Shown: in pieces, positions 1 to 64,000 of the stretch
Position numbering within the stretch: the first letter of the stretch is position 1
Layout of the letters: each line of letters begins with the position of its first letter
From: Pseudomonadota bacterium
GTDB taxonomy: Bacteria; Pseudomonadota; Gammaproteobacteria; Burkholderiales; Thiobacillaceae
Assembly (NCBI GenBank): GCA_021802555.1
Contig: JAJZRU010000004.1
Location: forward strand, 1-64,000
Direction of reading: 5' to 3'
Length of the DNA stretch: 64,000 nt
The notes under the pieces: model-generated
The model's database searches: none
Told to the model about the DNA's origin: nothing
What the model saw: the letters and a program-made list of their open reading frames with translations, nothing else
Made by a program: the position numbers and the translations under genes

Positions 1-1
1 G

Positions 2-118
2 GTCAAAGTCACCATGAGAAAATCCTACGGCTTCCGAACCTTCCGCGTCACAGAACTCGCCTTGTATCATGCACTTGGCAAACTTCCCGAGCCACAACTC
101 GCCCACAGATTTTACTGA
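2..118 (+). pseudogene. C-terminal fragment of an ISL3-type transposase (cut by window edge)
   Basis: The frame open from base 2 to the TGA at 116-118 encodes about 38 residues. It contains the stretch SYGFRTF followed by LALYHALGKLPEP and HRFY at the end. From memory, this is how many ISL3-family transposases finish (YGFRTF..., ALYHxLGxLPEP). The rest of the gene, if intact, lies left of the window, so whether the element is whole or a remnant cannot be judged here. No terminal inverted repeat could be identified between the stop and coq7. The family assignment rests on these motifs alone. Confidence 0.6.
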
Positions 119-156
119 CGAGGCTTATTTTTGTGTGAACGTCGCACAGCGACACT

Positions 157-195
157 GTGCCCCCTCTCCCGCTCGCGGGAGAGGGGGTGAGGGAT
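157..195. repeat. GC-rich palindromic intergenic repeat, copy 1
   Basis: A run of C-rich sequence (160-172) is followed almost immediately by its reverse complement (175-187), giving a 13-bp near-perfect stem, and then the tail TGAGGG. A related copy sits at 55981-56016 with the same outer architecture (CCCTC...GAGAGGG..GGGGTGAGGG). This resembles the dispersed REP/ERIC-like palindromes common in proteobacterial intergenic regions. Here it lies just past the stop codon of coq7 (minus strand) and could also protect or terminate that transcript, although there is no T-run. Confidence 0.7.
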
Positions 196-199
196 CGGC

Positions 200-832
200 T
201 CACACCCAGTAGGCCGTACGCTTCATGGCCTGGGCGGCCAGTTTCATGGCCGCCCTGACTGGCGCGGGCAAAGCTGCGCCGCCATGATCCAGCGCCGTCT
301 GCGCATGGCGGGCTTCGTCTTCCTTCATCTGCGCAAGTATCGCCCGGCTGCGCCCGTCCTCGGCCGGCAATCTGTCGAGGTGCTCGTCCAGATGGGCCTC
401 CACCTGGCGCTCCGTTTCGGCCAGAAAACCGAGATTCCATCTATCTCCGAGGGCACCGGCGGCCGCGCCCAAGGCGAAGGCGCCGCTATACCAGAATGGA
501 TTGAGCAGGCTTTTGCGCCCGCCCAGTTCGTTGATGCGGACCTCGCACCAGGCCAGGTGGTCCGTCTCCTCGCGCGCCGCCTGTTCCAGCGCGGTCTTCA
601 CCTCGACGTTGCGGGCCGTGAGGGCCTGTCCTTCATACAGCGCCTGCGCACAGATCTCCCCCACATGATTGACGCGCATGAGGCCGGCGGCATCTTTTTT
701 CTGCGCCGTCGTCAGCGCCGCCTCCGGCCGGCCCGCGGCAGGGCTGGGCCGCGCCGCCGCGGCCGGGGCGAACACCGTACGCAGACCGGCGTTGAACAGG
801 GTGATGAGCTTGTCCAAGGGGGTAGTGGCCAC
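200..832 (-). CDS. coq7: 2-polyprenyl-3-methyl-6-methoxy-1,4-benzoquinone monooxygenase (Coq7-type)
   Basis: This 210-residue di-iron hydroxylase would carry out the penultimate hydroxylation of the ubiquinone ring at the membrane. The ferritin-like ligand motifs are visible: an N-terminal [19 protein letters not shown] segment, [10 protein letters not shown], and near the C-terminus the second pair [12 protein letters not shown] and EDEARHA. The start chosen is GTG at 832 (VATTPLDKL), preceded by AAGGAAAC on the coding strand; the frame stays open further upstream but has no support there. It is divergent from rlmH. Coq7 rather than UbiF as the C6 hydroxylase is usual for beta- and alphaproteobacteria. 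The stop lies only a few bases from the palindromic repeat. Confidence 0.93.
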
Positions 833-932
833 GCGGTTTCCTTTGCCGGAGAGCAATGCCAGACATTGTAAGCCGCGGCGGAAATCGGCGCTGCACCTGC
901 CCAAGGGCCTGCTGCTCCTTTACAATCGCGCG

Positions 933-1403
933 ATGAAGCTGCGCATCGTCGCCGTGGGCAACCGCCTGCCGGACTGGGCCAACGCCGGGTTTGCGGAATA
1001 TGCGCGCCGTTTCCCGCCGGAACTGCCTTTGCAGCTCACGGAAATCCGCGCCGAAAAGCGCGCCCCCGGCGTGGATGCCGCCAGCGTCGTGAAACGGGAG
1101 GGCGAACGCATCCTGGCTGCGCTCGGCGCGCGCGAAACGGTGATCGCGCTGGACGAGCGGGGCGCGCAGATCGGCACGCGGGAATTGGCCGAACGCCTGG
1201 CGCGCTGGCGCGAGGCGGGCGCGGACACGGCTTTGTTGATCGGCGGCGCGGACGGCCTGGACGGCGCGGTGAAGGCGCGCGCGGCCGAAACGATCGCGTT
1301 GTCGCGCCTGACCCTGCCGCATGGCCTGGCGCGCGTGCTGCTGGCGGAACAGCTTTACCGCGCGCTGAGCGTGTTGATGCATCATCCCTACCATCGAGAC
1401 TGA
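933..1403 (+). CDS. rlmH: 23S rRNA (pseudouridine1915-N3)-methyltransferase RlmH
   Basis: At 156 residues this is the usual length of the SPOUT-class methyltransferase RlmH, which methylates pseudouridine 1915 in helix 69 of 23S rRNA. The N-terminus [15 protein letters not shown] is typical. Near the C-terminus the SAM-binding knot region reads [15 protein letters not shown], followed by [29 protein letters not shown], the conserved family ending. ATG 933 gives the family-length protein. It is followed after 10 bp by maf and then rng, a conserved betaproteobacterial order. The rsfS and nadD genes that often precede it are not in this window. Confidence 0.96.
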
Positions 1404-1413
1404 AGCCACGCCC

Positions 1414-2028
1414 ATGAGCCATCTGCCCTTGCGCCTGTACCTCGCCTCCCAGTCGCCGCGCCGGCGCGAGCTGCTCAAGCAGCTCGGCGTCAACTTCGAC
1501 ATGCTGCCGCTGCGCGCCGCGCCCGGACGCGCCGACGTCGAGGAAATCCCTTTGCCGGAGGAAACCGCCCGCGCCTTTGTCGAGCGCATGGCCACGGAAA
1601 AAGCCCGTTGCGGCTGGAAGCGCGTGCAGGAGCGCAGCCTGCCGCGCCAGCCGGTGCTGGGCGCGGACACCGACGTGGAGCTGGACGGCGCCATCCTGGG
1701 CAAGCCCGCGAGCCGCCGGCAGGCGGCAGAAATCCTTGGCCGTTTGTCCGGGCGCGATCACTGGGTGCACACCGCGGTGGCGGTCATGTTTAACGAGCGC
1801 CTGGAGTTTCGCCTGGCATCCAGCAAGGTGGTCTTCGCCCGCTTGAGCGCCGCCGACATTCGCGCTTATCTGGACAGCGGTGAGGCGCTCGACAAGGCCG
1901 GCGCCTATGCCATACAGGGACGCGCCGGGCGCTTCGTGCAGCGCATAGAGGGCAGTTACAGCGGCATCATGGGGCTGCCTCTGTACGAAACCGGGGAGCT
2001 GCTCAGGCTGTTCGGTTTTCCGTCCTGA
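1414..2028 (+). CDS. maf: Maf-family nucleoside triphosphate pyrophosphatase
   Basis: This 204-residue protein is a Maf-like pyrophosphatase (YhdE type), which removes non-canonical or excess dTTP/UTP-class nucleotides. The hallmark [14 protein letters not shown] lies at the N-terminus. The second conserved block reads [10 protein letters not shown], then [19 protein letters not shown] and [31 protein letters not shown]. YhdE-type enzymes commonly have GADTVV at the second block, so the extra acidic residue here is mildly unusual. It lies 10 bp after rlmH and 71 bp before rng and is probably cotranscribed with both. Confidence 0.94.
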
Positions 2029-2099
2029 CGCCGGCACCGGGTGCGCAGCGGCGGATGCGCTACACTGCGCGCCTGAACTAAAGCAACAGGCAAGGCCAA

Positions 2100-3554
2100 T
2101 TGAGCGAAGAGATCCTGGTCAACGTCACCCCGCAGGAGACACGGGTGGCGGTGCTTTACTTGGGCGCGGTGCAGGAACTGCACGTGGAACGCACTTCCAG
2201 CCTGGGGCTGGTGAGCAACATCTATCTGGGCCGGGTGGCGCGCGTGCTGCCGGGCATGCAGTCGGCTTTCATCGACATCGGCCTGGAGCGCGCCGCCTTC
2301 CTGCACGTCGGCGACATCTGGATGGAGCGCAGCAGCGCGAGCGCGGACAAACCCATCGAACGCCTGTTGCATGAGGGCCAGTCGCTCGTGGTGCAGGTGG
2401 TGAAAGATCCCATCGGCACCAAGGGCGCGCGCCTCACCACCCAGATCAGCCTGGCGGGGCGTTATCTGGTCTATCTGCCGCAGGAATCCCACATCGGCAT
2501 TTCGCAAAAGATCGAGGGCGAGGAAGAGCGCGAGCTGCTGCGCCAGAAGCTCGCCAGCCTGCTGCCCAAGGACAGCGAAGGCGGCTTCATCGTGCGCACC
2601 ATGGCGGAAACCGCGGGCGAAGCCGATCTGGCCGCCGACGTGGCCTATTTGCGCAAGCTGTGGCAAAGCATCCGCGAACGCGCCGCGCTGGGCGGCGCGC
2701 CCGCGCCGCTGTACCAGGACCTGACCCTTGCCCTGCGCGTGCTGCGCGACTTCGTCAATCCGGAAACCGCCCGCATCCTGGTGGATTCGCGCGAAACCTT
2801 CCAGAAGATGCAGGAATTCGCCCTGCTCTACGCCGACGGCATCGGCAGCCGCCTGCAGCACTACGGCGCCGAGCGGCCGTTGTTCGACCTGCACGCCATC
2901 GACGACGAGATCGAGCGCGCCCTGGCACGGCGCGTCGACCTGAAGTCCGGCGGCTATCTCATCATCGACCAGACCGAGGCGCTGACCACCATAGACGTCA
3001 ACACCGGCGGCTTCGTCGGCGCGCGCAATTTCGACGACACCATCTTCAAGACCAACCTGGAAGCCGCCCAGGCCATCGCCCGCCAGCTGCGCCTGCGCAA
3101 CCTGGGGGGCATCATCATCATCGATTTCATCGACATGCACAGCCATGAGCACCGCGACCTGGTGCTCGCCGAGCTGAAGAAGGCGCTCACCCGCGATCCC
3201 ACGCGCTCCAGCGTCAGCGGCTTCTCGCCCCTGGGGCTGGTGGAAATGACCCGCAAGCGCACGCGCGAATCCCTGGCCCACGTGCTGTGCGAGCCCTGCC
3301 CCACCTGCCAGGGGCGCGGCCAGATCAAGACGGCGCAGACCGCCTGCTACGAAATCCTGCGCGAGATCGTGCGCGAAGCGCGCCAGTTCTCGGCGCGCGA
3401 ATTCCGCATCCTGGCCGCCCAGGCGGTGGTGGATCTATTTCTCGACGAACAGTCGCAAAGCCTCGCCCAACTGTCGGACTTCATCGGCCGCCCCATCTCC
3501 CTGCAGGTCGAGACCAGCTACACCCAGGAGCAGTACGACATCATCCTGCTGTAG
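2100..3554 (+). CDS. rng: Ribonuclease G
   Basis: This 484-residue RNase E/G-family endoribonuclease matures the 5' end of 16S rRNA and turns over some mRNAs. The N-terminal S1-like domain starts around residue 35 ([22 protein letters not shown]). The catalytic core contains [13 protein letters not shown] and [11 protein letters not shown] with the Mg-binding aspartates. The zinc-link [11 protein letters not shown] is present. It lacks the long Arg-rich C-terminal scaffold of RNase E, which fixes it as RNase G. The start is TTG at 2100, after an AGGCAAGG ribosome-binding site, and gives the canonical N-terminus [19 protein letters not shown]. It follows maf. Confidence 0.96.
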
Positions 3555-3580
3555 CCGCACGCGCCGCGTGGATATTTTGT

Positions 3581-3611
3581 TTTGCATGCGCCGATTCGTC
3601 GATATAATCGG
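3581..3611 (+). promoter_or_regulatory. Predicted sigma-70 promoter for htpX with flanking inverted repeat
   Basis: A perfect TATAAT at 3603-3608 has TTTGCA/TTGCAT-like sequence 15-16 bp upstream. The -10 box is bracketed by GCCGAT (3590-3595) and ATCGGC (3606-3611), an inverted repeat that could be a regulator site. The start codon of htpX is about 30 bp downstream. Confidence 0.45.
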
Positions 3612-3639
3612 CGATGTTAATCATTTTTTAAGTATCCAT

Positions 3640-4518
3640 ATGGAGCGCATCCTGCTTTATCTGCTGACCAACCTCGCCATCGTCCTGGTGCTTTCGATCA
3701 CCATGCGCATCCTGGGCGTGGAACCCTATCTCACCCAGCAAGGCATCAATTTCAACGCCCTGCTGGTGTTCGCCGCCCTGATGGGCTTCGGCGGCTCCTT
3801 CATTTCCCTGCTCATTTCCAAATGGACCGCCCGGATGGCGGTCGGGGCGCAGGTCGTCGAAACGCCGGGCAACGAAGCCGAGCGCTGGTTGCTGCAAACC
3901 GTGGCGCGCCAAGCCCAAGCGGCCGGCATCAAGATGCCCCAGGTGGCCATTTACGACGCCCCCGAGATCAATGCCTTCGCCACCGGCCCCACCCGCAACA
4001 GCGCCCTGGTCGCCGTATCCACCGGCCTGCTGCGCAACATGAGCGAGGCGGAAGCGGAGGCCGTGCTGGGCCACGAGGTGAGCCATATCGCCAATGGCGA
4101 CATGGTCACCCTGGCGCTCATCCAGGGTGTGGTGAACACCTTCGTGATTTTCTTCGCCCGCGTCATCGGCCACACCATAGACCGCGTCGTGTTCAAGAAC
4201 CAGGAGAGCACGGGCCCGGCTTTTTTCGTCACCACCTTGATCGCCGAGCTGGTGCTGGGCGTGCTCGCCTCGCTGATCGTCATGTGGTTCTCGCGCCAGC
4301 GTGAATTCCGCGCCGATGCCGGCGGCGCCCGCTTGGCCGGCCGCGCCAAGATGATCGCCGCCCTGGAGCGCCTGCAAGCGCTGCACGAGCCCTCCCAGCT
4401 GCCGGAAAAAATGGCGGCCTTCGGCATCAACGGCGGTAAGAACGGCGGGCTGAAAAGCCTGTTCATGACTCATCCGCCGCTGGAAGAACGCATCGCCGCT
4501 CTGCGTGGCGGCGCTTGA
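3640..4518 (+). CDS. htpX: Membrane zinc protease HtpX
   Basis: This 292-residue M48-family protease degrades misfolded inner-membrane proteins with its active site on the cytoplasmic face. Two hydrophobic segments open the protein (about residues 4-22 and 41-60). The zinc motif HEVSH is at 145-149 inside [14 protein letters not shown]. Two further membrane segments follow (about 155-180 and 193-218), then the third zinc ligand region [15 protein letters not shown]. The ATG at 3640 ([15 protein letters not shown]) matches the family start and length; the frame remains open upstream without support. The Shine-Dalgarno is weak. The TATAAT box just upstream suggests its own promoter. Confidence 0.95.
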
Positions 4519-4669
4519 AATCCGCACCTGTGGGCAGCCGTTGCGCGGCGCCCTGCTCGGTATCCTGGGGCCCCCGCGCCGAGGATTACCTGTATGCGGC
4601 CGGCGCGACCACGCGCGCAGCCGTCTACGGCTGGGCCGGCGAGGAGGCGGATCTCCGCCATCGGGCTGA

Positions 4670-5302
4670 TCACGTCTCCCGTACATAAGGGTTGCTCAGG
4701 CGCTCCGCGCCAAAGGTGGACATGGGCCCATGCCCCGGCACGAAGCGGGTGGCATCGCCAAGCGGCCAGAGCTTGCTGCGGATGCTGTCGAGCAGCAGCT
4801 TATGGTTGCCGCGCGGGAAGTCGCTGCGGCCGATCGAGCCGTGAAACAGCACGTCGCCGACGAAAGCGATGCCGTCGGCCGCCTGGTAAAACACGACATG
4901 GCCGGGGGTATGCCCCGGGCAATGGAGGACGTCGAGGCGCAAGCCGCCCACCTGCACCATGTCCCCGTCCTCCAGCCAGCGATCGGGAACCAAGACCTGG
5001 GCATCGGCAAGGCCGAACAGCTTGGCCTGTTCCGGAAGGGCTTCGAGCCAGAAGCCATCCTCGCGCTGCGGCCCTATGATGGGAACGCCCAGACGATCCC
5101 GCAACTCCGCCGCGGCGCCGACATGATCGAGATGCCCATGGGTGAGCAACAGTTTTTCCACGCGCAGATGCCGTCTGGCGGCCTCCGCCAGCAGCCGATC
5201 GGCTTCGCCGCCCGGATCGATGAAGGCGGCCCGTCCGGTACCGTCCCAAATGAGTGAGCAATTCTGCTCGAACGGGGTAACGGGAACGATCTCGAACTGC
5301 AT
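4670..5302 (-). CDS. MBL-fold metallo-hydrolase, glyoxalase II-like (YcbL type)
   Basis: This 210-residue metallo-beta-lactamase-fold protein has the binuclear metal motif THGHLDH near residue 55, then HCPGHTPGHVVFY, GDVLFHGSIGRSDFPRGN and the last ligand in VPGHGP. This is the YcbL/type II glyoxalase arrangement, so thioester hydrolysis (for example S-lactoylglutathione) is plausible but the substrate is not proven. The start MQFEIVPVTPFEQNC at 5302 is preferred over an ATG seven codons upstream: it matches the family N-terminus and removes an overlap with the upstream gene, leaving a 7-bp gap. It is cotranscribed with the persulfide dioxygenase. Confidence 0.85.
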   Translation of the reverse strand: MQFEIVPVTPFEQNCSLIWDGTGRAAFIDPGGEADRLLAEAARRHLRVEKLLLTHGHLDHVGAAAELRDRLGVPIIGPQREDGFWLEALPEQAKLFGLADAQVLVPDRWLEDGDMVQVGGLRLDVLHCPGHTPGHVVFYQAADGIAFVGDVLFHGSIGRSDFPRGNHKLLLDSIRSKLWPLGDATRFVPGHGPMSTFGAERLSNPYVRET

Positions 5303-5309
5303 GGCGGCA

Positions 5310-6062
5310 TCATCCCTGATCATGCGGCTCGCACGCCCCGGCGAACTCCGCCGGCACCTGGGGCGGGCAGGCGCCGCACAGGCCGTTGGCCGGAACGGCG
5401 AAATCCATTTTGCGCGGATAGGGCAGCTTCAGATCCGCCATGATGCGCACGAACGCCTCTTCGCCTTGCGCCAGCGCCAGGCGGGCATTGGCGCGTTTTT
5501 CTTCGCCGATGGTGGAAAACGTGCGCCCCTTGTAGTCGTGCGCGGGATACACATAGCTCGTCTCCGGCAAGGGGTAGAGCTTGTCGCGCACGCTTCTGAA
5601 CAGGGCGCGGCTGTCGCCACCCTGGAAATCCGTGCGGCCGCAGCCGTCGATGAGCAGCGCATCGCCGGTAAAAACCGCCGGCGTGCCGTCGGCCTCGATG
5701 AAATAAGCGTGATGCGTCACGGTGTGGCCGGGCGTGTGCAGCGGGTGCAAAGCGATGCTGCCCAGCCTGATGGGCCTGCCCTCATGCACTGCGATGTCCA
5801 CGCAGGCCAGGCCGTCCAGCCCGGGGGCGGCGATCTTGCTGCCGGCCAGATGCTTGAGCCTCAGAGCGCCGGTCACATGATCGGCATGGATGTGCGTCTC
5901 CAGGGTGAAGGCGAGCGTCAGCCCCAGGCGTCCGAGCACCTGCAAGTCGCGCTCGGCGGTTTCCGCCACCGGGTCGATGAGCAGCGCCCGGCGGCTTTCT
6001 TCGCAACCCAGGAGATAGGTGTAAGTGCACGACACCGGCTCGAACAATTGGCGGAAGATCAT
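5310..6062 (-). CDS. ETHE1-like persulfide dioxygenase (sulfur dioxygenase)
   Basis: At 250 residues this MBL-fold enzyme has the ETHE1 signature. It carries FTLETHIHADHVTGA (HxHxDH), LHTPGHTVTHHAYF, TGDALLIDGCGRTDFQGGD and YPAHDYKGRTFSTIGEEK, all typical of the glutathione-persulfide dioxygenases that turn GSSH into sulfite and glutathione at a mononuclear iron. The protein ends with a Cys-containing extension (GLCGACPPQ). It is followed 7 bp later by the YcbL-like hydrolase, so both may act on glutathione thioesters or persulfides. Persulfide dioxygenase activity would suit an organism handling reduced sulfur. Assignment to the family is strong; activity is inferred. Confidence 0.9.
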   Translation of the reverse strand: MIFRQLFEPVSCTYTYLLGCEESRRALLIDPVAETAERDLQVLGRLGLTLAFTLETHIHADHVTGALRLKHLAGSKIAAPGLDGLACVDIAVHEGRPIRLGSIALHPLHTPGHTVTHHAYFIEADGTPAVFTGDALLIDGCGRTDFQGGDSRALFRSVRDKLYPLPETSYVYPAHDYKGRTFSTIGEEKRANARLALAQGEEAFVRIMADLKLPYPRKMDFAVPANGLCGACPPQVPAEFAGACEPHDQG

Positions 6063-6123
6063 CGGGCAAACGCGGGAAGGGGCTCAACTCATGATGGCGC
6101 CGGCCGGGCGCAAGTCAAGCGTT

Positions 6124-6891
6124 TTACAGTTCCAATTCAGCCACCACCGGCGCATGGTCGGACGGGCGCTCCAGGCGGCGCGGCGCCTTGTCGATGTAGC
6201 ACGCGCGGCAGGCGGGCGCGAGCGCGCCGGACAACAGCACGTGGTCGATGCGCAAGCCCAGATTGCGGCGAAAGGCGCCCTGGCGATAATCCCACCAGGA
6301 GTAGCTGCCCTCTCCCTGTTCGAAAAGGCGGAAGGCGTCTTGCAGGCCGAGTTCCCGCAAGGCCCGGAATCTGTCCCGCTCGGGCTCGGATACCAGTACG
6401 GCGCCTTGCCAAGCGGCCGGGTCGTGCACGTCGCGATCCTCCGGGGCGATGTTGTAATCGCCCAGCAGTACCAGCCGGGGGTGGCGTGGCAGTTCGTCGC
6501 GCAGCCAGGCGGTCAAAGCATCGAACCATGCCAGCTTGTACTGGTACTTATCCGACTCCAGGCTCTGGCCGTTGGGGCAATAAACGCACACCAGGCGCAC
6601 GCCCTGCAAGCTCCCGGCGATGACGCGCTTTTGCGCATCGGCAAAGCCGGGGAGCTCCGTCTGTACGTTCTCCAGCGGGGCCTGGCTGAGTATGGCCACG
6701 CCGTTGTAGGTCTTTTGGCCCGCGAACGCCGCCTGCCAGCCCACCTCGTTGAGTTGAGCCAAAGGGAAATTGGTATCCTCCAGCTTGGTCTCCTGCAGGC
6801 ACAGAGCGTCCACTGGATTGGCGACCAGCCAATCGAGCACCTGCGGCAGGCGCACCTTGAGCGAATTCACGTTCCAGGTGGCGATCCGCAT
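6124..6891 (-). CDS. xth: Exodeoxyribonuclease III
   Basis: This 255-residue enzyme has the exonuclease-endonuclease-phosphatase fold of base-excision repair AP endonucleases. The N-terminus [22 protein letters not shown] carries the metal-binding Asn. [10 protein letters not shown] holds the catalytic Glu. [18 protein letters not shown] supplies the Asp-Asn pair, and LRIDHVLLS and [10 protein letters not shown] complete the family motifs. The start at 6891 gives the standard N-terminus; an in-frame ATG 33 nt upstream lies only 5 nt from the Cys-rich lipoprotein stop at 6897. It is the last gene in the leftward lipA-lipoprotein-xth run. Confidence 0.95.
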
Positions 6892-6896
6892 GAGCG

Positions 6897-7445
6897 TCAG
6901 GGCTTGGGGCAGTTGCCCACGCAACGCGTCTCGATTTCACGCGTGCCGCCGCAGGCCAGGAAACAGGCATCGTAGTTCGCCGCGCAGCCGCAGCCGGCCG
7001 GGCAGCGCTCCTTGATCATCTGGTTTTCCAGAGCCTGACGACTCGGCCGGGGCGGAGCTGTTGGGGGCGGGAAGGGTGTCGGCCCCCATGGATAACCCCA
7101 CCAACCGCCATAGGGCCAGGGGCTGTACCAGTAGCCTGGCGAATTCAGCCACAGTTCATTGCGATATTGGTCCAGCGCGCGCGCATAACCCTGCAATTCG
7201 GCGCCGTAGCGTTCCACGGCGGCGTGATAGCGTTTGCCCACCTCGGGCTGCAACGCGGCCACGCAGGCCCGTTGCCGGACGGTACACGCCTGCTCGCACT
7301 GGCTGCGCTCGCCGGCGCAGCGCGACGCGCAGGCGCGTCCCGCTTCGCTCGTCGGAGGAAAATAGTGGTAGGCCGTAATGTATTGCGGCTGGCTGGCACA
7401 CCCGCCCAAAAGCCCCAGACCCAGCAGCAGCAACACGCGCCGCAT
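6897..7445 (-). CDS. Cys-rich outer-membrane-type lipoprotein of unknown function
   Basis: This 182-residue protein has a clear lipoprotein signal: [19 protein letters not shown], with the lipobox LGGC and lipidated Cys at 16. After it comes a Cys-rich segment ([26 protein letters not shown]), a Tyr/Trp/Gly/Pro-rich middle, and a second Cys cluster near the C-terminus ([35 protein letters not shown]). The paired cysteines suggest disulfides in the periplasm. The start at 7445 sits 10 bp after the lipA stop. I do not recognise the family. Co-occurrence with lipA need not mean functional linkage. Confidence 0.8.
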
Positions 7446-7455
7446 CGTGCAACCC

Positions 7456-8382
7456 TTAGAGCAGGCCCGCCGCCTGGCGGTCGGCGTGGTAACTGCTGCG
7501 CACCATGGGCCCGCAGGCCGCCTGGCCGAAGCCCATTTCGAGGGCCTTTTCCTCGAAGGCGCGAAACGCCTGCGGGCTGACGAAGCGCTGCACGGGAAGA
7601 TGATCCTTGGAGGGCTGCAGATATTGTCCGAGGGTGAGCATATCGATACCGTGGGCACGCATGTCGGTCATCACCGCAAGAATTTCCTCATCGTCTTCGC
7701 CCAAGCCGAGCATGAGGCCGGACTTGGTCGGTGTGACCGGATAGCGGCGTTTGAATTCCCTGAGCAGATTCAGGGAATGCGCATAATCGGCCCCCGGACG
7801 GCAAGCCTTGTAGAGCCGCGGCACGGTTTCCAGATTGTGGTTCATGACGTCGGGCAGCGCCTGGCCGAAAACGTCCAGGGCGACCTCGAGACGGCCGCGA
7901 AAGTCGGGCGTAAGTATCTCGATGCGCGTCTGCGGAGAGGCGGCGCGCACCGCGCGTATGCAATCGACGAAGTGCCGGGCCCCGCCGTCGCGCAAATCGT
8001 CGCGGTCCACGCTGGTGATGACCACATATTTGAGTTGCAAGCCCCGCACCGTCTCCGCCAGATGACGCGGCTCGTCGGCGTCGGGGGGCTCGGGCTTGCC
8101 GTGGCCGACGTCGCAGAAGGGGCAACGGCGCGTGCACAGATCGCCCAGGATCATGAAGGTCGCGGTGCCGTGGCCGAAACATTCCGGCAGATTGGGGCAG
8201 GCCGCTTCCTCGCACACGGTGTGCAGTTTCTGTGCCCTCAAGAGCGCCTTCATCTTCACCACCTCCGGGCTGGGCGACTTCACCCGGATCCAGGGCGGCA
8301 GGCGCAGGCGCTCCTTGGGAACGATCTTGACGGGGATGCGTGCGGTCTTTGCCGCGCCTTTGTGCAGAAGAGGGTCGGCCAT
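7456..8382 (-). CDS. lipA: Lipoyl synthase
   Basis: This 308-residue radical-SAM enzyme inserts two sulfurs into octanoyl-lipoyl domains. It has the auxiliary cluster motif [12 protein letters not shown] (Cys 57, 62, 68) and the radical-SAM motif CTRRCPFC (Cys 83, 87, 90). The downstream sequence [33 protein letters not shown] and the C-terminal serine (MVRSSYHAD) that ligates the auxiliary cluster are present. lipB, the usual partner, is not adjacent. The long divergent gap to the plus-strand secreted-protein gene holds the likely promoter. Confidence 0.97.
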
Positions 8383-8444
8383 GGCGGCTCCTGATATAGC
8401 TGTGGTATTTTAATCCCCTTTGCAGCCGTGCTCACCGCGCTACC

Positions 8445-9023
8445 ATGAGGGGCATGAAACTCATCCTCCCCGCAGCCCTGCTCGTTTGCCTCGTCGCCAA
8501 CCCTGCCGCGGCGGGCACCCTGAAAAGCACCAATGCCGTCGGCCTGTCCAACTGGCAATCGCAGAACACCCCCTTCAGCCTGCAACTGCTGCAGCTCATG
8601 CCAGACAACGTCCGGGCGGTGTATGACAACAAGGGCTTCCCGCCCGCCCTGGTGGCGCAGATGGCGAGCTATTGCGTGTTCGGCACCGTGGCGCGCAATC
8701 TCTCCGATGCGCCCTTGAGCTACGACGTCGCCAACTGGCGCGCCGTGACCGCCGACGGCGTGCGCCACAAGCTGCGGACGAAAACCCAGTGGCTGAAAAT
8801 ATGGCGGCGCCACGGCGTGGATTTCGGCTGGTCCATCCTGCCGGCCGCACAGACATTTCAGCCGGGTGATTGGGGCCAGGGCTTCACGACGGTAAAGCTG
8901 CCGCGCGATACCCGCTTCGATCTGGATTATTCCTGGAGTCAAAATGGCAAAACCCATCATGCCGTCCTCAAAGGGGTGCAGTGCGCCCCCGCCCACCTTC
9001 CCGTCAAACCCGGCCAGCCCTGA
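8445..9023 (+). CDS. Secreted protein of unknown function
   Basis: The 192-residue product (183 if the second ATG at 8454 is used) starts with a signal peptide, MKLILPAALLVCLVANPAAAG, with a plausible cleavage after AAA. The mature part has no motif I recognise. It is moderately rich in Trp (NWQSQ, NWRAV, QWLKIWRR, DWGQGF) and has only two cysteines. The 3' end overlaps the start of the TlpA-like gene by 80 nt in another frame, so the two are probably translationally linked. A periplasmic partner or substrate of that thioredoxin is possible but speculative. Confidence 0.7.
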   Translation: MRGMKLILPAALLVCLVANPAAAGTLKSTNAVGLSNWQSQNTPFSLQLLQLMPDNVRAVYDNKGFPPALVAQMASYCVFGTVARNLSDAPLSYDVANWRAVTADGVRHKLRTKTQWLKIWRRHGVDFGWSILPAAQTFQPGDWGQGFTTVKLPRDTRFDLDYSWSQNGKTHHAVLKGVQCAPAHLPVKPGQP

Positions 9024-9567
9024 GCGGCGCCAAGCCCTGGCCACGCTGGGCGGGTTTGCCCTGGGCCTGCTCACCGCAGGCGTGGCACGCGCCAGTTTGC
9101 CCGAACCGCCCCTCACCCATGTACTGGCCGCGCTCAAGCCGCGCCCGCCGGCCCCCGATTTCACCCTGCCGGATCTGGACGGCAAGCTCCACAAACTGTC
9201 CGACTACCGGGGCAAGGTGGTATTGGTGAATTTCTGGGCATCCTGGTGCCCGCCCTGCCGGCACGAAATGCCCTCCATGGAAAAGCTTTATCTCAAGCTG
9301 AAGGGCCAGCCTTTCCAAGTGCTTGCCTGCGACCAGCAGGAGGGCTTCGACACGGTCTTTGCCTTCACCGGGCAGCTCGACCCCGCGCCCACCTTCCCGT
9401 TGCTGCTTGATCGCAAGAGCGCGGTCGCCAAGGCTTTCGGCGTGCCGGGGCTGCCGACGAGCTTTCTCATCGACAAGCGGGGGCGCATCGCCTATCGCGC
9501 CGTGGGCGGCCGCGACTTCGATCACCCCGAAGTCATCGCGCTGGTGGAGAAGCTCATCGCCGCGTGA
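8944..9567 (+). CDS. TlpA-like periplasmic thioredoxin-fold protein
   Basis: This 207-residue protein has a Tat-like N-terminus (SPERRQALATLGGFALGLL, Arg pair at 28-29) followed by an AhpC/TSA-thioredoxin domain. The redox motif WCPPC is at 101-105 in VNFWASWCPPCRHEMPSMEKL, and the cis-Pro loop reads GLPTSFLID. It should be an exported thiol-disulfide oxidoreductase. The ATG at 8944 is preceded by GGAG at a 6-nt spacing, although it lies 80 nt inside the preceding gene; this long overlap supports coupling. A Tat signal on a TlpA-like protein suggests folding or cofactor loading before export, which is not established here. Confidence 0.85.
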   Translation: MAKPIMPSSKGCSAPPPTFPSNPASPERRQALATLGGFALGLLTAGVARASLPEPPLTHVLAALKPRPPAPDFTLPDLDGKLHKLSDYRGKVVLVNFWASWCPPCRHEMPSMEKLYLKLKGQPFQVLACDQQEGFDTVFAFTGQLDPAPTFPLLLDRKSAVAKAFGVPGLPTSFLIDKRGRIAYRAVGGRDFDHPEVIALVEKLIAA

Positions 9568-9639
9568 CTCCCCAGTCCTCTCCGTCGCACGGGTGCCTGA
9601 TGTATATTGAAATCATTGCCGTTGCGATGGGGTCTGCCC

Positions 9640-10092
9640 ATGGGACGACTGACCGAACTGCTTGACCTGGCCGAGAAGCGTGGGCGAGATGCCAATCTTG
9701 GTTACCGCGGCCAGGTCTACCCTCTGGAAGCCGCGGAAATTCTTGCGCTGGGTCCCGGCGCCCGGCTGATCGACGTGCGTTCGCGCGCCGAGCTTGAACT
9801 CGTCGGCAGCATTCCCGGCGCCTTGCACGTAGAGTGGCAAATCTATCCCGGCTGGGCCGCGAATCATTATTTTCTCGCGCAATTGAATCAGCAGGCAAGC
9901 CACGAAGCGCTGCTGCTATTCATATGCCGCAGCGGCCACCGCTCCGCCCACGCCGCTCTGGCCGCGCAGCAAAACGGCTTTCTGCAATGCTACAACGTGT
10001 TCGGCGGCTTCGAGGGCAGCATCGACAAAGCCACCGGGCGGCGCACCGTGGACGGCTGGAAGAACGCCGGCCTGCCCTGGCGTCATGGCTGA
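9640..10092 (+). CDS. Rhodanese-like sulfurtransferase
   Basis: This 150-residue protein is a single rhodanese domain with ARLIDVRSRAELELVGSIPGALHVEW and the active-site loop CRSGHRS at 96-102, the Cys being the persulfide carrier. The C-terminal GGFEGSIDKATGRRTVDGWKNAGLPW is typical of small cytoplasmic rhodaneses. The start at 9640 (MGRLTELLDLAEKRG) is chosen over an upstream ATG because it gives the compact domain. It probably moves sulfane sulfur; with the ETHE1-like enzyme nearby it fits a thiol-persulfide theme, but the partner is unknown. Confidence 0.88.
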   Translation: MGRLTELLDLAEKRGRDANLGYRGQVYPLEAAEILALGPGARLIDVRSRAELELVGSIPGALHVEWQIYPGWAANHYFLAQLNQQASHEALLLFICRSGHRSAHAALAAQQNGFLQCYNVFGGFEGSIDKATGRRTVDGWKNAGLPWRHG

Positions 10093-10128
10093 ACCCGTCG
10101 AATAGACCGTCGCCCTGCCCGCCATCCG

Positions 10129-11247
10129 ATGCCTCACCCATGGGAGCGCCGCCCTCTCCTTCGCCGCCATGCGCCCTTGCTTGCGGCACTGCTCCTGTCT
10201 CTGCTGCTGCACCTGTCTCTGTTCGCGCCGCGCTGGACGCTGGCCCCCGCGCCGCCGGCAGAGCCTCCCGTGCTGCAAGCGCGCCTGGAAAAGCTTGCGC
10301 CAGCCACGGTACCCCCTGTCGCTTCCAACCCCACCCCGCGGGCAACGAAGATAACGCCTTCGGCCCCCAAGAAAAAACCGCCAGCGCACGTCGGCGAAGC
10401 GAAGCCCGCAGCAGCCGCGCCCGCGCCTGCAACCACCCCGGTGCCACAGTCCGAAGTAAAGCCTGCCCAACCCAGCGCCCCGACGGAGAGCGCGAAAACG
10501 CAGCCGCCCGCACCGTCCCTGAATGCCGTGCCTGCGCGCCTGCATATCGTCTACCGTATCCGCTACGGCCCGTTGAGCGGCCGACAAGTGCTGGAATGGG
10601 CGGTGGACGAGGAGCACTACACCCTGTCCACGGTCGTTCGCGCCACCGGCCTGGCCGGGCTCTTCTACCGGGGCCGCATCGTGCAAATCAGCCGCGGCGT
10701 CATCGGCCCGCAAGGTTTGGTGCCGCATGAATTCTGGGACGAGCGCGGGGATTACTTCGCGCAGGCGCGCTTCGATTACGCTGCAGGCGAAGTCATGCTG
10801 CAATCCAACCGCGGCATCCGGCGCTACCCCATCTCAGCAAATATCCAGGACGCGCTGAGCCTGCTGCTGCAGATCGCCCTCACCGCCCCGCCGCCGGCGA
10901 GCGCGCAGGTGGAATTGTTCAACAGCAAAAAGGTGCGCCATTACCTGATCCGCACGCTGGACGAGGAAATCCTGGATACCCCGCTGGGCAAGCTGACCAC
11001 CCTGCATCTGGCCAAGGTGAACGACAAACCGGGAGAAGAAACCTTCGATGTGTGGCTGGCGCCGGCCTACCATTACCTGCCGGTGAAGATCGTGCGCGGC
11101 GACCCCCATGGTCTGGACATATCGCTCATGGTGGAAAGCATTTCCGCCGGTGCGGTTGCAGCGCAGCCCCAGGCCGGCCCCGAACCCGCCGCGCCGGCTA
11201 TGCCACCAGCAGCTTCTGCAGCTCGCCCTTCTGATACAGCTCGGTGA
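10129..11247 (+). CDS. DUF3108-domain protein with TonB-like N-terminus
   Basis: The 372-residue protein starts with a single membrane segment (LLAALLLSLLLHLSLFAPRW) followed by a Pro/Ala/Lys-rich linker of about 120 residues, as in TonB-type spanning proteins. From about residue 140 lies the DUF3108 domain (LHIVYRIRYGPLSGRQVLEWAVDEEHYTL, then HYLPVKIVRGD). Function is unknown; a periplasm-facing protein anchored in the inner membrane is the likely topology. The last 50 nt overlap the 3' end of grxD on the opposite strand, so the Ala/Pro-rich tail is antisense to grxD. Confidence 0.82.
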   Translation: MPHPWERRPLLRRHAPLLAALLLSLLLHLSLFAPRWTLAPAPPAEPPVLQARLEKLAPATVPPVASNPTPRATKITPSAPKKKPPAHVGEAKPAAAAPAPATTPVPQSEVKPAQPSAPTESAKTQPPAPSLNAVPARLHIVYRIRYGPLSGRQVLEWAVDEEHYTLSTVVRATGLAGLFYRGRIVQISRGVIGPQGLVPHEFWDERGDYFAQARFDYAAGEVMLQSNRGIRRYPISANIQDALSLLLQIALTAPPPASAQVELFNSKKVRHYLIRTLDEEILDTPLGKLTTLHLAKVNDKPGEETFDVWLAPAYHYLPVKIVRGDPHGLDISLMVESISAGAVAAQPQAGPEPAAPAMPPAASAARPSDTAR

Positions 11248-11506
11248 GAATGTCCGAACCGCCAATGAACTGGCCGTTCACGTAAAGCTGGGGAATGGTG
11301 GGCCAGTTGGAAAATTCCTTGATGCCCTGGCGAATTTCCGGATCGGCCAGGACATTGACCGAAAAGAAATCCGTCACGCCGCAGGCGCGCAGGATGTTGG
11401 CCGCGTTGGCGGAAAACCCACATTGCGGAAATTGCGGCGTGCCTTTCATGTAAAGCACCACCTTATGCTGGCTGACCTGGTCGCGTATGGTGTCCTGTAT
11501 GCTCAT
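11198..11506 (-). CDS. grxD: Monothiol glutaredoxin (Grx4/GrxD type)
   Basis: At 102 residues, with the CGFS motif at 29-32 and the sequence VVLYMKGTPQFPQCGFSANAANIL, this is a class II monothiol glutaredoxin. Such proteins bind and deliver [2Fe-2S] clusters with glutathione. The conserved NWPTIPQLYVNGQFIGGSDIL is present. Its 3' end converges on and overlaps the DUF3108 gene by 50 nt. Gene order prmC-prfA-hemA-...-grxD is common in this group, but here the HPr-rel-A operon lies between grxD and prmC. Confidence 0.95.
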   Translation of the reverse strand: MSIQDTIRDQVSQHKVVLYMKGTPQFPQCGFSANAANILRACGVTDFFSVNVLADPEIRQGIKEFSNWPTIPQLYVNGQFIGGSDILTELYQKGELQKLLVA

Positions 11507-11575
11507 TGCTGCTCCGAAAAGTGCTCACATTATTGAATATTATTATAACCTCGCCGCTCCGGCGCCTGTCCTGCC

Positions 11576-12661
11576 TCAAAGACTGGCTGCTTCGTCCCTG
11601 CGCCAAGGCGCGATCACGCCCTTGTAGATCAGATGATAGAGCAAAAGCCCGGCCGGCATCCTCAGCCAATGCGCGTGGATGAGCGCGCCCTGGCGCGCCC
11701 AGGCCCGGCCTGCACTTGGACGGGCCGGCGCGGCCGGCCGAAACAGTTTGCCGTGCATGGCGCGCATGAGCGCTTCGACGCCCCGGGAAGGGCGGTAACG
11801 CTCCACGTGCTCGATCACTTCGCACGGAATCGGCGTGGCAAAGCATGCGCTGAGCTGGGTCACGGCGTAATACAGCGGCCGCCCCAGGCCCAAGGCGTCG
11901 GCGCGCGCGGTGAGATCCAGCCAGAACGAGGCGCTATCGAACTCCCGCAGCAGATTATCGAGATCGGCCAGATCCCGCAATCCATGCTCGAATTCGCCGC
12001 TGAACAAATGCACGGCGCTGTGCAGCACCATGTCGGCCGGCGCCAGTACCTGCACGCCCTCCCAGGCAGGCAGCGGCTGCGCCGCCGCGAACAGGGGCAT
12101 GGCCGAAAACCCGAGGCGCGACGTCTCCGGCAGAATGGCGTGGTGCACGTCCAGCACCGACTCCCGCAGGACGTGCTTGAGCGGCGGCAATTCATGCATC
12201 CAGCGCCGGTAGTAGCGCTGGTCGTAGGCGTTGTGATGGCTCATGGTCCAGCCATCCAGCATGAGGTCGTTTTCAGCCCGTTCCAGCAGGCTCCTGGGCA
12301 GCAGGATGTCCACGTCGGCAAACAACCGCCCGCGTCCCGCGCGCAGTCCGGCCAGCAGATAGGCTGCGCCCTTGAGCAGGATCAGGGGCGCCGGCAAACC
12401 CTGCAAGGCGCGGCGGACGCATTTCACCTCCCAGCACACGGACTGGGCCTGCTTCTCCGCGAGCGCGCGCGCGGCGCGCAGGTGCCCCGTCACCATAGCC
12501 GGCAGGGTCGCCGCGACGCCGGCCTCGTCGGCCAGCAAAGCTAGGCGGGGCAGCAGCAGCGCCGCGCGCGCCTGGCGCAGGAGCGTGTCCCACTGGCCTA
12601 GGTCATAGGCCGCCAGGCGCTCGGGAGCGCGCAGAACAGGCGTGAGCAAGTCGGCGTTCAT
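11576..12661 (-). CDS. Nucleotidyltransferase-fold protein of an HPr-rel-A cassette
   Basis: This 361-residue protein belongs to the uncharacterised nucleotidyltransferase (NTP_transf_5-like) group. It has ILLKGAAYLLAG (around 95-105) and GRGRLFADVDILLP (around 109-122), where R112 and the DVD acidic pair are the recognisable catalytic elements. VLDVHHAI and LAPADMVLHSAVHLF follow, with the family's HDL-type helix. The ATG overlaps the stop of the kinase-like gene by 4 nt, so it is the last gene of the operon. In this context it could transfer a nucleotide to a protein or small molecule. No substrate can be deduced. Confidence 0.85.
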   Translation of the reverse strand: MNADLLTPVLRAPERLAAYDLGQWDTLLRQARAALLLPRLALLADEAGVAATLPAMVTGHLRAARALAEKQAQSVCWEVKCVRRALQGLPAPLILLKGAAYLLAGLRAGRGRLFADVDILLPRSLLERAENDLMLDGWTMSHHNAYDQRYYRRWMHELPPLKHVLRESVLDVHHAILPETSRLGFSAMPLFAAAQPLPAWEGVQVLAPADMVLHSAVHLFSGEFEHGLRDLADLDNLLREFDSASFWLDLTARADALGLGRPLYYAVTQLSACFATPIPCEVIEHVERYRPSRGVEALMRAMHGKLFRPAAPARPSAGRAWARQGALIHAHWLRMPAGLLLYHLIYKGVIAPWRRDEAASL

Positions 12662-13572
12662 GGCGCGAGCGCAGCGAACAGCGCCACGGCTTCCTCCAGG
12701 TCGCCGTAGGAAAACCGATAGCAGTCGCAGCCGTCCACCAGGCGAGCCAGGGCGCCGAATCCGGCCTCTCCCAGCAGGCTGTAGTTGAAGGCGTTCTGCG
12801 CCAGTTCCATGAAGGCGCGCGCGCGCGGCAGCGGCGAAAGCCGCGCCGGAGCATCCGCCTCGTAGCGCGGCAGCACGATCCAGCGCGGTGCGGCCCGGGC
12901 GTCGGCCGCCGCCACGCTGGCGGCAGGAGGGCGCAGATGCGCCACCGTGCCCTTGATCGTGTCCCGCACGGCATCGCTCAGCACCGCATCGCCGGCAAAG
13001 CCGCGGATGACGTCGATGGAGGCGTTCTTGAGGCTGACGGGACGAGCCACGGCCGCCATGTCGAGATTACCCGGATCGAGCAGGGTCAATTCATCGGACA
13101 GCAGCCGCCAGCCGCGAAAACACAGCGCCGCCGCCAGAGTGCTTTTGCCCGCGCCCGGCGGCGCCGGCATGATGAGCCCCGACCCGTCACGCGCCAGGCT
13201 GGCGGCATGCAGGATGAGATATTGATGGGCATGGGCGGTGATGCACCAGTTCATGCCCCATTCGAGCATGGCGGCCGCTTGCGCCCTGGGGAGCGGCTTG
13301 AAAGGGGTCTGCCCGTCCAGATAGAACTGGGCTTGGGGCCGCAGAAATTTCCGTCCAGGCGGCGCTTCCACGCGCACATGGAAATCGGCAAACCCTCCTT
13401 GCGCCGCCACGCCATGCTCCTCGTACAGGCGCCGTAAAGCCTGTGCCACTTCGGAGAAAGAAGAGCGGACGGCAAAGCGGAACACCCCGGTCTGCAGGTA
13501 AAGCCCCGGCCCGCGCAACAGGCCGCCGATTTCCGCCTGCGAAAGGTCGCCCAGTTTCAGCAGACCCGGCAC
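12658..13572 (-). CDS. HprK-related kinase A (HPr-rel-A system)
   Basis: The 304-residue protein resembles the C-terminal kinase domain of HPr kinase/phosphorylase. A Walker A P-loop lies in PAPPGAGKSTLAAAL (136-150), preceded by LHAASLARDG with the conserved His at 122 and followed by WRLLSDELTLLD. True HprK has an N-terminal domain and acts on Ser46 of HPr; no ptsH or PTS gene is present here. A C-terminal Cys-containing segment reads DGCDCYRFSYGDLEEAV. It starts at GTG 13572, overlapping the PqqD-like gene by 16 nt. In these cassettes it is presumably an ATP- or GTP-dependent enzyme acting on the peptide/protein substrate. Confidence 0.88.
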   Translation of the reverse strand: MPGLLKLGDLSQAEIGGLLRGPGLYLQTGVFRFAVRSSFSEVAQALRRLYEEHGVAAQGGFADFHVRVEAPPGRKFLRPQAQFYLDGQTPFKPLPRAQAAAMLEWGMNWCITAHAHQYLILHAASLARDGSGLIMPAPPGAGKSTLAAALCFRGWRLLSDELTLLDPGNLDMAAVARPVSLKNASIDVIRGFAGDAVLSDAVRDTIKGTVAHLRPPAASVAAADARAAPRWIVLPRYEADAPARLSPLPRARAFMELAQNAFNYSLLGEAGFGALARLVDGCDCYRFSYGDLEEAVALFAALAP

Positions 13573-13805
13573 ACGATCAATCCGCTGGCCGCGAGTTGCC
13601 CGAGCATGTCCGTGAAATCGGTGCCGGTCTGCACGCCCAAGCGGGCGGCCAGGTCTGCTTCGTCAAGCTCGCCCTCCCGGAGGCACAGGAGGATGCGGGC
13701 GACGAGCCCATCGACCAGATGCGTATCGCCGGATTCGCGCTGGAAGACCACGGTTTCGTCCGCCCAAGTATGCATGAGCACGGGCGCGCTTTGCCAAACG
13801 GGCAT
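13557..13805 (-). CDS. PqqD-like peptide chaperone (HPr-rel-A system)
   Basis: The 82-residue product has the PqqD/RRE winged-helix pattern: VVFQRESGDTHLVDGLVARILLCL, then ELDEADLAARLGVQTGTDFTDMLGQLAASGLIV. PqqD-fold proteins bind leader regions of peptides and present them to a modifying enzyme. It starts 4 nt after the stop of the Tat-signal CTPGYW protein and overlaps the kinase-like gene, so the three are tightly coupled. The obvious candidate ligand is the N-terminal region of the upstream gene product. No radical-SAM enzyme is nearby. Confidence 0.85.
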   Translation of the reverse strand: MPVWQSAPVLMHTWADETVVFQRESGDTHLVDGLVARILLCLREGELDEADLAARLGVQTGTDFTDMLGQLAASGLIVCRVC

Positions 13806-13809
13806 GCAA

Positions 13810-14469
13810 CTACAGCGGGCAACCCCGATTGTTCAGCATGTCGAAGGTGTCCTTGAGCTTTGCGCCATTGGTCAGATAGTTGTTCTTGAACATGCCGATG
13901 ATCTGGCCCGCCGTATAACCGTAATTGACGGCGGGATTGGCGGCGCTGAGCAAGGCGGCCACGGCCTGGAAGCCCAGATTGGTGGACACGGGATCGCTGC
14001 CCAGGCTACCGGAATAGGAACCATGGGATTGCGCGCTGCAAAACTGGTTGGCGGTCGTGGCCGGTTGGTTGCCGGGGCAGGATTTGATGCCATTGCCGTT
14101 CAGATTCAACACGTCCAGCAGGGTATAGGGATTCCCCGAGCAATCAACATACTCGGTGACATCGAACACGCCATTGAAGGGATCGGTCGGCTGGTAGCCG
14201 ACCCAGGAATCCAAATGCTGACAGGCCCCCCAATAGCCCGGCGTACAGCCCTGGCAGGGCGTGCCTTTGGGTGCCGACAGATTGCCGGACATCATGCCCG
14301 ACACCGTGCATTGATTGGCCCATACCGGCTTTCCTGCCAGCGTCAGGATGACGGCGCCGCCGCCCAAGGCCGCGGTGAACCGCCGCCGCGAGCCGTCGGT
14401 CTCGGGGCGTGAAGCGGCGTCCGGCTGTCGGGCGTCGTCCCGGGTGGATTCAGGAAGCTCCGGCATCAT
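13810..14469 (-). CDS. Tat-signal, Cys-rich CTPGYW-motif protein; candidate HPr-rel-A substrate
   Basis: The 219-residue protein has a polar N-terminal region of about 25 residues, then a Tat-type signal SRRRFTAALGGGAVILTL ending near GKPVWA. The mature part has eight cysteines. It contains CQGCTPGYWGACQHLDSW, PTDPFNGVFDV, TLLDVLNLNGNG, AVAALLSAANPAVNYGYTAGQIIGM and the terminal NNRGCPL. These recall a widespread secreted domain (CTPGYWK...W, PTDxFxxVF, AALLNAAxPxVxYxxT, GCPL at the end). Here the usual K after CTPGYW is replaced by GAC and an extra Cys-rich loop is inserted. The start at ATG 14469 follows AGGAG by 8 nt. It heads the operon, as expected of a substrate. Confidence 0.82.
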   Translation of the reverse strand: MMPELPESTRDDARQPDAASRPETDGSRRRFTAALGGGAVILTLAGKPVWANQCTVSGMMSGNLSAPKGTPCQGCTPGYWGACQHLDSWVGYQPTDPFNGVFDVTEYVDCSGNPYTLLDVLNLNGNGIKSCPGNQPATTANQFCSAQSHGSYSGSLGSDPVSTNLGFQAVAALLSAANPAVNYGYTAGQIIGMFKNNYLTNGAKLKDTFDMLNNRGCPL

Positions 14470-14624
14470 TGTTGTTGCTCCTGGCGAAATTGGCCTTCGA
14501 TATGAAATTTGATTTTCGACATATGCGCAGCAAGAAACATTCCAGACCTTAAGATCTTCGGCGAAACAAGCCTCCGCGGGGTGTTGGCATGGACAGGCCG
14601 GATGCGGCTGCGCCAAACTGTAAA

Positions 14625-15497
14625 TTATTCCGACATCCTTTGACCCCCGCTGATCCGCTCCAGCCCGGCGCCATCCGGGCGTGTCGAGACGCGGCCAAAA
14701 CCCGCGCGTACCAGCATTTCTCTGCACCAAAGCCCCTGTTCCCAACCGTGCTCCAGCCATAGCCAGCCGCCGGGCGCCAAATGCGCCGGGGCGCCGGCGA
14801 TGATCGCCGCAAGTGCGGCACGGCCTGCATCGGGTGCCACCAGCGCCATGCGCGGCTCGTGCGCCAGCGCCGCGAGATGGGGATCGTCTTCGGCCACATA
14901 GGGCGGATTGGACAACACCATGTCGAAAAACTTTACACCGGCGACGGCCTGCCACCAGTCGCCCGCCCAAAATCGCACGCGCGCGGCGCCCAGCCGGCGC
15001 GCGTTGCGTCGCGCAGTGGCGAGCGCCGCCGCGCTGGCGTCGCTGGCGTGAATTTCCCAGCCGGGGCGCTCCAGGGCCAAAGTCAGGGCCAGGGCGCCGC
15101 TGCCCGTGCCCAAATCGAGCACGCGCGCCGCACGCCCTGCCGGCAGCGCTGCCAAGGCTGTCTCCACCAGCAGTTCCGTTTCCGGACGCGGGATGAGCAC
15201 GGCAGAGTCGACTTGGAAAGACCGGCCGAAAAACTCCTGCTCGCCCCGCAGATATGCCACCGGCTCGCCCGCCAGGCGCCTGCCCAGCAGATCGGCAAAC
15301 CCAGTCCCGGCGCGAGATGAAACGGGCTCCGGCTCATGAGCGATCAGCCAGGCGGCGTCGCGTCCCAGCGCTAGGCCGGCCAGCACGCGCGCTTCCAATC
15401 GGGCCGCGCGGGCATCGAGGCCCAGGCCTGCGCTAAGGCGCCGAGCGGCATCTTGCAGCAGAGCGGAAAGGCTCACGGCGACGGCCGGCACATTCAC
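14625..15497 (-). CDS. prmC: Peptide chain release factor N5-glutamine methyltransferase
   Basis: At 290 residues this HemK/PrmC enzyme methylates the GGQ glutamine of release factors. It shows the SAM motif [11 protein letters not shown] (GTGSG at 130-134) and the catalytic SNPPY motif (NPPY at 197-200), preceded by [32 protein letters not shown], which is characteristic. It overlaps prfA, which encodes its substrate, by 4 nt. The intergenic region between its stop and the HPr-rel-A operon is about 155 bp. Confidence 0.96.
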
Positions 15498-16570
15498 TCC
15501 GCCAGGGCCGCAAGCTGCTCGGCCTGGTGCTCCGCCGCCAAGGCGTCCAGCAACTCGGTCAAATCGCCGTCCATGATGGCGTCGATCTTATAGAGAGTGA
15601 GATTGATGCGATGGTCCGTCACCCGCCCCTGGGGAAAATTGTAGGTGCGTATGCGCTCGGAGCGGTCGCCGCTGCCGATGAGGGATTTGCGCGCGGAAGC
15701 AATTTCGGATTGCTGCTCGCGCAACTGCCGATCCTTGATGCGCGCCGCCAGCACGCTCATGGCCTGGGCGCGGTTGCGGTGCTGAGAACGGTCGTCCTGG
15801 CATTCCACCACGATGCCCGTGGGCAGATGCGTGATGCGCACGGCGGAATCCGTCTTGTTGATGTGCTGGCCGCCCGCGCCGCTGGCGCGGAAGGTGTCGA
15901 TGCGCAGCTCGGCCGGGTTGAGTTCGACTTCCCCGACCTCGTCGGCTTCCGGCAACACCGCCACGGTGCAGGCCGAGGTATGGATGCGGCCCTGCGATTC
16001 GGTGGCCGGCACGCGCTGCACGCGATGCCCGCCCGATTCGAACTTGAGGCGCGAATAGGCGCCCTGGCCGACGACGCGGGCGATGATTTCCTTGTAGCCG
16101 CCGGCCTCGCCCTCGGAGGCCGACACCACTTCCACCTTCCAGTGCTGGCGCTCCGCATAACGCGCGTACATGCGGAACAGATCGCCCGCGAACAGCGCCG
16201 ATTCGTCCCCACCCGTGCCGGCGCGGATTTCCAGGAAAATGTTGCGCTCGTCGTTGGGGTCGCGCGGCAGCAGGGCTTTCTGCAGCTCCTGCTCCAGGGT
16301 TTGCATCTGCCCCTGCGCCGCCGCCAGCTCGGCCTCAGCCAGCTCTTTCATCTCGGCATCGTTCAGCAACAGCCGGGCGCTCTCCATGTCCGCCGCAAGC
16401 GTGCGATAACGCCGGAACAAATCCACCACGGGAACGATTTCGGCATGCTCGCGCGCCAGCCTGCGGAAGCGCTCCAGGTCGGCGGCGATGTCCTCGGCCG
16501 CCAACGCCGCGTCGAGTTCAGCGAGATGCTCGGACAACTGGGTGAGTTTTTGAAACAGGCTGGGTTTCAT
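15494..16570 (-). CDS. prfA: Peptide chain release factor 1
   Basis: This 358-residue factor recognises UAA/UAG. The GGQ motif is at 233-235 ([16 protein letters not shown]) and the tripeptide that reads the stop codon is PAT at 188-190 (RVPATES), which separates RF1 (PxT) from RF2 (SPF). The N-terminal coiled domain and the [14 protein letters not shown] motif are complete. The start at 16570 (MKPSLFQKL) gives the normal length. It lies between hemA and prmC, the classic proteobacterial hemA-prfA-prmC operon. Confidence 0.97.
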
Positions 16571-16603
16571 GGCTGCCGGCGGAGGCGCCGCCAAAGCGCG
16601 ATT

Positions 16604-17854
16604 TCAGTCGGGCTTGAGGTCATACAACCTGCGCACCACCTGGGCCAATTCCTGTTTATCCTCGCCTGCCCCCTGGTTCAAGGCCACGGTAGGGCCGTGC
16701 AGCAGCTTGTTGGTCAGTCCACGCGAAAATTGCTCCAGCACGTGGGCCGGGTCTTCCCCTCGGCCCAGCGCCTTGATCGCCTTGTCCAGTTCGTGCCGGC
16801 GCTGGCGCTCGGCCTGATCGCGCAGGCTGCGCAGCACCGGCAGGACCTCGCGGCCTTCCAGCCAGATCATGAAGTCGCGCACATTGCTGGAGATGATGGC
16901 TTCGGCCTGCGCCACCTGCGCCTGACGCGCGTCCATGCCTTCCTTCACCACCGTGCCCAAATCGTCCACGGTGTACAGGAATACGTCCTCCAGCTCGCCC
17001 GCCTCTTCCTCGACGTCGCGCGGCACGGCCAGATCGACGATGAAAAAAGGCTTGTGCTTGCGCGCCTTGAGCGCTCGCTCCAGCAAACCCTTGCCGAGCA
17101 GGGGCAGGGGGCTGGCGGTGCTGGTGACGATGATGTCGAAATAAGGCAGGTGATCGGGCAGATCGGTGAGCCCTATGGCGCCGGCCTGATAGCGCTCCGC
17201 CAGGGGGCGGGCGCGTTCGGCGGTGCGGTTGGCGATGAGCATGCGATGCGGCTTGTGCGCGGAAAAATGCGCAAGACACAGTTCGATCATTTCGCCGGCG
17301 CCGATGAAAAGCACGTTCTCGCGGCTGATGCTGGGAAAGATGCGTTCCGCCATGCGCACCGCGGCAGCCGCCAGGGACACCGAATTGGCGCCGATTTCTG
17401 TGCTGGTGCGCACCTCCTTGGCCACCGAAAAGGTGCTCTGGAACAATTTGTTGAGCAGTACGCCCAGGGTGCCGGCATGCTGCGCCGACTGCACCGCCTG
17501 CTTCATCTGCCCCAGTATCTGCGCCTCCCCCAGCACCATGGAATCCAGCCCGGAAGCCACGCGGAAGGCGTGCCGCACCGCTTCGTCCTGGGGGAGGCGG
17601 TACAAAAAGGGCTCCACCTTGTCCGCTCCCAGACCGTGATAGCTGCCGAACCAGCCGATGGGCGCGCCAGAATCGAGCGTGTGGCAATACACCTCGGTGC
17701 GGTTGCAGGTGGAGAGGATGGCGGCCTCCCTGACGCCCGGGCGGTGCACCAGATCGTGCAGGGCGTCTTCCAGGCGTTCGGCAGCAAAGGCCACGCGCTC
17801 GCGCAGGGACAGCGGAGCGGTGTGATGGTTCACGCCGAAGGCGAACAGCTGCAT
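16604..17854 (-). CDS. hemA: Glutamyl-tRNA reductase
   Basis: This 416-residue enzyme catalyses the first step of C5-pathway tetrapyrrole synthesis, reducing glutamyl-tRNA to glutamate-1-semialdehyde. The N-terminal [20 protein letters not shown] and the catalytic cysteine (Cys50) in [11 protein letters not shown] are present. [17 protein letters not shown] and the NADPH-binding [19 protein letters not shown] follow, and then the dimerisation helix. Promoter sequences probably lie in the short gap to the divergent-PBP gene; the two start only about 25 bp apart on the same strand, so readthrough is also likely. Confidence 0.97.
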
Positions 17855-17879
17855 GGGGGCTATTGCGAAGGAAATATTG

Positions 17880-20800
17880 TTATTTTATCGCATCCGCGCG
17901 GCCTGCCCCGACCGCGCCGCCCGTGCGCGCGGGGCCGTGCCCCAGGTCCATGGGCAGGGGTCGATCCTCGTCGGGCGCCGCCTGCCGGGTAGTGCCCTCC
18001 GCCGCTTCGCCCGATGCCGGCGCGGGCGGCAAGGGCGTGGGCGCCGCCTGCGGGCTGGCAGGCGCGGCGGGGAACAGCAGTGGCTCCAGCCGCGGCAGCA
18101 GGTTGCGCAGCATCTGCGCCACCAGCGCGCTGGTGAAGCCGTAATTGGCGGCCTGCGCGCCCGGCACCATGGCCACCATGGTGCCGTAATAGCGGTTGCC
18201 CAGATAGAACACGAACGTGGCCGTGCGGTTGACCACCGTCGAGCTGATGAGGCGTCCGCCCGGACCCCAGCGGTCGTAGCGGTTGTCGCCGGTGCCGGTC
18301 TTGCCGCCCACGGCTATGGGGCTGCCGTCGGGATAGTGCAGCGCGCCGCGCAGGCGCACGGCGGTGCCGCCTTGGACGACCCCGGCCAGGGCCTTCTTCA
18401 CCACGGCGCTGATGGCCGCCGGGAAGAGCGGCTCGGAATGCGGCGGGGCGTGGACGAAATCCGTCTCGTAAGGCGTGCCCTGAGCAAAATCCAGATGCGT
18501 GAAGCTGACCGTCGGCAGCCGCCTGCCATCGTTCATGACGATGCCCATGAGTTCCGCCAGCGCCGCGGGACGGTCGCCCGAAGCGCCGATCGCGGTGGCA
18601 TAGGAAGGCGTGAGATTGTCGAAGGGATAGCCCAGCCGGCGCCAGTCGGCCAGCACCTTCTGGAAGGCCTGTTCCTCCAGCATGCTGCGGATGCGCAGAT
18701 TCTGGGCGGCGTAGCGGCTGGGGCGCAGCAGCCATTGGTAGATTTCAACGCGTTGGGCCTTGCTTGCCGCGGCGGCGGCGGCAAAACTCGCGCGCGGATG
18801 GGCGTCGAGGTATTTCACCACCCAAAGCTCCAGCGGATGGATGCGGGTGACGTAGCCCAGGTCATTCAGGCTTAGATTGGTCCCCAGGGTGTCGTAGAGC
18901 CGAGTCGGGGTGCGCGGCGGAAGCCTCTTGGCGGCGGGCAGCCGCGCGAACAAAGCCGTCTTATAGGCGGAAAAATTGGCGCCCGGATGGAGGTAACGGA
19001 ACACCGCCGTGTAGCGCTTGGCGTTCTGGCCGACGCGCGCGTACAGATTCTGCGCGCGCTGCGCCGCGCTCTGGCCCGCGTGGCGGCGGTAGTAGCGAGC
19101 AAGGAAGACGCGGCTTTCCTGATCGATGAAGCGCAGCAGATACGCCTGGCGCGCGGGATCGGCGGGGTCGTCCAGCATGTGCCGGACGCCGGGCGCCTCG
19201 TAGATGTAATGGCGCACGATGTCGCGCATCAGGCGGATGTACACCAGATTGACCGAATCCCGCGTGGCTTCCCACAAATCCATGTGGCGGGTGTTGTCGG
19301 CCTTGTCGAAGTTGATGAAGGTATGCACGCCGCCACCGGTAAAGAAAGGCTCCGGTGCCGCGGAATACTGGCGCGCCATGGCGGCATCCAGCACTGCCGG
19401 CAAGCGCTTATCCTGGCCGCTCGCCAGATATCCCGCTAGCCAGCGCGCCAGCACGTCGGGATTGCCCGGGCTGGCCAGACGGCGCAGCGCCGCGCCGTCC
19501 AGCTTGAGATCGCGCTCGCGCAGGCGGCTGATGATTTCCAGATAAGTGATGAGGGTGCGGAATTTTCCCGTCGAGCCCAGATCCAGGCGTGCCTGCTGGC
19601 TCAGATCGAAAGGCTGGTTGAGGTTGTCCGCCTGCACGCGCAAAAGCACCCCTTGCGGGCCTTTCTCGTAGAGCGTGAAGCTGTAGACGATGGATTTGAG
19701 ATCGTTGTCCGGGCGCAGCAGGCGGAAGCCGTACAAGCCTTGCGCCGCGACCGCCTTGGGATCGGACAGGCTCAGCAAATAGCGCGTCACCAGAGTCTGG
19801 GCCGGGACATTCAGCGTGCTTTGCGCCGTGAGGTCCAGGCGATCCAGGTCGTAGAGGTTGGACAAACCCAACAGCCCGGCCAGGCGCACCCGCAGCGCGC
19901 CATTGATTTTCTGCTGGACGTAGGGCGGCGGCGGGGGTTCCTGGCGATGGGCCGGGGAGCGCAGGCTCACGCGCCGCGCCATATCGCGCAGGTGCGGCGA
20001 AATGACGCCCGCGCCGGCCAGGAGATCCAGATAGGTGTTGGTGTAGTCGTTCAGCGCCCGGCGGTTTTTCACCAGATAATAGGAAGGCTTGCGTTCCGCC
20101 ACCAGCAGGCTCAGGGCATGCTTGAGCGCGGACGCCGTGGCGGCATCGGGATGCTTGCGCGCCAGCGCCTTGTTCACCTCGCCAAAGCGCAGCCCATACC
20201 AGGCCCACAGGCCGTCGCCCACGCCGTTCACTTCGCCGAAGCCCGGCACGGCGGCGAGCGGCACGGTGTTGAGATAGTCCTTGACGATGCGCTTGCGCGT
20301 GGGCAGGGTGTTCCTGCCGTCGCGGTAGGCGCGCAGGCTGGCGGAGAGCATCTGGCGCAGCTTGTCCGCCATGGTTAGGGTCAGCCCTTCGGGAGCATGG
20401 CGGTACTTCTCGATCTGGGTCGGCAGGGTACTGCCGCCGGGGACGTTGCGCGCCGGGTTCACCATCTGGGCGAGCTTGTCCAGCAGCGCCTGGGCCAGGC
20501 GGTTCCATTCCACGGCGGGATTGCGGTGCGGAAATCTGGCGTTGAGCAGCTCGCGGTTTTCGATGAACAGCAGGCTCTGCGTGAGCAGCGGCGGGATGTC
20601 GTCGAAATGACGATAGACGCGTTCCGGGTAACGACTGACGAACATGGTCGCGCCGTTTTCCCCGAGCAGTCGGAGGCCGCCCTGATCCTTCTCGGCATAG
20701 GGCGGGTAGAGGCCAAGCTGGTCGGCCCGCAGCATCTGGGTGCTGATTCTCGCCTGGCGCGCGATCTGCCAGCCATTCGCCTCCAGCCGCTTGGAGAAGT

Positions 20801-21041
20801 CGGGCAGGCGGCTGTAGCCCATGCGCACGTCGTAAGGCCCGCCGGGATCGGGGAACCAGATGTGCTTGGATGGCCCCGGCCGCACCGTGTAGGTCATCTT
20901 CGCCGCGACGCTGCTGAAATAGCGCGCCTGCAGATCAGAGGTGAGAAACTCCCAGGCCATCAGGCCGACGAGCAGCGCCAGGAGGGTCAGCACTCCCAAC
21001 AGGACCAGCAGGTGCCGGGGCAGCGTGCGCCAGAAGCTCAC
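17880..21041 (-). CDS. Divergent class A penicillin-binding protein (transglycosylase-transpeptidase)
   Basis: The 1053-residue protein has one N-terminal membrane helix (about 11-33), a GT51-type region and a penicillin-binding domain. GT51 motifs are altered: [16 protein letters not shown] replaces the common EDxxFxxHxG, [12 protein letters not shown] replaces GGSTITQQ, and [10 protein letters not shown] is kept. Transpeptidase motifs are recognisable: STGK near 488 ([12 protein letters not shown]), SVN near 597 and KTG near 913 (GGKTGTGDN). About 316 residues separate SVN from KTG, longer than usual. The C-terminus is a Pro/Ala-rich tail. GTG 21041 overlaps the hemF stop by 2 nt, implying coupling, and matches the membrane topology. 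It probably acts in peptidoglycan synthesis; whether both activities persist is uncertain. Confidence 0.85.
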
Positions 21042-21991
21042 ACCCAATCCCGCGGCGTCAGGAAATCGGAATAAAGCCTCGCCTCCGCCGTTCCCGCTTC
21101 GGGGCGCCAGTCGTAGCGCCATTTGACCAGGGGCGGCAGGGACATGAGGATGGACTCGGCGCGGCCGCCCGATTGCAGGCCGAACAGCGTGCCGCGGTCA
21201 TATACCAGATTGAATTCCACGTAGCGGCCCCGGCGATAGGCCTGGAAGTCGCGCTCGCGCCCGCCATAGGGCAGGCCTAGTCGGCGCTCGGCAATGGGTG
21301 CATAGGCCGGCAGGAAGTGATCGCCCACCGACTGCGCCAGTTCGAAGCAGTGTTCGAAATCGCCTTCCAGACGCGCGCCGCCCACGCCCTGGAAATGGGC
21401 GCCGGCGTCGGGACGGTTGAAATCGTCGAAGAAGATGCCGCCGATGCCGCGCGGCTCGTTGCGATGCTTGATGAAGAAATATTCATCGCACCATTTTTTG
21501 AAACGCGGATAGTAGTCGGTGCCAAAGGGATCGAGGGCTTTCTTGCAGGCAGCGTGAAAATGTACCGCATCCTCGGCGTAGCCGTAATAAGGCGTGAGAT
21601 CCATGCCGCCGCCGAACCACCATACGGGGGCCTCGCCCTCGCGGCCTGCAATGAAGAAGCGCACGTTCATGTGCACCGTGGGCACGTGGGGGTTGCGGGG
21701 ATGGAACACCAGAGACACGCCCAGAGCCTGCCAGGGTTTGCCGGCAAGCTCCGGCCGGTGAGCGCTGGCCGACGACGGCAGAGCGGCCCCCTGCACGTGG
21801 GAAAAATTCACCCCGCCGCGTTCCAGCAGCGCGCCTTCTTCCACCAGGCGGGAAATGCCGCCCCCGCCCTCGGGCCGCGTCCACTCGTCGCGGCGGAACA
21901 AATGGCCGTCCAGGCATTCCATGCGCTCGACGATGAGTTCCTGCAATTGCAGAAAATAGGTTTTGACGGCTGCGACGTCGACGTCCCTCAT
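21038..21991 (-). CDS. hemF: Oxygen-dependent coproporphyrinogen III oxidase
   Basis: This 317-residue enzyme oxidatively decarboxylates coproporphyrinogen III to protoporphyrinogen IX. The conserved [56 protein letters not shown] and [33 protein letters not shown] are all present. The start at 21991 has a GGAGG about 11 nt upstream. It overlaps tsaC by 4 nt and the PBP gene at its stop. Use of HemF implies heme synthesis under oxic conditions; hemN/hemW is not in the window. Confidence 0.97.
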
Positions 21992-22548
21992 GCCCGCAAG
22001 ATCCTCCCGCTGGCGAAATCCATCACCGTGGAGGGGCGCTTGCGCGTGCCGACGCGCCCTTCCACCACGCCGATATTCTGCCCGAAGACGGCGCACACCT
22101 GCCGGGCCGAGCGGGCCGGCTTGGCACCGCTGCGGTTGGCGCTGGTGGAAACCAGTGCCATGCCCAGTTGAGCACACAATCCAGCCGCTACGGGATGGGC
22201 CGTCACCCGTACCGCCAACGTGGCGTGCCGGCCCGTGAGCCAGGGCCGGCGCCGCGCCGGGAGGAGCCAAGTGTGCGGGCCGGGCCATGCGGCCAGCAGA
22301 CGCGGCAGCTCAGCCGGCGGAACCGGGCGCAGATAGGGCGTGAGGCGTTCGAAACGGTCGGCGATCAGGATCAAACCCTTGCTGCGCGGCCGCCCCTTGA
22401 GTTTGAGCAGTTGCGCGACCGCACGCGGATTGCGCGGGTCGCAGCCCAGGCCGTAGCAGGATTCCGTCGGATAGGCGAGCACGCCGCCGCCGCGCAAATA
22501 GCTTCTGAGCGCGCGCGCCTGCGCCGTCTTCAGGGGATAGCCCCGCAT
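21988..22548 (-). CDS. tsaC: L-threonylcarbamoyladenylate synthase (Sua5/YciO/YrdC family)
   Basis: At 186 residues this is a compact YrdC/TsaC-type protein, making the threonylcarbamoyl-AMP used for t6A37 in ANN-reading tRNAs. The motifs [59 protein letters not shown] and [14 protein letters not shown] are all present. It is close to TsaC length, without the C-terminal Sua5 domain. It overlaps hemF by 4 nt. TsaBDE partners are elsewhere. Confidence 0.93.
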
Positions 22549-22565
22549 GGCAATGAGTGCGGGAC

Positions 22566-23840
22566 TCAGACCGGGCGCTTGAGCGCGCGCCAGCCGATGT
22601 CGCGCCGGTACTGCATGCCGGAGAAATGTATACCCTGCGCCAGGTCGTAGGCCCGCTTCTGCGCCATGCGCACGCTGTCGCCCAACGCGGTCACCGCCAG
22701 CACGCGGCCGCCGGCCGTGAGCAGGCGTCCGTCCTCGCGCCGTGTACCGGCATGGAACACATGGGCGTCCTCCTGCGGCGCCGGCAGGCCGCCGATTTCA
22801 TCGCCCTTGCGCGGATGCTCCGGGTAACCCACAGCGGCCAGCACCACGGCCAGCGCCACGCGCCGGTCCCATTGCGCTTCGACTCGATCGAGGCGGCCGT
22901 CCAGGGCCGCTTCCAGCAAATCGAGCAGATCGGATTTGAGGCGCATGAGCAGAGGCTGGGCCTCAGGATCGCCCAGCCGGCAGTTGAACTCCAGCACCCT
23001 GGGATTGCCGGCGCCATCCACCATCACCCCGGCATAGAGAAAGCCGGTATAGGGCAGCCCGTCCCGGGCCATGCCCGCAACCGTGGGCAGGATGATTTCG
23101 CGCATGATGCGGGCGTGCAGTTCGGGTGTGACCACCGGCGCGGGAGAATAGGCGCCCATGCCCCCCGTGTTGGGCCCGGCGTCGTCGTCCAGTAGGCGCT
23201 TGTGGTCCTGGCTGGACGCCAAGGGCAGCACGTGTCTGCCGTCCGCCATGACGATGAAGCTGGCCTCTTCGCCGGCCAGGCACTCCTCGATGACCACACG
23301 CGCACCCGCCTCTCCCAGGGTATTGCCCGCCAGCATGGCGTCCACCGCGGCATGCGCCTCGGCCAGGGTTTGCGCCACCACCACGCCTTTGCCTGCCGCC
23401 AGGCCATCGGCCTTGACGACGATGGGCGCGCCCTGGGCATCGAGGTAGGCATGCGCCGCCGCCGCGTCGCTGAAGGTTTGATAGCGCGCCGTAGGGATGC
23501 CATGGCGCACCATGAACTGTTTGGCGAAATCCTTGGACGATTCCAGCTGGGCCGCCGCCCGGTCGGGGCCGAAGATGCGCAGTCCGGCCTTGCGGAAGGC
23601 ATCGACCAGGCCCTCCGAAAGCGGAGCCTCGGGGCCGACCACGGTCAGCGCGATGCCTTCGCGGCGGGCAAATTCCACCAGCGTGGCAATTTTCGTGGCA
23701 GGCAGGTTCTTCACCCCCTCCTCCCCCGCCGTGCCGCCGTTGCCGGGCGCCGCGTAGACCTGGGAGACGCGCGGCGAACGGGCCAGTTTCCAGGCCAGGG
23801 CATGCTCGCGCCCACCCGAGCCGATGACCAAGAGCTTCAT
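22566..23840 (-). CDS. purD: Phosphoribosylamine-glycine ligase
   Basis: This 424-residue ATP-grasp ligase catalyses the second step of purine synthesis. The N-terminus [22 protein letters not shown], the ATP-grasp segments [22 protein letters not shown] and [36 protein letters not shown] and [22 protein letters not shown] are all diagnostic. It is separated by 74 bp from purH upstream, in the conserved purH-purD arrangement. Confidence 0.97.
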
Positions 23841-23914
23841 GATTTCTTCGATCCAAATGTGAGTGGTTGCTGGGCGGCGCCAGGCCGGCAGCCCTTACCC
23901 GTGGGCAAGCCCCG

Positions 23915-25477
23915 TTAATGCCGGAAATGCCGATGACCGGTGAACACCATGGCGATGCCGTGCTCGTCCGCGGCGGCGATCACCTCCTGGTCCTTCACGC
24001 TGCCGCCGGGCTGGATGACGGCCTTCGCCCCGGCCCGGGCCAGCACGTCGACGCCGTCGCGGAAGGGGAAAAAGGCGTCCGAAGCCACCGCGCAGCCCAC
24101 CAACTCCAGCCCGGCATTGCCCGCCTTGCTCACCGCAATGCGGGTGGAATCCACGCGGCTCATCTGCCCGGCGCCCACGCCCAGGGTACGGCCGCCGGCG
24201 GCGAAAACGATGGCATTGGATTTCACGAATTTGGCCACCTTCCAGGCAAACAGCATGTCGGCGATCTCCTTGGCGCTGGGCTGGCGCTGGGTCACCACCT
24301 TGAGGTCGGCGGCGCCGACGTTGAAATCGTCCGCCGTCTGCACCAGCAGCCCGCCACCCACGCGCTTGAATTCCAGGGCGTTATGTCCCGGCACGAGGGG
24401 CAGGGCCAGCACCCGGACGTTGGGTTTCTTCTCCAGCGCTGCCCGCGCCTGTGCGCTGTAAGCAGGGGCGATGAGCACTTCGAGGAACTGCCCGGAAACC
24501 GCCTCCGCAGTTGCCGCATCGACCTCGCGGTTGAAAGCGATGATGCCGCCGAAGGCCGAGGTGGCATCGGTGGCGAAAGCCAGGCGGTAGGCCTGCAGCA
24601 GATCGTCCGCCTGCGCCACGCCGCAGGGGTTGGCGTGCTTGATGATGACACAGGCCGGCGCATCGAAAGTCTTGACGCATTCCCAGGCAGCGTCGGCATC
24701 GCCGACGTTGTTGTAGGACAGCTCCTTGCCCTGCAATTGCACGTAGTGCGCGAGCGTGCCGGGCGCCGGATCGAGATCGCGGTAGAAAGCGGCCTGCTGG
24801 TGCGGGTTTTCGCCATAGCGCATGGCCTGCACCTGGATGAACTGCTGGCTCAGCATCGTGGGGAAGCGCCCGTCTGGCCGGTCGTTCCCGTCCAGGGCCG
24901 TCAGGTAGTTGGCCACCGCACCGTCGTAGGCCGCGGTGTGGGCGAAGGCTTTTTTGGCCAGAGCAAAGCGCGTCTGGTGGGACAAGGCGCCCGCGCCCGA
25001 GCGCAACTCGGCAACGATGCCGGCGTAATCCGCGGGATCGGTGACCACCGCCACCGCGGCGTAATTCTTGGCTGCCGAGCGCACCATGGCCGGGCCGCCG
25101 ATGTCGATGTTTTCGATGGCGTCGGCCAGGCTGCAGCCCGGCTTGGCGATGGTTTCCCGGAAAGGGTAGAGATTCACCGCCACCAGATCGATGTAGGGCA
25201 GCCCCGCCGCCGCCATGGCCTGCGCGTGGCTGTCCAGATCGCGGCGCGCCAGCAGCCCGGCGTGTATCTTGGGGTGCAGGGTCTTGACGCGGCCGTCGAG
25301 CATTTCCGGAAAGCCGGTGTACTCGGCCACTTCCACCACCGTCACGCCGTTGTCCGCCAGCAGCTTGGCAGTGCCGCCGGTGGAGAGGATTTCCACGCCC
25401 AGGGCAGAAAGCTGCCGGGCGAATTCGAGCACGCCGGTCTTGTCCGACACGCTCAACAAAGCTCGCTGGATTTTCAT
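23915..25477 (-). CDS. purH: Bifunctional AICAR formyltransferase/IMP cyclohydrolase
   Basis: The 520-residue protein carries the N-terminal IMP cyclohydrolase (MGS-like) domain, with [29 protein letters not shown] and [17 protein letters not shown]. The C-terminal AICAR transformylase has [46 protein letters not shown] and [11 protein letters not shown]. It ends with GKDQE/HRHF-like residues as expected. It sits between fis-dusB and purD, the betaproteobacterial dusB-fis-purH-purD order. Confidence 0.97.
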
Positions 25478-25488
25478 GCTTGATCGAT

Positions 25489-25725
25489 CTAGAGCAGGCC
25501 GTGTTCGTTGAGTTTCTTGCGCAGGGTGTTGCGGTTGATGCCCAGCAGATCGGCGGCGCGCGACTGGTTGCCCTCGGCGCGGTCCATGATGAAGGCCAGC
25601 AGGGGCTTCTCCACCGCCTTCAGCACCATGTCGTAGATGTCGTTGGGCTCTTCGCCGTCGAGATCCCTGAAATAGCGGTTGAGCGACCGCCGCACGCAGG
25701 CGGCGACTTCGTTTTCTTCCATCAT
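25489..25725 (-). CDS. fis: DNA-binding protein Fis family
   Basis: This 78-residue protein has a short acidic N-terminal helix ([33 protein letters not shown]), then the Fis core ending in [26 protein letters not shown], the NtrC/Fis-type helix-turn-helix. I favour ATG 25725, which has AGGGGG 8 nt upstream, over the GTG at 25734. The gene lies about 10 bp after dusB, as in most proteobacteria where fis is cotranscribed with dusB and strongly growth-rate regulated. It is 11 bp from purH. Confidence 0.95.
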
Positions 25726-25737
25726 GCTCCGCACCCC

Positions 25738-26757
25738 CTATGCGGCGAGTTCCATGGACTCGTCCTGATATTGCAGATAATTGCTTGCGCGCGCCGCCTG
25801 CGCGAAAAACTCGTTCACCGCGCGCACCTGCTCATGCGCGGTCTCCAGCCGGTTCATCGCGTGGCGGAACTCGCCGGCGTTGACGAGCCCCTTGGTGTAC
25901 CAGGAGATGTGCTTGCGCGCAACGCGCATGCCCAGGGTTTCCCCGTAGAAGCCGTACAAATCGTCCAGATGTTCCAGCAGGACCTGGTGCATCTCCGCCA
26001 CTTGCGGCGGCGGAAGGCGGCGGCCGGTGGCGAGAAAATGCTCGATCTCGCGGAATATCCACGGCCGCCCCTGCGCCGCGCGTCCGATCATGACGGCGTC
26101 GGCGCCGGTGTGCCGCAACACCTGCCGGGCCTTTTCCGGGCTGCCGATGTCGCCGTTGGCGATGATGGGTATGCTTGCCTGCGCCTTCACCGCCGCGATG
26201 GTGTCGTACTCGGCCTCGCCTGAATAACCGCAGGCGCGCGTGCGGCCATGGATGGCCAGGGCGGCGATGCCGGCGTTTTCGGCCAGCTTGAGGACGTTGA
26301 GGGCATTGCGGTGCTCGCGATCCCAGCCGGTGCGGATCTTTAGAGTCACCGGCACTTCCGGCACGGCGCGCACCACGGCGTCCAGGATGCGCGCCACCAA
26401 GGCTTCGTTTTGCAGCAGCGCCGAGCCGGCCATGACGTTGCACACCTTCTTGGCCGGGCAGCCCATGTTGACGTCTATGATCTGCGCGCCGCGCTCGACG
26501 TTGTAGCGCGCCGCCTGCGCCATCATGGCCGGATCGGCGCCGGCGATCTGCACCGACTTGGGCTCGACCTCGCCCGCGTGATTGGCGCGCCGCAAAGTCT
26601 TGGCGGAACCGTAGAGCAGCGAATTCGAGGTCACCATCTCCGACACCGCCATGGCTGCGCCCATCTTCTTGCAAAGCTGGCGGAACGGCCGATCCGTCAC
26701 CCCCGCCATGGGGGCGACGACCAGACGGTTCTTGAGGAGGTAGGGGCCGATGCGCAT
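25738..26757 (-). CDS. dusB: tRNA-dihydrouridine synthase B
   Basis: This 339-residue flavin enzyme reduces uridines in the D-loop (U17 in E. coli). It has the N-terminal [23 protein letters not shown], the catalytic Cys in [56 protein letters not shown] and [24 protein letters not shown]. The C-terminal helical RNA-binding domain is complete. It starts divergently from mscL. Confidence 0.97.
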
Positions 26758-26883
26758 AAGGGGGCAAATTCTACCCGCCCGCGCAGGAGGGGAAAACTGT
26801 CAGATTTCTTTACACTCCCTCCGCGCGCGCCCGGGCCGGCCCATGCTAAAAACGGGGCTTTACAACCGCAAAGGGAGCGAGCC

Positions 26884-27309
26884 ATGAGTTTCATGTCCGA
26901 GTTCAGGGAGTTTGCCATCAAGGGCAATGCCGTCGACTTGGCCGTAGGCGTCATCATCGGCGCCGCTTTCGGCAAGATCGTCGATTCCATCGTCAACGAC
27001 CTCATCATGCCCGTGGTCGGGCGCTTCGTCGGCGGACTGGATTTTTCCAACCACTTCATCGCCCTCAAGGCCGTTCCGCCGGGCATGCCCATGACCCTGG
27101 CGGACGTGAAGAAAGCCGGCATCCCAGTCTTCGCCTACGGCGATTTCCTCACCGTTCTGCTCAATTTCATCATCCTGGCCCTCATCATCTTTGTGATGGT
27201 GCGCCAGATCAACCGGCTCAAGAAGGCGCCGCCGCCGGCCGCACCCGCCGCGCCGCCCGAAGACATCCTGCTGCTGCGCGAAATACGCGACAGCTTGAAA
27301 GCGCGCTGA
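26884..27309 (+). CDS. mscL: Large-conductance mechanosensitive channel MscL
   Basis: The 141-residue protein starts [44 protein letters not shown], the highly conserved MscL N-terminal helix and TM1 gate region. A variable periplasmic loop, TM2 ([23 protein letters not shown]) and a cytoplasmic bundle ending [13 protein letters not shown] follow. It makes a homopentameric pore that opens under hypo-osmotic shock. AAGGGAG lies 9 nt before the ATG. The following gene is convergent, 1 bp past the stop. Confidence 0.97.
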
Positions 27310-27310
27310 A

Positions 27311-27613
27311 TCAGTCCTGCTTCGGGGACGCGCCGAAGAGCGCCTCCAGGGCGTTGCGCGCTCCCTGCGCCACCGCCGAGCCGCCGCCGCGATAGGCATC
27401 CGGGCGCGGCACGAAATAGCCGCAGAAATTGGCGCGCGTCTTGTCGCGCTGATCCTCGGCCAGCGGCTCGTGGCATTGCTGTGCGACATGGGGATCGAAA
27501 AACCGGCACAGCCTGCAGACATGCAGTTCCGCGCGGCAGCTCGGGCAGATGTCGCGCCGGCCGAGGGGCAGCGTCAACGCGGCCAGGCTGGCGCCGCATT
27601 TCCAGCATTGCAA
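27311..27613 (-). CDS. Conserved zinc-ribbon-like protein of unknown function
   Basis: This 100-residue protein has a CxxC-CxxC pattern: CWKCG near the N-terminus, then ICPSC, VCRLCRFFDPHVAQQC and FCGYFVPR. Together these suggest two zinc-binding knuckles. I recognise the general pattern (CPSCxxxLHVCRxCRxxDPxxxxxC...ANFCxxFxPR) from conserved proteobacterial hypotheticals but know of no function. The start is TTG at 27613; an ATG at 27608 is in another frame. It lies between mscL (convergent) and the upstream metR (same strand, 21 bp). Confidence 0.7.
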   Translation of the reverse strand: MQCWKCGASLAALTLPLGRRDICPSCRAELHVCRLCRFFDPHVAQQCHEPLAEDQRDKTRANFCGYFVPRPDAYRGGGSAVAQGARNALEALFGASPKQD

Positions 27614-27634
27614 GGTTCGTTCATCGCGCCCCCT

Positions 27635-28552
27635 TCATGCGACCAGCGGCCGTATGCCCGACAGATGGGCAAAACAGGTGCGCCGCACGGTGGCGGCAAA
27701 ATCCGCCACATAGGCGGCGTCGGCCAGTGCCTCGGGCACGGCCGCATACAGACTGGAATAAAAACCCTGCCGGCCGATGGGGCGGCCGACGACATAGCCG
27801 CGCGCCAGATAGCTTTCCACGCCGAACACCGGCAGGGCGGCGATGCCGCGGCGCGAAGCCACCAGCTGCAGGATGGCTACCGTGAGTTCCGCCGTGCGCC
27901 GCGTGAAGGCGATGCCGGCCGGCTTGAGCACCAGGCGGATGAGGTCGAACATCTCCTCCGGCGCGGGATAGGTGATGAGCACGTCGCGGGAGAAGTCGCG
28001 CGCCGTGAGATAGGCCTTGGCAGCCAGCGGGTGATCACGCGCCAGGATGGCCTGCATCTCGGTCTGGAACAGCGGCAGGTAGGCGACGCCGCGCCGCGCG
28101 CGCGGATCGGAGGTGATGGCCAGATCGGCCTCGTCACGCTTGAGCAGCGCCACCGGGTCGGCGTGGAAGCCCGATACCAGGTCCATTTCCACTTCCGGCC
28201 AGTGCCCGCGGAAGGTGTCCATGGCCGGCATGAGCCAATCGAAGCAGCTGTGGCACTCCACGGCGATGCGCAGGCGCCCGGCGGCCCCGGCGGCGAGCCT
28301 GGCGATGTCGCGCTGCGCCGCCTCCATTTCCTCCAGCACGCGGCGCGCGGCGATAAGCAGCCGCTCGCCCGCGGGCGAAAAGCGCAGCGGTGCGGATTTG
28401 CGCACGAACAGTGCGCCGCCGATGTCGTCTTCCAGCGCCTTGAGCTGATGGGACAGTGCGGACTGCGTCAGAAACACACGCTCGGCGGCCTGGGTCAGGC
28501 TGCCTGCCTCGCTCAGCGCCACCAGGGTCTTGAGGTGGCGGATTTCAATCAT
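27635..28552 (-). CDS. metR: LysR-type regulator MetR
   Basis: This 305-residue regulator has the LysR winged helix at the N-terminus (LKTLVALSEAGSLTQAAERVFLTQSALSHQLKALED) and a MetR-type effector domain (ECHSCFDWLMPAMDTFRGHWPEVEMDL). MetR activates metE and other methionine genes in response to homocysteine. It is divergent from metE with 90 bp between the start codons, the classic metR-metE arrangement. Two direct 9-bp repeats lie in that space. The combined context makes the name firm. Confidence 0.93.
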   Translation of the reverse strand: MIEIRHLKTLVALSEAGSLTQAAERVFLTQSALSHQLKALEDDIGGALFVRKSAPLRFSPAGERLLIAARRVLEEMEAAQRDIARLAAGAAGRLRIAVECHSCFDWLMPAMDTFRGHWPEVEMDLVSGFHADPVALLKRDEADLAITSDPRARRGVAYLPLFQTEMQAILARDHPLAAKAYLTARDFSRDVLITYPAPEEMFDLIRLVLKPAGIAFTRRTAELTVAILQLVASRRGIAALPVFGVESYLARGYVVGRPIGRQGFYSSLYAAVPEALADAAYVADFAATVRRTCFAHLSGIRPLVA

Positions 28553-28585
28553 GAATATTTCTCATGCGAATACGCAGAATATTTC
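28553..28585. promoter_or_regulatory. Candidate MetR operator: paired direct repeats between metR and metE
   Basis: GAATATTTC occurs at 28553-28561 and again at 28577-28585, 24 bp apart. The first copy is part of TGAATATTTCTCA, close to the MetR consensus TGAA-N5-TTCA. The placement between the two divergent starts is right for autoregulation of metR and activation of metE. Not verified by alignment. Confidence 0.5.
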
Positions 28586-28642
28586 GTTTGATTGATGCAG
28601 CCTAACCGCCCAGACTGGCGCCGTCAACTTACGGAGAGCGCC

Positions 28643-30937
28643 ATGACTCCCTGCCACATCCTCGGCTTTCCCCGCCTGGGCAAAAACCGCGAACTCAAAT
28701 TCGCCCTGGAATCCCATTGGCGCGGACAAACCGCCGCGGCTGAACTAGAAGCGACCGCGCGCAGGCTGCGCGCCAACCACTGGGCCTTGCAGCGCGCGGC
28801 TGGCCTGGATTACGTCAGCGTGGGCGATTTTGCCCTCTACGATCACGTGCTGAACCACGTCCAGCTCCTGGGCTGCGAGCCTGCGCGCTTCGGCTTCGGC
28901 GCCGAAACGCCGGAGATCGAACGCTACTTCATCATGGCGCGCGGCCGCGCCGGAGAGGCCGCAGCGGCCTGCTCCTGCGGCGGCCACTCGAGCGCGGCGC
29001 TGGAAATGACCAAGTGGTTCGATACCAATTACCATTACCTGGTGCCGGAATTCGACGCCGACACACAGTTCCGCCTGGCCAGCGAACGCCTGTTCGACGA
29101 AATCGCCGAGGCCCAGGCGCAGGGGCATCGCGTCAAAGCCCAGTTGATCGGGCCGTTGAGTTTTCTCTGGCTGGGCAAATCGCAGGGCATGGAACGCCTG
29201 GAACTGCTCGATCGCCTGCTCCCCGCCTATGGCGCAATCCTCTCGCGCATCAAGGGCATGGGGGTGGAATGGGTGCAGATCGACGAGCCCATTCTGGGGC
29301 TGGACTTGCCCCCCGCCTGGCGCACCGCCTTCGAGCCGGCGTATCACCGCTTGGCGGCGGCCGGTGCGGACCTCCTGCTCGCCACCTATTTCAGCCCGTT
29401 GCGCGAAAACCTGACCCTGGCCTGCCGCCTGCCGGTGGCCGGTCTGCACGTGGATGCCGTGCGCGCGCCCGAGGAGCTCGCCCAGGCCGCCGACTGGCTG
29501 CCGCTCAACAAAGTGCTCTCGGCCGGCGTCGTCGATGGACGCAATGTCTGGAAAAGCGATCTCGACCGCCTGCTGGGAGTCGTCGCGCCGCTCAAGGCCA
29601 AGCGCGCGGACAGGCTCTGGGTTTCCGCCTCCTGCTCGCTGCTGCACGTGCCCCTGGACCTCGGCGCGGAAACCGCGCTTGGCGAGGACATCAAGCCCCT
29701 GCTGGCCTTCGGCCTGCAAAAGCTCGACGAAATCAGCGCCCTGGCGCACGCTTTGAACGGCGATGCCGCGCCGCACCCCCTTGCGGCGCCCACGGCGAGC
29801 GGCCAGCGGCAAGACCCGGCCGTGCAGCAGCGCCTCGCCCGTCTGACTCCCGAGGCCGAGCGCCGTGCCTCGCCCTACGCCCGGCGCCATACTTTGCAGC
29901 AGGCGCGTCTCAAGCTGCCGCCGCTGCCGACCACGACCATAGGCTCCTTCCCCCAGACCGCGGACATACGCCGCGCGCGCGCCGCCCACAAGGCCGGCGG
30001 CCTGGACGCGGCCGGCTATCGGCAGGCCATGCGCGAGGAGATCCGCCACGCCGTGGCGGAGCAGGAGGCGCTGGGGCTCGACGTGTTGGTGCACGGCGAA
30101 GCCGAACGCAACGACATGGTCGAATACTTTTCCACGCAGCTGCAGGGGTTTGCCGCCACCCAGCATGGCTGGGTGCAAAGCTACGGCTCGCGCTGCGTCA
30201 AGCCGCCCATCATTTGGAGCGATGTCTCACGCCCGGCGCCGATGACCGTCGAATGGGCGGCTTATGCCCAGAGCCTCACGAGCAAGCCCGTCAAAGGCAT
30301 GCTCACCGGGCCGGTGACCCTGCTGCAATGGTCTTTCGTGCGCGACGACCAGCCGCGCGCGACCACGTGCTTGCAGATCGCGCTGGCGATACGCGACGAG
30401 GTGGCCGACCTGCAGCACGCCGGCATCGCCGTCATCCAGATCGACGAACCGGCCCTGCGCGAAGGCCTGCCGCTGCGCCGCGCCGCATGGGAGGACTACC
30501 TGGACTGGTCGGTGCGCGCTTTCCGCATCGCCGCCGGCGCGGCCGACGACGCCACCCAGATACACACCCACATGTGCTATGCGGAATTCAACGACATCCT
30601 GCCCGCCATCGCGGCGCTGGACGCCGATGTCATCACCATCGAGGCCAGCCGGTCAAACATGGAGCTGCTGGAAGGTTTCGCGCGCTTCAGCTACCCGAAC
30701 GCCATCGGCCCCGGCGTCTACGACATCCATTCGCCGCGCGTGCCGGACAGCGCGGAGATGGCGGCCGCGCTGGAAAAGGCGGCCGGCGTGATCCCGGCGG
30801 CGCAGCTCTGGGTCAACCCGGACTGCGGCCTCAAGACGCGCTCCTGGGAAGAAGCGCGCGCCGCGCTCGCGCACATGGTGGACGCTGCCGGCCTCATGCG
30901 GGCAAGGCTCGCACCGCAGCCGCCCGCGCGGGATTAG
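28643..30937 (+). CDS. metE: Cobalamin-independent methionine synthase
   Basis: The 764-residue protein transfers a methyl from 5-methyltetrahydrofolate polyglutamate to homocysteine without B12. The N-terminus [23 protein letters not shown], the repeat-domain motif and the C-terminal [19 protein letters not shown] are canonical. The zinc site is complete: HTHMCYAEF (His and Cys) and [10 protein letters not shown] (second Cys). The start at 28643 has GGAGAG 6-10 nt upstream. The last 44 nt overlap the 3' end of the EAL-GGDEF gene on the other strand. The window also has a B12-riboswitch-controlled btuB, so the cell may use B12 elsewhere (for example MetH); this is not visible here. Confidence 0.97.
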
Positions 30938-32690
30938 ACCGGCGCTCGACGAACAAGGAGTTGCCGCGGGTTTTCTTGGCCTCGCGCTTGGCCGCGGAAG
31001 CCGCCGCCGCCACTTCGTGGTGGTCGGCAAAACCGCCGGGGCTTACCTGAACAGCCCCGATCGACAGGCTGGCCACGGGGAAGAAATGCTGCCGGCCCTG
31101 GCGATCCTCCGATTCGATGCCCCCGCGCAGACGGTCGTCGGCATCGTAAAGCGCCGGCACCTCGCGGCTGAACGCCTCCATCAGCCGCTGGCAGCGTGCC
31201 TCCCAATCGGGGCTCTGGAATATCATGATGAAATCATCGCCGCCGATGTGACCGAGAAAATCCTTGCCATGCTCCACCACCTGCGCGAGTAGCCTGGCCG
31301 TGACCTGTATCAAGTCATCGCCGCGCCGAAAGCCGTAAACGTCATTGAAAGGCTTGAAATAATCGAGGTCGGCATAGCAGATGGCGAACGGCTCGCCCTG
31401 CTCCAGCAGCAGGCTGAGGCGCTCGTGTATGGGGACGTTGCCGGGCAGCTGGGTAAGAGGGTTGGCATAGCGCGCCGCGAGGATCTGCATCTGCGTGATT
31501 TCGCGCAGCAGATCATGTGCCGATCCCACCCCCACATAGCGCTCGCCCTCGACGATGATGAAACCGTTGGCGAGGTGATGGATGTCCGTGCTGATGAGGC
31601 GATCGCTCAGCTCGTGCAGGGTGGTACGGGCCTCGACGACAAGGGAATCGGGCTCGACGAAGAATGTGCAGGGCTTCTTGCCATAAAGCTCGCGCCGATA
31701 CAGGCGCGCAAACCGGTCGACCATGGTGTAGCGGCTGATGAGCCCCAGCGGCTTGCCATCGGCCACCACCGGCAGACTGATGAGCTTGGGCTCGGCCTCG
31801 AAGCGCGCGAACGCCGTTTCTGCAGAGGCGTTCGGGCCGACAGGCACGACCGGCGTAGCCAGCCGCTCCACCCGTACGGCGTGGTTTACGGAGTGGTGCA
31901 CGGAGGCGGCGCTCGCCAAGCGCAGGATTTGCGTCACTTCGATGCCCAGGCTGCGCACCGGGCGCGGCTGCGGCCGGGCAAAAAAATAGCCCTGGCCGAG
32001 CGTGATGCCCAGCGATTGCACCGTGAGGAATTCGGCTTCGGTTTCGATGCCTTCGGCGATCAATTCGCAGCCCGCTTCCCTGGCCATCTGCGCCACCGAG
32101 CGCACAAAACCCTGCTTGACGGAGTCGATGTTGATGCCCTGAATGAAATGCTTGTCTATCTTCACGTAATCCGGGCGCAGTTCCGACCACAGGCGCAATC
32201 CGGAAAACCCCTCTCCGAGATCGTCCATGGCGATGGCCAAGCCTTCCCGGCGCAGCATCATGGCGTATTCCCTCAGTTCGGCAAAATCCGTCAGGCGCGA
32301 CTGCTCGGTGAGCTCCAGCACCATGCGATGGCGCATGGATTCCGGCAGCATGGGGATGAATTCCCCGATCAGGCGCTCCGTGCCGAGCGCGAGCAGAAAA
32401 TCCGGGCTCAGATTGAGAAACAGAAGGGGATCGCCGCCCGCGCCCGCATAGCTCTGCACGACCGTGTGCACGCAAAGGCTTTCCAGGACCTCGCTCGCCC
32501 CCAGCATGGCCGCCGCCCGAAACAGGCTGGCAGGCGCATGCAAAGGGCTGTCGGACGGGCCGCGTATGAGGCCTTCATGCCCCCAAACGTCCGCTCGCCG
32601 CAGGTGCACGATGGGCTGGAACAGCGCGCTCAGCTGGCGATGCTCCAGAATGTGGCGAAGCTCCGCCGCCACGTTTTCGGCAGAAATCAT
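30894..32690 (-). CDS. EAL-CBS-GGDEF cyclic-di-GMP protein
   Basis: The 598-residue cytoplasmic protein has an N-terminal EAL domain (about 5-250), a pair of CBS-like repeats (about 265-415) and a C-terminal GGDEF domain (about 420-590). EAL active-site elements are intact: [42 protein letters not shown] and QGYFFARP. The GGDEF site reads GGDDF ([10 protein letters not shown]), with an Asp in place of the catalytic Glu, so synthesis may be weak or absent. No membrane segment is predicted. EAL first and GGDEF last is the reverse of the usual order. The start [11 protein letters not shown] at 32690 is preferred. It converges on metE with a 44-nt overlap. Confidence 0.88.
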
Positions 32691-32815
32691 GATTACATCA
32701 ATTCGCAACAGGCATAAATGGGAAATTCCCAAATGCGTGTTACCGCTTGATGACGGGTTGCAGACCCGCGCCGCGCCGGGCGCTAAAATACGCACTTTTG
32801 CGGCAAGGAAACGAC

Positions 32816-33541
32816 ATGAGCCAACGCCCCAGCGCGCGTGCGCGCGGCCAGATGCGCCCGGTGCGCTTTACCCGCCACTACTCCAAGCATGCGGAGGGCG
32901 CGGTGCTGGCCGAATTCGGCGACACCAAGGTGGTCTGCACAGTGAGCGTGGAGGAAAAGGTGCCGGCCTTCCTGAAGGGCCAGGGGCAGGGCTGGATCAC
33001 CGCCGAATACGGCATGCTGCCGCGCTCCACCGGCACGCGCACCGAGCGCGAAGCGGCGCGCGGCAAGCAGTCCGGCCGCACCCAGGAAATCCAGCGCCTG
33101 ATCGGCCGCAGCCTGCGCGCGGTGGTGGATTTGACCAAGCTGGGCGAGCGCACCCTGAAGGTGGACTGCGACGTCGTGCAGGCCGACGGCGGCACGCGTA
33201 CCGCAGCCATCAGCGGCGCCTATGTCGCGCTGGTCGATGCGGTGAGCTGGCTGATCGCCGCCGGCAAGCTCACCGAATCCCCGCTCACCGACAGCGTGGC
33301 CGCCGTGTCGGTGGGCATTTATCAGGGCACGCCCGTGCTGGACCTGGACTATGCCGAGGACTCGGCCTGCGACACCGACATGAACGTGGTCATGACCGGC
33401 AACGAGGGCATCGTCGAAGTACAGGGCACCGCCGAGGGCGCGCCTTTCGACCGGGAGCGCCTCGACGACCTGCTGGATCTCGCCGCCGCCGGCATCATGG
33501 ACATCACGCTCATGCAGCGCGCCGCCCTGGAGCAGAACTGA
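32816..33541 (+). CDS. rph: Ribonuclease PH
   Basis: The 241-residue phosphorolytic 3'-5' exoribonuclease trims tRNA 3' ends. It has [77 protein letters not shown] and a complete phosphate-binding region ([12 protein letters not shown]). The start at 32816 has AAGGAA upstream. The stop TGA shares its A with the ATG of rdgB, a typical rph-rdgB operon. Confidence 0.97.
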
Positions 33542-34137
33542 TGCGTCTGGTCATCGCCTCGGGCAACCCCGGCAAGCTGCGCGAAATCGGCCAGATGCTG
33601 GCGCCCCTGGGCATAGACGTGCTGCCGCAGGGCGATTTCGGCGTGCCCGAATGTCCGGAGCCCTATTACACCTTCATCGAAAACTGCCTGGCCAAGGCGC
33701 GCCACGCTTCGCTGCACACCGGGCTGCCCGCGCTGGCGGACGATTCCGGCATCTGCGCGCAGGCCCTGAACGGCGCGCCCGGCGTGTTCTCGGCGCGCTA
33801 CGCCGGGGAACCCAAATCGGACCAGCGCAACAACGAAAAGCTGGTGACCGCGCTGGCAGACCAGAGCGACCGCCGCGCGCATTACTACTGCGTCATGGTG
33901 CTGGTGCGCCACGCCGAAGACCCCGAACCGCTCATCGCCGAAGGGCGCTGGCACGGGGAAATCATCGCCAACCCGCGCGGCGCGGGCGGCTTCGGCTACG
34001 ACCCTTACTTTCTCGTCCCAACGCTGGGGAAAACCGGGGCGGAACTGTCCGCCGAGGAAAAAAATTCCCTGAGCCACCGCGGCCAGGCCTTGCGCGAACT
34101 GGTGGCCAAGCTGCGCGCCGCCGAGCCCCTGCCTTGA
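33541..34137 (+). CDS. rdgB: RdgB/HAM1-type dITP/XTP pyrophosphatase
   Basis: The 198-residue enzyme removes non-canonical purine triphosphates. It has LVIASGNPGKLREIGQML, ADDSGICAQALNGAPGVFSARYAG, EGRWHGEII, GFGYDPYFLVP and SHRGQALREL, all family signatures. The start ATG overlaps the rph stop (TGATG), so the genes are translationally coupled. hemW, which often follows, is absent; the next gene is a short secreted peptide. Confidence 0.96.
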   Translation: MRLVIASGNPGKLREIGQMLAPLGIDVLPQGDFGVPECPEPYYTFIENCLAKARHASLHTGLPALADDSGICAQALNGAPGVFSARYAGEPKSDQRNNEKLVTALADQSDRRAHYYCVMVLVRHAEDPEPLIAEGRWHGEIIANPRGAGGFGYDPYFLVPTLGKTGAELSAEEKNSLSHRGQALRELVAKLRAAEPLP

Positions 34138-34281
34138 GCCTGCCGCGCCTCGCGCCCGAAAGAAAATCTCGCGTGCGCAGCCTTACCAAAGCGTAAGCCG
34201 CACGCCGACACCTGGAAACCTTGCCGGGCGCAGACTGTCTCCATGAAGCGCCCCGGCGTTTCGTTTCGACAAGGAGATCGC

Positions 34282-34497
34282 ATGCCCGTCCCAACCCGCT
34301 GGCTCGGTGCGTTGCTGACACTGCTCAGCCTCGCGCCCGCCGCCCGTGCAGGAGAAGTCCCGCCCGCCGCCCGTTCGGCCGAGGATTCCATCGTGATTCC
34401 GGTCGGCTGCGCCGATGGCATCACCGCCGCCCAGCTGAGCCTGACAGGCACCTCTGACTGCCTGACGGCCACGCACCGCCCCCCGGCAAATCGTTGA
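34282..34497 (+). CDS. Small secreted peptide of unknown function
   Basis: The 71-residue product has a strong AAGGAG ribosome-binding site, then MPVPTRWLGALLTLLSLAPAARAGE, a convincing signal peptide. The mature part (about 47 residues) contains two cysteines (VGCADG and SDCLTA) that could form a disulfide. I know no homologue. It is followed 67 bp later by the BON-domain protein and may be part of the same transcript. A short hairpin CCCACG-AAG-CGTGGG at 34505-34519 lies between them. Confidence 0.6.
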   Translation: MPVPTRWLGALLTLLSLAPAARAGEVPPAARSAEDSIVIPVGCADGITAAQLSLTGTSDCLTATHRPPANR

Positions 34498-34564
34498 GCC
34501 GCCTCCCACGAAGCGTGGGATTCATGGGATGCACTTGTCCAGCAACGCCAACAGGAGAAACAAC

Positions 34565-35092
34565 ATGAGGCGACAAACCTTCCATGCGGCAGAACGGCCG
34601 CGCCTGGCCGCAAAGCTCTGGCTGACGGCATTCGCTCTGGCAGCCGGCGCCGCGCTCACGCCCCAACCCGCGCACGGAGCCGACATCGCGCCGGCCGGGG
34701 AAAACCCTTTCAGCGCAATGGACACCAACCACAACGGTTGCATTTCTTTGCAGGAGTGGGAACGCAGCCATGCCGACAGAAAAGCCTTCTACCAAGCCGA
34801 CGGCAAGCACACCGGCTGCCTCGACCAGACGGCCTATCTCAAGGCCGTGGCCCTGTCGACCGGGCATGCCACCGGCAGATATCTGAGCGACGCCTGGATC
34901 ACCGCCAAGGTCAAGGCGGCACTGGTGAAGGACGAGAAGCTCAAGGGCCTCGACGTCAACGTGAACACCCACAAGGGCGTCGTGCAGCTCTCGGGCTGGG
35001 CGGACAACCCGGAACTCGCCCACCGGGCGGTAAGAATCGCCACCACGGTGGAAGGCGTCAAAGGCGTGCAGGACGACCTCAACACCAAATGA
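34565..35092 (+). CDS. Periplasmic EF-hand-like and BON-domain protein
   Basis: The 175-residue protein has a signal peptide (LAAKLWLTAFALAAGAALTPQPAHGAD), an EF-hand-like loop DTNHNGCISLQEW around residues 57-69, and a C-terminal BON domain (LSDAWITAKVKAALVKDEKLKGLDVNVNTHKGVVQLSGWADNPE...). BON domains are phospholipid-binding periplasmic modules. The DxNxNG-ISxxEW segment matches a calcium-binding loop with an added Cys. AGGAGA lies 7 nt before the ATG. The stop lies 7 bp from the stop of btuB on the opposite strand. Confidence 0.8.
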   Translation: MRRQTFHAAERPRLAAKLWLTAFALAAGAALTPQPAHGADIAPAGENPFSAMDTNHNGCISLQEWERSHADRKAFYQADGKHTGCLDQTAYLKAVALSTGHATGRYLSDAWITAKVKAALVKDEKLKGLDVNVNTHKGVVQLSGWADNPELAHRAVRIATTVEGVKGVQDDLNTK

Positions 35093-35098
35093 CCCGCC

Positions 35099-36976
35099 TC
35101 AAATGGGCGGATGCCAGTCCAGTTCCAGCATGAACAGCCGCCCCTGGGTGTTGTAGCCGTTCACCAGCGTGTAGTCTCGGTTGAGCGCGTTGATGAGCTT
35201 GGCGCGCAGGGCAAGCTGCGGGCTGACGAAATAGGCGCCGGTGAGATCGAAGGTGGCGTAGCCGGGGTCGGTTACAGGCTGGCTCGTCACCGGATCGGAA
35301 TCCGGCGTTGGACCGGAAGCACGCATGTCCACGTTCCAGTTCCACTTACCCAGGGTTTGCCCCACCCCCAGGCTGCCAAAACTGTGGGCGCGGTGCGTTA
35401 GTTGTGTGCCGTTGACCTCGTTCACTGGGTTCTGCTGGGTATAGGCCGCATTCCAGTCTAAACCGGCGTAGTGGCCCTGAGCGATCAGTTCCAGCCCGCG
35501 CACCAGCGCCTTGCCTACGTTCGCGGGCGCATAGGTTGGCGGTGGGTAGATGATCAGATTCTGATAGCGGGTATCAAAATAAGTCGCCTGCAGAAGCAGG
35601 CCGTTGCCGTCGTACACAATGCCCAGTTCGCCGCTTTTGCTTTGCTCCGGTTTGAGATTCGGGTTGCCGCCGTATTTGACGCCGTACAAATCGTTGAACG
35701 TGGGGGCCCGGAATGCCGTGGACAGATTGCCGCGCACTCGCCAATGGGACGCAAAGCGATAGCCATAGCCCAGCAGGCCGGTGGTATGACTGCCGAAGTC
35801 GCTGTAGTCGTCCATCCGCACGTTGGCCTGAAACAGACTCGCGCCTACCGCCCCGTGATAGCCCGCATAGGCGCTGGCGACATTGCGCCGGTTACGCGCA
35901 TAGGGTGTCTGGTTGGCGACGTAGGCGGCATCAGTGGCGACGTGCTGCCACAAACCCGAGACGCCCAGCAAAGCCTGTCCGGGGCCGGCGTCCAGGGTGT
36001 GATCCCAGATGACGGTTCGATTGCGCGTCACCACGCGCCCGACCGACACCCCGGACAAGTCGCTGCGTAAATCGTCCTCGCCCTGGGACAACGTCAGCTT
36101 GGCCGTCCAGATCGGCGAAAAGCGGTTTTCACTGTAGAGCGACAGTGCGGACAAATCGTGCAAATCGTGGTTGCTGAAAGAGCCGTCGTATTCCACGCTG
36201 CCCTGCGACAGCCAGGCCGTGAAACCTAGGGCCTGGTCCTTCGCCCAATTGTGTGAGATGTGGAAGTCATAAGTGCTGTTGCGGTAGTAGTCTTTGTCCA
36301 CGTCGGCAGATGGATAAGGGATAGAACCATATTTATCCGGAACGTTGACATACTGCGGTCGTATGGCCGAAAACCCACCCCCACGCGTCGCCGCCGCGCT
36401 CAGATAGAAATGCGTGTGATCGCCAATATCGCCGCCTAGCCCGGCGCTGGCGCTGCGGTTGACCTGGCCGCCGGCGGCCACGCGCACGCTGGCCGCCAAG
36501 GGGCCGCGCCCGCGCTTGGTGAAAATCTGGATCACGCCGCCCATGGCGCTGGAGCCGTACACGCTGGAGACGTTGCCGCGCACGATTTCAATGCGCTCGA
36601 CATCCGAGAGCATGATCTGGTCGATGGCCGTCGCGCCGGTGGTGGCGGAATCCACGCGCACGCCGTTGACCAGGATCAGCACCTGATTGGAACCGGCGCC
36701 GCGCATGAAGACGCTGGCGGTGGTGCCGATGCCGCCGTTCTGGGCAACTTCGATGCCGGCCTGCTGCGCCAGCAGGGTGGGCAGGTCGGGCGCCCCGGAG
36801 GCCTTGATTTGCGCGCGGGTGATGACCGTGGTGGCCTGTAGGGCGTCGGCCAGCGGCACATCCGTGCGCGTGGGCGTGACGACGATTTCGTCGCCGTAGT
36901 AGGTGGGGAGGTTGTCGGCCTGGGCCGACACGGACGCAGCGAAACAGGCCGCGACAGCGGTGAGCGTGGTTTTCAT
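35099..36976 (-). CDS. btuB: TonB-dependent outer-membrane vitamin B12 receptor, BtuB-like
   Basis: The 625-residue protein has a signal peptide (MKTTLTAVAACFAASVSAQA), the TonB box DEIVVTPTR, a plug domain (VFMRGAGSNQVLILVNGVRVDS, IEIVRGNVSSVYGSSAMGGVIQIFTKRG) and a beta-barrel ending in an aromatic terminus (LFMLELDWHPPI). It imports cobalamin at the expense of TonB energy. A cobalamin riboswitch lies immediately upstream of the start codon at 36976 on the same strand, which makes the specificity for a corrinoid very likely. No cob or BtuFCD gene is nearby. Confidence 0.93.
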   Translation of the reverse strand: MKTTLTAVAACFAASVSAQADNLPTYYGDEIVVTPTRTDVPLADALQATTVITRAQIKASGAPDLPTLLAQQAGIEVAQNGGIGTTASVFMRGAGSNQVLILVNGVRVDSATTGATAIDQIMLSDVERIEIVRGNVSSVYGSSAMGGVIQIFTKRGRGPLAASVRVAAGGQVNRSASAGLGGDIGDHTHFYLSAAATRGGGFSAIRPQYVNVPDKYGSIPYPSADVDKDYYRNSTYDFHISHNWAKDQALGFTAWLSQGSVEYDGSFSNHDLHDLSALSLYSENRFSPIWTAKLTLSQGEDDLRSDLSGVSVGRVVTRNRTVIWDHTLDAGPGQALLGVSGLWQHVATDAAYVANQTPYARNRRNVASAYAGYHGAVGASLFQANVRMDDYSDFGSHTTGLLGYGYRFASHWRVRGNLSTAFRAPTFNDLYGVKYGGNPNLKPEQSKSGELGIVYDGNGLLLQATYFDTRYQNLIIYPPPTYAPANVGKALVRGLELIAQGHYAGLDWNAAYTQQNPVNEVNGTQLTHRAHSFGSLGVGQTLGKWNWNVDMRASGPTPDSDPVTSQPVTDPGYATFDLTGAYFVSPQLALRAKLINALNRDYTLVNGYNTQGRLFMLELDWHPPI

Positions 36977-37039
36977 GAGTGGTCGATTTCGCAAGCGCCC
37001 GGATCCCCGCGGGCGGGTTGAACAGCCGGCGCCGCGGGG

Positions 37040-37248
37040 CGGCTGCCGGTATCGGGCCGGTCTCCGGGCTGGTGCATGAAGTCCGCCGCCTTCCCGGAGT
37101 TCTCCAGTGGCGTCGAGGCAGACCGTTTAACACTTACCGTTGCGGGGGCAGCGCCGGGTTGGGCAGCGCCGCTCCGTGGCAGAGGCGCGCCGCACCGGCT
37201 TCCCGTTTAACCCGGCGGTGTGAGGTTCCGCCGGGCACCCGAAGCGCG
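37040..37248 (-). ncRNA. Cobalamin riboswitch
   Basis: On the minus strand, starting at 37240, the sequence runs GGGTGCCCGG, then GGGAAGCCGGTG near 37190, then CTGCCCCCGCAACGGTAAG, the B12 box GCCACTGG at 37104-37111, GGGAAGGCGG, and the terminal CCGGAGACCGGCC near 37055-37067. These are the conserved blocks of the adenosylcobalamin aptamer in the right order. It lies between the stop of an upstream gene and btuB, and should repress btuB translation or transcription when B12 is abundant. Boundaries are approximate. Confidence 0.9.
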
Positions 37249-37253
37249 TGATT

Positions 37254-37781
37254 TTACCCGCCGGTTTCCTTCAGCACCACCCGCACGTAGAACCCGGCGC
37301 GCTGCCCGGCGCGCGCATTGGGCGGCAGCGCCTGCGCCGGATAGACGCCCGGCCCCAGACCGTGGGCATCGCGGCGCGTGAGTTCCAGCACGGCGGGATC
37401 GATCACGCCTGGCTCGGCGAGGAGGCGGATGCCGGCGACATCGGGGCGCTGCGCCGCGGCTTCGACATAAAGGGCACGCGCCAGCTCCGCCAGCAGCACA
37501 TCGAGCAGTTCGCGTAAGGCTGCGCCGTCGGTCGGCCAATCTGCAGCCAGGTGCGCGGCTCCCTTGCGTGCGCCAGTTTGCAGGGACAATGGATGCACGA
37601 GAAAGGCATGGATGCGCCCGACCGCCGCGGCATCCTGCGGCAGAACGGGGAAAGCGGCGAGATGAAACCTGATGATGCCCTCGTCAAAGCGCAGGGCAGA
37701 CGGACGGTCCTGCGGCGGTATACCCGCTTCCGTGACGCCCTTGGGCGCGAAGCGGGCGCGGATCATGTCGAGCAGGCGCAT
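37254..37781 (-). CDS. Hypothetical protein upstream of the btuB riboswitch
   Basis: The 175-residue protein has no signal peptide and no cysteines. It is rich in Ala, Arg and Leu. Sequences such as ILPQDAAAVGRIHAFLVHPL in the middle and GQRAGFYVRVVLKETGG at the end give no recognisable fold. It is separated by only 9 bp from the preceding gene on the same strand (37791-38114) and ends about 6-13 bp before the riboswitch begins, so the riboswitch may lie inside a single operon. I cannot assign a function. Confidence 0.6.
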   Translation of the reverse strand: MRLLDMIRARFAPKGVTEAGIPPQDRPSALRFDEGIIRFHLAAFPVLPQDAAAVGRIHAFLVHPLSLQTGARKGAAHLAADWPTDGAALRELLDVLLAELARALYVEAAAQRPDVAGIRLLAEPGVIDPAVLELTRRDAHGLGPGVYPAQALPPNARAGQRAGFYVRVVLKETGG

Positions 37782-37790
37782 ACTGGGGAT

Positions 37791-38114
37791 TCAGAAAGGT
37801 TCGATGCGCGCCTCGTGGCGATGCAGCATCAGGCGATAGAGACGTCCTCCGATCTGCACGTGGGCGCATTCGGCCTGCTCCAGCCTGATGGCGTTGCCGC
37901 CGCTGGCGGACAGGGAGCGAAAGCCGAACAGCCTCGCCTCGATGAGGCTTTGCAGAATTTCCCGCAGTTCCGCTTCCGGCAGGGCGTCGCCGCTGTTGTC
38001 TACGAGGCGGCAGGCCTTGCCGGCGTGCGTGCATCCCATGAGCACGCGGGCGCCGTCGCGCGAAGAACTTCCGGCCTCGAAATCCGTCGGGGGATCCGGG
38101 CGCTCGTCTGACAT
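37791..38114 (-). CDS. Hypothetical protein
   Basis: The 107-residue product starts MSDERPDPPTDFEAGSSSRD and has the segments GCTHAGKACRLVDNSGDALPEAELREILQSLIEARLFGF and LEQAECAHVQIGGRLYRLMLHRHEARIEPF. It has no membrane helix. It looks like a small soluble protein of unknown fold. It is divergent from the zapB-like gene and directly upstream of another unknown gene with 9 bp between them. Confidence 0.55.
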   Translation of the reverse strand: MSDERPDPPTDFEAGSSSRDGARVLMGCTHAGKACRLVDNSGDALPEAELREILQSLIEARLFGFRSLSASGGNAIRLEQAECAHVQIGGRLYRLMLHRHEARIEPF

Positions 38115-38160
38115 GAAAGCGCATTGACCTCGCTGCAAAACGCTAAGTATAGTTGCGCCC

Positions 38161-38364
38161 ATGGAAGCCGAGCTGGAAACCTTGGAGCTGCGCCTGCAGC
38201 AGTTGCTGCACACCATGCAGGCGCTGCGTGCGGAAAACCTGTCCCTGCGCCAGCAGCTTGCCGCGGCGCACGACCTCGAAAGGCAGCAGGACGCCAAAAT
38301 CGAACTCGTGCGCCAGCGCCTGGGCACCCTGGCGGAACGCCTGCCGGCTGACGATCGGCCATGA
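38161..38364 (+). CDS. Coiled-coil protein, ZapB-like (TIGR02449-type)
   Basis: The 67-residue product is almost entirely a coiled coil: ELETLELRLQQLLHTMQALRAENLSLRQQL. It is the short coiled protein conventionally found directly in front of zapA, which makes it a cell-division accessory candidate. The stop overlaps the zapA start by 4 nt. Sequence alone does not separate it from other short coils; context supports the call. Confidence 0.75.
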   Translation: MEAELETLELRLQQLLHTMQALRAENLSLRQQLAAAHDLERQQDAKIELVRQRLGTLAERLPADDRP

Positions 38365-38657
38365 GCGCGCACGGCGTCGACATCACCCTGCTCGGACGCA
38401 GCTTCCGCGTTGCCTGCGACAAAGGCGAGGAGCCGGCGCTGAAGGCCTCCGCTGCCTACCTGGACAACAAAATGCGCGCCATCCGCGAGCAGGGCAAGGT
38501 CATAGGCATCGAGCGCATCGCCATCATGGCGGCCCTCAACATCGCGCACGAATTTCTTTCCACCGGCGGTGCGGGCCAAGTGGCGCAGCGCGAAAAAATC
38601 CTCGAACTGACCCGTCTGGTGGACAGCGCGCTGGCCGAGCAGGACACGCTTTTCTGA
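38361..38657 (+). CDS. zapA: Cell division protein ZapA
   Basis: The 98-residue protein starts VDITLLGRSFRVAC, the typical ZapA N-terminus, followed by EEPALKASAAYLDNKM, RIAIMAALNIAHEFL and a C-terminal coiled helix. ZapA binds FtsZ and stabilises the Z-ring. It follows the zapB-like gene and precedes a 6S RNA and fthC, the order ygfE-ssrS-ygfA of E. coli. This order is a strong support for the name. Confidence 0.93.
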   Translation: MSAHGVDITLLGRSFRVACDKGEEPALKASAAYLDNKMRAIREQGKVIGIERIAIMAALNIAHEFLSTGGAGQVAQREKILELTRLVDSALAEQDTLF

Positions 38658-38679
38658 AAGCGTTCTGCTAGACTGGAAA

Positions 38680-38866
38680 CTCCCCTGCGGTGTTCGAGGC
38701 CGGCCGCACATTCTCTGAACCAATGCATGCGTGCAAGGTTGCGGCAACATCCGGCGCGGGCGTGCGCGTGACACGTTTCATGTGCCCGAAGCGCCTGCCG
38801 CCGCGACCATCTTGAACCCCCGGTTCAAGAGTACGCGGCCGACACGGCACAGGCGGGGGAATCATT
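38680..38866 (+). ncRNA. ssrS: 6S RNA
   Basis: Between zapA and fthC lies a sequence that can fold as a long interrupted hairpin. The 5' arm CTCCCCTGCGGTGTTCGAGG (from about 38680) pairs with the 3' arm near ACGGCACAGGCGGGGGAATC (to about 38866). The conserved CTTGAACCCCCGGTTCAAG hairpin of 6S RNA is present near 38812-38830. 6S RNA imitates an open promoter and inhibits sigma-70 RNA polymerase in stationary phase. A TAGACT box at 38669-38674 is a likely -10. Ends are approximate. Confidence 0.9.
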
Positions 38867-38878
38867 CTGCGACCCGAT

Positions 38879-39487
38879 TTGATCCGCGATAAAGCATCCT
38901 TGCGGCGCCGCTTTCGCCAGGCGCGCGCCGCCCTGCCCCCGACTGCACGCCGCACCGCTGCCCGCGCCGCCCTGCGCATCGCGCTGCGCCACGGCCTGCT
39001 GCTCAAGGGCAGGCGCTGGGGCTTCTATCTGCCCGTGAACGGGGAGTTCGACGTCCTGCCGCTGCTCAACCAGGCGCTGTGGATGGGCAAGCACTGCTAC
39101 CTTCCCGTGATACCAAAACATCCCGGCCGGCCGCTGCGATTCGTGCGCCTGGATGGGCGCCAGAACGTGGGCAAGAACCGCTATGGCATCGCCGAGCCGC
39201 ATGGCCGGCGGGTGCCGGTGCGCCATTTGGAAGTGCTCATCCTGCCCTTGGTGGCCTTCGATGACATGGGCCAGCGCCTGGGCATGGGCGGCGGCTATTA
39301 CGACGCCACCCTGGCGCACCAGCGGCGCACGGGATGGCCGCGCCCCTGGCGCCTGGGTCTGGCCTACGAATGCCAGCGCGCCGAGGCGCTGCCTGCAGAG
39401 CCCTGGGACATCGGCCTCAACGCCCTGCTCAGCGAAGTTGGCTTGCGCCGCTTTCGCACCATAAGCCCTCAGACCTCGCCCAAATAG
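38879..39487 (+). CDS. fthC: 5-formyltetrahydrofolate cyclo-ligase
   Basis: The 202-residue protein converts 5-formyl-THF to 5,10-methenyl-THF using ATP. It has RRRFRQARAAL at the N-terminus and, toward the C-terminus, LEVLILPLVAFDDMGQRLGMGGGYYDATL, the family hallmark. The start is TTG at 38879 directly after the 6S RNA; no good upstream RBS is visible, so an internal start is possible. The last 19 nt overlap livF on the opposite strand. Confidence 0.92.
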   Translation: MIRDKASLRRRFRQARAALPPTARRTAARAALRIALRHGLLLKGRRWGFYLPVNGEFDVLPLLNQALWMGKHCYLPVIPKHPGRPLRFVRLDGRQNVGKNRYGIAEPHGRRVPVRHLEVLILPLVAFDDMGQRLGMGGGYYDATLAHQRRTGWPRPWRLGLAYECQRAEALPAEPWDIGLNALLSEVGLRRFRTISPQTSPK

Positions 39488-40179
39488 GCTGCCTGCACGG
39501 CCGGATCGGCGGCCAGTTCCGTGGCCGGGCCGGAGAGCGTCGCCGCGCCGTGTTCCAGCACATAGCCGCGCTGGCAAACCTTGAGCGCAAGGCGGGCGTT
39601 CTGCTCCACCAGCAGCAGGCTCACCCCGCGCGCGATGATCTGGCCGATGATGCCGAACACGGTCTGCACCATCACCGGGGCCAATCCCATGCTGGGCTCG
39701 TCGAGCATGAGCAGGCGCGGCTGGCTCATCAAGGCCCGCCCCAGGGCCAGCATCTGCTGCTCACCCCCGGAAAACAGACCGGCTTTCTGGGTCTTGCGTT
39801 CGGCCAGGCGCGGCAGCAGGGAAAACACCTGTTCCAGATCATCTTTGACCGCATGCCGGTCGCGGCGCGCGTAAGCGCCCATCTGCAGGTTTTCCAGCAC
39901 CGTCATGCGCGGGAAGATGCCGCGTCCTTCCGGCACCAGGGTCAGCCCCAGGCGCGCGATTTCGTGCGCCGGCCGGCCACCCAGGCGATGGCCATCGAAC
40001 TGGATGGCGCCCTGCGCCGGCAGCAGCCCGGCCAGCGCCTTCAAGGTCGTGGTCTTGCCGGCGCCGTTGGCGCCGATGAGGCACACCGCCTCGCCCTCGT
40101 CCACGCGCAAATCCAGGCCCTGCACCGCCCGGATGCGGCCGTAGGCGACGCGCAACTGTTCCACCGCCAGCAAGCTCAA
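39469..40179 (-). CDS. livF: Branched-chain amino acid ABC transporter ATP-binding protein LivF
   Basis: The 236-residue ATPase has Walker A GANGAGKTTTLKAL, the ABC signature FSGGEQQMLALGRALM, Walker B LLMLDEPSMGLAP and H-loop region. LivF is the second ATPase of the Liv importer. TTG 40179 overlaps the livG stop (TTGA), giving the standard start MSLLAVEQLRVAYG. The 3' end overlaps fthC. It is the last gene in the livKHMGF operon. Confidence 0.94.
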   Translation of the reverse strand: MSLLAVEQLRVAYGRIRAVQGLDLRVDEGEAVCLIGANGAGKTTTLKALAGLLPAQGAIQFDGHRLGGRPAHEIARLGLTLVPEGRGIFPRMTVLENLQMGAYARRDRHAVKDDLEQVFSLLPRLAERKTQKAGLFSGGEQQMLALGRALMSQPRLLMLDEPSMGLAPVMVQTVFGIIGQIIARGVSLLLVEQNARLALKVCQRGYVLEHGAATLSGPATELAADPAVQAAYLGEV

Positions 40180-40940
40180 GACGCCGCCTCCATGCCCAGA
40201 TAGGCGGCGATGACCTGGGGATCCTGGCGCACCTGCGCGGGGGCACCCTCGGCGATCTTGACGCCGAAATCCAGCACCATGACGCGGTCGCACAGCTTCA
40301 TCACCAGGCCCATGTCATGTTCGATGAGAAACAGCGTGAGCCCGTCCGCGCGCAAACTCAACAGCAATTCGCGCAAGCCCTGCTTCTCGCCGGCGTTCAT
40401 GCCGGCGGCGGGCTCGTCCAGGGCCAGCAATTTAGGGTCGGTGGCCAGCGCGCGGGCGATCTCCAGGCGGCGCTGGTCGCCGTAGGGGAGATGCTGGGCC
40501 AGCGCCCCGCCGTGGCGCGCGATACCCACGCGCTCCAGCAGCGCGTGCGCGCGTGCGCGGGTGTCGGCCTCTTCCCGGCGCGTCGCCGCCGTGCCCAGCA
40601 CCGCGCCGAAAACGCCGCTCCCGGTGCGCACATGGCGCCCTACCATGACGTTTTCCAGGGCGGTCATGTTGCCGAACAGGCGGATGTTCTGGAAAGTGCG
40701 CGCCAGACCGAAGCGCACGATCTCATGCGGCGCACGCCCCAGGAGGCTCCGGCCGTCCAGTTCCAGCGTTCCGGTATCGGGCGTGTACAGCCCGGTGAGG
40801 CAGTTGAACAAGCTGGTCTTGCCCGCGCCATTGGGCCCGATGAGGCCGAAGATCTCGCCGCGCCGCACGGCGAAATCGACCTCGGACAAGGCCTTGAGAC
40901 CGCCGAAGCGCTTGCACAGGCCGCGGGCGCCGAGCATCAT
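40176..40940 (-). CDS. livG: Branched-chain amino acid ABC transporter ATP-binding protein LivG
   Basis: The 254-residue ATPase has Walker A LIGPNGAGKTSLFNCL, the Q-loop FQNIRLFGNMT, signature LPYGDQRRLEIARAL and Walker B LLALDEPAAGMN. The Liv-type C-terminal helix ends VIAAYLGMEAAS. It overlaps livM and livF in 4-nt junctions. Liv importers take up Leu/Ile/Val, and some family members take other amides or urea. Confidence 0.95.
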   Translation of the reverse strand: MMLGARGLCKRFGGLKALSEVDFAVRRGEIFGLIGPNGAGKTSLFNCLTGLYTPDTGTLELDGRSLLGRAPHEIVRFGLARTFQNIRLFGNMTALENVMVGRHVRTGSGVFGAVLGTAATRREEADTRARAHALLERVGIARHGGALAQHLPYGDQRRLEIARALATDPKLLALDEPAAGMNAGEKQGLRELLLSLRADGLTLFLIEHDMGLVMKLCDRVMVLDFGVKIAEGAPAQVRQDPQVIAAYLGMEAAS

Positions 40941-42034
40941 CGGCGCGCGTCGAACAGGCTGGCCTGTTCCTGTTCCGCGACGTCGCCGGTGGCGGAGAAC
41001 TCGCGCTGGCGGCGGCGCGACGGCCACAGGCCGGCGGGACGGAATCGCATCATGAGCACCAGGGCCAGGCCGAACAGCAGCATGCGCAGATCGGCCGGAT
41101 CCACCACCACGCGCCCCAGCACGTGGCGCTGCAGATCGCCCACGTAGCGCAGCGCTTCCGGCAGCACGGTGAGCAGCACCGCGCCCAGGATGACGCCGGG
41201 AATGTGCCCCATGCCGCCCAGCACGATCATGCACAGGATCATGATGGACTCCATGAGATTGAACGATTCCGGGCTGACGAAGCCCTGGAAGCTGGCGAAC
41301 AGCCCGCCCGCCAGGCCGCCGAAGGACGCGCCCATGGCGAAGGCCAAGAGCTTGATGTTGCGCGTGGGTACGCCCATGGCCTCGGCTGCCACCTCGTCCT
41401 CGCGGATCGCCACCCAGGCGCGGCCGATGCGGGAATTCTCCAGGCGCAGCGAAATGAACACCACCACCAGCATGCAGATCAGGAAAAGGTAGTAATACAG
41501 CACGGTGCTGGGAACGCTCATCCCCAGCAGCTCGTGCCGGCGCCCGAGCGAGAAGCCGCCGATGTGCACGGCATCGATGGCGGTGATGCCCTGCGGGCCG
41601 TTGGTGATGTTGACGGGCGCGTCGAGGTTGTTGAGGAAGATGCGGATGATCTCGCCGAAGCCCAGGGTGACGATGGCCAGGTAATCGCCGCGCAGGCGCA
41701 GCGTCGGCGTGCCGAGCAGGATGCCGAACAGGGCGGCAAGCGCCGCACCCAAGGGCAGGGTGGCCCAAAACGGCCAATGGATGCCGAACTGCGGCGAAGC
41801 CAGCAATGCATACAGATAAGCGCCCACGCCGTAGAAGGCGATGTAGCCCAGATCCAGCAGGCCGGCATAGCCCACCACGATATTGAGGCCCAGCGCCAGC
41901 ATGGCGTAGAGCAGGGCGAAATCCAGCACGCGCACCCAATAGGGGCCGAGCAGGCCGTCCAGCGCGAAGGGCAGCACCGCCAGTCCCAGTCCCAAAGCCA
42001 GAGCGGCCAGCCAGGCCCGCTTACGCGCGTTCAA
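40937..42034 (-). CDS. livM: Branched-chain amino acid ABC transporter permease LivM
   Basis: The 365-residue permease has eight to nine hydrophobic segments. The conserved LNIVVGYAGLLDLGYIAFYGVGAYLYALL and the long cytoplasmic loop with SRIGRAWVAIREDEVAAEAMGV, the Liv-type coupling EAA-like motif, are present. It overlaps livH by 14 nt and livG by 4 nt. Confidence 0.95.
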   Translation of the reverse strand: MNARKRAWLAALALGLGLAVLPFALDGLLGPYWVRVLDFALLYAMLALGLNIVVGYAGLLDLGYIAFYGVGAYLYALLASPQFGIHWPFWATLPLGAALAALFGILLGTPTLRLRGDYLAIVTLGFGEIIRIFLNNLDAPVNITNGPQGITAIDAVHIGGFSLGRRHELLGMSVPSTVLYYYLFLICMLVVVFISLRLENSRIGRAWVAIREDEVAAEAMGVPTRNIKLLAFAMGASFGGLAGGLFASFQGFVSPESFNLMESIMILCMIVLGGMGHIPGVILGAVLLTVLPEALRYVGDLQRHVLGRVVVDPADLRMLLFGLALVLMMRFRPAGLWPSRRRQREFSATGDVAEQEQASLFDARR

Positions 42035-42944
42035 CCACCCGCTCCCCCAGCAAGCCCGACGGGCGGAACACCAGCACGAGGATCAGCACGAAGAAGGCGA
42101 ACACGTCCTGGTAGTTGCTGCCGAGAAATCCGCCCGTGAGCTGGCCGATGTAGCCCGCACCCAGGCTTTCGATCAGGCCCAGCAGCAGCCCGCCCAGCAT
42201 GGCGCCGGCGATGTTGCCTATGCCGCCCAGCACGGCCGCGGAAAAGGCCTTGAGCCCCAGCAGAAAGCCCATGTAGTACTGCGCCTGGCCGTAATTGGCG
42301 GCCACCAGCACGCCGGCCACGGCGGCCAGCGCCGAGCCGATGGCAAAGGTCGCGGCCACCACGGCGTTGACGTTCACTCCCATGAGCTGCGCCACCGGCT
42401 GGGACTGGGCGATGGCGCGCATGGCCCGTCCCAGCCGGGTGTGCTTGACCAGCAGGGTGAGCGCCAGCATGAGCAGCACGGTGGTGATGAGGATGATGAT
42501 TTGCACGTCAGTAACATGGGCGCCGAGGATGCGATGTTCGCCCTGGGGAAACACCGGCGGGAAGGGGATGTATTGCTTGCCCCAGATCATCATGGCGATG
42601 TTCTGCAGCAGAATGGACATGCCGATGGCGGTAATCAACGGCGCCAGCCGCGGCGCGCGGCGCAGCGGCCGGTAGGCGAAGCGTTCGATGCCCAGGCCCA
42701 GCAGCATGCAGGCCGCGATGGCGGCCAGCATCGCCAGCACGATCAGCGGCAGAGCCGGCAGGCCCGCCGCCAGCCCCAGGCCGATGACGCTGATGGCCAC
42801 CATGGCACCCATCATGGTGACCTCGCCGTGGGCGAAATTGATCAGCTCCAGGATGCCGTACACCATGGTGTAGCCCAGGGCCACCACGGCATAAATGCTG
42901 CCCAGCACCAGGCCGTTGAGGATCTGCTGCGCCAGGATGTCCAC
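42021..42944 (-). CDS. livH: Branched-chain amino acid ABC transporter permease LivH
   Basis: The 307-residue permease starts QQILNGLVLGSIYAVVALGYTMVYGILELINFAHGEVTMMGA, the hallmark LivH N-terminus. Further motifs are TRLGRAMRAIAQSQPVAQLMGVNVN, a coupling loop, and FSAAVLGGIGNIAGAMLGGLLLG. It pairs with LivM to form the channel. It follows the substrate-binding protein gene by 10 bp. Confidence 0.95.
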   Translation of the reverse strand: MDILAQQILNGLVLGSIYAVVALGYTMVYGILELINFAHGEVTMMGAMVAISVIGLGLAAGLPALPLIVLAMLAAIAACMLLGLGIERFAYRPLRRAPRLAPLITAIGMSILLQNIAMMIWGKQYIPFPPVFPQGEHRILGAHVTDVQIIILITTVLLMLALTLLVKHTRLGRAMRAIAQSQPVAQLMGVNVNAVVAATFAIGSALAAVAGVLVAANYGQAQYYMGFLLGLKAFSAAVLGGIGNIAGAMLGGLLLGLIESLGAGYIGQLTGGFLGSNYQDVFAFFVLILVLVFRPSGLLGERVVERA

Positions 42945-42954
42945 GGCAGCGCGA

Positions 42955-44094
42955 TCAGTGTTTCTGGAAAGTCTGCAGAGGCACCCAGGCGCCTTTCTGC
43001 ACCTGGTAGAGCGTGATGGCGCCCTGGGTCAGGTCGCCATTGGCGTCGAAGCGTATGGGCCCCGTCACGCCCTGATAATCCGTCTGGCGCAGCACGGGGA
43101 GGAAGGTCTTCGGATCGGCGGAGCCGGCCTTCTCCATGGCGCCCGCCAGCACATACACCGCATCGTAGGCGTAGGGCGCGTATTGCTGGATGGGCCCGTA
43201 CTTGGCGGTGTACTTGGCCTGGAATTCGGGTCCCTTGGGCATTTTGCCTATGGGCAGCCCGGGGGTGCTGGCATACGCGCCTTCGGCGGCCGGCCCCGCC
43301 AGGGTGATGAACTGCGGCGTGCGCACGCCGTCGCCGCCGAGGAATTTGGCGCTGATGCCCAACTGGCGCATCTGCCGGATCATCGGCCCGGCCTGCGGAT
43401 CCATGCCGCCGAAGAACACCAGATCGGGTTTTTTCGCCTTGATGTTGGTGAGTATCGCCATGAAGTCGGTGGAATGGTCGGTGGTGTATTCGCGGTCCAC
43501 CACGTCGGCGCCCAGCGCCTTCACGGTGCGCTCGAACTGGTCGGCCAGCCCCTGGCCATAGGCGGTGCGGTCATCGATGATGGCGATGCGATGGGCGCCC
43601 AGGGTCTTCACCGCGAAGTCGCCCAGCACCGTGCCCTGCTGGGCATCGTTGGCCATGACGCGGAAGGCGGTGTCGAAGCCCTGGTGGGTGTATTTGACCG
43701 CCGTCGCCGAAGGCGATATCTGCGCAATGCCGGCCTGGTAGTAGATGCGCGAGGCGGGAATGGTGGTGCCGGAGTTCATGTGGCCGATGACCGCGGCCAC
43801 GCCGTCGTCGACCAGGCGCTGCGCGACGTTGGTGGCGGTCTTGGGGTCGGCCTGGTCGTCTTCGGCGAGCAGACGGAAGGTCACCGGCTTGCCGCCGATC
43901 TGCGGATGGCCGGCATTGATTTCGTCGACTGCCAGACGGGCGCCGTTGGCCATGTCCTGGCCCAGCTGCGCCTGCGGGCCGGTCAGCGGAGCGGCCAGGC
44001 CGATTTTCACGACATCGCCCCCCTGGTCGGAGGCTTTATGGCCGCATCCGGTCAGAAACAGGGCGGCGCACACGGCAAGGCTTAGCGCTTTCAC
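42955..44094 (-). CDS. Branched-chain amino acid ABC transporter substrate-binding protein (LivK type)
   Basis: The 379-residue protein has a lipoprotein-like signal (LSLAVCAALFLTGCGHKAS, lipobox Cys17). The Peripla_BP_6 domain reads VKIGLAAPLTGPQAQLGQDMANGARLAVDEINA, with GVAAVIGHMNSGTTIPASRIY and YAYDAVYVLAGAMEKAG. It delivers branched-chain amino acids (or related compounds) to LivHMGF. The lipobox suggests it is anchored, which is common for these proteins when they are not free periplasmic. It is the first gene of the operon. Confidence 0.92.
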   Translation of the reverse strand: MKALSLAVCAALFLTGCGHKASDQGGDVVKIGLAAPLTGPQAQLGQDMANGARLAVDEINAGHPQIGGKPVTFRLLAEDDQADPKTATNVAQRLVDDGVAAVIGHMNSGTTIPASRIYYQAGIAQISPSATAVKYTHQGFDTAFRVMANDAQQGTVLGDFAVKTLGAHRIAIIDDRTAYGQGLADQFERTVKALGADVVDREYTTDHSTDFMAILTNIKAKKPDLVFFGGMDPQAGPMIRQMRQLGISAKFLGGDGVRTPQFITLAGPAAEGAYASTPGLPIGKMPKGPEFQAKYTAKYGPIQQYAPYAYDAVYVLAGAMEKAGSADPKTFLPVLRQTDYQGVTGPIRFDANGDLTQGAITLYQVQKGAWVPLQTFQKH

Positions 44095-44150
44095 GGGAGA
44101 GGCTACGGGAAGGTGACAAACGCAAAAATCTTACACCAGGGCGCGCGCCT

Positions 44151-44184
44151 GACGAAAAAAAACCGGCGCGCAGCCGGCTTTTCT
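44151..44184 (-). terminator. Rho-independent terminator downstream of the cytochrome c gene
   Basis: On the minus strand AAGCCGGC, loop TGCGC, then GCCGGTTTTTTTTT forms a GC-rich stem followed by a T-run of nine. It lies about 28 bp past the stop at 44212 and upstream of the liv operon start, insulating the two leftward units. Confidence 0.8.
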
Positions 44185-44211
44185 CCGAGCGGCCGACGCC
44201 CCAGCAGTGCC

Positions 44212-44520
44212 TTACAGGCTGAGGATCCAGGCGACGATCTGCTTGGCATCCTCCGGGCTGACCTGCGGGTTGGGCGGCATCACGGAACCCGGCCCCCAGG
44301 CGCCCTGGCTGCCATGCAGCACTTTCTGCACCAGCATGTCCTCGGCGCCCTTCTGCCCCTTGAAGCGCGCGGCCACGCTCTTGAAGGCAGGGCCGACGAT
44401 TTTGTTGTTGACGCTGTGGCAGGACAGGCAGGCGTTCTTCTGCGCCAAAGCCATGCCGTCCGCATGGGCCCAGCCAGACAGGGCCAGAGAGAGGGCGACA
44501 AACAGCGGTGCGAATTTCAT
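44212..44520 (-). CDS. Small periplasmic c-type cytochrome
   Basis: The 102-residue protein has a signal peptide (MKFAPLFVALSLALSGWAHAD), one heme-binding CLSCH motif at 31-35 and the axial Met in GSVMPPNP. The ending DAKQIVAWILSL is typical of cytochrome c-551/c-552-type class I cytochromes. It would shuttle electrons in the periplasm. The partner oxidase or reductase is not in this window. Confidence 0.92.
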   Translation of the reverse strand: MKFAPLFVALSLALSGWAHADGMALAQKNACLSCHSVNNKIVGPAFKSVAARFKGQKGAEDMLVQKVLHGSQGAWGPGSVMPPNPQVSPEDAKQIVAWILSL

Positions 44521-44637
44521 GATGGCTCCTGAGAGGGTGATGCGGATCAAAAATTAATAAAAAATTAATAAGATGGCAAGGAAATGCGGCCTTGATACAA
44601 ACGCAGCCTAGCGGTCATTGGTTACCAAAACATTGCC

Positions 44638-46605
44638 TCAATTGTTGCTCACTTGTTGCAGGAATTGGAGCAAAGGGTCGATATGCTCGAACGTCGGCAG
44701 GCAGCGCGCGCCCTCGCACACCTGCGCGCCGCTGACACCGGGCGCCATGAGAGCCTGCGGCAGAGCTTCATCCGGCAGCACGTAAAGGGCATCGCGCGCG
44801 GCCATCTGCGCTTCCAGCGCCGGCCGCCAGGCTGCGGCGGCGCCGCGCAGCAGTATCTGGCGCGGCGGCGCCAACTCGTCTGCCAGCACGCGCAGCAGGC
44901 TGGCATGGGCCGCCAGCGCCTGGGCCAGCGAGCCGGCGGCATCCTGCAGACAGCGTTGCGCCGCTTCCAGGTAGCGCGCCTCGCCGAGCAGATGCCCCAG
45001 CCTTTGCAGGCCGCGCGCGGCCACGGCGGCGCCGGCGGGCGTGGCCTGGTCATAAACGCTCTTGGGCCGCTGGATGAGCGCCTCGTGATCGTCGCTGGTG
45101 AAGAAAAAGCCGCCGCGCTCCCGGTCCTCGAAATGCGCAAGCAGCAGCTCGGCCAAGGCCTGGGCCCAGTACAAATCCTGCGCGCGGAAACGCGCCTGGA
45201 GCAGTTCCAGCAGCGCGTCCAGCATATAAGCGTGGTCGTCCAGATAGGCGTTGAGCTTGGCGCTGCCGTCCTTGCAAACCGCCAGCAATCGCCCGTCGCG
45301 CCACGCCTCGCGCCGCAGGAAATCCGCCGCGGCGCAGGCCATGTCCAGCCAGTCGGGGCGGGCAAACACGCGTGCGGCGCACGCCAGGCCGGCGATCATC
45401 AGGCCGTTCCAGGCGGTGAGGATTTTCTCGTCGCGCCCCGGCACTACACGCTGAGAGCGCGCGGCGAACAGCTTGGCGCGGGCGGCTTCCAGCAGAACCG
45501 CGTCCGCCGTCGGCCCGCGCGCCTGCAAGTGCCATGCATGGTTTTCAAAATTGGGCGGCCTGTCCAGGCCGAAATGCGCGGCCGCCACGGCGTATTCGCG
45601 CGCGTCCAAAACTTGTCGGGCGATATCCGGCGTCCACACATAGAAGCGCCCTTCGTGGCTCTCGGAATCCGCATCCTGGGCGCTGTAAAAGCCACCCTCG
45701 GGCGCCGTCATCTCGCGCGCCAGCCAGTCCACCGTGGCCTCGGCCGCGGACTGGAAGCGCACAGCGCCGGTCAGGCGAAAGGCGCGCGCCAGGATGCCCA
45801 GCAACGGCCCATTGTCGTAGAGCATCTTTTCGAAATGGGGGATTTCCCAGCGCTCGTCCACGGAGTAGCGGAAAAACCCGCCGCCCAGATGATCGAACAA
45901 GCCGCCGCCCAGCATGTTCTCCAGCGTGAACAGGGCGCGCGCACGGCCTTCGGCATCGTCGCCCTCGAGCAGAAATTCGAGCTCCGCGGCGCGGGGGAAT
46001 TTCGGTGCCCGTGAGAAGCCGCCCCAGGTGCCGTCGAAAGCGGCCGCCAGGTCCTTCTGCGCCTGAGTCAGCACGGCGCCGTCGGCGCTGCCGCCGGGCG
46101 GCGGCTGCCAGGCGAGCGCTTCCATGAGCGACTGATTCTGTTCCTGCAAAGCGGCGCGGCGCGTGCGGTAGGCGCGCTCCACCTGCATGAGCAGATCGAC
46201 GAAACCGGGCAGGCCATGGCGCGGCCCCTTGGGGAAATAAGTGCCGGCGAAGAAGGGCAACTGATCGGGTGTGAGGAACACCGTGAGCGGCCAGCCGCCC
46301 GCGCGGCGCGCCAGCATCTGATGCGCGGTCTGATAGATTTGATCGAGGTCGGGGCGCTCCTCGCGGTCCACCTTGATGTTGACGAAATGCGCGTTCATGG
46401 CCGCCGCCACCTCGGCGTCCTCGAAGCATTCGTGCGCCATCACATGGCACCAGTGGCAGGTGGAATAGCCGATGGAAAGCAGGATGGGCTTGTCTTCGCG
46501 CCCGGCCTTGTCCAGCGCCTCCGGCCCCCAGGGATGCCAGTCCACGGGGTTGTCGGCGTGCTGGCGCAGATAAGGGCTGGACTCGAAAGCGAGACGGTTG
46601 GGCAT
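44638..46605 (-). CDS. YyaL/SSP411-type thioredoxin-domain protein
   Basis: The 655-residue protein opens with a thioredoxin-like domain ([23 protein letters not shown], then [22 protein letters not shown], with the CHWC site). The remaining part is an (alpha/alpha)6-barrel-like region ([43 protein letters not shown]...). This is the DUF255/spermatogenesis-associated protein 20 family of unknown biochemical role. The start at 46605 is chosen from the family N-terminus [13 protein letters not shown]. It lies 5 bp after the ParA-like gene. Confidence 0.9.
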
Positions 46606-46610
46606 GGCAA

Positions 46611-47228
46611 TCAGGCGCCCTGGCGCAGCCAGACCAGCAGCTCCGCCCATTGCGCACGGTCGATTTCCGACTGCGAAGGCGGCAGGTCGAACAGCGTCTT
46701 GCCCTCGAACGCGGCGTTGACGTAGTTCTGCGCCTCGCGCAGATAGCCCAGCACCGGCAGGTCGAGATCGCGCAGAAAACCTTCCAGGGTCGCGGCCGCG
46801 CGCGTACGCGGCGCCATGCGCATGCCCACCACGCCGACGAAGGTCCTGCCCTTGCGCACGGCTTTTTCCGCCGCCAGACTGTGCAGGAAATCGCGGCTGG
46901 CCTGGATGTCGAAGAGCGACGCCGCCACCGGCACGAGCACGCGATGCGCGAGCCGCAAGGCATGGTCGAGGGTCTTGCCGTGCAGGGCCGCCGGAGTGTC
47001 CACCACCAGCCAGCCGGATTTCTTTTCGCTGCCCTGCGCGTCGGCCATCAGGCGGATGGCGGGCAGGTTGGCCGGGCGCCTAGCCAGCCACTGGCTGGCC
47101 GATTTCTGGCGATCGAGATCCAGCAGCTCCACGTCCTCTCCCAGGGAGGCCAACGCGCCGGCGACGTTGGTCGCCAGCGTGGTCTTGCCGCTGCCGCCCT
47201 TGGGATTGAGGATCAGCAAAGCGCGCAT
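46611..47228 (-). CDS. ParA-like ATPase
   Basis: The 205-residue protein has a deviant Walker [20 protein letters not shown] at the N-terminus, [26 protein letters not shown] and the family region [22 protein letters not shown]. It is shorter than chromosomal ParA and lacks a parB neighbour, so it is an orphan of the Mrp/MinD/ParA type. It probably positions some cargo or regulates an unknown process. It lies between ilvD and the YyaL gene, 8 bp after ilvD. Confidence 0.85.
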
Positions 47229-47235
47229 GGGAAAC

Positions 47236-49092
47236 TCAATCCTGCCGTTCCACCTGGGACACGTCGCGCACCGCGCCGAAGGCCGCGGATGTGGTCATGG
47301 CGGCATAAGCCCTGAGCGCCGGGCTCACGCCGCGCTCGCGCTGCGCCGGTTTCCAGGCACCGCGGCCGCGGCCTTCCATCAGCTTGCGCCGGCGCTCCAG
47401 TTCGGCCTGGTGCACCACCAGGTCGATGCGGCGCTGCGGAATGTCGATTTCGATGCGGTCGCCTTCCTGCACCAGACCGATGACGCCGCCTTCCGCGGCT
47501 TCGGGAGAGACGTGGCCGATGGACAGGCCCGACGTCCCGCCGGAAAAGCGCCCGTCGGTGATGAGGGCGCAGACCTTGCCCAGGCCCTTGGATTTGAGAT
47601 AGCTGGTGGGGTAAAGCATCTCCTGCATGCCGGGCCCGCCGCACGGACCTTCGTAGCGGATGACGACCACGTCACCCGGCTGCACCCGGTCGCCCAGGAT
47701 GCCTTCCACCGCCGCCTCCTGGCTCTCGAATATGCGCGCCGGCCCGGAAAACTTCCAGATCGATTCGTCCACGCCCGCGGTCTTGACGATGCAACCGTGC
47801 TCGGCCAGATTGCCGTACAACACGGCCAGGCCGCCTTCCTTCGAATAGGCATGCTCCGCATCCCGGATGCAGCCGCCCGCGCGGTCCAGGTCCAGCGTCT
47901 TCCAGCGCTTGTCCTGGCTGAAGGCCGCCTGCGTAGGGACGTTCCCCGGCGCGGCGCGGTAGTAATCGAGCACCTCGCGGTCGGTGCTGCGGCGCACGTC
48001 GAATTTGTCGATCTGCTCGCCCAGGGTCTGGTGCAGCACGGTGGGCAGGTCGCGATGTATCAGCCCGGCGCGGTCCAGCTCCCCGAGGATGGCCATCACG
48101 CCGCCGGCCCGATGCACATCCTCCAGGTGATACAGCTGCGTGGAGGGCGCCACTTTCGCCAGATTGGGCACGCGCCGGCTCATGCGGTCGATGTCCTTCA
48201 TGGTGAAAGGCACGCCGGCCTCATGCGCCGCCGCCAGCAGATGCAGCACGGTGTTGGTGGAGCCGCCCATGGCGATGTCCAGCGCGATGGCATTCTCGAA
48301 AGCCTGGAAACCGGCGATGGAACGCGGCAGCACGGAGGCGTCGTCCTCTTCGTAATAACGCTTGGCCAGCTTGACGATCAAACGGCCGGCGGCGAGGAAC
48401 AGCTTGCCGCGGTCGGCATGCGTGGCCAGCACCGAGCCGTTGCCCGGCAGGGCGAGGCCCAGGGCTTCGGTCAGGCAGTTCATGGAATTGGCCGTGAACA
48501 TCCCCGAGCACGAGCCGCAGGTGGGACAGGCCGAACGCTCCATCTGCATGACATCGGCGTCGCTTTCCTGCGGGTTGGCGGCCGACACCATGGCGTCCAC
48601 CAAATCCAGATGCACGATCTTGCCGTGGATGTTGGCCTTGCCGGATTCCATCGGGCCGCCGGACACGAACACCGTGGGGATGTTCAGGCGCAGCGCCGCC
48701 ATCAGCATGCCGGGCGTGATCTTGTCGCAGTTGGAAATGCATACCAGGGCATCCGCGCAATGCGCGTTGACCATGTACTCCACCGAATCCGCAATCAAAT
48801 CGCGGCTGGGCAGCGAATAGAGCATGCCGCCGTGGCCCATGGCGATGCCGTCGTCCACCGCAATGGTGTCGAATTCCTTGGCCACACCGCCGGCCGCCTC
48901 GATCTCGCGCGCCACCAACTGGCCGAGGTCTTTCAGATGCACGTGGCCCGGCACGAACTGGGTGAAGGAGTTGGCGACGGCGATGATGGGCTTGTCGAAA
49001 TCGCCATCCTTCATGCCGGTGGCACGCCAAAGAGCGCGCGCGCCGGCCATATTGCGGCCGTGGGTGGTGGTGCGGGAACGATAGGCAGGCAT
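47236..49092 (-). CDS. ilvD: Dihydroxy-acid dehydratase
   Basis: The 618-residue enzyme catalyses the third common step in valine/isoleucine synthesis and uses an Fe-S cluster. The motifs [85 protein letters not shown] and the C-terminal [27 protein letters not shown] are all present. It is the first gene of a leftward trio with the ParA-like and YyaL genes and divergent from lgt. Confidence 0.97.
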
Positions 49093-49146
49093 GGGAACCG
49101 AAGCACGGGTCTATAATCCACCGGATTCTACCGCACGCCTGCCCCC

Positions 49147-49932
49147 ATGCTCGTCCATCCCAACATCAACCCCATCGCCTTCCACATCGGCCCGCTGCCG
49201 GTGCACTGGTACGGACTCATGTACCTGCTGGCCTTCATTCTGGTCATCGTGATGGGCCGCCGCCGCATCCATACCCAGCCCTGGCTGGACTGGACGGAGA
49301 AGGATCTCGACGACGTGCTCACCTACGGTGTGCTGGGCGTGGTGCTGGGGGGGCGCCTGGGCTACGTGCTGTTCTACCAGCCTGGCTTCTACTTCTCCCA
49401 CCCCGCCGACATTGTCAAGGTATGGGACGGCGGCATGAGCTTTCATGGCGGCTTTCTCGGCGTTGCCTTCGCGCTTTGGCTGTTCGCACGCAGCCGGGGC
49501 AAGAAGTGGCTGGCCACCACCGATTTCATCGCCCCGCTGGTTCCCCTTGGTTTGTGTGCCGGGCGCATAGGCAACTTCATCAACGGCGAACTGTGGGGGC
49601 GGCCGACCACCCTGCCCTGGGGCATGGTCTTCCAGGGCGCCGGCAACATCCCGCGCCAGCCCTCGCAGCTCTACGAAGCCGCCCTGGAAGGCGTGGCGCT
49701 GTTCTTCATCCTCTGGTTCTTCGCCAAAAAGCCGCGCCCCGCCGGCGCCGTCTCGGGCCTGTTCATGCTGGGCTACGGCGTGTTCCGCTTCCTGGTGGAA
49801 TTCACGCGCGAGCCCGACGCGTTTCTCGGCTTTCTCGCCCTCGGGCTAACGATGGGCCAGTGGCTGTCCATCCCCCTCATCATCGCCGGCAGCGGGCTGC
49901 TTTGGTGGGTTTATAGGCGCAAGAAAGACTGA
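49147..49932 (+). CDS. lgt: Prolipoprotein diacylglyceryl transferase
   Basis: The 261-residue inner-membrane enzyme transfers diacylglyceryl from phosphatidylglycerol to the lipobox Cys of prolipoproteins. It has [22 protein letters not shown], the essential HGG in [10 protein letters not shown], and the signature [16 protein letters not shown]. Seven hydrophobic segments are seen. It supports the lipoprotein calls in this window. A GC-rich inverted repeat (about 49961-49977) separates it from the tRNA gene. Confidence 0.96.
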
Positions 49933-49977
49933 ACAACCCGCGGGGCTCCTGCCCTTTCAGCCGGGGCGGCACCCCGG

Positions 49978-49983
49978 TATAAT
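49978..49983 (+). promoter_or_regulatory. Predicted -10 box of the tRNA-Ala gene
   Basis: A TATAAT hexamer lies 11 bp upstream of the mature tRNA 5' end, at the spacing expected of a stable-RNA promoter, in an otherwise GC-rich region. A GC-rich inverted repeat (CCGGGG...CCCCGG, 49961-49977) overlaps the -35 side. Confidence 0.5.
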
Positions 49984-49993
49984 GCCGCCCTTC

Positions 49994-50069
<76 letters not shown>

Positions 50070-50078
50070 CGTACTACC

Positions 50079-50110
50079 AAGCGCTCCTGAACACTCAGGA
50101 GCGCTTTTAC
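50079..50110 (+). terminator. Rho-independent terminator of the tRNA-Ala gene
   Basis: A perfect 12-bp stem (50079-50090 with 50095-50106) with loop ACAC is followed by TTTTAC. It closes the tRNA transcript 10 nt after the CCA end. The arms also make it an inverted repeat at the exact junction with the island. Confidence 0.88.
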
Positions 50111-50353
50111 TTCCTCTTATCCCCGCGTTTCCGACTACTTGGCCGCTTGCTTCGAATACTGGCGCGAGGCTGTTCTACGCCATTTGTTGGCGTACTCGGC
50201 ACCTTTTCGACTCTCTGGTGCTCTCCGTTCTCCGTTTCTGCGAAGGGCGGCCTCTGCGAATCAGAGAGGTTTGTGGCGGGTCGTCTTTGCTGCTCTCGCC
50301 ACACGCCTTGCCGGTTGTTATGATGACAGACTTGTTAGGTGGTCTGCGAGATT
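50111..50353. other. Non-coding left edge of the accessory island
   Basis: No gene is supported here. The composition is less GC-rich than the core genome, with mixed T-rich stretches. Short open frames exist on both strands but none has a ribosome-binding site or a recognisable product. A weak RBS-like TTAGGTGG near 50336 precedes the endonuclease. Confidence 0.5.
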
Positions 50354-51550
50354 ATGGCGAAGAAGAATTTCATCCTGCAGGGAGTTACACCCAAGACGCA
50401 TGCTCAAGCAGTGCGCGAACTGTTTGATGTCCCCGACATCAAGAAGGTGATATTGAGCGTCGCATTCGTGAGCGAAAGCGGAGTGCAGCAAATCGAAGCG
50501 GCGCTCAGGACTCACGCAGTGCGGGTGACGGTATTCGCAGGAATTCGGAACGACATTACTTCTCACCAAGGGCTCAAGCTCCTGCATGACATTGGTGTCA
50601 AGCTCTACGCGGTTGACACAGGTTCTAGAACCGTCATTTTTCACCCAAAGCTGTACTTGGTTCGTGGCATGACCAATGCGCGCTTTGTGGTCGGCAGTGC
50701 GAACCTTACGCTCGGGGGTCTAAATAACAACATCGAAGCCGGGATGTTGATTGATTTCGATATCGCCGATGCAGAAGATAAGGCAGTGGTTGATGAGATC
50801 GAGGCACAACTTACGGCTTTGCCAACTGATTATCCAGATCATGTTGTGAAGATCGGATCGGTTGCCGATCTCGATGGATTGTTGGCAAGCGGTCGTTTGG
50901 TTGACGAAATGGCGGTTAGTCCGCCGCGACCAACAACTTCGGCGGCCGGGTTGGGAGGGGGAGATGTTGTACCTCGCATGAAACTTAAGGTGGCTCCTCT
51001 TCGACGAGCCCTCGCAAAAGCAAAGGCAACACCAAAGAAGCCTAAGCCCCCTAAAGCGCAGGTTGGAATGAAGGGTGGCGTGGCTGCTCCCAACCCGGTG
51101 CCAGCGGCAGTAGGGATTGAATTCGAATTGGTGTGGGAGAGTAAACCACTCACCCGTCGTGACCTGACAATTCCGGACGCGAAAGGTACGCACGCAACAG
51201 GCTCGGTCAATTTAGACAAAGGATTGCTTCCAGAAGAAGTAGATCACCGTCACTACTTCCGGGATGATGTGTTTCCGCATCTCGCTTGGACGACCCGATC
51301 CACCACCGTGGATGAAGCCTTTGCGAAATTTCAGTTGGTTATGAAGGGAATCAGCCACGGTGAATTCGACTTGGCGATTCGGCATACCACGAGCACTACG
51401 AGCGAGGCCTACAAGCAGAGGAATGCGATGACGCGCCTAAGTTGGGGACCTATGCGAGAGTACGTTGCGCGTCCCGATCTAATCGGTCGAACCTTGGCTC
51501 TTTACCGTGACAAGGTTGATCCGAAACGATTCGTGTTGGAAATCGATTAG
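50354..51550 (+). CDS. PLD-family type II restriction endonuclease (NgoFVII/BfiI-like)
   Basis: The 398-residue protein has an N-terminal phospholipase D-type nuclease domain. The active-site motif is HPKLYLVRG (His97, Lys99) with GSANLTLGGLNNN (Ser115, Asn117). Such enzymes (BfiI, NgoFVII) cut DNA without metal as a dimer with one shared active site. A Pro/Lys-rich linker (about 195-245) leads to a C-terminal domain (VGIEFELVWESKPLTRRDLTIPD...) that resembles the B3-like DNA recognition domain of this group. The start MAKKNFILQGV at 50354 is used; a GTG at 50339 is also possible. It converges on the methyltransferase with a 4-nt overlap. Restriction-modification is the natural reading. Confidence 0.85.
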   Translation: MAKKNFILQGVTPKTHAQAVRELFDVPDIKKVILSVAFVSESGVQQIEAALRTHAVRVTVFAGIRNDITSHQGLKLLHDIGVKLYAVDTGSRTVIFHPKLYLVRGMTNARFVVGSANLTLGGLNNNIEAGMLIDFDIADAEDKAVVDEIEAQLTALPTDYPDHVVKIGSVADLDGLLASGRLVDEMAVSPPRPTTSAAGLGGGDVVPRMKLKVAPLRRALAKAKATPKKPKPPKAQVGMKGGVAAPNPVPAAVGIEFELVWESKPLTRRDLTIPDAKGTHATGSVNLDKGLLPEEVDHRHYFRDDVFPHLAWTTRSTTVDEAFAKFQLVMKGISHGEFDLAIRHTTSTTSEAYKQRNAMTRLSWGPMREYVARPDLIGRTLALYRDKVDPKRFVLEID

Positions 51551-53193
51551 GACAACTCGGTTAGTTCCTCACTGGAAGTGCGGTGCCTGCGGTTCCGCAA
51601 CTTGCGCCACCCCTCCAGCACACACGTTTGCTTGACACGGGGCAATCCCATTGCTCCCAACACCGCCTTACCCTGTTGTGCGAGCACGTCATGCGTCGGT
51701 AAGCTGCGGATAGCCGCATCCAATTCACCTAAGTTAACCTCTGCGCCTTCGGGCAAAGGAATCAACAATCGCTCGATTTCAGAGGGTATCAGCTCCAGTA
51801 CCCCCCCACCGTAGTGGCGGCCTTCAAGCTCAGCGCTTAGTGCCGTAAGCGGGTTGATGAAGCATCCGACCAGCTTTTCAGCGGAAACACCGAGCGTGCG
51901 GATACGGTAGGCTGTGTCGGTCGTGTAGGCGCCCATACGATTCAGAATGAGGCGTGGTGTGTCGTGTGAGCGCTTAAGCATGCCGATCTCCGTTGAATAG
52001 ACCGAGGGTACGGTATACCAAGGCGAACGGACGCGACATTTGTAGCGCGAATGGAGATCCTGCATTTCGCCCTGCCGAATATAGGTTTTCGCGGCCGCAT
52101 CAATTCGGCTCTCGTTCTCTCGGAACCAAAGGAAATTCGTGGGATTTCCCCGTGCGGCATTTTCGGCGTGCTGGAGTTCGTCGTAGACGACTCCTGGGCA
52201 GTGTTCACTGCGACCGAACATTGGATGGGCCCATCGTTCCAGGTGATATGCCCGTACCGTTTCGTCTGGTACAAGAAAGAACTTATTTGCCCCAGTGACG
52301 ATGCCCACATCTACTTGGGCAATGTCGTTGAAGCGATGTACCGCTGGTAGGTTCTCAAGTTCATCAAACAATGAGCGTGTTTCCAAATCAAGCAAAGCGC
52401 GGGTCCATTTTCCTTGGACGGTTTTCCCATTGATTGATTGTGGCGCGTCGAATACATCGGAAGGAGAAAGTCGCAGGAATTCACGCCCAGTCACTGGGTA
52501 GATTCCGAGGCCCTCTGCTTTCCCGCCGATTTGAGCTTTTTCCGCGAGCAAGATCACTGCTCCTTGCAGCGTATCGCTAAACCAAAGTTCTTCCGGATCG
52601 ATGATTACTAGACGACGGCACTCACGCCCCAAGTAGGAACGAAGCGATTGCGCGTGAGTGACATGAATAATCTCAGCTGGAACCACCATGGCGAGACGAC
52701 CGCCCGGCCGAAGGAGGGCCATCGACGCAAGAATGAACGGAACCCAAGCATTGGTGTGCTTCGTGAAAGGAAGACTGAGTTGTTTGAATACTTGTTCCGC
52801 CCTTGCTTGGAACTGCGCCGGCAGGTATTGGTATCGAACGAATGGCGGATTACCAACGACCGCATCAAACTTGTCACCGACGATGAACTGATCCAATGCC
52901 CATTGGAGAAAATCTGCATTACGAACGGTCGTTGCGGCTAGGCCAGACTCTCTGGCGCGGTTCTGCGCCTTGGCGGACTCTTCTTCTTCAAGCTCAAACC
53001 CAAGTACGTTTGCACTTTTAAATCCCTTTGCCTTTGCCAGCGCCTCAAAAAATACGCCATCACCGCAACTGGGTTCCAAGACGCGTGTTGGACTAATCTC
53101 TTTAATCCAGCGAGCGATGAATGTAGCAAGGTCCAGCGGTGTGTAGTAACCGCCACGAAGCTTTTGGGCGCTTTCATTCTCGATGAAGTTCAT
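51547..53193 (-). CDS. N6-adenine DNA methyltransferase of a type II RM system
   Basis: The 548-residue gamma-type MTase has motif X (GGYYTPL, 14-20), the SAM motif I EPSCGDGVFFEAL (40-52) and motif IV NPPF (115-118). The C-terminal third is a TaqI-like target recognition domain (LGVSAEKLVGCFINPLTALSAELEGRHYGGGVLELIPSEIERLLIPLP). It protects the sites cut by the convergent endonuclease. It overlaps the ribbon-helix-helix gene by 4 nt. Base composition is lower in GC and codon use differs from the flanking core genes, pointing to transfer. Confidence 0.92.
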   Translation of the reverse strand: MNFIENESAQKLRGGYYTPLDLATFIARWIKEISPTRVLEPSCGDGVFFEALAKAKGFKSANVLGFELEEEESAKAQNRARESGLAATTVRNADFLQWALDQFIVGDKFDAVVGNPPFVRYQYLPAQFQARAEQVFKQLSLPFTKHTNAWVPFILASMALLRPGGRLAMVVPAEIIHVTHAQSLRSYLGRECRRLVIIDPEELWFSDTLQGAVILLAEKAQIGGKAEGLGIYPVTGREFLRLSPSDVFDAPQSINGKTVQGKWTRALLDLETRSLFDELENLPAVHRFNDIAQVDVGIVTGANKFFLVPDETVRAYHLERWAHPMFGRSEHCPGVVYDELQHAENAARGNPTNFLWFRENESRIDAAAKTYIRQGEMQDLHSRYKCRVRSPWYTVPSVYSTEIGMLKRSHDTPRLILNRMGAYTTDTAYRIRTLGVSAEKLVGCFINPLTALSAELEGRHYGGGVLELIPSEIERLLIPLPEGAEVNLGELDAAIRSLPTHDVLAQQGKAVLGAMGLPRVKQTCVLEGWRKLRNRRHRTSSEELTELS

Positions 53194-53432
53194 GACCCCT
53201 TGGCCTCATTGGTGTTTGTTGTACTTGTGGGGGAACCTTCGGCCTGCTCCAGAAGCGGCCAGCGGGTCACAAGATAAGTCTGAACGGCTTCGCGGACTAC
53301 CCACGCTAGGGACACACGTTGCTGGTCAGCGATGCGTTCAAGCTCAGAGTATTGATCCTCCGGAAAGCTGACCGAAGCTCGTACGGTGCGCTCCGCAGGG
53401 GCTGTATATGATCGAACTCGTCTGTTTGCCAT
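53190..53432 (-). CDS. Ribbon-helix-helix DNA-binding protein (RM regulator candidate)
   Basis: The 80-residue protein has a basic N-terminus (MANRRVRSYTAPAE), then TVRASVSFPEDQYSELERIADQQRVSLAWVVREAVQTYLV, the beta-strand-helix-helix pattern of CopG/Arc regulators. It overlaps the methyltransferase start by 4 nt. The region just upstream of its own start has an inverted repeat overlapping a -10-like sequence. It may therefore be a controller of the RM operon in place of the usual HTH C protein; this is an inference. Confidence 0.8.
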   Translation of the reverse strand: MANRRVRSYTAPAERTVRASVSFPEDQYSELERIADQQRVSLAWVVREAVQTYLVTRWPLLEQAEGSPTSTTNTNEAKGS

Positions 53433-53460
53433 GACTTTGCCGAGGGGCGAGCAGTGATGG

Positions 53461-53483
53461 CACCAAATTACACCACTTTGGTG
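53461..53483 (-). promoter_or_regulatory. Palindromic operator upstream of the RHH gene
   Basis: CACCACTTTGGTG (53471-53483) is a perfect 5-bp palindrome around a 3-bp centre, and a further CACCA half-site starts at 53461, spaced 10 bp. On the coding (minus) strand, TGTAAT, a -10-like hexamer, overlaps the site. This is the layout of an autoregulated ribbon-helix-helix repressor. Confidence 0.5.
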
Positions 53484-53624
53484 AATTCCGCAACCGTCGT
53501 TATGGGGTTGTCTGACTTCCGCTGATGCGCGCCGATTAACTCAGGTGGCCGCATAAATTGTTCGCCCGTAGTCGCCTCCGCTCCACCACCATTCTGTGGT
53601 CGGTCGTCAAGCGTGGATGTCCCG

Positions 53625-53662
53625 TAAACCATAACCTTGCCGTTTGGCAGGGTTATGGTTTA
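53625..53662. repeat. Long perfect hairpin with GTTT loop
   Basis: The 17-nt arm at 53625-53641 (TAAACCATAACCTTGCC) and its near-perfect reverse complement at 53646-53662 are separated by GTTT; the single difference is a G-T wobble. There is no T-run on either side, so it is not an obvious terminator. It lies about 150 bp past the hipA stop on the minus strand. Function unknown. Confidence 0.7.
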
Positions 53663-53809
53663 TTTCCACAAAGCCCGCCACAACAAGCAAGTTTGATCCA
53701 AGCAAGTCTTGATAGGCCAAAGGGGGAAACCTCTCAGCGTCGAGCAAACCTTCGAGGCATTCCGAATCCACCGACTCCGCCCTTGAACGGATACGCCTCC
53801 GTGCCCGCC

Positions 53810-55087
53810 TCAAAGGACCTTCTCAACAACATTCATCCCGATCTCCCGTGGCGGGCGAAACGCGGAAGCAACCTTGTTGCATTCGTGTTCTGGGACGCTG
53901 AGTTCCTCAAAGAGCACCCGCCATTCCCTTGTCACCGATGCGACGCGTTCAATGATGGCGGCAGCGTCCCGCTTCAGGAGCCCGAAATCACCATGGGCCT
54001 CAAGCAGGTTGTCCAGGGTCGCGAGCCGCCCCCGGGGACCGACGGACAGGTGGAGATACCGCTCCGCCGCCACCTGAGGCCTCGGCACCACGTCGTAGAG
54101 CTTTGACAGCCGCCAGCCTTTTCCCGCCTCATCCCAGACGAAGGCGTGGTTGCGCAAGTGGTCGTCGTCGTTGGAGACGAGAACATTGAACGCGATGCGG
54201 CCGTAGAGCTCGTTGCGGTCGGCCTGCACCTGACCGTCAACACCGAAGCGGCCGATGCGCGCGGATATTTCCTCGTAGCGCGCCCCCATGGACTCATACT
54301 CGTCTTTACCGAGCAAGGTCAGGGCAGAAACGGCATGCCGTCGCACGAAGCCCTCGCCCTTTGCTTTCCGGTCGAAGCGTTCGATGAGCATCACCGCGCG
54401 TCCGTCCGCCAGCTTCACGAGGTCGGTTGGCGGCACGTCCAGCCCCGCGCGGCGTGCGAGTTCCAGGCAAGCTCTCTCCACTACCGGCACATCGAAGCCG
54501 TCGTTTCGGGCCGGAAATTTCGCCAGGTACTGCTCTCCGTGGTGGATGACCAAGGCCTTCGGGCGGGCCCCACCCATCGTGCCGCCCGTAAAGACGGGTT
54601 CGAGTTGCGCAGGGACGGGAATGCCCTGCTGGACGCGGTCGGCCGCCTCCATCAGGTAGCCCAGTTGGGTGATGGGCGGCAAGAGGCCCGCAGCTTCCAC
54701 ATTGTCCATGCCCGGTCGAAAATCGAGCGCGCCGAAACGATGAGGCCCAGCATGGAGCAGATAGACGGACTCGGGCACCGAGTCAGGCGGCACCCGGAGC
54801 CGCGCCTCGATCACGCGCCGCCCCCAGAAGTCCGGGGCGGCGTCACGTACCGCACCGAAGAGCGGCGGATGGGCCGGTTCGTAGGTCGCCTCGTCCCCCG
54901 GCAAACAGGAAAGCGGCAGGCTGACCGGATCCACCGGCACCGCATTCGGGCGGACCAGATAGCGACGTCCATAGCCAAAGCGGCTGGCGGTGGCGTCTGG
55001 CCCCGCCTCATCGAGGACGAGCCGCCCGGCCGGCACGGCCTCGACCTCTCCCGGCAGATAGACGAAGAGATAACCTTCCCAACTCAT
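53810..55087 (-). CDS. HipA-family serine/threonine kinase toxin
   Basis: The 425-residue protein has an N-terminal HipA_N domain (LFVYLPGEVEAVPAGRLVLDE) and a C-terminal kinase core. The glycine-rich loop is GGTMGGARPKALV, with catalytic segments NVLVSNDDDHLRNHAFVW and the metal-binding YDVVP. HipA-type toxins phosphorylate aminoacyl-tRNA synthetases and slow growth. It follows the HipB-like antitoxin by 5 nt. A second-to-last segment HECNKVASAFRPPREIGMNVVEKVL ends the protein. Confidence 0.9.
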   Translation of the reverse strand: MSWEGYLFVYLPGEVEAVPAGRLVLDEAGPDATASRFGYGRRYLVRPNAVPVDPVSLPLSCLPGDEATYEPAHPPLFGAVRDAAPDFWGRRVIEARLRVPPDSVPESVYLLHAGPHRFGALDFRPGMDNVEAAGLLPPITQLGYLMEAADRVQQGIPVPAQLEPVFTGGTMGGARPKALVIHHGEQYLAKFPARNDGFDVPVVERACLELARRAGLDVPPTDLVKLADGRAVMLIERFDRKAKGEGFVRRHAVSALTLLGKDEYESMGARYEEISARIGRFGVDGQVQADRNELYGRIAFNVLVSNDDDHLRNHAFVWDEAGKGWRLSKLYDVVPRPQVAAERYLHLSVGPRGRLATLDNLLEAHGDFGLLKRDAAAIIERVASVTREWRVLFEELSVPEHECNKVASAFRPPREIGMNVVEKVL

Positions 55088-55092
55088 GGAGA

Positions 55093-55419
55093 TCAGAAGT
55101 CGAAGGCTTCGCGCTTGGCGGTGCTGGAACGCGCACGCAGCCGAACGGTCTCACCATGCGGCTGGATCGACAGATCGGGAGAAAGCGCCAGCGCATCCAG
55201 AAGCCCCAGGCATTCGAGCGCGGAAAGCCAAGCACCCATGCTTACGGAAACGTCACCCCGCTCGATCTTCATCCAGGTGTAGGCGGACATCCGGGCGCGT
55301 TGCGCCGCCGCCTCCTGAGTCATGTTGCGGGCAAGCCGGGCTGTCCGGATGATGGGCGCGAGCCGCTTGGCGGCAGCCTTGACCTCACCCGAAACGAATT
55401 TTTCTTCCCCGCGGCGCAT
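55093..55419 (-). CDS. HipB-like XRE-family antitoxin
   Basis: The 108-residue protein contains an XRE helix-turn-helix (IRTARLARNMTQEAAAQRARMSAYTWMKIERGDVSVSMGAWLSALECLGLLD) and a basic C-terminus. It lies directly upstream of the HipA-like gene, as expected for an antitoxin that also represses the operon. A long inverted repeat occurs immediately upstream (55421-55464). Confidence 0.88.
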   Translation of the reverse strand: MRRGEEKFVSGEVKAAAKRLAPIIRTARLARNMTQEAAAQRARMSAYTWMKIERGDVSVSMGAWLSALECLGLLDALALSPDLSIQPHGETVRLRARSSTAKREAFDF

Positions 55420-55420
55420 A

Positions 55421-55464
55421 TTGCTTACTATTGACTAAAAATAGATAATCTAGTTAGTAAGCAA
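55421..55464 (-). promoter_or_regulatory. Inverted-repeat operator of the hipBA operon
   Basis: TTGCTTACTA at 55421-55430 is matched by its perfect reverse complement TAGTAAGCAA at 55455-55464, with 24 bp between. The spacer is AT-rich and holds TAGATAATCTAG-like palindromic sequence and promoter-like hexamers. It lies just before the hipB start and is typical of HipB-type autoregulation by cooperative binding. Confidence 0.7.
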
Positions 55465-55640
55465 GTTAATGTCAAGTATCAGTGATGTTTTGCAGGGCGA
55501 CCTAGTGTCCTGTCCCGCAAGTTCGTTGCAAAACCTATGGGTAGCCCGACATCGCCCGGATGGGAAGAAAAGCGGCGAGATCGGTGCGAGACGCGAAGCA
55601 AACCGCAGCCAGGTTGAACACCTGGCGAGGATTGGGCCTC
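55465..55640. other. Unassigned sequence upstream of the metallophosphoesterase remnant
   Basis: No intact gene is seen. The start, GTGTCCTGTCCCGCAAGTTC (near 55506), resembles termini seen at some insertion sequences, but no partner repeat was found, so it is not called as an IS. The rest is probably decayed coding sequence from the region that follows. Confidence 0.4.
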
Positions 55641-55923
55641 CTGCCCTCGGAATCCTGGGAGCGGGTAGTTGTGGTGACCCATCACGCGCCTTCCGCAAGG
55701 AGCCTGCTGTACGGCGAGGGCGGCGAGTATGGCGACACGTGCTACGCCTCTGCTCTCGAAGCCCTTCGTGCGCCAGGCCGATGTGGGTGCACGGCCATAC
55801 TGCGTGTCAGTGGATTACCGTGTCGAGGGGAGTGCCGCAGGGCGAGTGGTGGCGAACCCGCGCAGTTATTGGGGCAGCGAGCCAGTCGAGCAGTTCGACC
55901 CGGCGCTTGTCATCGAGGTATGA
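55641..55923 (+). pseudogene. Decayed metallophosphoesterase (C-terminal part, several frameshifts)
   Basis: One frame encodes SWERVVVVTHHAPSARSLL...CYASALEALRAP, the THHAPSARS segment of calcineurin-like phosphoesterases. A second frame carries WVHGHT (around 55775-55795), the last metal-binding motif. A third frame carries SVDYRVEGSAAGRVVANPRSYWG...FDPALVIEV, the usual C-terminal strand block. All three are in the right order and spacing but in different frames, so the gene has at least two frameshifts. The N-terminal half is not recognisable. It is a remnant of a once-intact island or core gene. Confidence 0.7.
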
Positions 55924-55980
55924 AATGAGGCTGATGAGCATTGCTGGCCTTAGCGTGAAACAACGCGCAGCGTTGCCGCG

Positions 55981-56016
55981 TCCCCCTCGCCCTCTGGGAG
56001 AGGGCTGGGGTGAGGG
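55981..56016. repeat. GC-rich palindromic intergenic repeat, copy 2
   Basis: TCCCCCTCGCCCTCT followed by GGGAGAGGGC and TGGGGTGAGGG forms a stem GCCCTCT/AGAGGGC with an outer pair CCCC/GGGG. It shares its layout with the copy at 157-195. Here it lies between the phosphoesterase remnant and the Phd gene. Confidence 0.65.
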
Positions 56017-56250
56017 AAACGGACAGGGCGATAAGAGCGTTTCATGATTTGGGGCGGCGATTCGCCATGTCCGTTAGGCGGCCTGCGTCTGCTGAGCGAC
56101 TCATATCACGAGGAGACGGCGTTGCTCTAGGGTCGCAGCGTTCGGAATTTGTCGTGGGCCTTCGTGGCATCCCTTCGCTTGAGTATTGGCAAGATCAGGG
56201 GACGTTTCTTTCGTGCTTCGATTCTGAACCTCGCCCGACGCCGTCAGAAT
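56017..56250. other. Intergenic sequence before the Phd/PIN pair
   Basis: No gene supported. An 81-codon frame (56010-56255, plus) has no recognisable product, Shine-Dalgarno or motif. The 3' part holds the promoter described separately. Confidence 0.4.
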
Positions 56251-56251
56251 G

Positions 56252-56294
56252 TTGACACTACATACTGGCTAGACTAGACTAATCTCAGTCTTAG
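56252..56294 (+). promoter_or_regulatory. Promoter and operator of the Phd/PIN toxin-antitoxin operon
   Basis: TTGACA (56252-56257) and TAGACT (56275-56280) are separated by 17 bp, a near-consensus sigma-70 promoter. The -10 is embedded in AGACTAGACT and an inverted repeat AGACT-AATCTC-AGTCT, fitting autoregulation by the Phd-type antitoxin. GGAG lies 7 nt before the start codon at 56305. Confidence 0.65.
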
Positions 56295-56304
56295 GAGAAT
56301 TGCA

Positions 56305-56553
56305 ATGCCCTCCGTCAATATGCTGCAAGCCAAGTCCTCGTTGTCCCGCCTCGTGGAAGCCATTGAGCAGGGGCAGGAACGCGAAATCATCATCGCCCGC
56401 AACGGCCGCCCGGCCGCCAAGCTCGTGCCCGTGGATACGGTGCCGGCGGGCAAGCGCGTCGGCGTCGCCAAGGGCAAGTTCAAGGTGCCGGACAGCATCG
56501 ACGCGCACAACGAAGAAGTGGCGCGTCTGTTCCTGGGCGGGCAGAAGTCTTGA
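56305..56553 (+). CDS. Phd/YefM-family antitoxin
   Basis: The 82-residue protein starts VNMLQAKSSLSRLVEAIEQGQEREIIIARNGRPAAKLVPV, the Phd/YefM DNA-binding domain. A basic linker (GKRVGVAKGKFKVPDSIDAHNEEVARLFLG) at the C-terminus is the toxin-neutralising region. It lies directly upstream of a PIN-domain toxin; the stop codon TGA overlaps the TTG start of the toxin. Confidence 0.92.
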   Translation: MPSVNMLQAKSSLSRLVEAIEQGQEREIIIARNGRPAAKLVPVDTVPAGKRVGVAKGKFKVPDSIDAHNEEVARLFLGGQKS

Positions 56554-56936
56554 ACCTCCTGCTCGATACACACGTCGCCCTATGGGCTATCACCGACAGC
56601 CCGAAGCTGCCGAAAAAGGCGCGCGAGATGATCGAGTCGCCCAAGTCGTCGGTCTGGATCAGCGCGGCGACGATCTGGGAGATCGCCATCAAGCACAGCC
56701 TGGGGCGCGGCGACATGCCGGTGTCCAGCCAGGATGCGCTGCGCTACTTCCGGGAGTCCGGCTACCGCTTCCTGTCCGTCGAGCCCGAACATGCGGCCGC
56801 CGTCGAAGACCTGCCGGCGCATCACGCCGATCCGTTCGACCGCATCCTGGTTGCGCAGGCACTTGGCGAGCCCATGCGGCTCATTACCCATGACCCGATG
56901 GTGGCGCGCTACAGCGACACCATCATCGAGATCTAG
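56550..56936 (+). CDS. PIN-domain toxin (VapC type)
   Basis: The 128-residue ribonuclease starts NLLLDTHVALWAI with the first catalytic Asp, then WISAATIWEIAIK (Glu) and HHADPFDRILVAQALGEPMRLITHDPMVARY with the remaining Asp residues of the PIN active site. VapC-type toxins cut tRNA or rRNA. Start TTG at 56550 overlaps the antitoxin stop by 4 nt. Pairing with a Phd-type (not VapB AbrB-type) antitoxin is common. Confidence 0.92.
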   Translation: MNLLLDTHVALWAITDSPKLPKKAREMIESPKSSVWISAATIWEIAIKHSLGRGDMPVSSQDALRYFRESGYRFLSVEPEHAAAVEDLPAHHADPFDRILVAQALGEPMRLITHDPMVARYSDTIIEI

Positions 56937-57577
56937 GAGAGAAACCTGCACTAGCCTCGTAACGACAAAGGCCGCTTCGTATCCAGGATATGACTGTTGG
57001 ACAACGAGGCAACTGCGAAGGATTTCTTGGTAGTTCAAAGCGAGGAGAAACGACCGGCCCGGCGTAGCCTTACGGACAGTCGAAGGAAAACGTTTCAGGG
57101 TTACGGCCACGGGTAAAGACACGCTATTTTGCAGCGTGGAACATACCCGTGATCCGCGGAGCCGGATCACGCAGGCGAGCGCATTCGGTCTCCAGCGGGT
57201 AGATCTGTCCGCACCCGCTTTGCTTGGAAGTCATAACAGACATTTAAAATAAAATGCATATCCTGGTGCGGCTTCGGCAGGTGGTGGTACGTACTGCCAT
57301 GACACCAGGGCGCGTTTAGCCATGGTCGCCTACGCGCCACCGCCGACACCAAGACCAATCGCCATCGATCACCCTGCCGGACGACCCCCGCTGTCCGCCT
57401 GAACCCGCCGCTTTGGCTGGCAAGCGGCATGCCAGCAGCGTCGTGCATGAGACCTGGGCACGCTCCCGTGCATTTACCGTTTTGTGATGCTCCGGAAAAA
57501 ACCCGGCCAGGCGGATCCCGCCAGAATGGGCCTGCCTTCGTCATGGTGGCCAAGGCAACGGTCAGGAGATTTGTGAC
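56937..57577. other. Hairpin-rich non-coding stretch of about 640 bp
   Basis: No gene is supported. Multiple inverted repeats occur. GCCTCGT (56954-56960) pairs with ACGAGGC (57004-57010). CACGGGTA (57108-57115) pairs with TACCCGTG (57144-57151), enclosing CACGCT/AGCGTG. GTGATCCG (57149-57156) pairs with CGGATCAC (57163-57170). These overlap in a way that would give alternative folds. The rest is mixed-composition sequence with no motifs I know. It could hold a small RNA or structured 5' leader of the 57578 gene; there is no proof. Confidence 0.5.
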
Positions 57578-58402
57578 ATGCGACGACTAGACGCGAAGTT
57601 TCCGTCAACAGCTCATGCAACCCTCTTCCGCTTCCCGGTGAATTTCGCCCGCGATGCCGAGCGGGGGCCGGGCCGGCCCTCGGCAGCGCCGACGTTGAGC
57701 GAAAAGGGCTTGCCCCCGGGCCAGGCCTTCGCAAGCATCCGCGGCGACCCCTCGCTGCACGAAACCGCCCCGAGCAGAAATCGCTATGCCTCGCGCATGG
57801 ACCGCAAAATAGGCCTGATTCTGGATACCTGCGAGCGGCTGCTGATCACGACCGATTGCTATTCGATCTACATCGGCTTCAACAGCTCGGAAGTGCGCAC
57901 CGAGTCCATCCTGCATCCTTTCAGCTACGAAATCCACGATGCCGACCTGCTGATCGGCCGCGATTATCTGTCCAGCCATTTCACGCAAATGCCCTTTGAC
58001 GCAAAAATGAACGCCATCGCCTGGATACAAAACCGGATCAACGATGGCCCGCTGCGGCGCTATCGCCCCGGCGCCGGATCAGGGGCTGAATCTTCAGGAC
58101 TGCTCTTTCAGGCGCTGCCGGCAAGCGCCATACACGACACGGTCCATGGGCTTGCCCGCTTGCGCGAAATCGACGACTACTATCTGCGCAACGCCGCCAT
58201 CTCCCTAAGCCAGGGCATCGTGCGCGCAACTTTCAATTGCGACGGCACCTACGTCATTCCCCTGGCGCATTTCAGCGACTTCGTCGCGCGCAACTTCGGC
58301 GCCGCCTCCGCGGCGCGGAGCGCAAGCCTTCCCGGGGTTGCGGCCTTGGGATTTCCCCGCTCCGCGGCAGCGACCTTAACGATTCGTGATTTTCCGGCAT
58401 GA
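57578..58402 (+). CDS. Hypothetical protein
   Basis: The 274-residue product starts after an AGGAG ribosome-binding site 11 nt upstream. The N-terminal 70 residues are low-complexity. From about 72 a more ordered region appears (RMDRKIGLILDTCERLLITTDCYSIYIGFNSSEVRTESILHPFSYEIHDADLLIGRDYL), with two Cys near residue 85-95. No signal peptide. I do not recognise the family. It heads a run of genes for exported proteins. Confidence 0.6.
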   Translation: MRRLDAKFPSTAHATLFRFPVNFARDAERGPGRPSAAPTLSEKGLPPGQAFASIRGDPSLHETAPSRNRYASRMDRKIGLILDTCERLLITTDCYSIYIGFNSSEVRTESILHPFSYEIHDADLLIGRDYLSSHFTQMPFDAKMNAIAWIQNRINDGPLRRYRPGAGSGAESSGLLFQALPASAIHDTVHGLARLREIDDYYLRNAAISLSQGIVRATFNCDGTYVIPLAHFSDFVARNFGAASAARSASLPGVAALGFPRSAAATLTIRDFPA

Positions 58403-58474
58403 GCGCCGCAATGGCCGATAAAGCACATTCGCATCACCGCGCCGACTCCGCGCGGCAACACGACAGGAGATGAC

Positions 58475-58819
58475 ATGAGACGAAATAGCTGCAAACCCAG
58501 CCGGCAACGCTTGGCCACCGTGGTTCTCGCCTTGCTGTTGACAGGCACGGGCGCGAACGTATTGGCCGCCGGCAGCCCGGTGAGCAAAGGAGAAGCGGCG
58601 ACCATCGCCACCCAGGCCCACCCTGGCAAAGTGGAGCGCCAGACGCTCACCACGCTGCCCAGCGGCGAGCCGGTCTACAAGGTTGAAATCCGGGGCGCCC
58701 GCGGAGGCGTCGCCACCGTGGTGGTGGATGCGCGCACGGGCGAGGTTCTGAACGGAGGCGCCATGCCCGATCCTGCCGGCAGTGCCCCGGCGCAGCCAGG
58801 CGGCGCCCCCATGCAATAG
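58475..58819 (+). CDS. PepSY-domain secreted protein
   Basis: The 114-residue protein has a signal peptide (LATVVLALLLTGTGANVLAAG) and a PepSY-type domain (VSKGEAATIATQAHPGKVERQTLTTLPSGEPVYKVEIRGARGGVATVVVDARTGEVL). PepSY domains are thought to inhibit or regulate peptidases in the envelope. AGGAG lies 6 nt before ATG. A Pro/Ala-rich C-terminal tail ends the protein. Confidence 0.85.
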   Translation: MRRNSCKPSRQRLATVVLALLLTGTGANVLAAGSPVSKGEAATIATQAHPGKVERQTLTTLPSGEPVYKVEIRGARGGVATVVVDARTGEVLNGGAMPDPAGSAPAQPGGAPMQ

Positions 58820-58912
58820 CGCCCCGGCACAGCGGACAATGACAGGCCGGCAGGAAATAAAGCCGGCTGCCCTACGCCTCGGAGCCTTACCCTTCACCTC
58901 AAGGAGCAGTAA

Positions 58913-59503
58913 ATGAGCCAAATTTCCACTCGCGGGCCAGGCATACGCCCCAATCTGCTGGCGATTGCGCTCGGCGTGTCATTGGGTGCCGTCAGCATGG
59001 CATCCCAGGCCGCCGCAAATTCGGTATTCAGCATCGTCGATGCGTTGAAGCTTGGCGACTCCGGCGGCGCCATGGGCGCCATGAAGCTTGACGATTCCGG
59101 CTGGAGCAAAGACATGGATGACGCCGGCAAAGCCGGCGCCGGCTACACCATGAACACCTACCACTTCGATTTGAGCAATCTCGCTCCCGCCTATTCCGCC
59201 ACCCTGACCGACACCGGCCTGTTCGGTACCGGCCCCATAGGCATGGCGCTGCTCAGCCCATCGATGAAATTGGTGGGCAGCCAGACCGGTTCGGGTTCGT
59301 TCGGTTTCAAGGCCAGCGAATCCGGCATCTATACCCTGGTCGTCGCCGGCAAGCCCTCGGCCCCGTCATATTTCGACGCCTACGCGGCCCAGGTCACTGC
59401 CGTGCCGGAAGCGGGCCGTACCGCCATGCTGCTGACCGGCCTGGGGCTGGTGGGGTTGCGGCTGCGCCGGCGTGCTCAGCGACAGCGCCCGACACCGGTT
59501 TAA
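58913..59503 (+). CDS. PEP-CTERM-type secreted protein
   Basis: The 196-residue protein has a signal peptide (MASQAAAN processing region) and at its C-terminus the PEP-CTERM pattern VPEAGRTAMLLTGLGLVGLRLRRRAQR: Pro-Glu motif, hydrophobic helix, basic cluster. This targets proteins for exosortase cleavage and export, usually with an exopolysaccharide locus. No exosortase or EPS genes are here. Internal imperfect tandem units appear near the N-terminus: KLGDSGGAMGAMKLDDSG. Function of the mature domain is unknown. Confidence 0.85.
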   Translation: MSQISTRGPGIRPNLLAIALGVSLGAVSMASQAAANSVFSIVDALKLGDSGGAMGAMKLDDSGWSKDMDDAGKAGAGYTMNTYHFDLSNLAPAYSATLTDTGLFGTGPIGMALLSPSMKLVGSQTGSGSFGFKASESGIYTLVVAGKPSAPSYFDAYAAQVTAVPEAGRTAMLLTGLGLVGLRLRRRAQRQRPTPV

Positions 59504-59547
59504 AGCATTGCGCCGGAACGTCGCGAGTCCGGCGATGCTCCGGCGCT

Positions 59548-60732
59548 TCAGTCCAAAAATCTCTCGACCTTGTCTATGCCCCAGTCCTGAGGGTTTTCCG
59601 GACCTGCGATGCCGTCGTGCGCACGCGCCAAGTCGACGATCTTGGGCAGGACGTAGGCACGCGATTTGGCGGAGTAGAACGTCTTCACCTTGGGTTGCAA
59701 GAGCGACGCCTCGTCCTGCTCCACCACCACGCCCATGAGGCCGGATTCCAGGCGCACGAAGCTGCCTATGGGGTAAATGCCCACGCTTTTCACGAAGGTG
59801 TGAAAGATTTCCTGGTCGAACTGCCCGGCCCAGCCAGCCATCTTCCGCAGCGCCTCGGTGGGGTCCCAGCCCTTCTTGTATGGACGGTCGGAAGTGACGG
59901 CATCGTACACATCGCACACCGCGCCCATGCGCGCAAAGCGCGAAATTTTTTCCGCAGGCAGCCGATGCGGATAGCCGGTGCCGTCCATTTTCTCGTGATG
60001 GTGCAGGCAGACGTCCAGCGCGATGTCGCCCATCCCGCCCATGTCCAGCAGCATGCCGTGGCCCGCTTCCGGGTGCTCCTTCATCACGGCAAACTCTTCG
60101 TCGGTGAGCCTGGCCGGCTTGTTGAGGATATCCGGTGGCATCTTGGCCTTGCCGATGTCGTGCAGCATGCCGGCGAGGCCGGCTGCGCGGATCGTCTGCT
60201 CATCCAGTCCGAGCCGCAGCGCCAGCGCCATCATCAGCGCGCACACCGCAACGGAGTGCATATAAGTGTATTCGTCCGCCGTCTTCAGGCGCGCAACGCT
60301 GATCAGCGCCCAGGGGTTGCGCAGCAGGGAATGCGAGATTTCATCCACCAGACCCTCGACGCCCCGGGTATCGAGGGCGCGGCCCAGGCGCGCCTCCGTG
60401 AACAGCGAGCGCACGATGGGCTTGGACTTCATGTATATCCTGCCGGCGGCGGCCATCTCCTCGCCCAGGGGCAGGCGCGCCGGGGCAGCCTGCGGCGGCG
60501 GAGCCGGCTCCGCCGCAACGGCCGGCGCGGCGGAAGCGGCGGCCGCCACATCCAGGCCCTTGTCCGTGTCTATCCATACTTCCGCAATGCCGCCCGCGCG
60601 CAAGGCCTCGACGTCCTTGCTCTGCCCAAGGGCGAAGGAGGTGCGCCAGAACGGATGCTCCAGCCACGAACCGACGATCTTGTGCACATACATCCCTACG
60701 CGTAGTTGCTCGACGCGAACTTTTCTAAGCAT
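59548..60732 (-). CDS. HD-GYP-domain cyclic-di-GMP phosphodiesterase
   Basis: The 394-residue protein has an N-terminal DUF3391-like region (MLRKVRVEQLRVGMYVHKIVGSWLEHPFWR) and then an HD-GYP domain. The motif residues are MLHDIGKAKMP (HD), HHHEKMDGTGYPH (the HHExxDGxGYP) and the second His-rich segment at VCLHHHE. It should hydrolyse c-di-GMP to GMP. A Pro/Ala-rich linker separates the domains. It has no transmembrane segment. The window also has an EAL-GGDEF protein at 30894-32690. Confidence 0.93.
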   Translation of the reverse strand: MLRKVRVEQLRVGMYVHKIVGSWLEHPFWRTSFALGQSKDVEALRAGGIAEVWIDTDKGLDVAAAASAAPAVAAEPAPPPQAAPARLPLGEEMAAAGRIYMKSKPIVRSLFTEARLGRALDTRGVEGLVDEISHSLLRNPWALISVARLKTADEYTYMHSVAVCALMMALALRLGLDEQTIRAAGLAGMLHDIGKAKMPPDILNKPARLTDEEFAVMKEHPEAGHGMLLDMGGMGDIALDVCLHHHEKMDGTGYPHRLPAEKISRFARMGAVCDVYDAVTSDRPYKKGWDPTEALRKMAGWAGQFDQEIFHTFVKSVGIYPIGSFVRLESGLMGVVVEQDEASLLQPKVKTFYSAKSRAYVLPKIVDLARAHDGIAGPENPQDWGIDKVERFLD

Positions 60733-60828
60733 GATGGTTGCGGCCCGTCCCCGGCAAACTGCCGGCTGGGCGCGGTTCCCGTAGAGTTCCCTGGATGGAT
60801 TCTAACTTAGCCGCGCCCGGGGACGAGA

Positions 60829-61149
60829 TCAATCCCAGCGCTCGTCGCGCACCTCCACCCAGCCCTGCGCCACGCGCACCGCCAGGGGCGCCGCCGCCTC
60901 GTAGGCCGGCGGCGCCTTGACCGCGCCGGTGCGCACGTCGAAGCGCGCGCCATGGCGCGGGCAGATGACTTCGTAGCCGTCCAGCTCGCCGCCGGCCAGG
61001 TCGCCGCCGTCGTGGGTGCAGACATCCTCCAGAGCGTGCAGCCGGCCGCCGATGTTGAACACCACCACCGCGACGCCGTCCACGTCCGCCACCCGGCGCG
61101 CGCCCTCCGGCAGTTCCGACAAGGGGCAGACGCGGGTCCAGGGCGCCAT
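60829..61149 (-). CDS. Rieske [2Fe-2S] ferredoxin-type protein
   Basis: The 106-residue protein has the Rieske motifs CTHDGGDL (Cys-x-His) and CPRHGARFD (Cys-x-x-His). It is soluble, with no membrane anchor, resembling the small NirD/biphenyl-dioxygenase-type ferredoxins that appear in suf clusters. It overlaps the SufT-like gene by 3 nt and is the last gene of the cluster. Confidence 0.92.
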   Translation of the reverse strand: MAPWTRVCPLSELPEGARRVADVDGVAVVVFNIGGRLHALEDVCTHDGGDLAGGELDGYEVICPRHGARFDVRTGAVKAPPAYEAAAPLAVRVAQGWVEVRDERWD

Positions 61150-61502
61150 CAGAACAAACCCAACTGCAAGCGCGCGGCTTGGCTCATGCGCGACTGATCC
61201 CAGGGCGGCTCCCAGACGAGTTCCACCCGGGCATCGGTCACGCCCGGCACCGCGCGCACCCGGGCCTCGACCTCGGCCGGAAAGCCCTGCGCCACGGGGC
61301 AGCCCGGCGCGGTGAGCGTCATGCGGATGCGCACGGCACCGGCACCGTTCACTTCGAGCGCGTAGACGAGACCAAGATCGTGGATGTTGACCGGGATTTC
61401 CGGGTCGTACACGGTCTTGAGGGCAGCGACGACGGCGCCCCTGAGCCCCGTTTCGTCGCGGCCTTCCCGCGCCAGGGCGGGCAGGTCAGGTGGGGCAGAC
61501 AT
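61149..61502 (-). CDS. SufT-like MIP18/DUF59-domain iron-sulfur assembly protein
   Basis: The 117-residue protein is an MIP18/DUF59 domain: VVAALKTVYDPEIPVNIHDLGLVYALEVN, MTLTAPGCPVAQGFPAEV and VELVWEPPWDQSRMSQAARLQLGLF. The single conserved Cys (in APGCP) is present. It acts in maturation of Fe-S proteins in SufT/PaaD-type proteins. It starts with ATG 61502 and overlaps the Rieske gene; it also starts 17 nt inside the sufU stop region. Confidence 0.92.
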   Translation of the reverse strand: MSAPPDLPALAREGRDETGLRGAVVAALKTVYDPEIPVNIHDLGLVYALEVNGAGAVRIRMTLTAPGCPVAQGFPAEVEARVRAVPGVTDARVELVWEPPWDQSRMSQAARLQLGLF

Positions 61503-61968
61503 GGTCGTCCTCTTCCGTGGTCACGGTGCCGGCGCGGCTTTCCAGCGCGGCCTTGAGGGTGTGCCAGGGCAGCGTGGCGCATTTGACCCGCATGGGATAT
61601 TCGCGCACGCCGGCGAGCACCCTGAGCTTGCCCAACGGCGCCTGCGCCGTTCCGGCGCCCGCATCCTCGGTGAGCATGGCGCGCATGGCCGCGAACAGCC
61701 GTTCCGCCTCGGCGACGGGCTTGCCCAGCACCGCCTCGGTCATCATGGACGCCGACGCGGTGCAGATCGCGCAGCCGGCGCCCTCGAAGCCCACGTCGCG
61801 GATGGTGCCGTCCTGCACCCGCAGGTGCACGGTGACGTCGTCGTTGCACACGGGATTGTAGCCATGGGCGTGATGCGTAGCCGCCCGCGGTTTGCGTTGA
61901 AAGTGGCGCGGATGGCGGTTGTGCTCCAGAATCATTTCCTCATAGAGGGCACGGGTCGAGTCGTTCAT
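61486..61968 (-). CDS. sufU: SufU-type Fe-S scaffold/sulfurtransferase accessory protein
   Basis: The 160-residue protein has the three conserved Cys: NPVCNDDVTV, FEGAGCAICTASASM and RVKCATLPWHTL, plus the zinc Asp in CNDD. The insertion between Cys2 and Cys3 is longer than in IscU, as in SufU. SufU transfers sulfur from SufS to SufBCD. It overlaps sufD (4 nt) and the SufT-like gene. No sufS is found between sufD and sufU in this window. Confidence 0.92.
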   Translation of the reverse strand: MNDSTRALYEEMILEHNRHPRHFQRKPRAATHHAHGYNPVCNDDVTVHLRVQDGTIRDVGFEGAGCAICTASASMMTEAVLGKPVAEAERLFAAMRAMLTEDAGAGTAQAPLGKLRVLAGVREYPMRVKCATLPWHTLKAALESRAGTVTTEEDDHVCPT

Positions 61969-63239
61969 TTGCGCCCCTCCTCGACCAGCCGGTCCAGCGC
62001 GCCATCCAGGCGCTGCGTCAGCCAGTCGCGCAGAGTGCCCGGCGCTATGGCAGCGCAGGCTTCCAGCGCGAAGGCGTGCGTGAGCATGGCGCGTGCCTGG
62101 ACGTCGCCGATACCGCGCGAGCGCAGATAGAACACTTGGCTCTCGTCCAGCCGCCCCACCGTGGCGCCGTGGCTGCATTTGACGTCGTCGGCATAGATTT
62201 CCAACTGCGGCTTGGCGTCGATTTCGGCTAGCGGCGAAAGCAGCAGATTGCGGCTGGACTGACGCGCATCGGCCTTCTGCGCGCCCGGACGCACCACGAT
62301 GAGGCCGTCGAACACGCCGCGCCCGCGCCCTGCGGCGATGCCGCGGAAGGCTTCCCGGCTTTGCGTGTGCGCAGCCGTGTGCTCAATGCGGGTGTGGTGA
62401 TCCACATGGCTGCGGCCGCCGGCGAGGAAGCAGCCGTTCAGGGTCGCGCCGGCGCCCGCGCCGGCCAGATCGAGCGCGATGTCCTGGCGCGTGAGCTGAC
62501 CGCCCAACGCCAGCGACAGGACATCCAGACGGCTGTCCTGCTCCTGGCGGGCGAAAAGTGCCCCGGTGTGGATGGCCGCGGCGCCATCCTCGACCAGCTT
62601 CACATACGACAGGTGGGCCCGGGCGCCGACGAAAATCTCCGTCGCCGCATTGCGCCAATAATCGCCGCGGCCGTTGCACAGCTCCACGACCGTGGCCCGG
62701 GCGCCGGGTTCCAGCACGATCAGGCTGCGTTCATGCACCATGGCGCCGTCTTCGTCTATGGTGCGCACGATGAATATCGGCTCATCGACGCGCCATTGCG
62801 CCGGCACATGCAACACGACGCCCTCGCGCCACAATGCCGTATCGAGTGCGACCAGGGCCGATTCGCGCCCGGCCAGCGTGCCGAAGCGGGCCGCCGCGGG
62901 CAGGGTAGTGTGCGCCAGCGCGACATCCAGGCGGCCGAGCATGCCCTCCGGCAGCGAGGTGGAGCGGCTCAGCGCGTAGCCGTTGCCATAGGTCAGAAGA
63001 TGTCCGGCAGGCAGGCTGTCGGGCAGGAACTCGGCGCCCGGCGCAGGGCTGTGCAACCGGCGCTTCTCCAGGGCAGTGAGCGAGGTGTATTTCCACGCTT
63101 CCTCGCGGCCCGGAAACCCCGCGCGGAAAAAGCTCTCCAGCGCCTCGTGGCGGCCCAGCTTGAGCCAGGACGGACCGGCCTCCATGGCGCTGCGCCCGGC
63201 CGCGAGATAGGCGGCGCGTTCTTCCTGCGCGATTCTCAT
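61965..63239 (-). CDS. sufD: Fe-S cluster assembly protein SufD
   Basis: The 424-residue protein is a SufBD-family beta-helix protein: EEAWKYTSLTALEKRR near the N-terminus, LIVLEPGARATVVELCNG, DGLIVVRPGAQKADARQSSRNLLLSPLAEIDAKPQLEIYADDVKCSHGATVGRLDESQVFYLRSRGI, with the conserved Cys/His near C-terminus. It forms the SufBC2D complex. Size and position after sufC mark it as SufD and not SufB. It overlaps sufC by 4 nt and sufU by 4 nt. Confidence 0.95.
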   Translation of the reverse strand: MRIAQEERAAYLAAGRSAMEAGPSWLKLGRHEALESFFRAGFPGREEAWKYTSLTALEKRRLHSPAPGAEFLPDSLPAGHLLTYGNGYALSRSTSLPEGMLGRLDVALAHTTLPAAARFGTLAGRESALVALDTALWREGVVLHVPAQWRVDEPIFIVRTIDEDGAMVHERSLIVLEPGARATVVELCNGRGDYWRNAATEIFVGARAHLSYVKLVEDGAAAIHTGALFARQEQDSRLDVLSLALGGQLTRQDIALDLAGAGAGATLNGCFLAGGRSHVDHHTRIEHTAAHTQSREAFRGIAAGRGRGVFDGLIVVRPGAQKADARQSSRNLLLSPLAEIDAKPQLEIYADDVKCSHGATVGRLDESQVFYLRSRGIGDVQARAMLTHAFALEACAAIAPGTLRDWLTQRLDGALDRLVEEGRK

Positions 63240-64000
63240 GCGCGCGCCCTCCGGGCCTCTGGAGCGGCCTCCAGCCAGCCGTAGCCGCGTTCTTCCAATT
63301 CCAAGGCCAACTCCGGCCCGCCGCTTTTCACCATGCGGCCGTCGGCCAGCACATGCACCCGGTCGGGACGGATGTAGTTGAGCAGGCGCTGGTAATGGGT
63401 GACCAGCACCATGGCGCGCTGCGGGCCGCGCAAGGCATTGACTCCGTCGGCCACGGCCTTGAGGGCATCGATGTCCAGACCCGAGTCGGTTTCGTCCAGG
63501 ATGGCCAGGCGCGGCTCCAGCACCGCCATCTGCAAAATCTCGTTGCGCTTTTTCTCGCCGCCGGAGAAGCCTTCGTTGACGGCGCGATAAAGCAGTTCCT
63601 CCTTCATGCCCACGAGGCCTAAGCGGCTTTGCACGTAGTCGAGGAAATCCATGGCATCCAGTTCCGTTTCGCCGCGTGCGCGGCGCACCTGGTTGAGCGC
63701 GGATTTCAGCAATTGGATGTTGGCCACGCCGGGAATTTCCACGGGATATTGAAACGCCAGGAAGATGCCCGCCCGGGCGCGCTCCTCGGGCGTTTGCCCG
63801 ATCAAGTCCTGGCCCAGATAACGAATTTCGCCGGCGGTCACGGCATAGCCGGGGCGCCCGGCGATGACATGGGCCAGCGTGCTCTTGCCTGAGCCGTTGG
63901 GCCCCATGACGGCGTGCACTTCGCCGGCCTGCACGCTGAGATCGACGCCCTTCAGGATGGGCTTGCCATCCACGGCGACATGCAGATCAGTGATTTCCAG
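63236..64000 (-). CDS. sufC: Fe-S cluster assembly ATPase SufC (start cut by the window edge)
   Basis: The 255 visible residues lack only the very start: the first codons within the window read LEITDLHVAVDGKPILKGVDLSV, and the true Met lies just outside. Walker A is GPNGSGKSTLAHVIAG, the ABC signature FSGGEKKRNEILQMAVLEP, Walker B LAILDETDSGLDIDALK, and a H-loop VTHYQRLL. SufC energises the SufBCD scaffold. sufB would be expected immediately upstream, outside the window. Confidence 0.96.
   Translation of the reverse strand: MEITDLHVAVDGKPILKGVDLSVQAGEVHAVMGPNGSGKSTLAHVIAGRPGYAVTAGEIRYLGQDLIGQTPEERARAGIFLAFQYPVEIPGVANIQLLKSALNQVRRARGETELDAMDFLDYVQSRLGLVGMKEELLYRAVNEGFSGGEKKRNEILQMAVLEPRLAILDETDSGLDIDALKAVADGVNALRGPQRAMVLVTHYQRLLNYIRPDRVHVLADGRMVKSGGPELALELEERGYGWLEAAPEARRARA

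Follow-up and report, generated by a model that had tools for sequence, protein, structure and literature searches.

Four genes are encoded on the minus strand between positions 14469 and 11576 of the window, the whole 64,000-nucleotide stretch of DNA analysed here. The first (13810..14469), for which a putative ribosome-binding site, AGGAG (14478..14482, minus strand), ends 8 nt upstream of the ATG at 14469, codes for a 219-aa protein with a twin-arginine (Tat) signal and eight cysteines (counted by eye), belonging to a family with an S-x3-S-x3-S motif and a GYW motif. It is followed after a 4-nt gap by a gene for an 82-aa RRE-like PqqD-fold protein (13557..13805), a gene for a 304-aa HprK-related kinase A (12658..13572), which overlaps the PqqD-like gene by 16 nt, and one for a 361-aa nucleotidyltransferase-fold protein (11576..12661), which overlaps the kinase gene by 4 nt. 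These coordinates agree with the sequence-only reading of four closely spaced genes (gaps or overlaps of 4 to 16 nt) headed by a Tat-signal protein with eight cysteines, and its three fold assignments are upheld by family models, the PqqD-like protein scoring 49.7 bits against TIGR04353 (cut-off 35), the kinase 388.6 bits against TIGR04352 (cut-off 200) and the nucleotidyltransferase 167.9 bits against PF14907 (cut-off 31.2; E 4e-49). Judged by these matches, the locus is an HPr-rel-A cassette with a PF14907 nucleotidyltransferase. The first gene product matches no NCBIfam family at E up to 1, including the PEP-CTERM tail model TIGR02595, and no Pfam family over its cut-off. HPr-rel-A product names are used in plasmid records, two of which annotate the protein encoded before the pair as 'hypothetical protein'. 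The earlier description of HPr-rel-A as named but functionally unsolved agrees with a search of one literature library for the name and the model accessions, which returned no paper. The claim that PTS and radical-SAM genes are missing held for seven flanking genes in a Pfam scan. For ptsH it holds only locally, since the genome encodes HPr elsewhere (C17), together with a canonical HprK (C6; 332 bits, cut-off 240) and TatC (C43).

By sequence, the first gene product has the twin arginine, hydrophobic stretch and signal peptidase site of a Tat substrate, and with TatC encoded in the genome its export is predicted. The signal peptide (SRRRF...PVWA) covers residues 27-51 (14317..14391, minus strand), with Arg29 conserved in 45/45 aligned rows and Arg28 in at least 90%. 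Its c-region has TLASRPVxA as the family consensus. Directly after it lies Ser57-x3-Ser61-x3-Ser65 (14275..14301, minus strand), the proposed modification site, which would fall at about +6, +10 and +14 of the mature protein if cleavage occurs after Ala51. Among 82 relatives, Ser61 is found in all, Ser57 in 81 (one has Thr) and Ser65 in 73, and their spacing from the twin arginines hardly varies, with the first serine 28-36 aa downstream in 82/82. The only invariant columns in the 45-row alignment are Ser57, Ser61 and Arg29. One set of 22 rows consulted on the serine motif leaves out L120 (wrong frame) and has no row for L130. The polar region N-terminal to the arginine pair, previously put forward as a leader, had to be rejected because it is not conserved, the mean majority being 0.22 for residues 1-27, 0.54 for 28-51, 0.55 for 52-66 and 0.28 beyond; the signal peptide itself may serve as the leader in the manner of a RiPP. 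The CTPGYW motif of the C-terminal domain (14230..14247, minus strand) and the cysteines likewise fail as hallmarks, since five of the 82 relatives have no cysteine and a CTPGYW domain also ends an unlinked 479-aa ORF without the Tat and serine parts. On the evidence of these alignments, the hallmark of the family is the S-x3-S-x3-S motif directly after the signal peptide. A cysteine-rich or disulfide function was also discarded as a hallmark, since the cysteine number varies down to zero. The structure model of the protein has a pLDDT of 70.8 and matched no solved structure below E 1, and no relatives were found in viral contigs.

Taken singly, the kinase and nucleotidyltransferase sequences matched no relative of solved structure (E up to 1), which is why profiles were used. 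The best solved-structure matches of the PqqD-like profile are the lasso peptide RREs TbiB1 (E 0.0026) and TfuB1 (E 0.0063). The kinase profile aligns with HprK (1jb1, E 0.0051). The P-loop GAGKST lies at residues 140-145 (13138..13155, minus strand), and His122, Lys143, Asp160 and Glu161 are invariant in 43 rows. The upstream His, the P-loop and an Asp of canonical HPr kinase/phosphorylase align with the cassette kinase, but the canonical enzyme has Asp-Asp in place of Asp-Glu, and with 11.5 bits against TIGR00679 (cut-off 240) the cassette kinase is not a member of that family. In the nucleotidyltransferase the catalytic-type Asp116-Val-Asp118 (12308..12316, minus strand), which occurs with Lys97-Gly98 and Asp171, is invariant in 37 rows. 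Its profile gave nothing convincing in sequence searches (best E 0.37), and relatives came from fold comparison alone (model pLDDT 93.5; best Foldseek E 2.5e-3), with MenT1 the closest (Z 12.5) and ANT(2'')-Ia at Z about 10. FKRP, a ribitol-phosphate transferase, was set aside as an analogue, its Z of 5.7 being too low to argue from.

The proposal that the first gene product is the dedicated substrate of the cassette, to be checked by co-occurrence across genomes, has largely been borne out. In a sample of 276 genomes of the class, the kinase and a match to the substrate profile each occur in 28 and both occur in 23, far beyond chance (Fisher p 4e-24, ignoring shared descent), although G073 counts among the 23 through a GYW protein that is unlinked. 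All 20 genomes with matches below E 1e-24 are kinase-positive. Reading 70 further loci by eye showed a Tat-signal protein encoded immediately before the kinase in 64 (class 26/27, phylum 22/25, later-fetched 16/18). The 53 phylum matches comprise these 25 new and 18 later-fetched loci, five fetched earlier, and G511, G545, G693, G368 and a second G666 copy, which were left out. The serine motif is present on the Tat neighbour in 20 of the 27 class loci, counting variants with one extra residue (L122) or Thr first (L132); of the 27, L133 lies at a contig end and is undecidable, while the ORF at L128 has 77 aa and its profile match contains stops. Among loci fetched by the kinase alone, 70 of the best 80 of 86 encode a full-length member of the substrate family (L032 and L057 come from one genome, and the 104-locus total includes overlap between two collections). 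These linkage counts refer to the kinase and the Tat protein, the PqqD and nucleotidyltransferase genes having been checked in part of the loci. Culturable, non-pathogenic bacteria that have the cassette include Sulfuricella and Methylomonas. No recognisable Tat neighbour was seen at the kinase loci L024, L073, L089, L090, L185, L186, L190, L205 and L208. Consistent occurrence of the trio without a nearby CTPGYW gene, named beforehand as evidence against the substrate model, is observed if the exact hexapeptide is required, but not if any member of the protein family counts. Substrate types I and II, assigned by eye, require one change on the tree of 79 typed kinases, a quick search without bootstraps; when seven untyped kinases are counted, type I needs three changes and type II five. 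At least two substrate types appear to follow their own kinase clades, with a third type seen in alphaproteobacteria. Substrates of type II and of the alphaproteobacterial type lack the serine motif, which means that they would be modified at another site or that Ser57-65 serves a different purpose.

The region 60-166 nt upstream of the substrate ATG contains a promoter that the sequence-only reading had overlooked. A putative PrsR activator box, TGTCGGAATAATTTACA (14619..14635, minus strand), agrees in its length of 17 nt and its 3' end, TTTACA, with the described motif 1, and about 75 nt after it lies a predicted sigma-54 (-24/-12) promoter, TGGAATGTTTCTTGCT (14529..14544, minus strand; score 10 of 12), spanning 75 to 60 nt upstream of the ATG. 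The combined pattern matches once in the window and in none of 100 shuffles, and four times in the genome (reversed control, none); two of the other three genomic sites precede PEP-CTERM genes, one of these a PepA. Among the upstream regions of 80 homologues, 61 reach a sigma-54 score of 9 or more, against 4.98 expected. This count, like that of 45/80, includes close relatives and the window's own locus, regions having been removed only when identical over the last 100 nt. Allowing any position, the PrsR box was found in 16/27 class loci but in no more than 10/43 phylum loci. PrsK is encoded in 28/28 kinase-positive class genomes vs 54/248 others (p 4e-17, ignoring shared descent). A search for upstream palindromic dyads gave TGTC-N8-TTAC as its strongest signal instead. 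With the box, the spacer, a GG-N10-GC site and PrsK in the genome, the cassette appears by sequence to carry the promoter of the PEP-CTERM / PrsK-PrsR / sigma-54 matrix regulon (Haft 2006, PMC1569441), as does a PepA gene of the flocculation type elsewhere in the genome; in flocs, PepA is RpoN-dependent (PMC9850573). The box, spacer and -24/-12 element are of the same kind in these systems, but the cassette substrate has a Tat signal in place of a PEP-CTERM tail, and the genome yielded no exosortase match, though PEP-CTERM genes are present.

The enzyme folds of the cassette had been considered not normally grouped, which is not supported, since the lasso peptide tailoring modules of paeninodin, pseudomycoidin and bsf join an RRE (B1), an HPr-kinase-like enzyme (K) and a nucleotidyltransferase (N), apparently the same three kinds as here by profile and fold. 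In this precedent an RRE greatly raises phosphorylation by an HPr-kinase-like kinase. Serine phosphorylation is reported for these modules, as are hexoses on the phosphate, for which a nucleotidyltransferase homologue is needed in one lasso peptide, although a host enzyme may be what glycosylates pseudomycoidin; the cassette chemistry is likened to this by analogy. The proposed cassette substrate is, in contrast, a Tat-signal protein whose mature part has about 170 residues. Pfam found no B2 leader peptidase or C macrolactam synthetase among the four cassette genes, and the seven flanking genes yielded no B2 protease, C cyclase or D transporter.

Because of the linkage, the invariant serines, the co-divergence, the enzyme families, the lasso precedent and the shared promoter, the cassette is proposed to be an HPr-rel-A unit that modifies and exports one dedicated substrate, the product of its first gene (probability roughly 0.6). 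PrsK/PrsR and sigma-54 would turn on the operon along with PEP-CTERM matrix proteins of biofilms and flocs, and the PqqD-fold protein would bind the precursor, probably by recognising its conserved Tat signal and not the polar N-terminus, which varies. The HprK-like kinase would then phosphorylate one or more serines of S57-x3-S61-x3-S65, the nucleotidyltransferase-fold enzyme would add a hexose or nucleotidyl group onto the phosphoserine, and the finished product would leave by the Tat pathway for the envelope or extracellular matrix. What the DNA itself shows is the gene content, the motifs, the catalytic-type residues, the cross-genome linkage and the promoter; the model adds by inference the binding, phosphorylation, capping, step order and final location.

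The trio may instead modify another target, such as an exopolysaccharide or lipid precursor, with the Tat protein being regulated alongside the trio as a matrix or assembly component. Many small molecules are substrates of nucleotidyltransferase folds, and the regulon and some neighbours are exopolysaccharide-linked, with PrsK (21), PrsR (20) and exosortase-system acyltransferase (14) clusters in the 80 loci, these families, like the protease, being named from one scanned member per cluster. At L186, moreover, the kinase gene has neither PqqD nor Tat genes beside it and comes after an ORF that, judged by eye, resembles a glycosyltransferase. However, a PqqD-fold peptide binder belongs to the unit, and the invariant serines and the kinase-substrate co-divergence also render this alternative unlikely. 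A regulatory role, with HPr or some other cytosolic carrier as the kinase's target and the Tat linkage incidental, would suit the kinase's P-loop homology to HprK and the HPr of the genome, but is very improbable given the separate canonical HprK, the low TIGR00679 score, a cassette without an HPr gene and the frequent linkage of the kinase to Tat-signal proteins. Despite the closeness of the MenT1 fold, a MenT-type toxin-antitoxin-like unit, or a dead one with inactive enzymes acting as Tat-export chaperones, is scarcely credible in view of the invariant catalytic-type residues, the conservation within a larger unit and the sigma-54 matrix-type promoter.

If the dedicated modification-and-export unit is the right reading, the lasso-type logic of kinase and nucleotidyltransferase also decorates whole exported proteins, and the PEP-CTERM/exopolysaccharide regulon of environmental bacteria would gain a Tat-dependent arm. 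More tentatively, the cassette may represent a general bacterial route to phospho-capped matrix proteins, carrying a phosphodiester-linked sugar or nucleotide, in which an RRE-guided kinase and a nucleotidyltransferase act in the cytoplasm on a Tat substrate within the PrsK/PrsR/sigma-54 matrix regulon. This route would be a protein-sized, exported equivalent of lasso peptide phosphoglycosylation and the second, Tat-dependent arm of the PEP-CTERM regulon. For HPr-rel-A, the analysis supplies a family of candidate substrates, serines that may act as acceptors, a likely regulator and, in the extracellular matrix, a probable location, which makes the function of the system testable.

The cassette comprises four minus-strand genes, from an ATG at 14469 to a stop codon ending at 11576. 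In gene order, the first two lie 4 nt apart, the second and third overlap by 16 nt and the third and fourth by 4 nt. Its first product is a 219-aa Tat-signal protein, followed in family-model searches by a PqqD-family protein (TIGR04353), an HprK-related kinase A (TIGR04352) and a nucleotidyltransferase (PF14907). The flanks are ordinary by Pfam, with prmC-, prfA- and hemA-like genes on one side and glutaredoxin, a DUF3108 protein, rhodanese and redoxin on the other. The four-gene cassette described in the sequence-only reading stands, and its statement that ptsH is absent does not extend beyond the locus, as HPr is encoded elsewhere in the genome, as are canonical HprK and TatC.

As had been claimed from the sequence, the products of the other three genes very probably have the first gene product as their dedicated substrate. 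When loci were collected by the kinase alone, a full-length (>140 aa) relative of the Tat-signal protein was found in 70 of the 80 loci in named genomes. The ten other loci comprise four at a contig end (L035, L045, L057 and L099), one masked upstream (L080), two with only short substrate matches (L082 and L109) and three in which no substrate relative was found (L073, L089 and L090). In an evenly drawn sample of 276 gammaproteobacterial genomes, the kinase and the substrate profile each occur in 28 and both in 23, a co-occurrence whose p-values take no account of shared descent. Matches below E 1e-24 occur in 20 genomes, all 20 kinase-positive. The five kinase-negative matches are partial, covering only the GYW part (G129 and G133) or the signal end (G093, G146 and G226). 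In the kinase-positive genome G073 the profile hits an unlinked ORF of 479 aa, which ends in a CTPGYW domain and lacks both the Tat and the Ser part, leaving 22 of the 23 as linkage candidates.

Where the window-type substrate (type I) is absent, another Tat-signal protein usually replaces it, judging by eye from the upstream genes. A Tat-signal protein lies upstream of the kinase in 26 of 27 gammaproteobacterial loci (the Ser motif or a near variant in 20, a second type in six; one unassessable) and, by eye, in 22 of 25 loci from across the Pseudomonadota (four Ser motif, 18 second type; three without) and 16 of 18 further loci of the phylum. Type II members share the signal form P-x-x-x-T-L-x-x-G-A-x-x-A and also a Cys near the C-terminus with a Ser three columns beyond it, seen in 21 of the 21 rows that were readable over the displayed part of the alignment. 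A third type occurs on one alphaproteobacterial plasmid, with seven similar phylum loci (L198-L204). On a tree of 86 kinases, types I and II are separated by one change across the 79 with typed substrates; when the seven untyped rows are included, the types need three and five changes, where shuffling gives means of 24.4 and 19.6. So few changes are as expected of a kinase and its dedicated substrate. In L185, L186, L190 and L205, which carry HprK_rel_A (TIGR04352) genes, no Tat-signal neighbour was found; upstream of the kinase, by eye, L185 has a small ORF resembling a nucleotidyltransferase and L186 one resembling a glycosyltransferase, and the genes there are otherwise unrelated. In locus L162, whose genome gave no HprK_rel_A match at the limit applied, an ORF of 91 codons carrying a Tat-like signal (1498-1773) precedes an HprK_rel_A homologue (2351-3172) that scores 70.7 bits, below the cut-off of 200; this pair is possibly a minimal cassette variant.

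An alignment of 45 relatives, whose columns average 18% identity, has just three invariant positions (Arg29, Ser57 and Ser61); Met1, Arg28 and Ser65 come close to this. Across 82 relatives, Ser61 is kept in all, Ser57 in 81 (one Thr) and Ser65 in 73, spaced i, i+4 and i+8 in the window protein. The first Ser lies 28-36 residues past the twin arginines in 82/82 despite large length differences; the structure model is weak over this region (block means about 54). The CTPGYW motif and eight Cys residues, initially taken as the hallmark, are not conserved, five of the 82 relatives being Cys-free; CTPGYW also occurs in the unlinked ORF of G073. The polar stretch before the Tat signal, proposed as the leader region, was also judged wrong. 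In L109, a 66-codon substrate-like ORF, spanning positions -507 to -309 relative to the start of the kinase gene, encodes a Tat signal and about 20 Ser- and Asn-rich mature residues, a hint that the essential part of the substrate is the signal together with the Ser stretch. A gene clustering near the cassette in 22/80 loci (L031-L110) has a scanned member (L051, 3338-4177) that is HtrA/MarP-like, below the cut-offs of those models; its product might process the exported substrate.

The promoter is a second finding, independent of the substrate question, and provides a regulatory link that the sequence-only reading missed. In 80 homologous regions upstream of the substrate gene, a sigma-54 site scoring at least 9 of 12 occurs in 61 (4.98 expected) and TGTC-N8-TTAC in 45 (0.2 expected), with a sigma-54 site (score >=8) 52-98 nt past the latter in 44 of the 45. 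The available text on PEP-CTERM genes describes a 17-nt activator box with a TTTACA end, a spacer averaging 62.8 nt (32-92) before a -24/-12 site, and a mean of 71 nt from the end of that site to the start codon (PMC1569441). Compared with this description rather than with the logo, the cassette's upstream elements match: the PrsR box TGTCGGAATAATTTACA (14635-14619, minus strand), identified by pattern and this match, precedes by 74 nt the pattern-scored sigma-54 site TGGAATGTTTCTTGCT (14544-14529, minus strand), which lies 60 nt from the ATG. The pair occurred in 0/100 shuffles of the window. The box is present somewhere in 16/27 gammaproteobacterial loci versus 10/43 phylum loci, being less common in other groups. 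Two more TGTC-N8-TTAC boxes, without a good sigma-54 site behind, occur on the plus strand at 14921-14936, inside prmC, a gene of the opposite strand, and at 26798-26813.

Genome-wide, four box and sigma-54 sites were found (reversed control, 0). Besides that of the cassette, one lies before a 52-aa protein that exceeds the cut-off for a PEP-CTERM domain, and another before a protein above the cut-off for flocculation-associated PepA. In Aquincola, PepA is described as depending on RpoN and as taking part in floc formation (PMC9850573). The fourth (G000:C30:162997-163093, L218) is followed, by eye, by an argJ-like ORF and no obvious exported protein. PrsK is present in 28/28 kinase-positive genomes of the class sample against 54/248 others, and exosortase in 25/28 against 60/248; the p-values of co-occurrence again take no account of shared descent. 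PrsK-type gene clusters occur near the cassette in 21/80 loci and PrsR-type in 20/80, based on one scanned member per cluster. The window genome, 99.99% complete, encodes PrsK as well as at least two PEP-CTERM proteins whose genes have PrsR/sigma-54 promoters. It is one of the three kinase-positive genomes without an exosortase match: neither TIGR02602 at E up to 1e-3 nor PF09721 at E up to 1e-10 gave one.

Kinase residues His122, Lys143, Asp160 and Glu161 are kept in 43/43 rows and, in the alignment with HPr kinase 1jb1 (E 0.0051), fall on its His, its P-loop Lys and its Asp-Asp pair; in lasso kinases, a His-Lys-Asp-Asp set is described as having been shown to matter. Lys97-Gly98, Asp116, Asp118 and Asp171 of the nucleotidyltransferase are kept in 37/37 rows. 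For its model (pLDDT 93.5), Foldseek returned nothing below E 0.001, MenT1 being best at 2.5e-3; on realignment the model resembles nucleotidyltransferases (MenT1, Z 12.5; ANT(2'')-Ia, about 10; LnuA, 9.2). The best solved relatives of the PqqD-like profile are the lasso RREs TbiB1 (E 0.0026) and TfuB1 (E 0.0063). The modification chemistry, the order of its steps and the final location of the product are matters that we infer.

No mention of HPr-rel-A, 'HprK-related kinase', TIGR04352, TIGR04353, PF14907 (NTP_transf_5) or PqqD_rel was found in the collection of open-licence papers searched. The enzyme combination, earlier regarded as novel, recurs in lasso-peptide clusters. According to the text available, the HPr-kinase-like BsfK of the bsf cluster phosphorylated Ser to a much greater extent with the RRE BsfB1, and this cluster also includes a nucleotidyltransferase gene, bsfN (PMC10368454). 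For pseudomycoidin, the accessible accounts describe phosphorylation of the C-terminal Ser by a kinase and attribute to PsmN the one or two hexoses that the phosphate carries, possibly with a host glycosyltransferase playing a part (PMC9266682, PMC8498205). Judged by profile and fold, these clusters contain the same kinds of RRE, kinase and nucleotidyltransferase as the cassette, acting on peptides, whereas the cassette trio would act on a Tat-signal protein. The trio is thus a known combination on peptides, and its use on a Tat-signal protein appears to be new.
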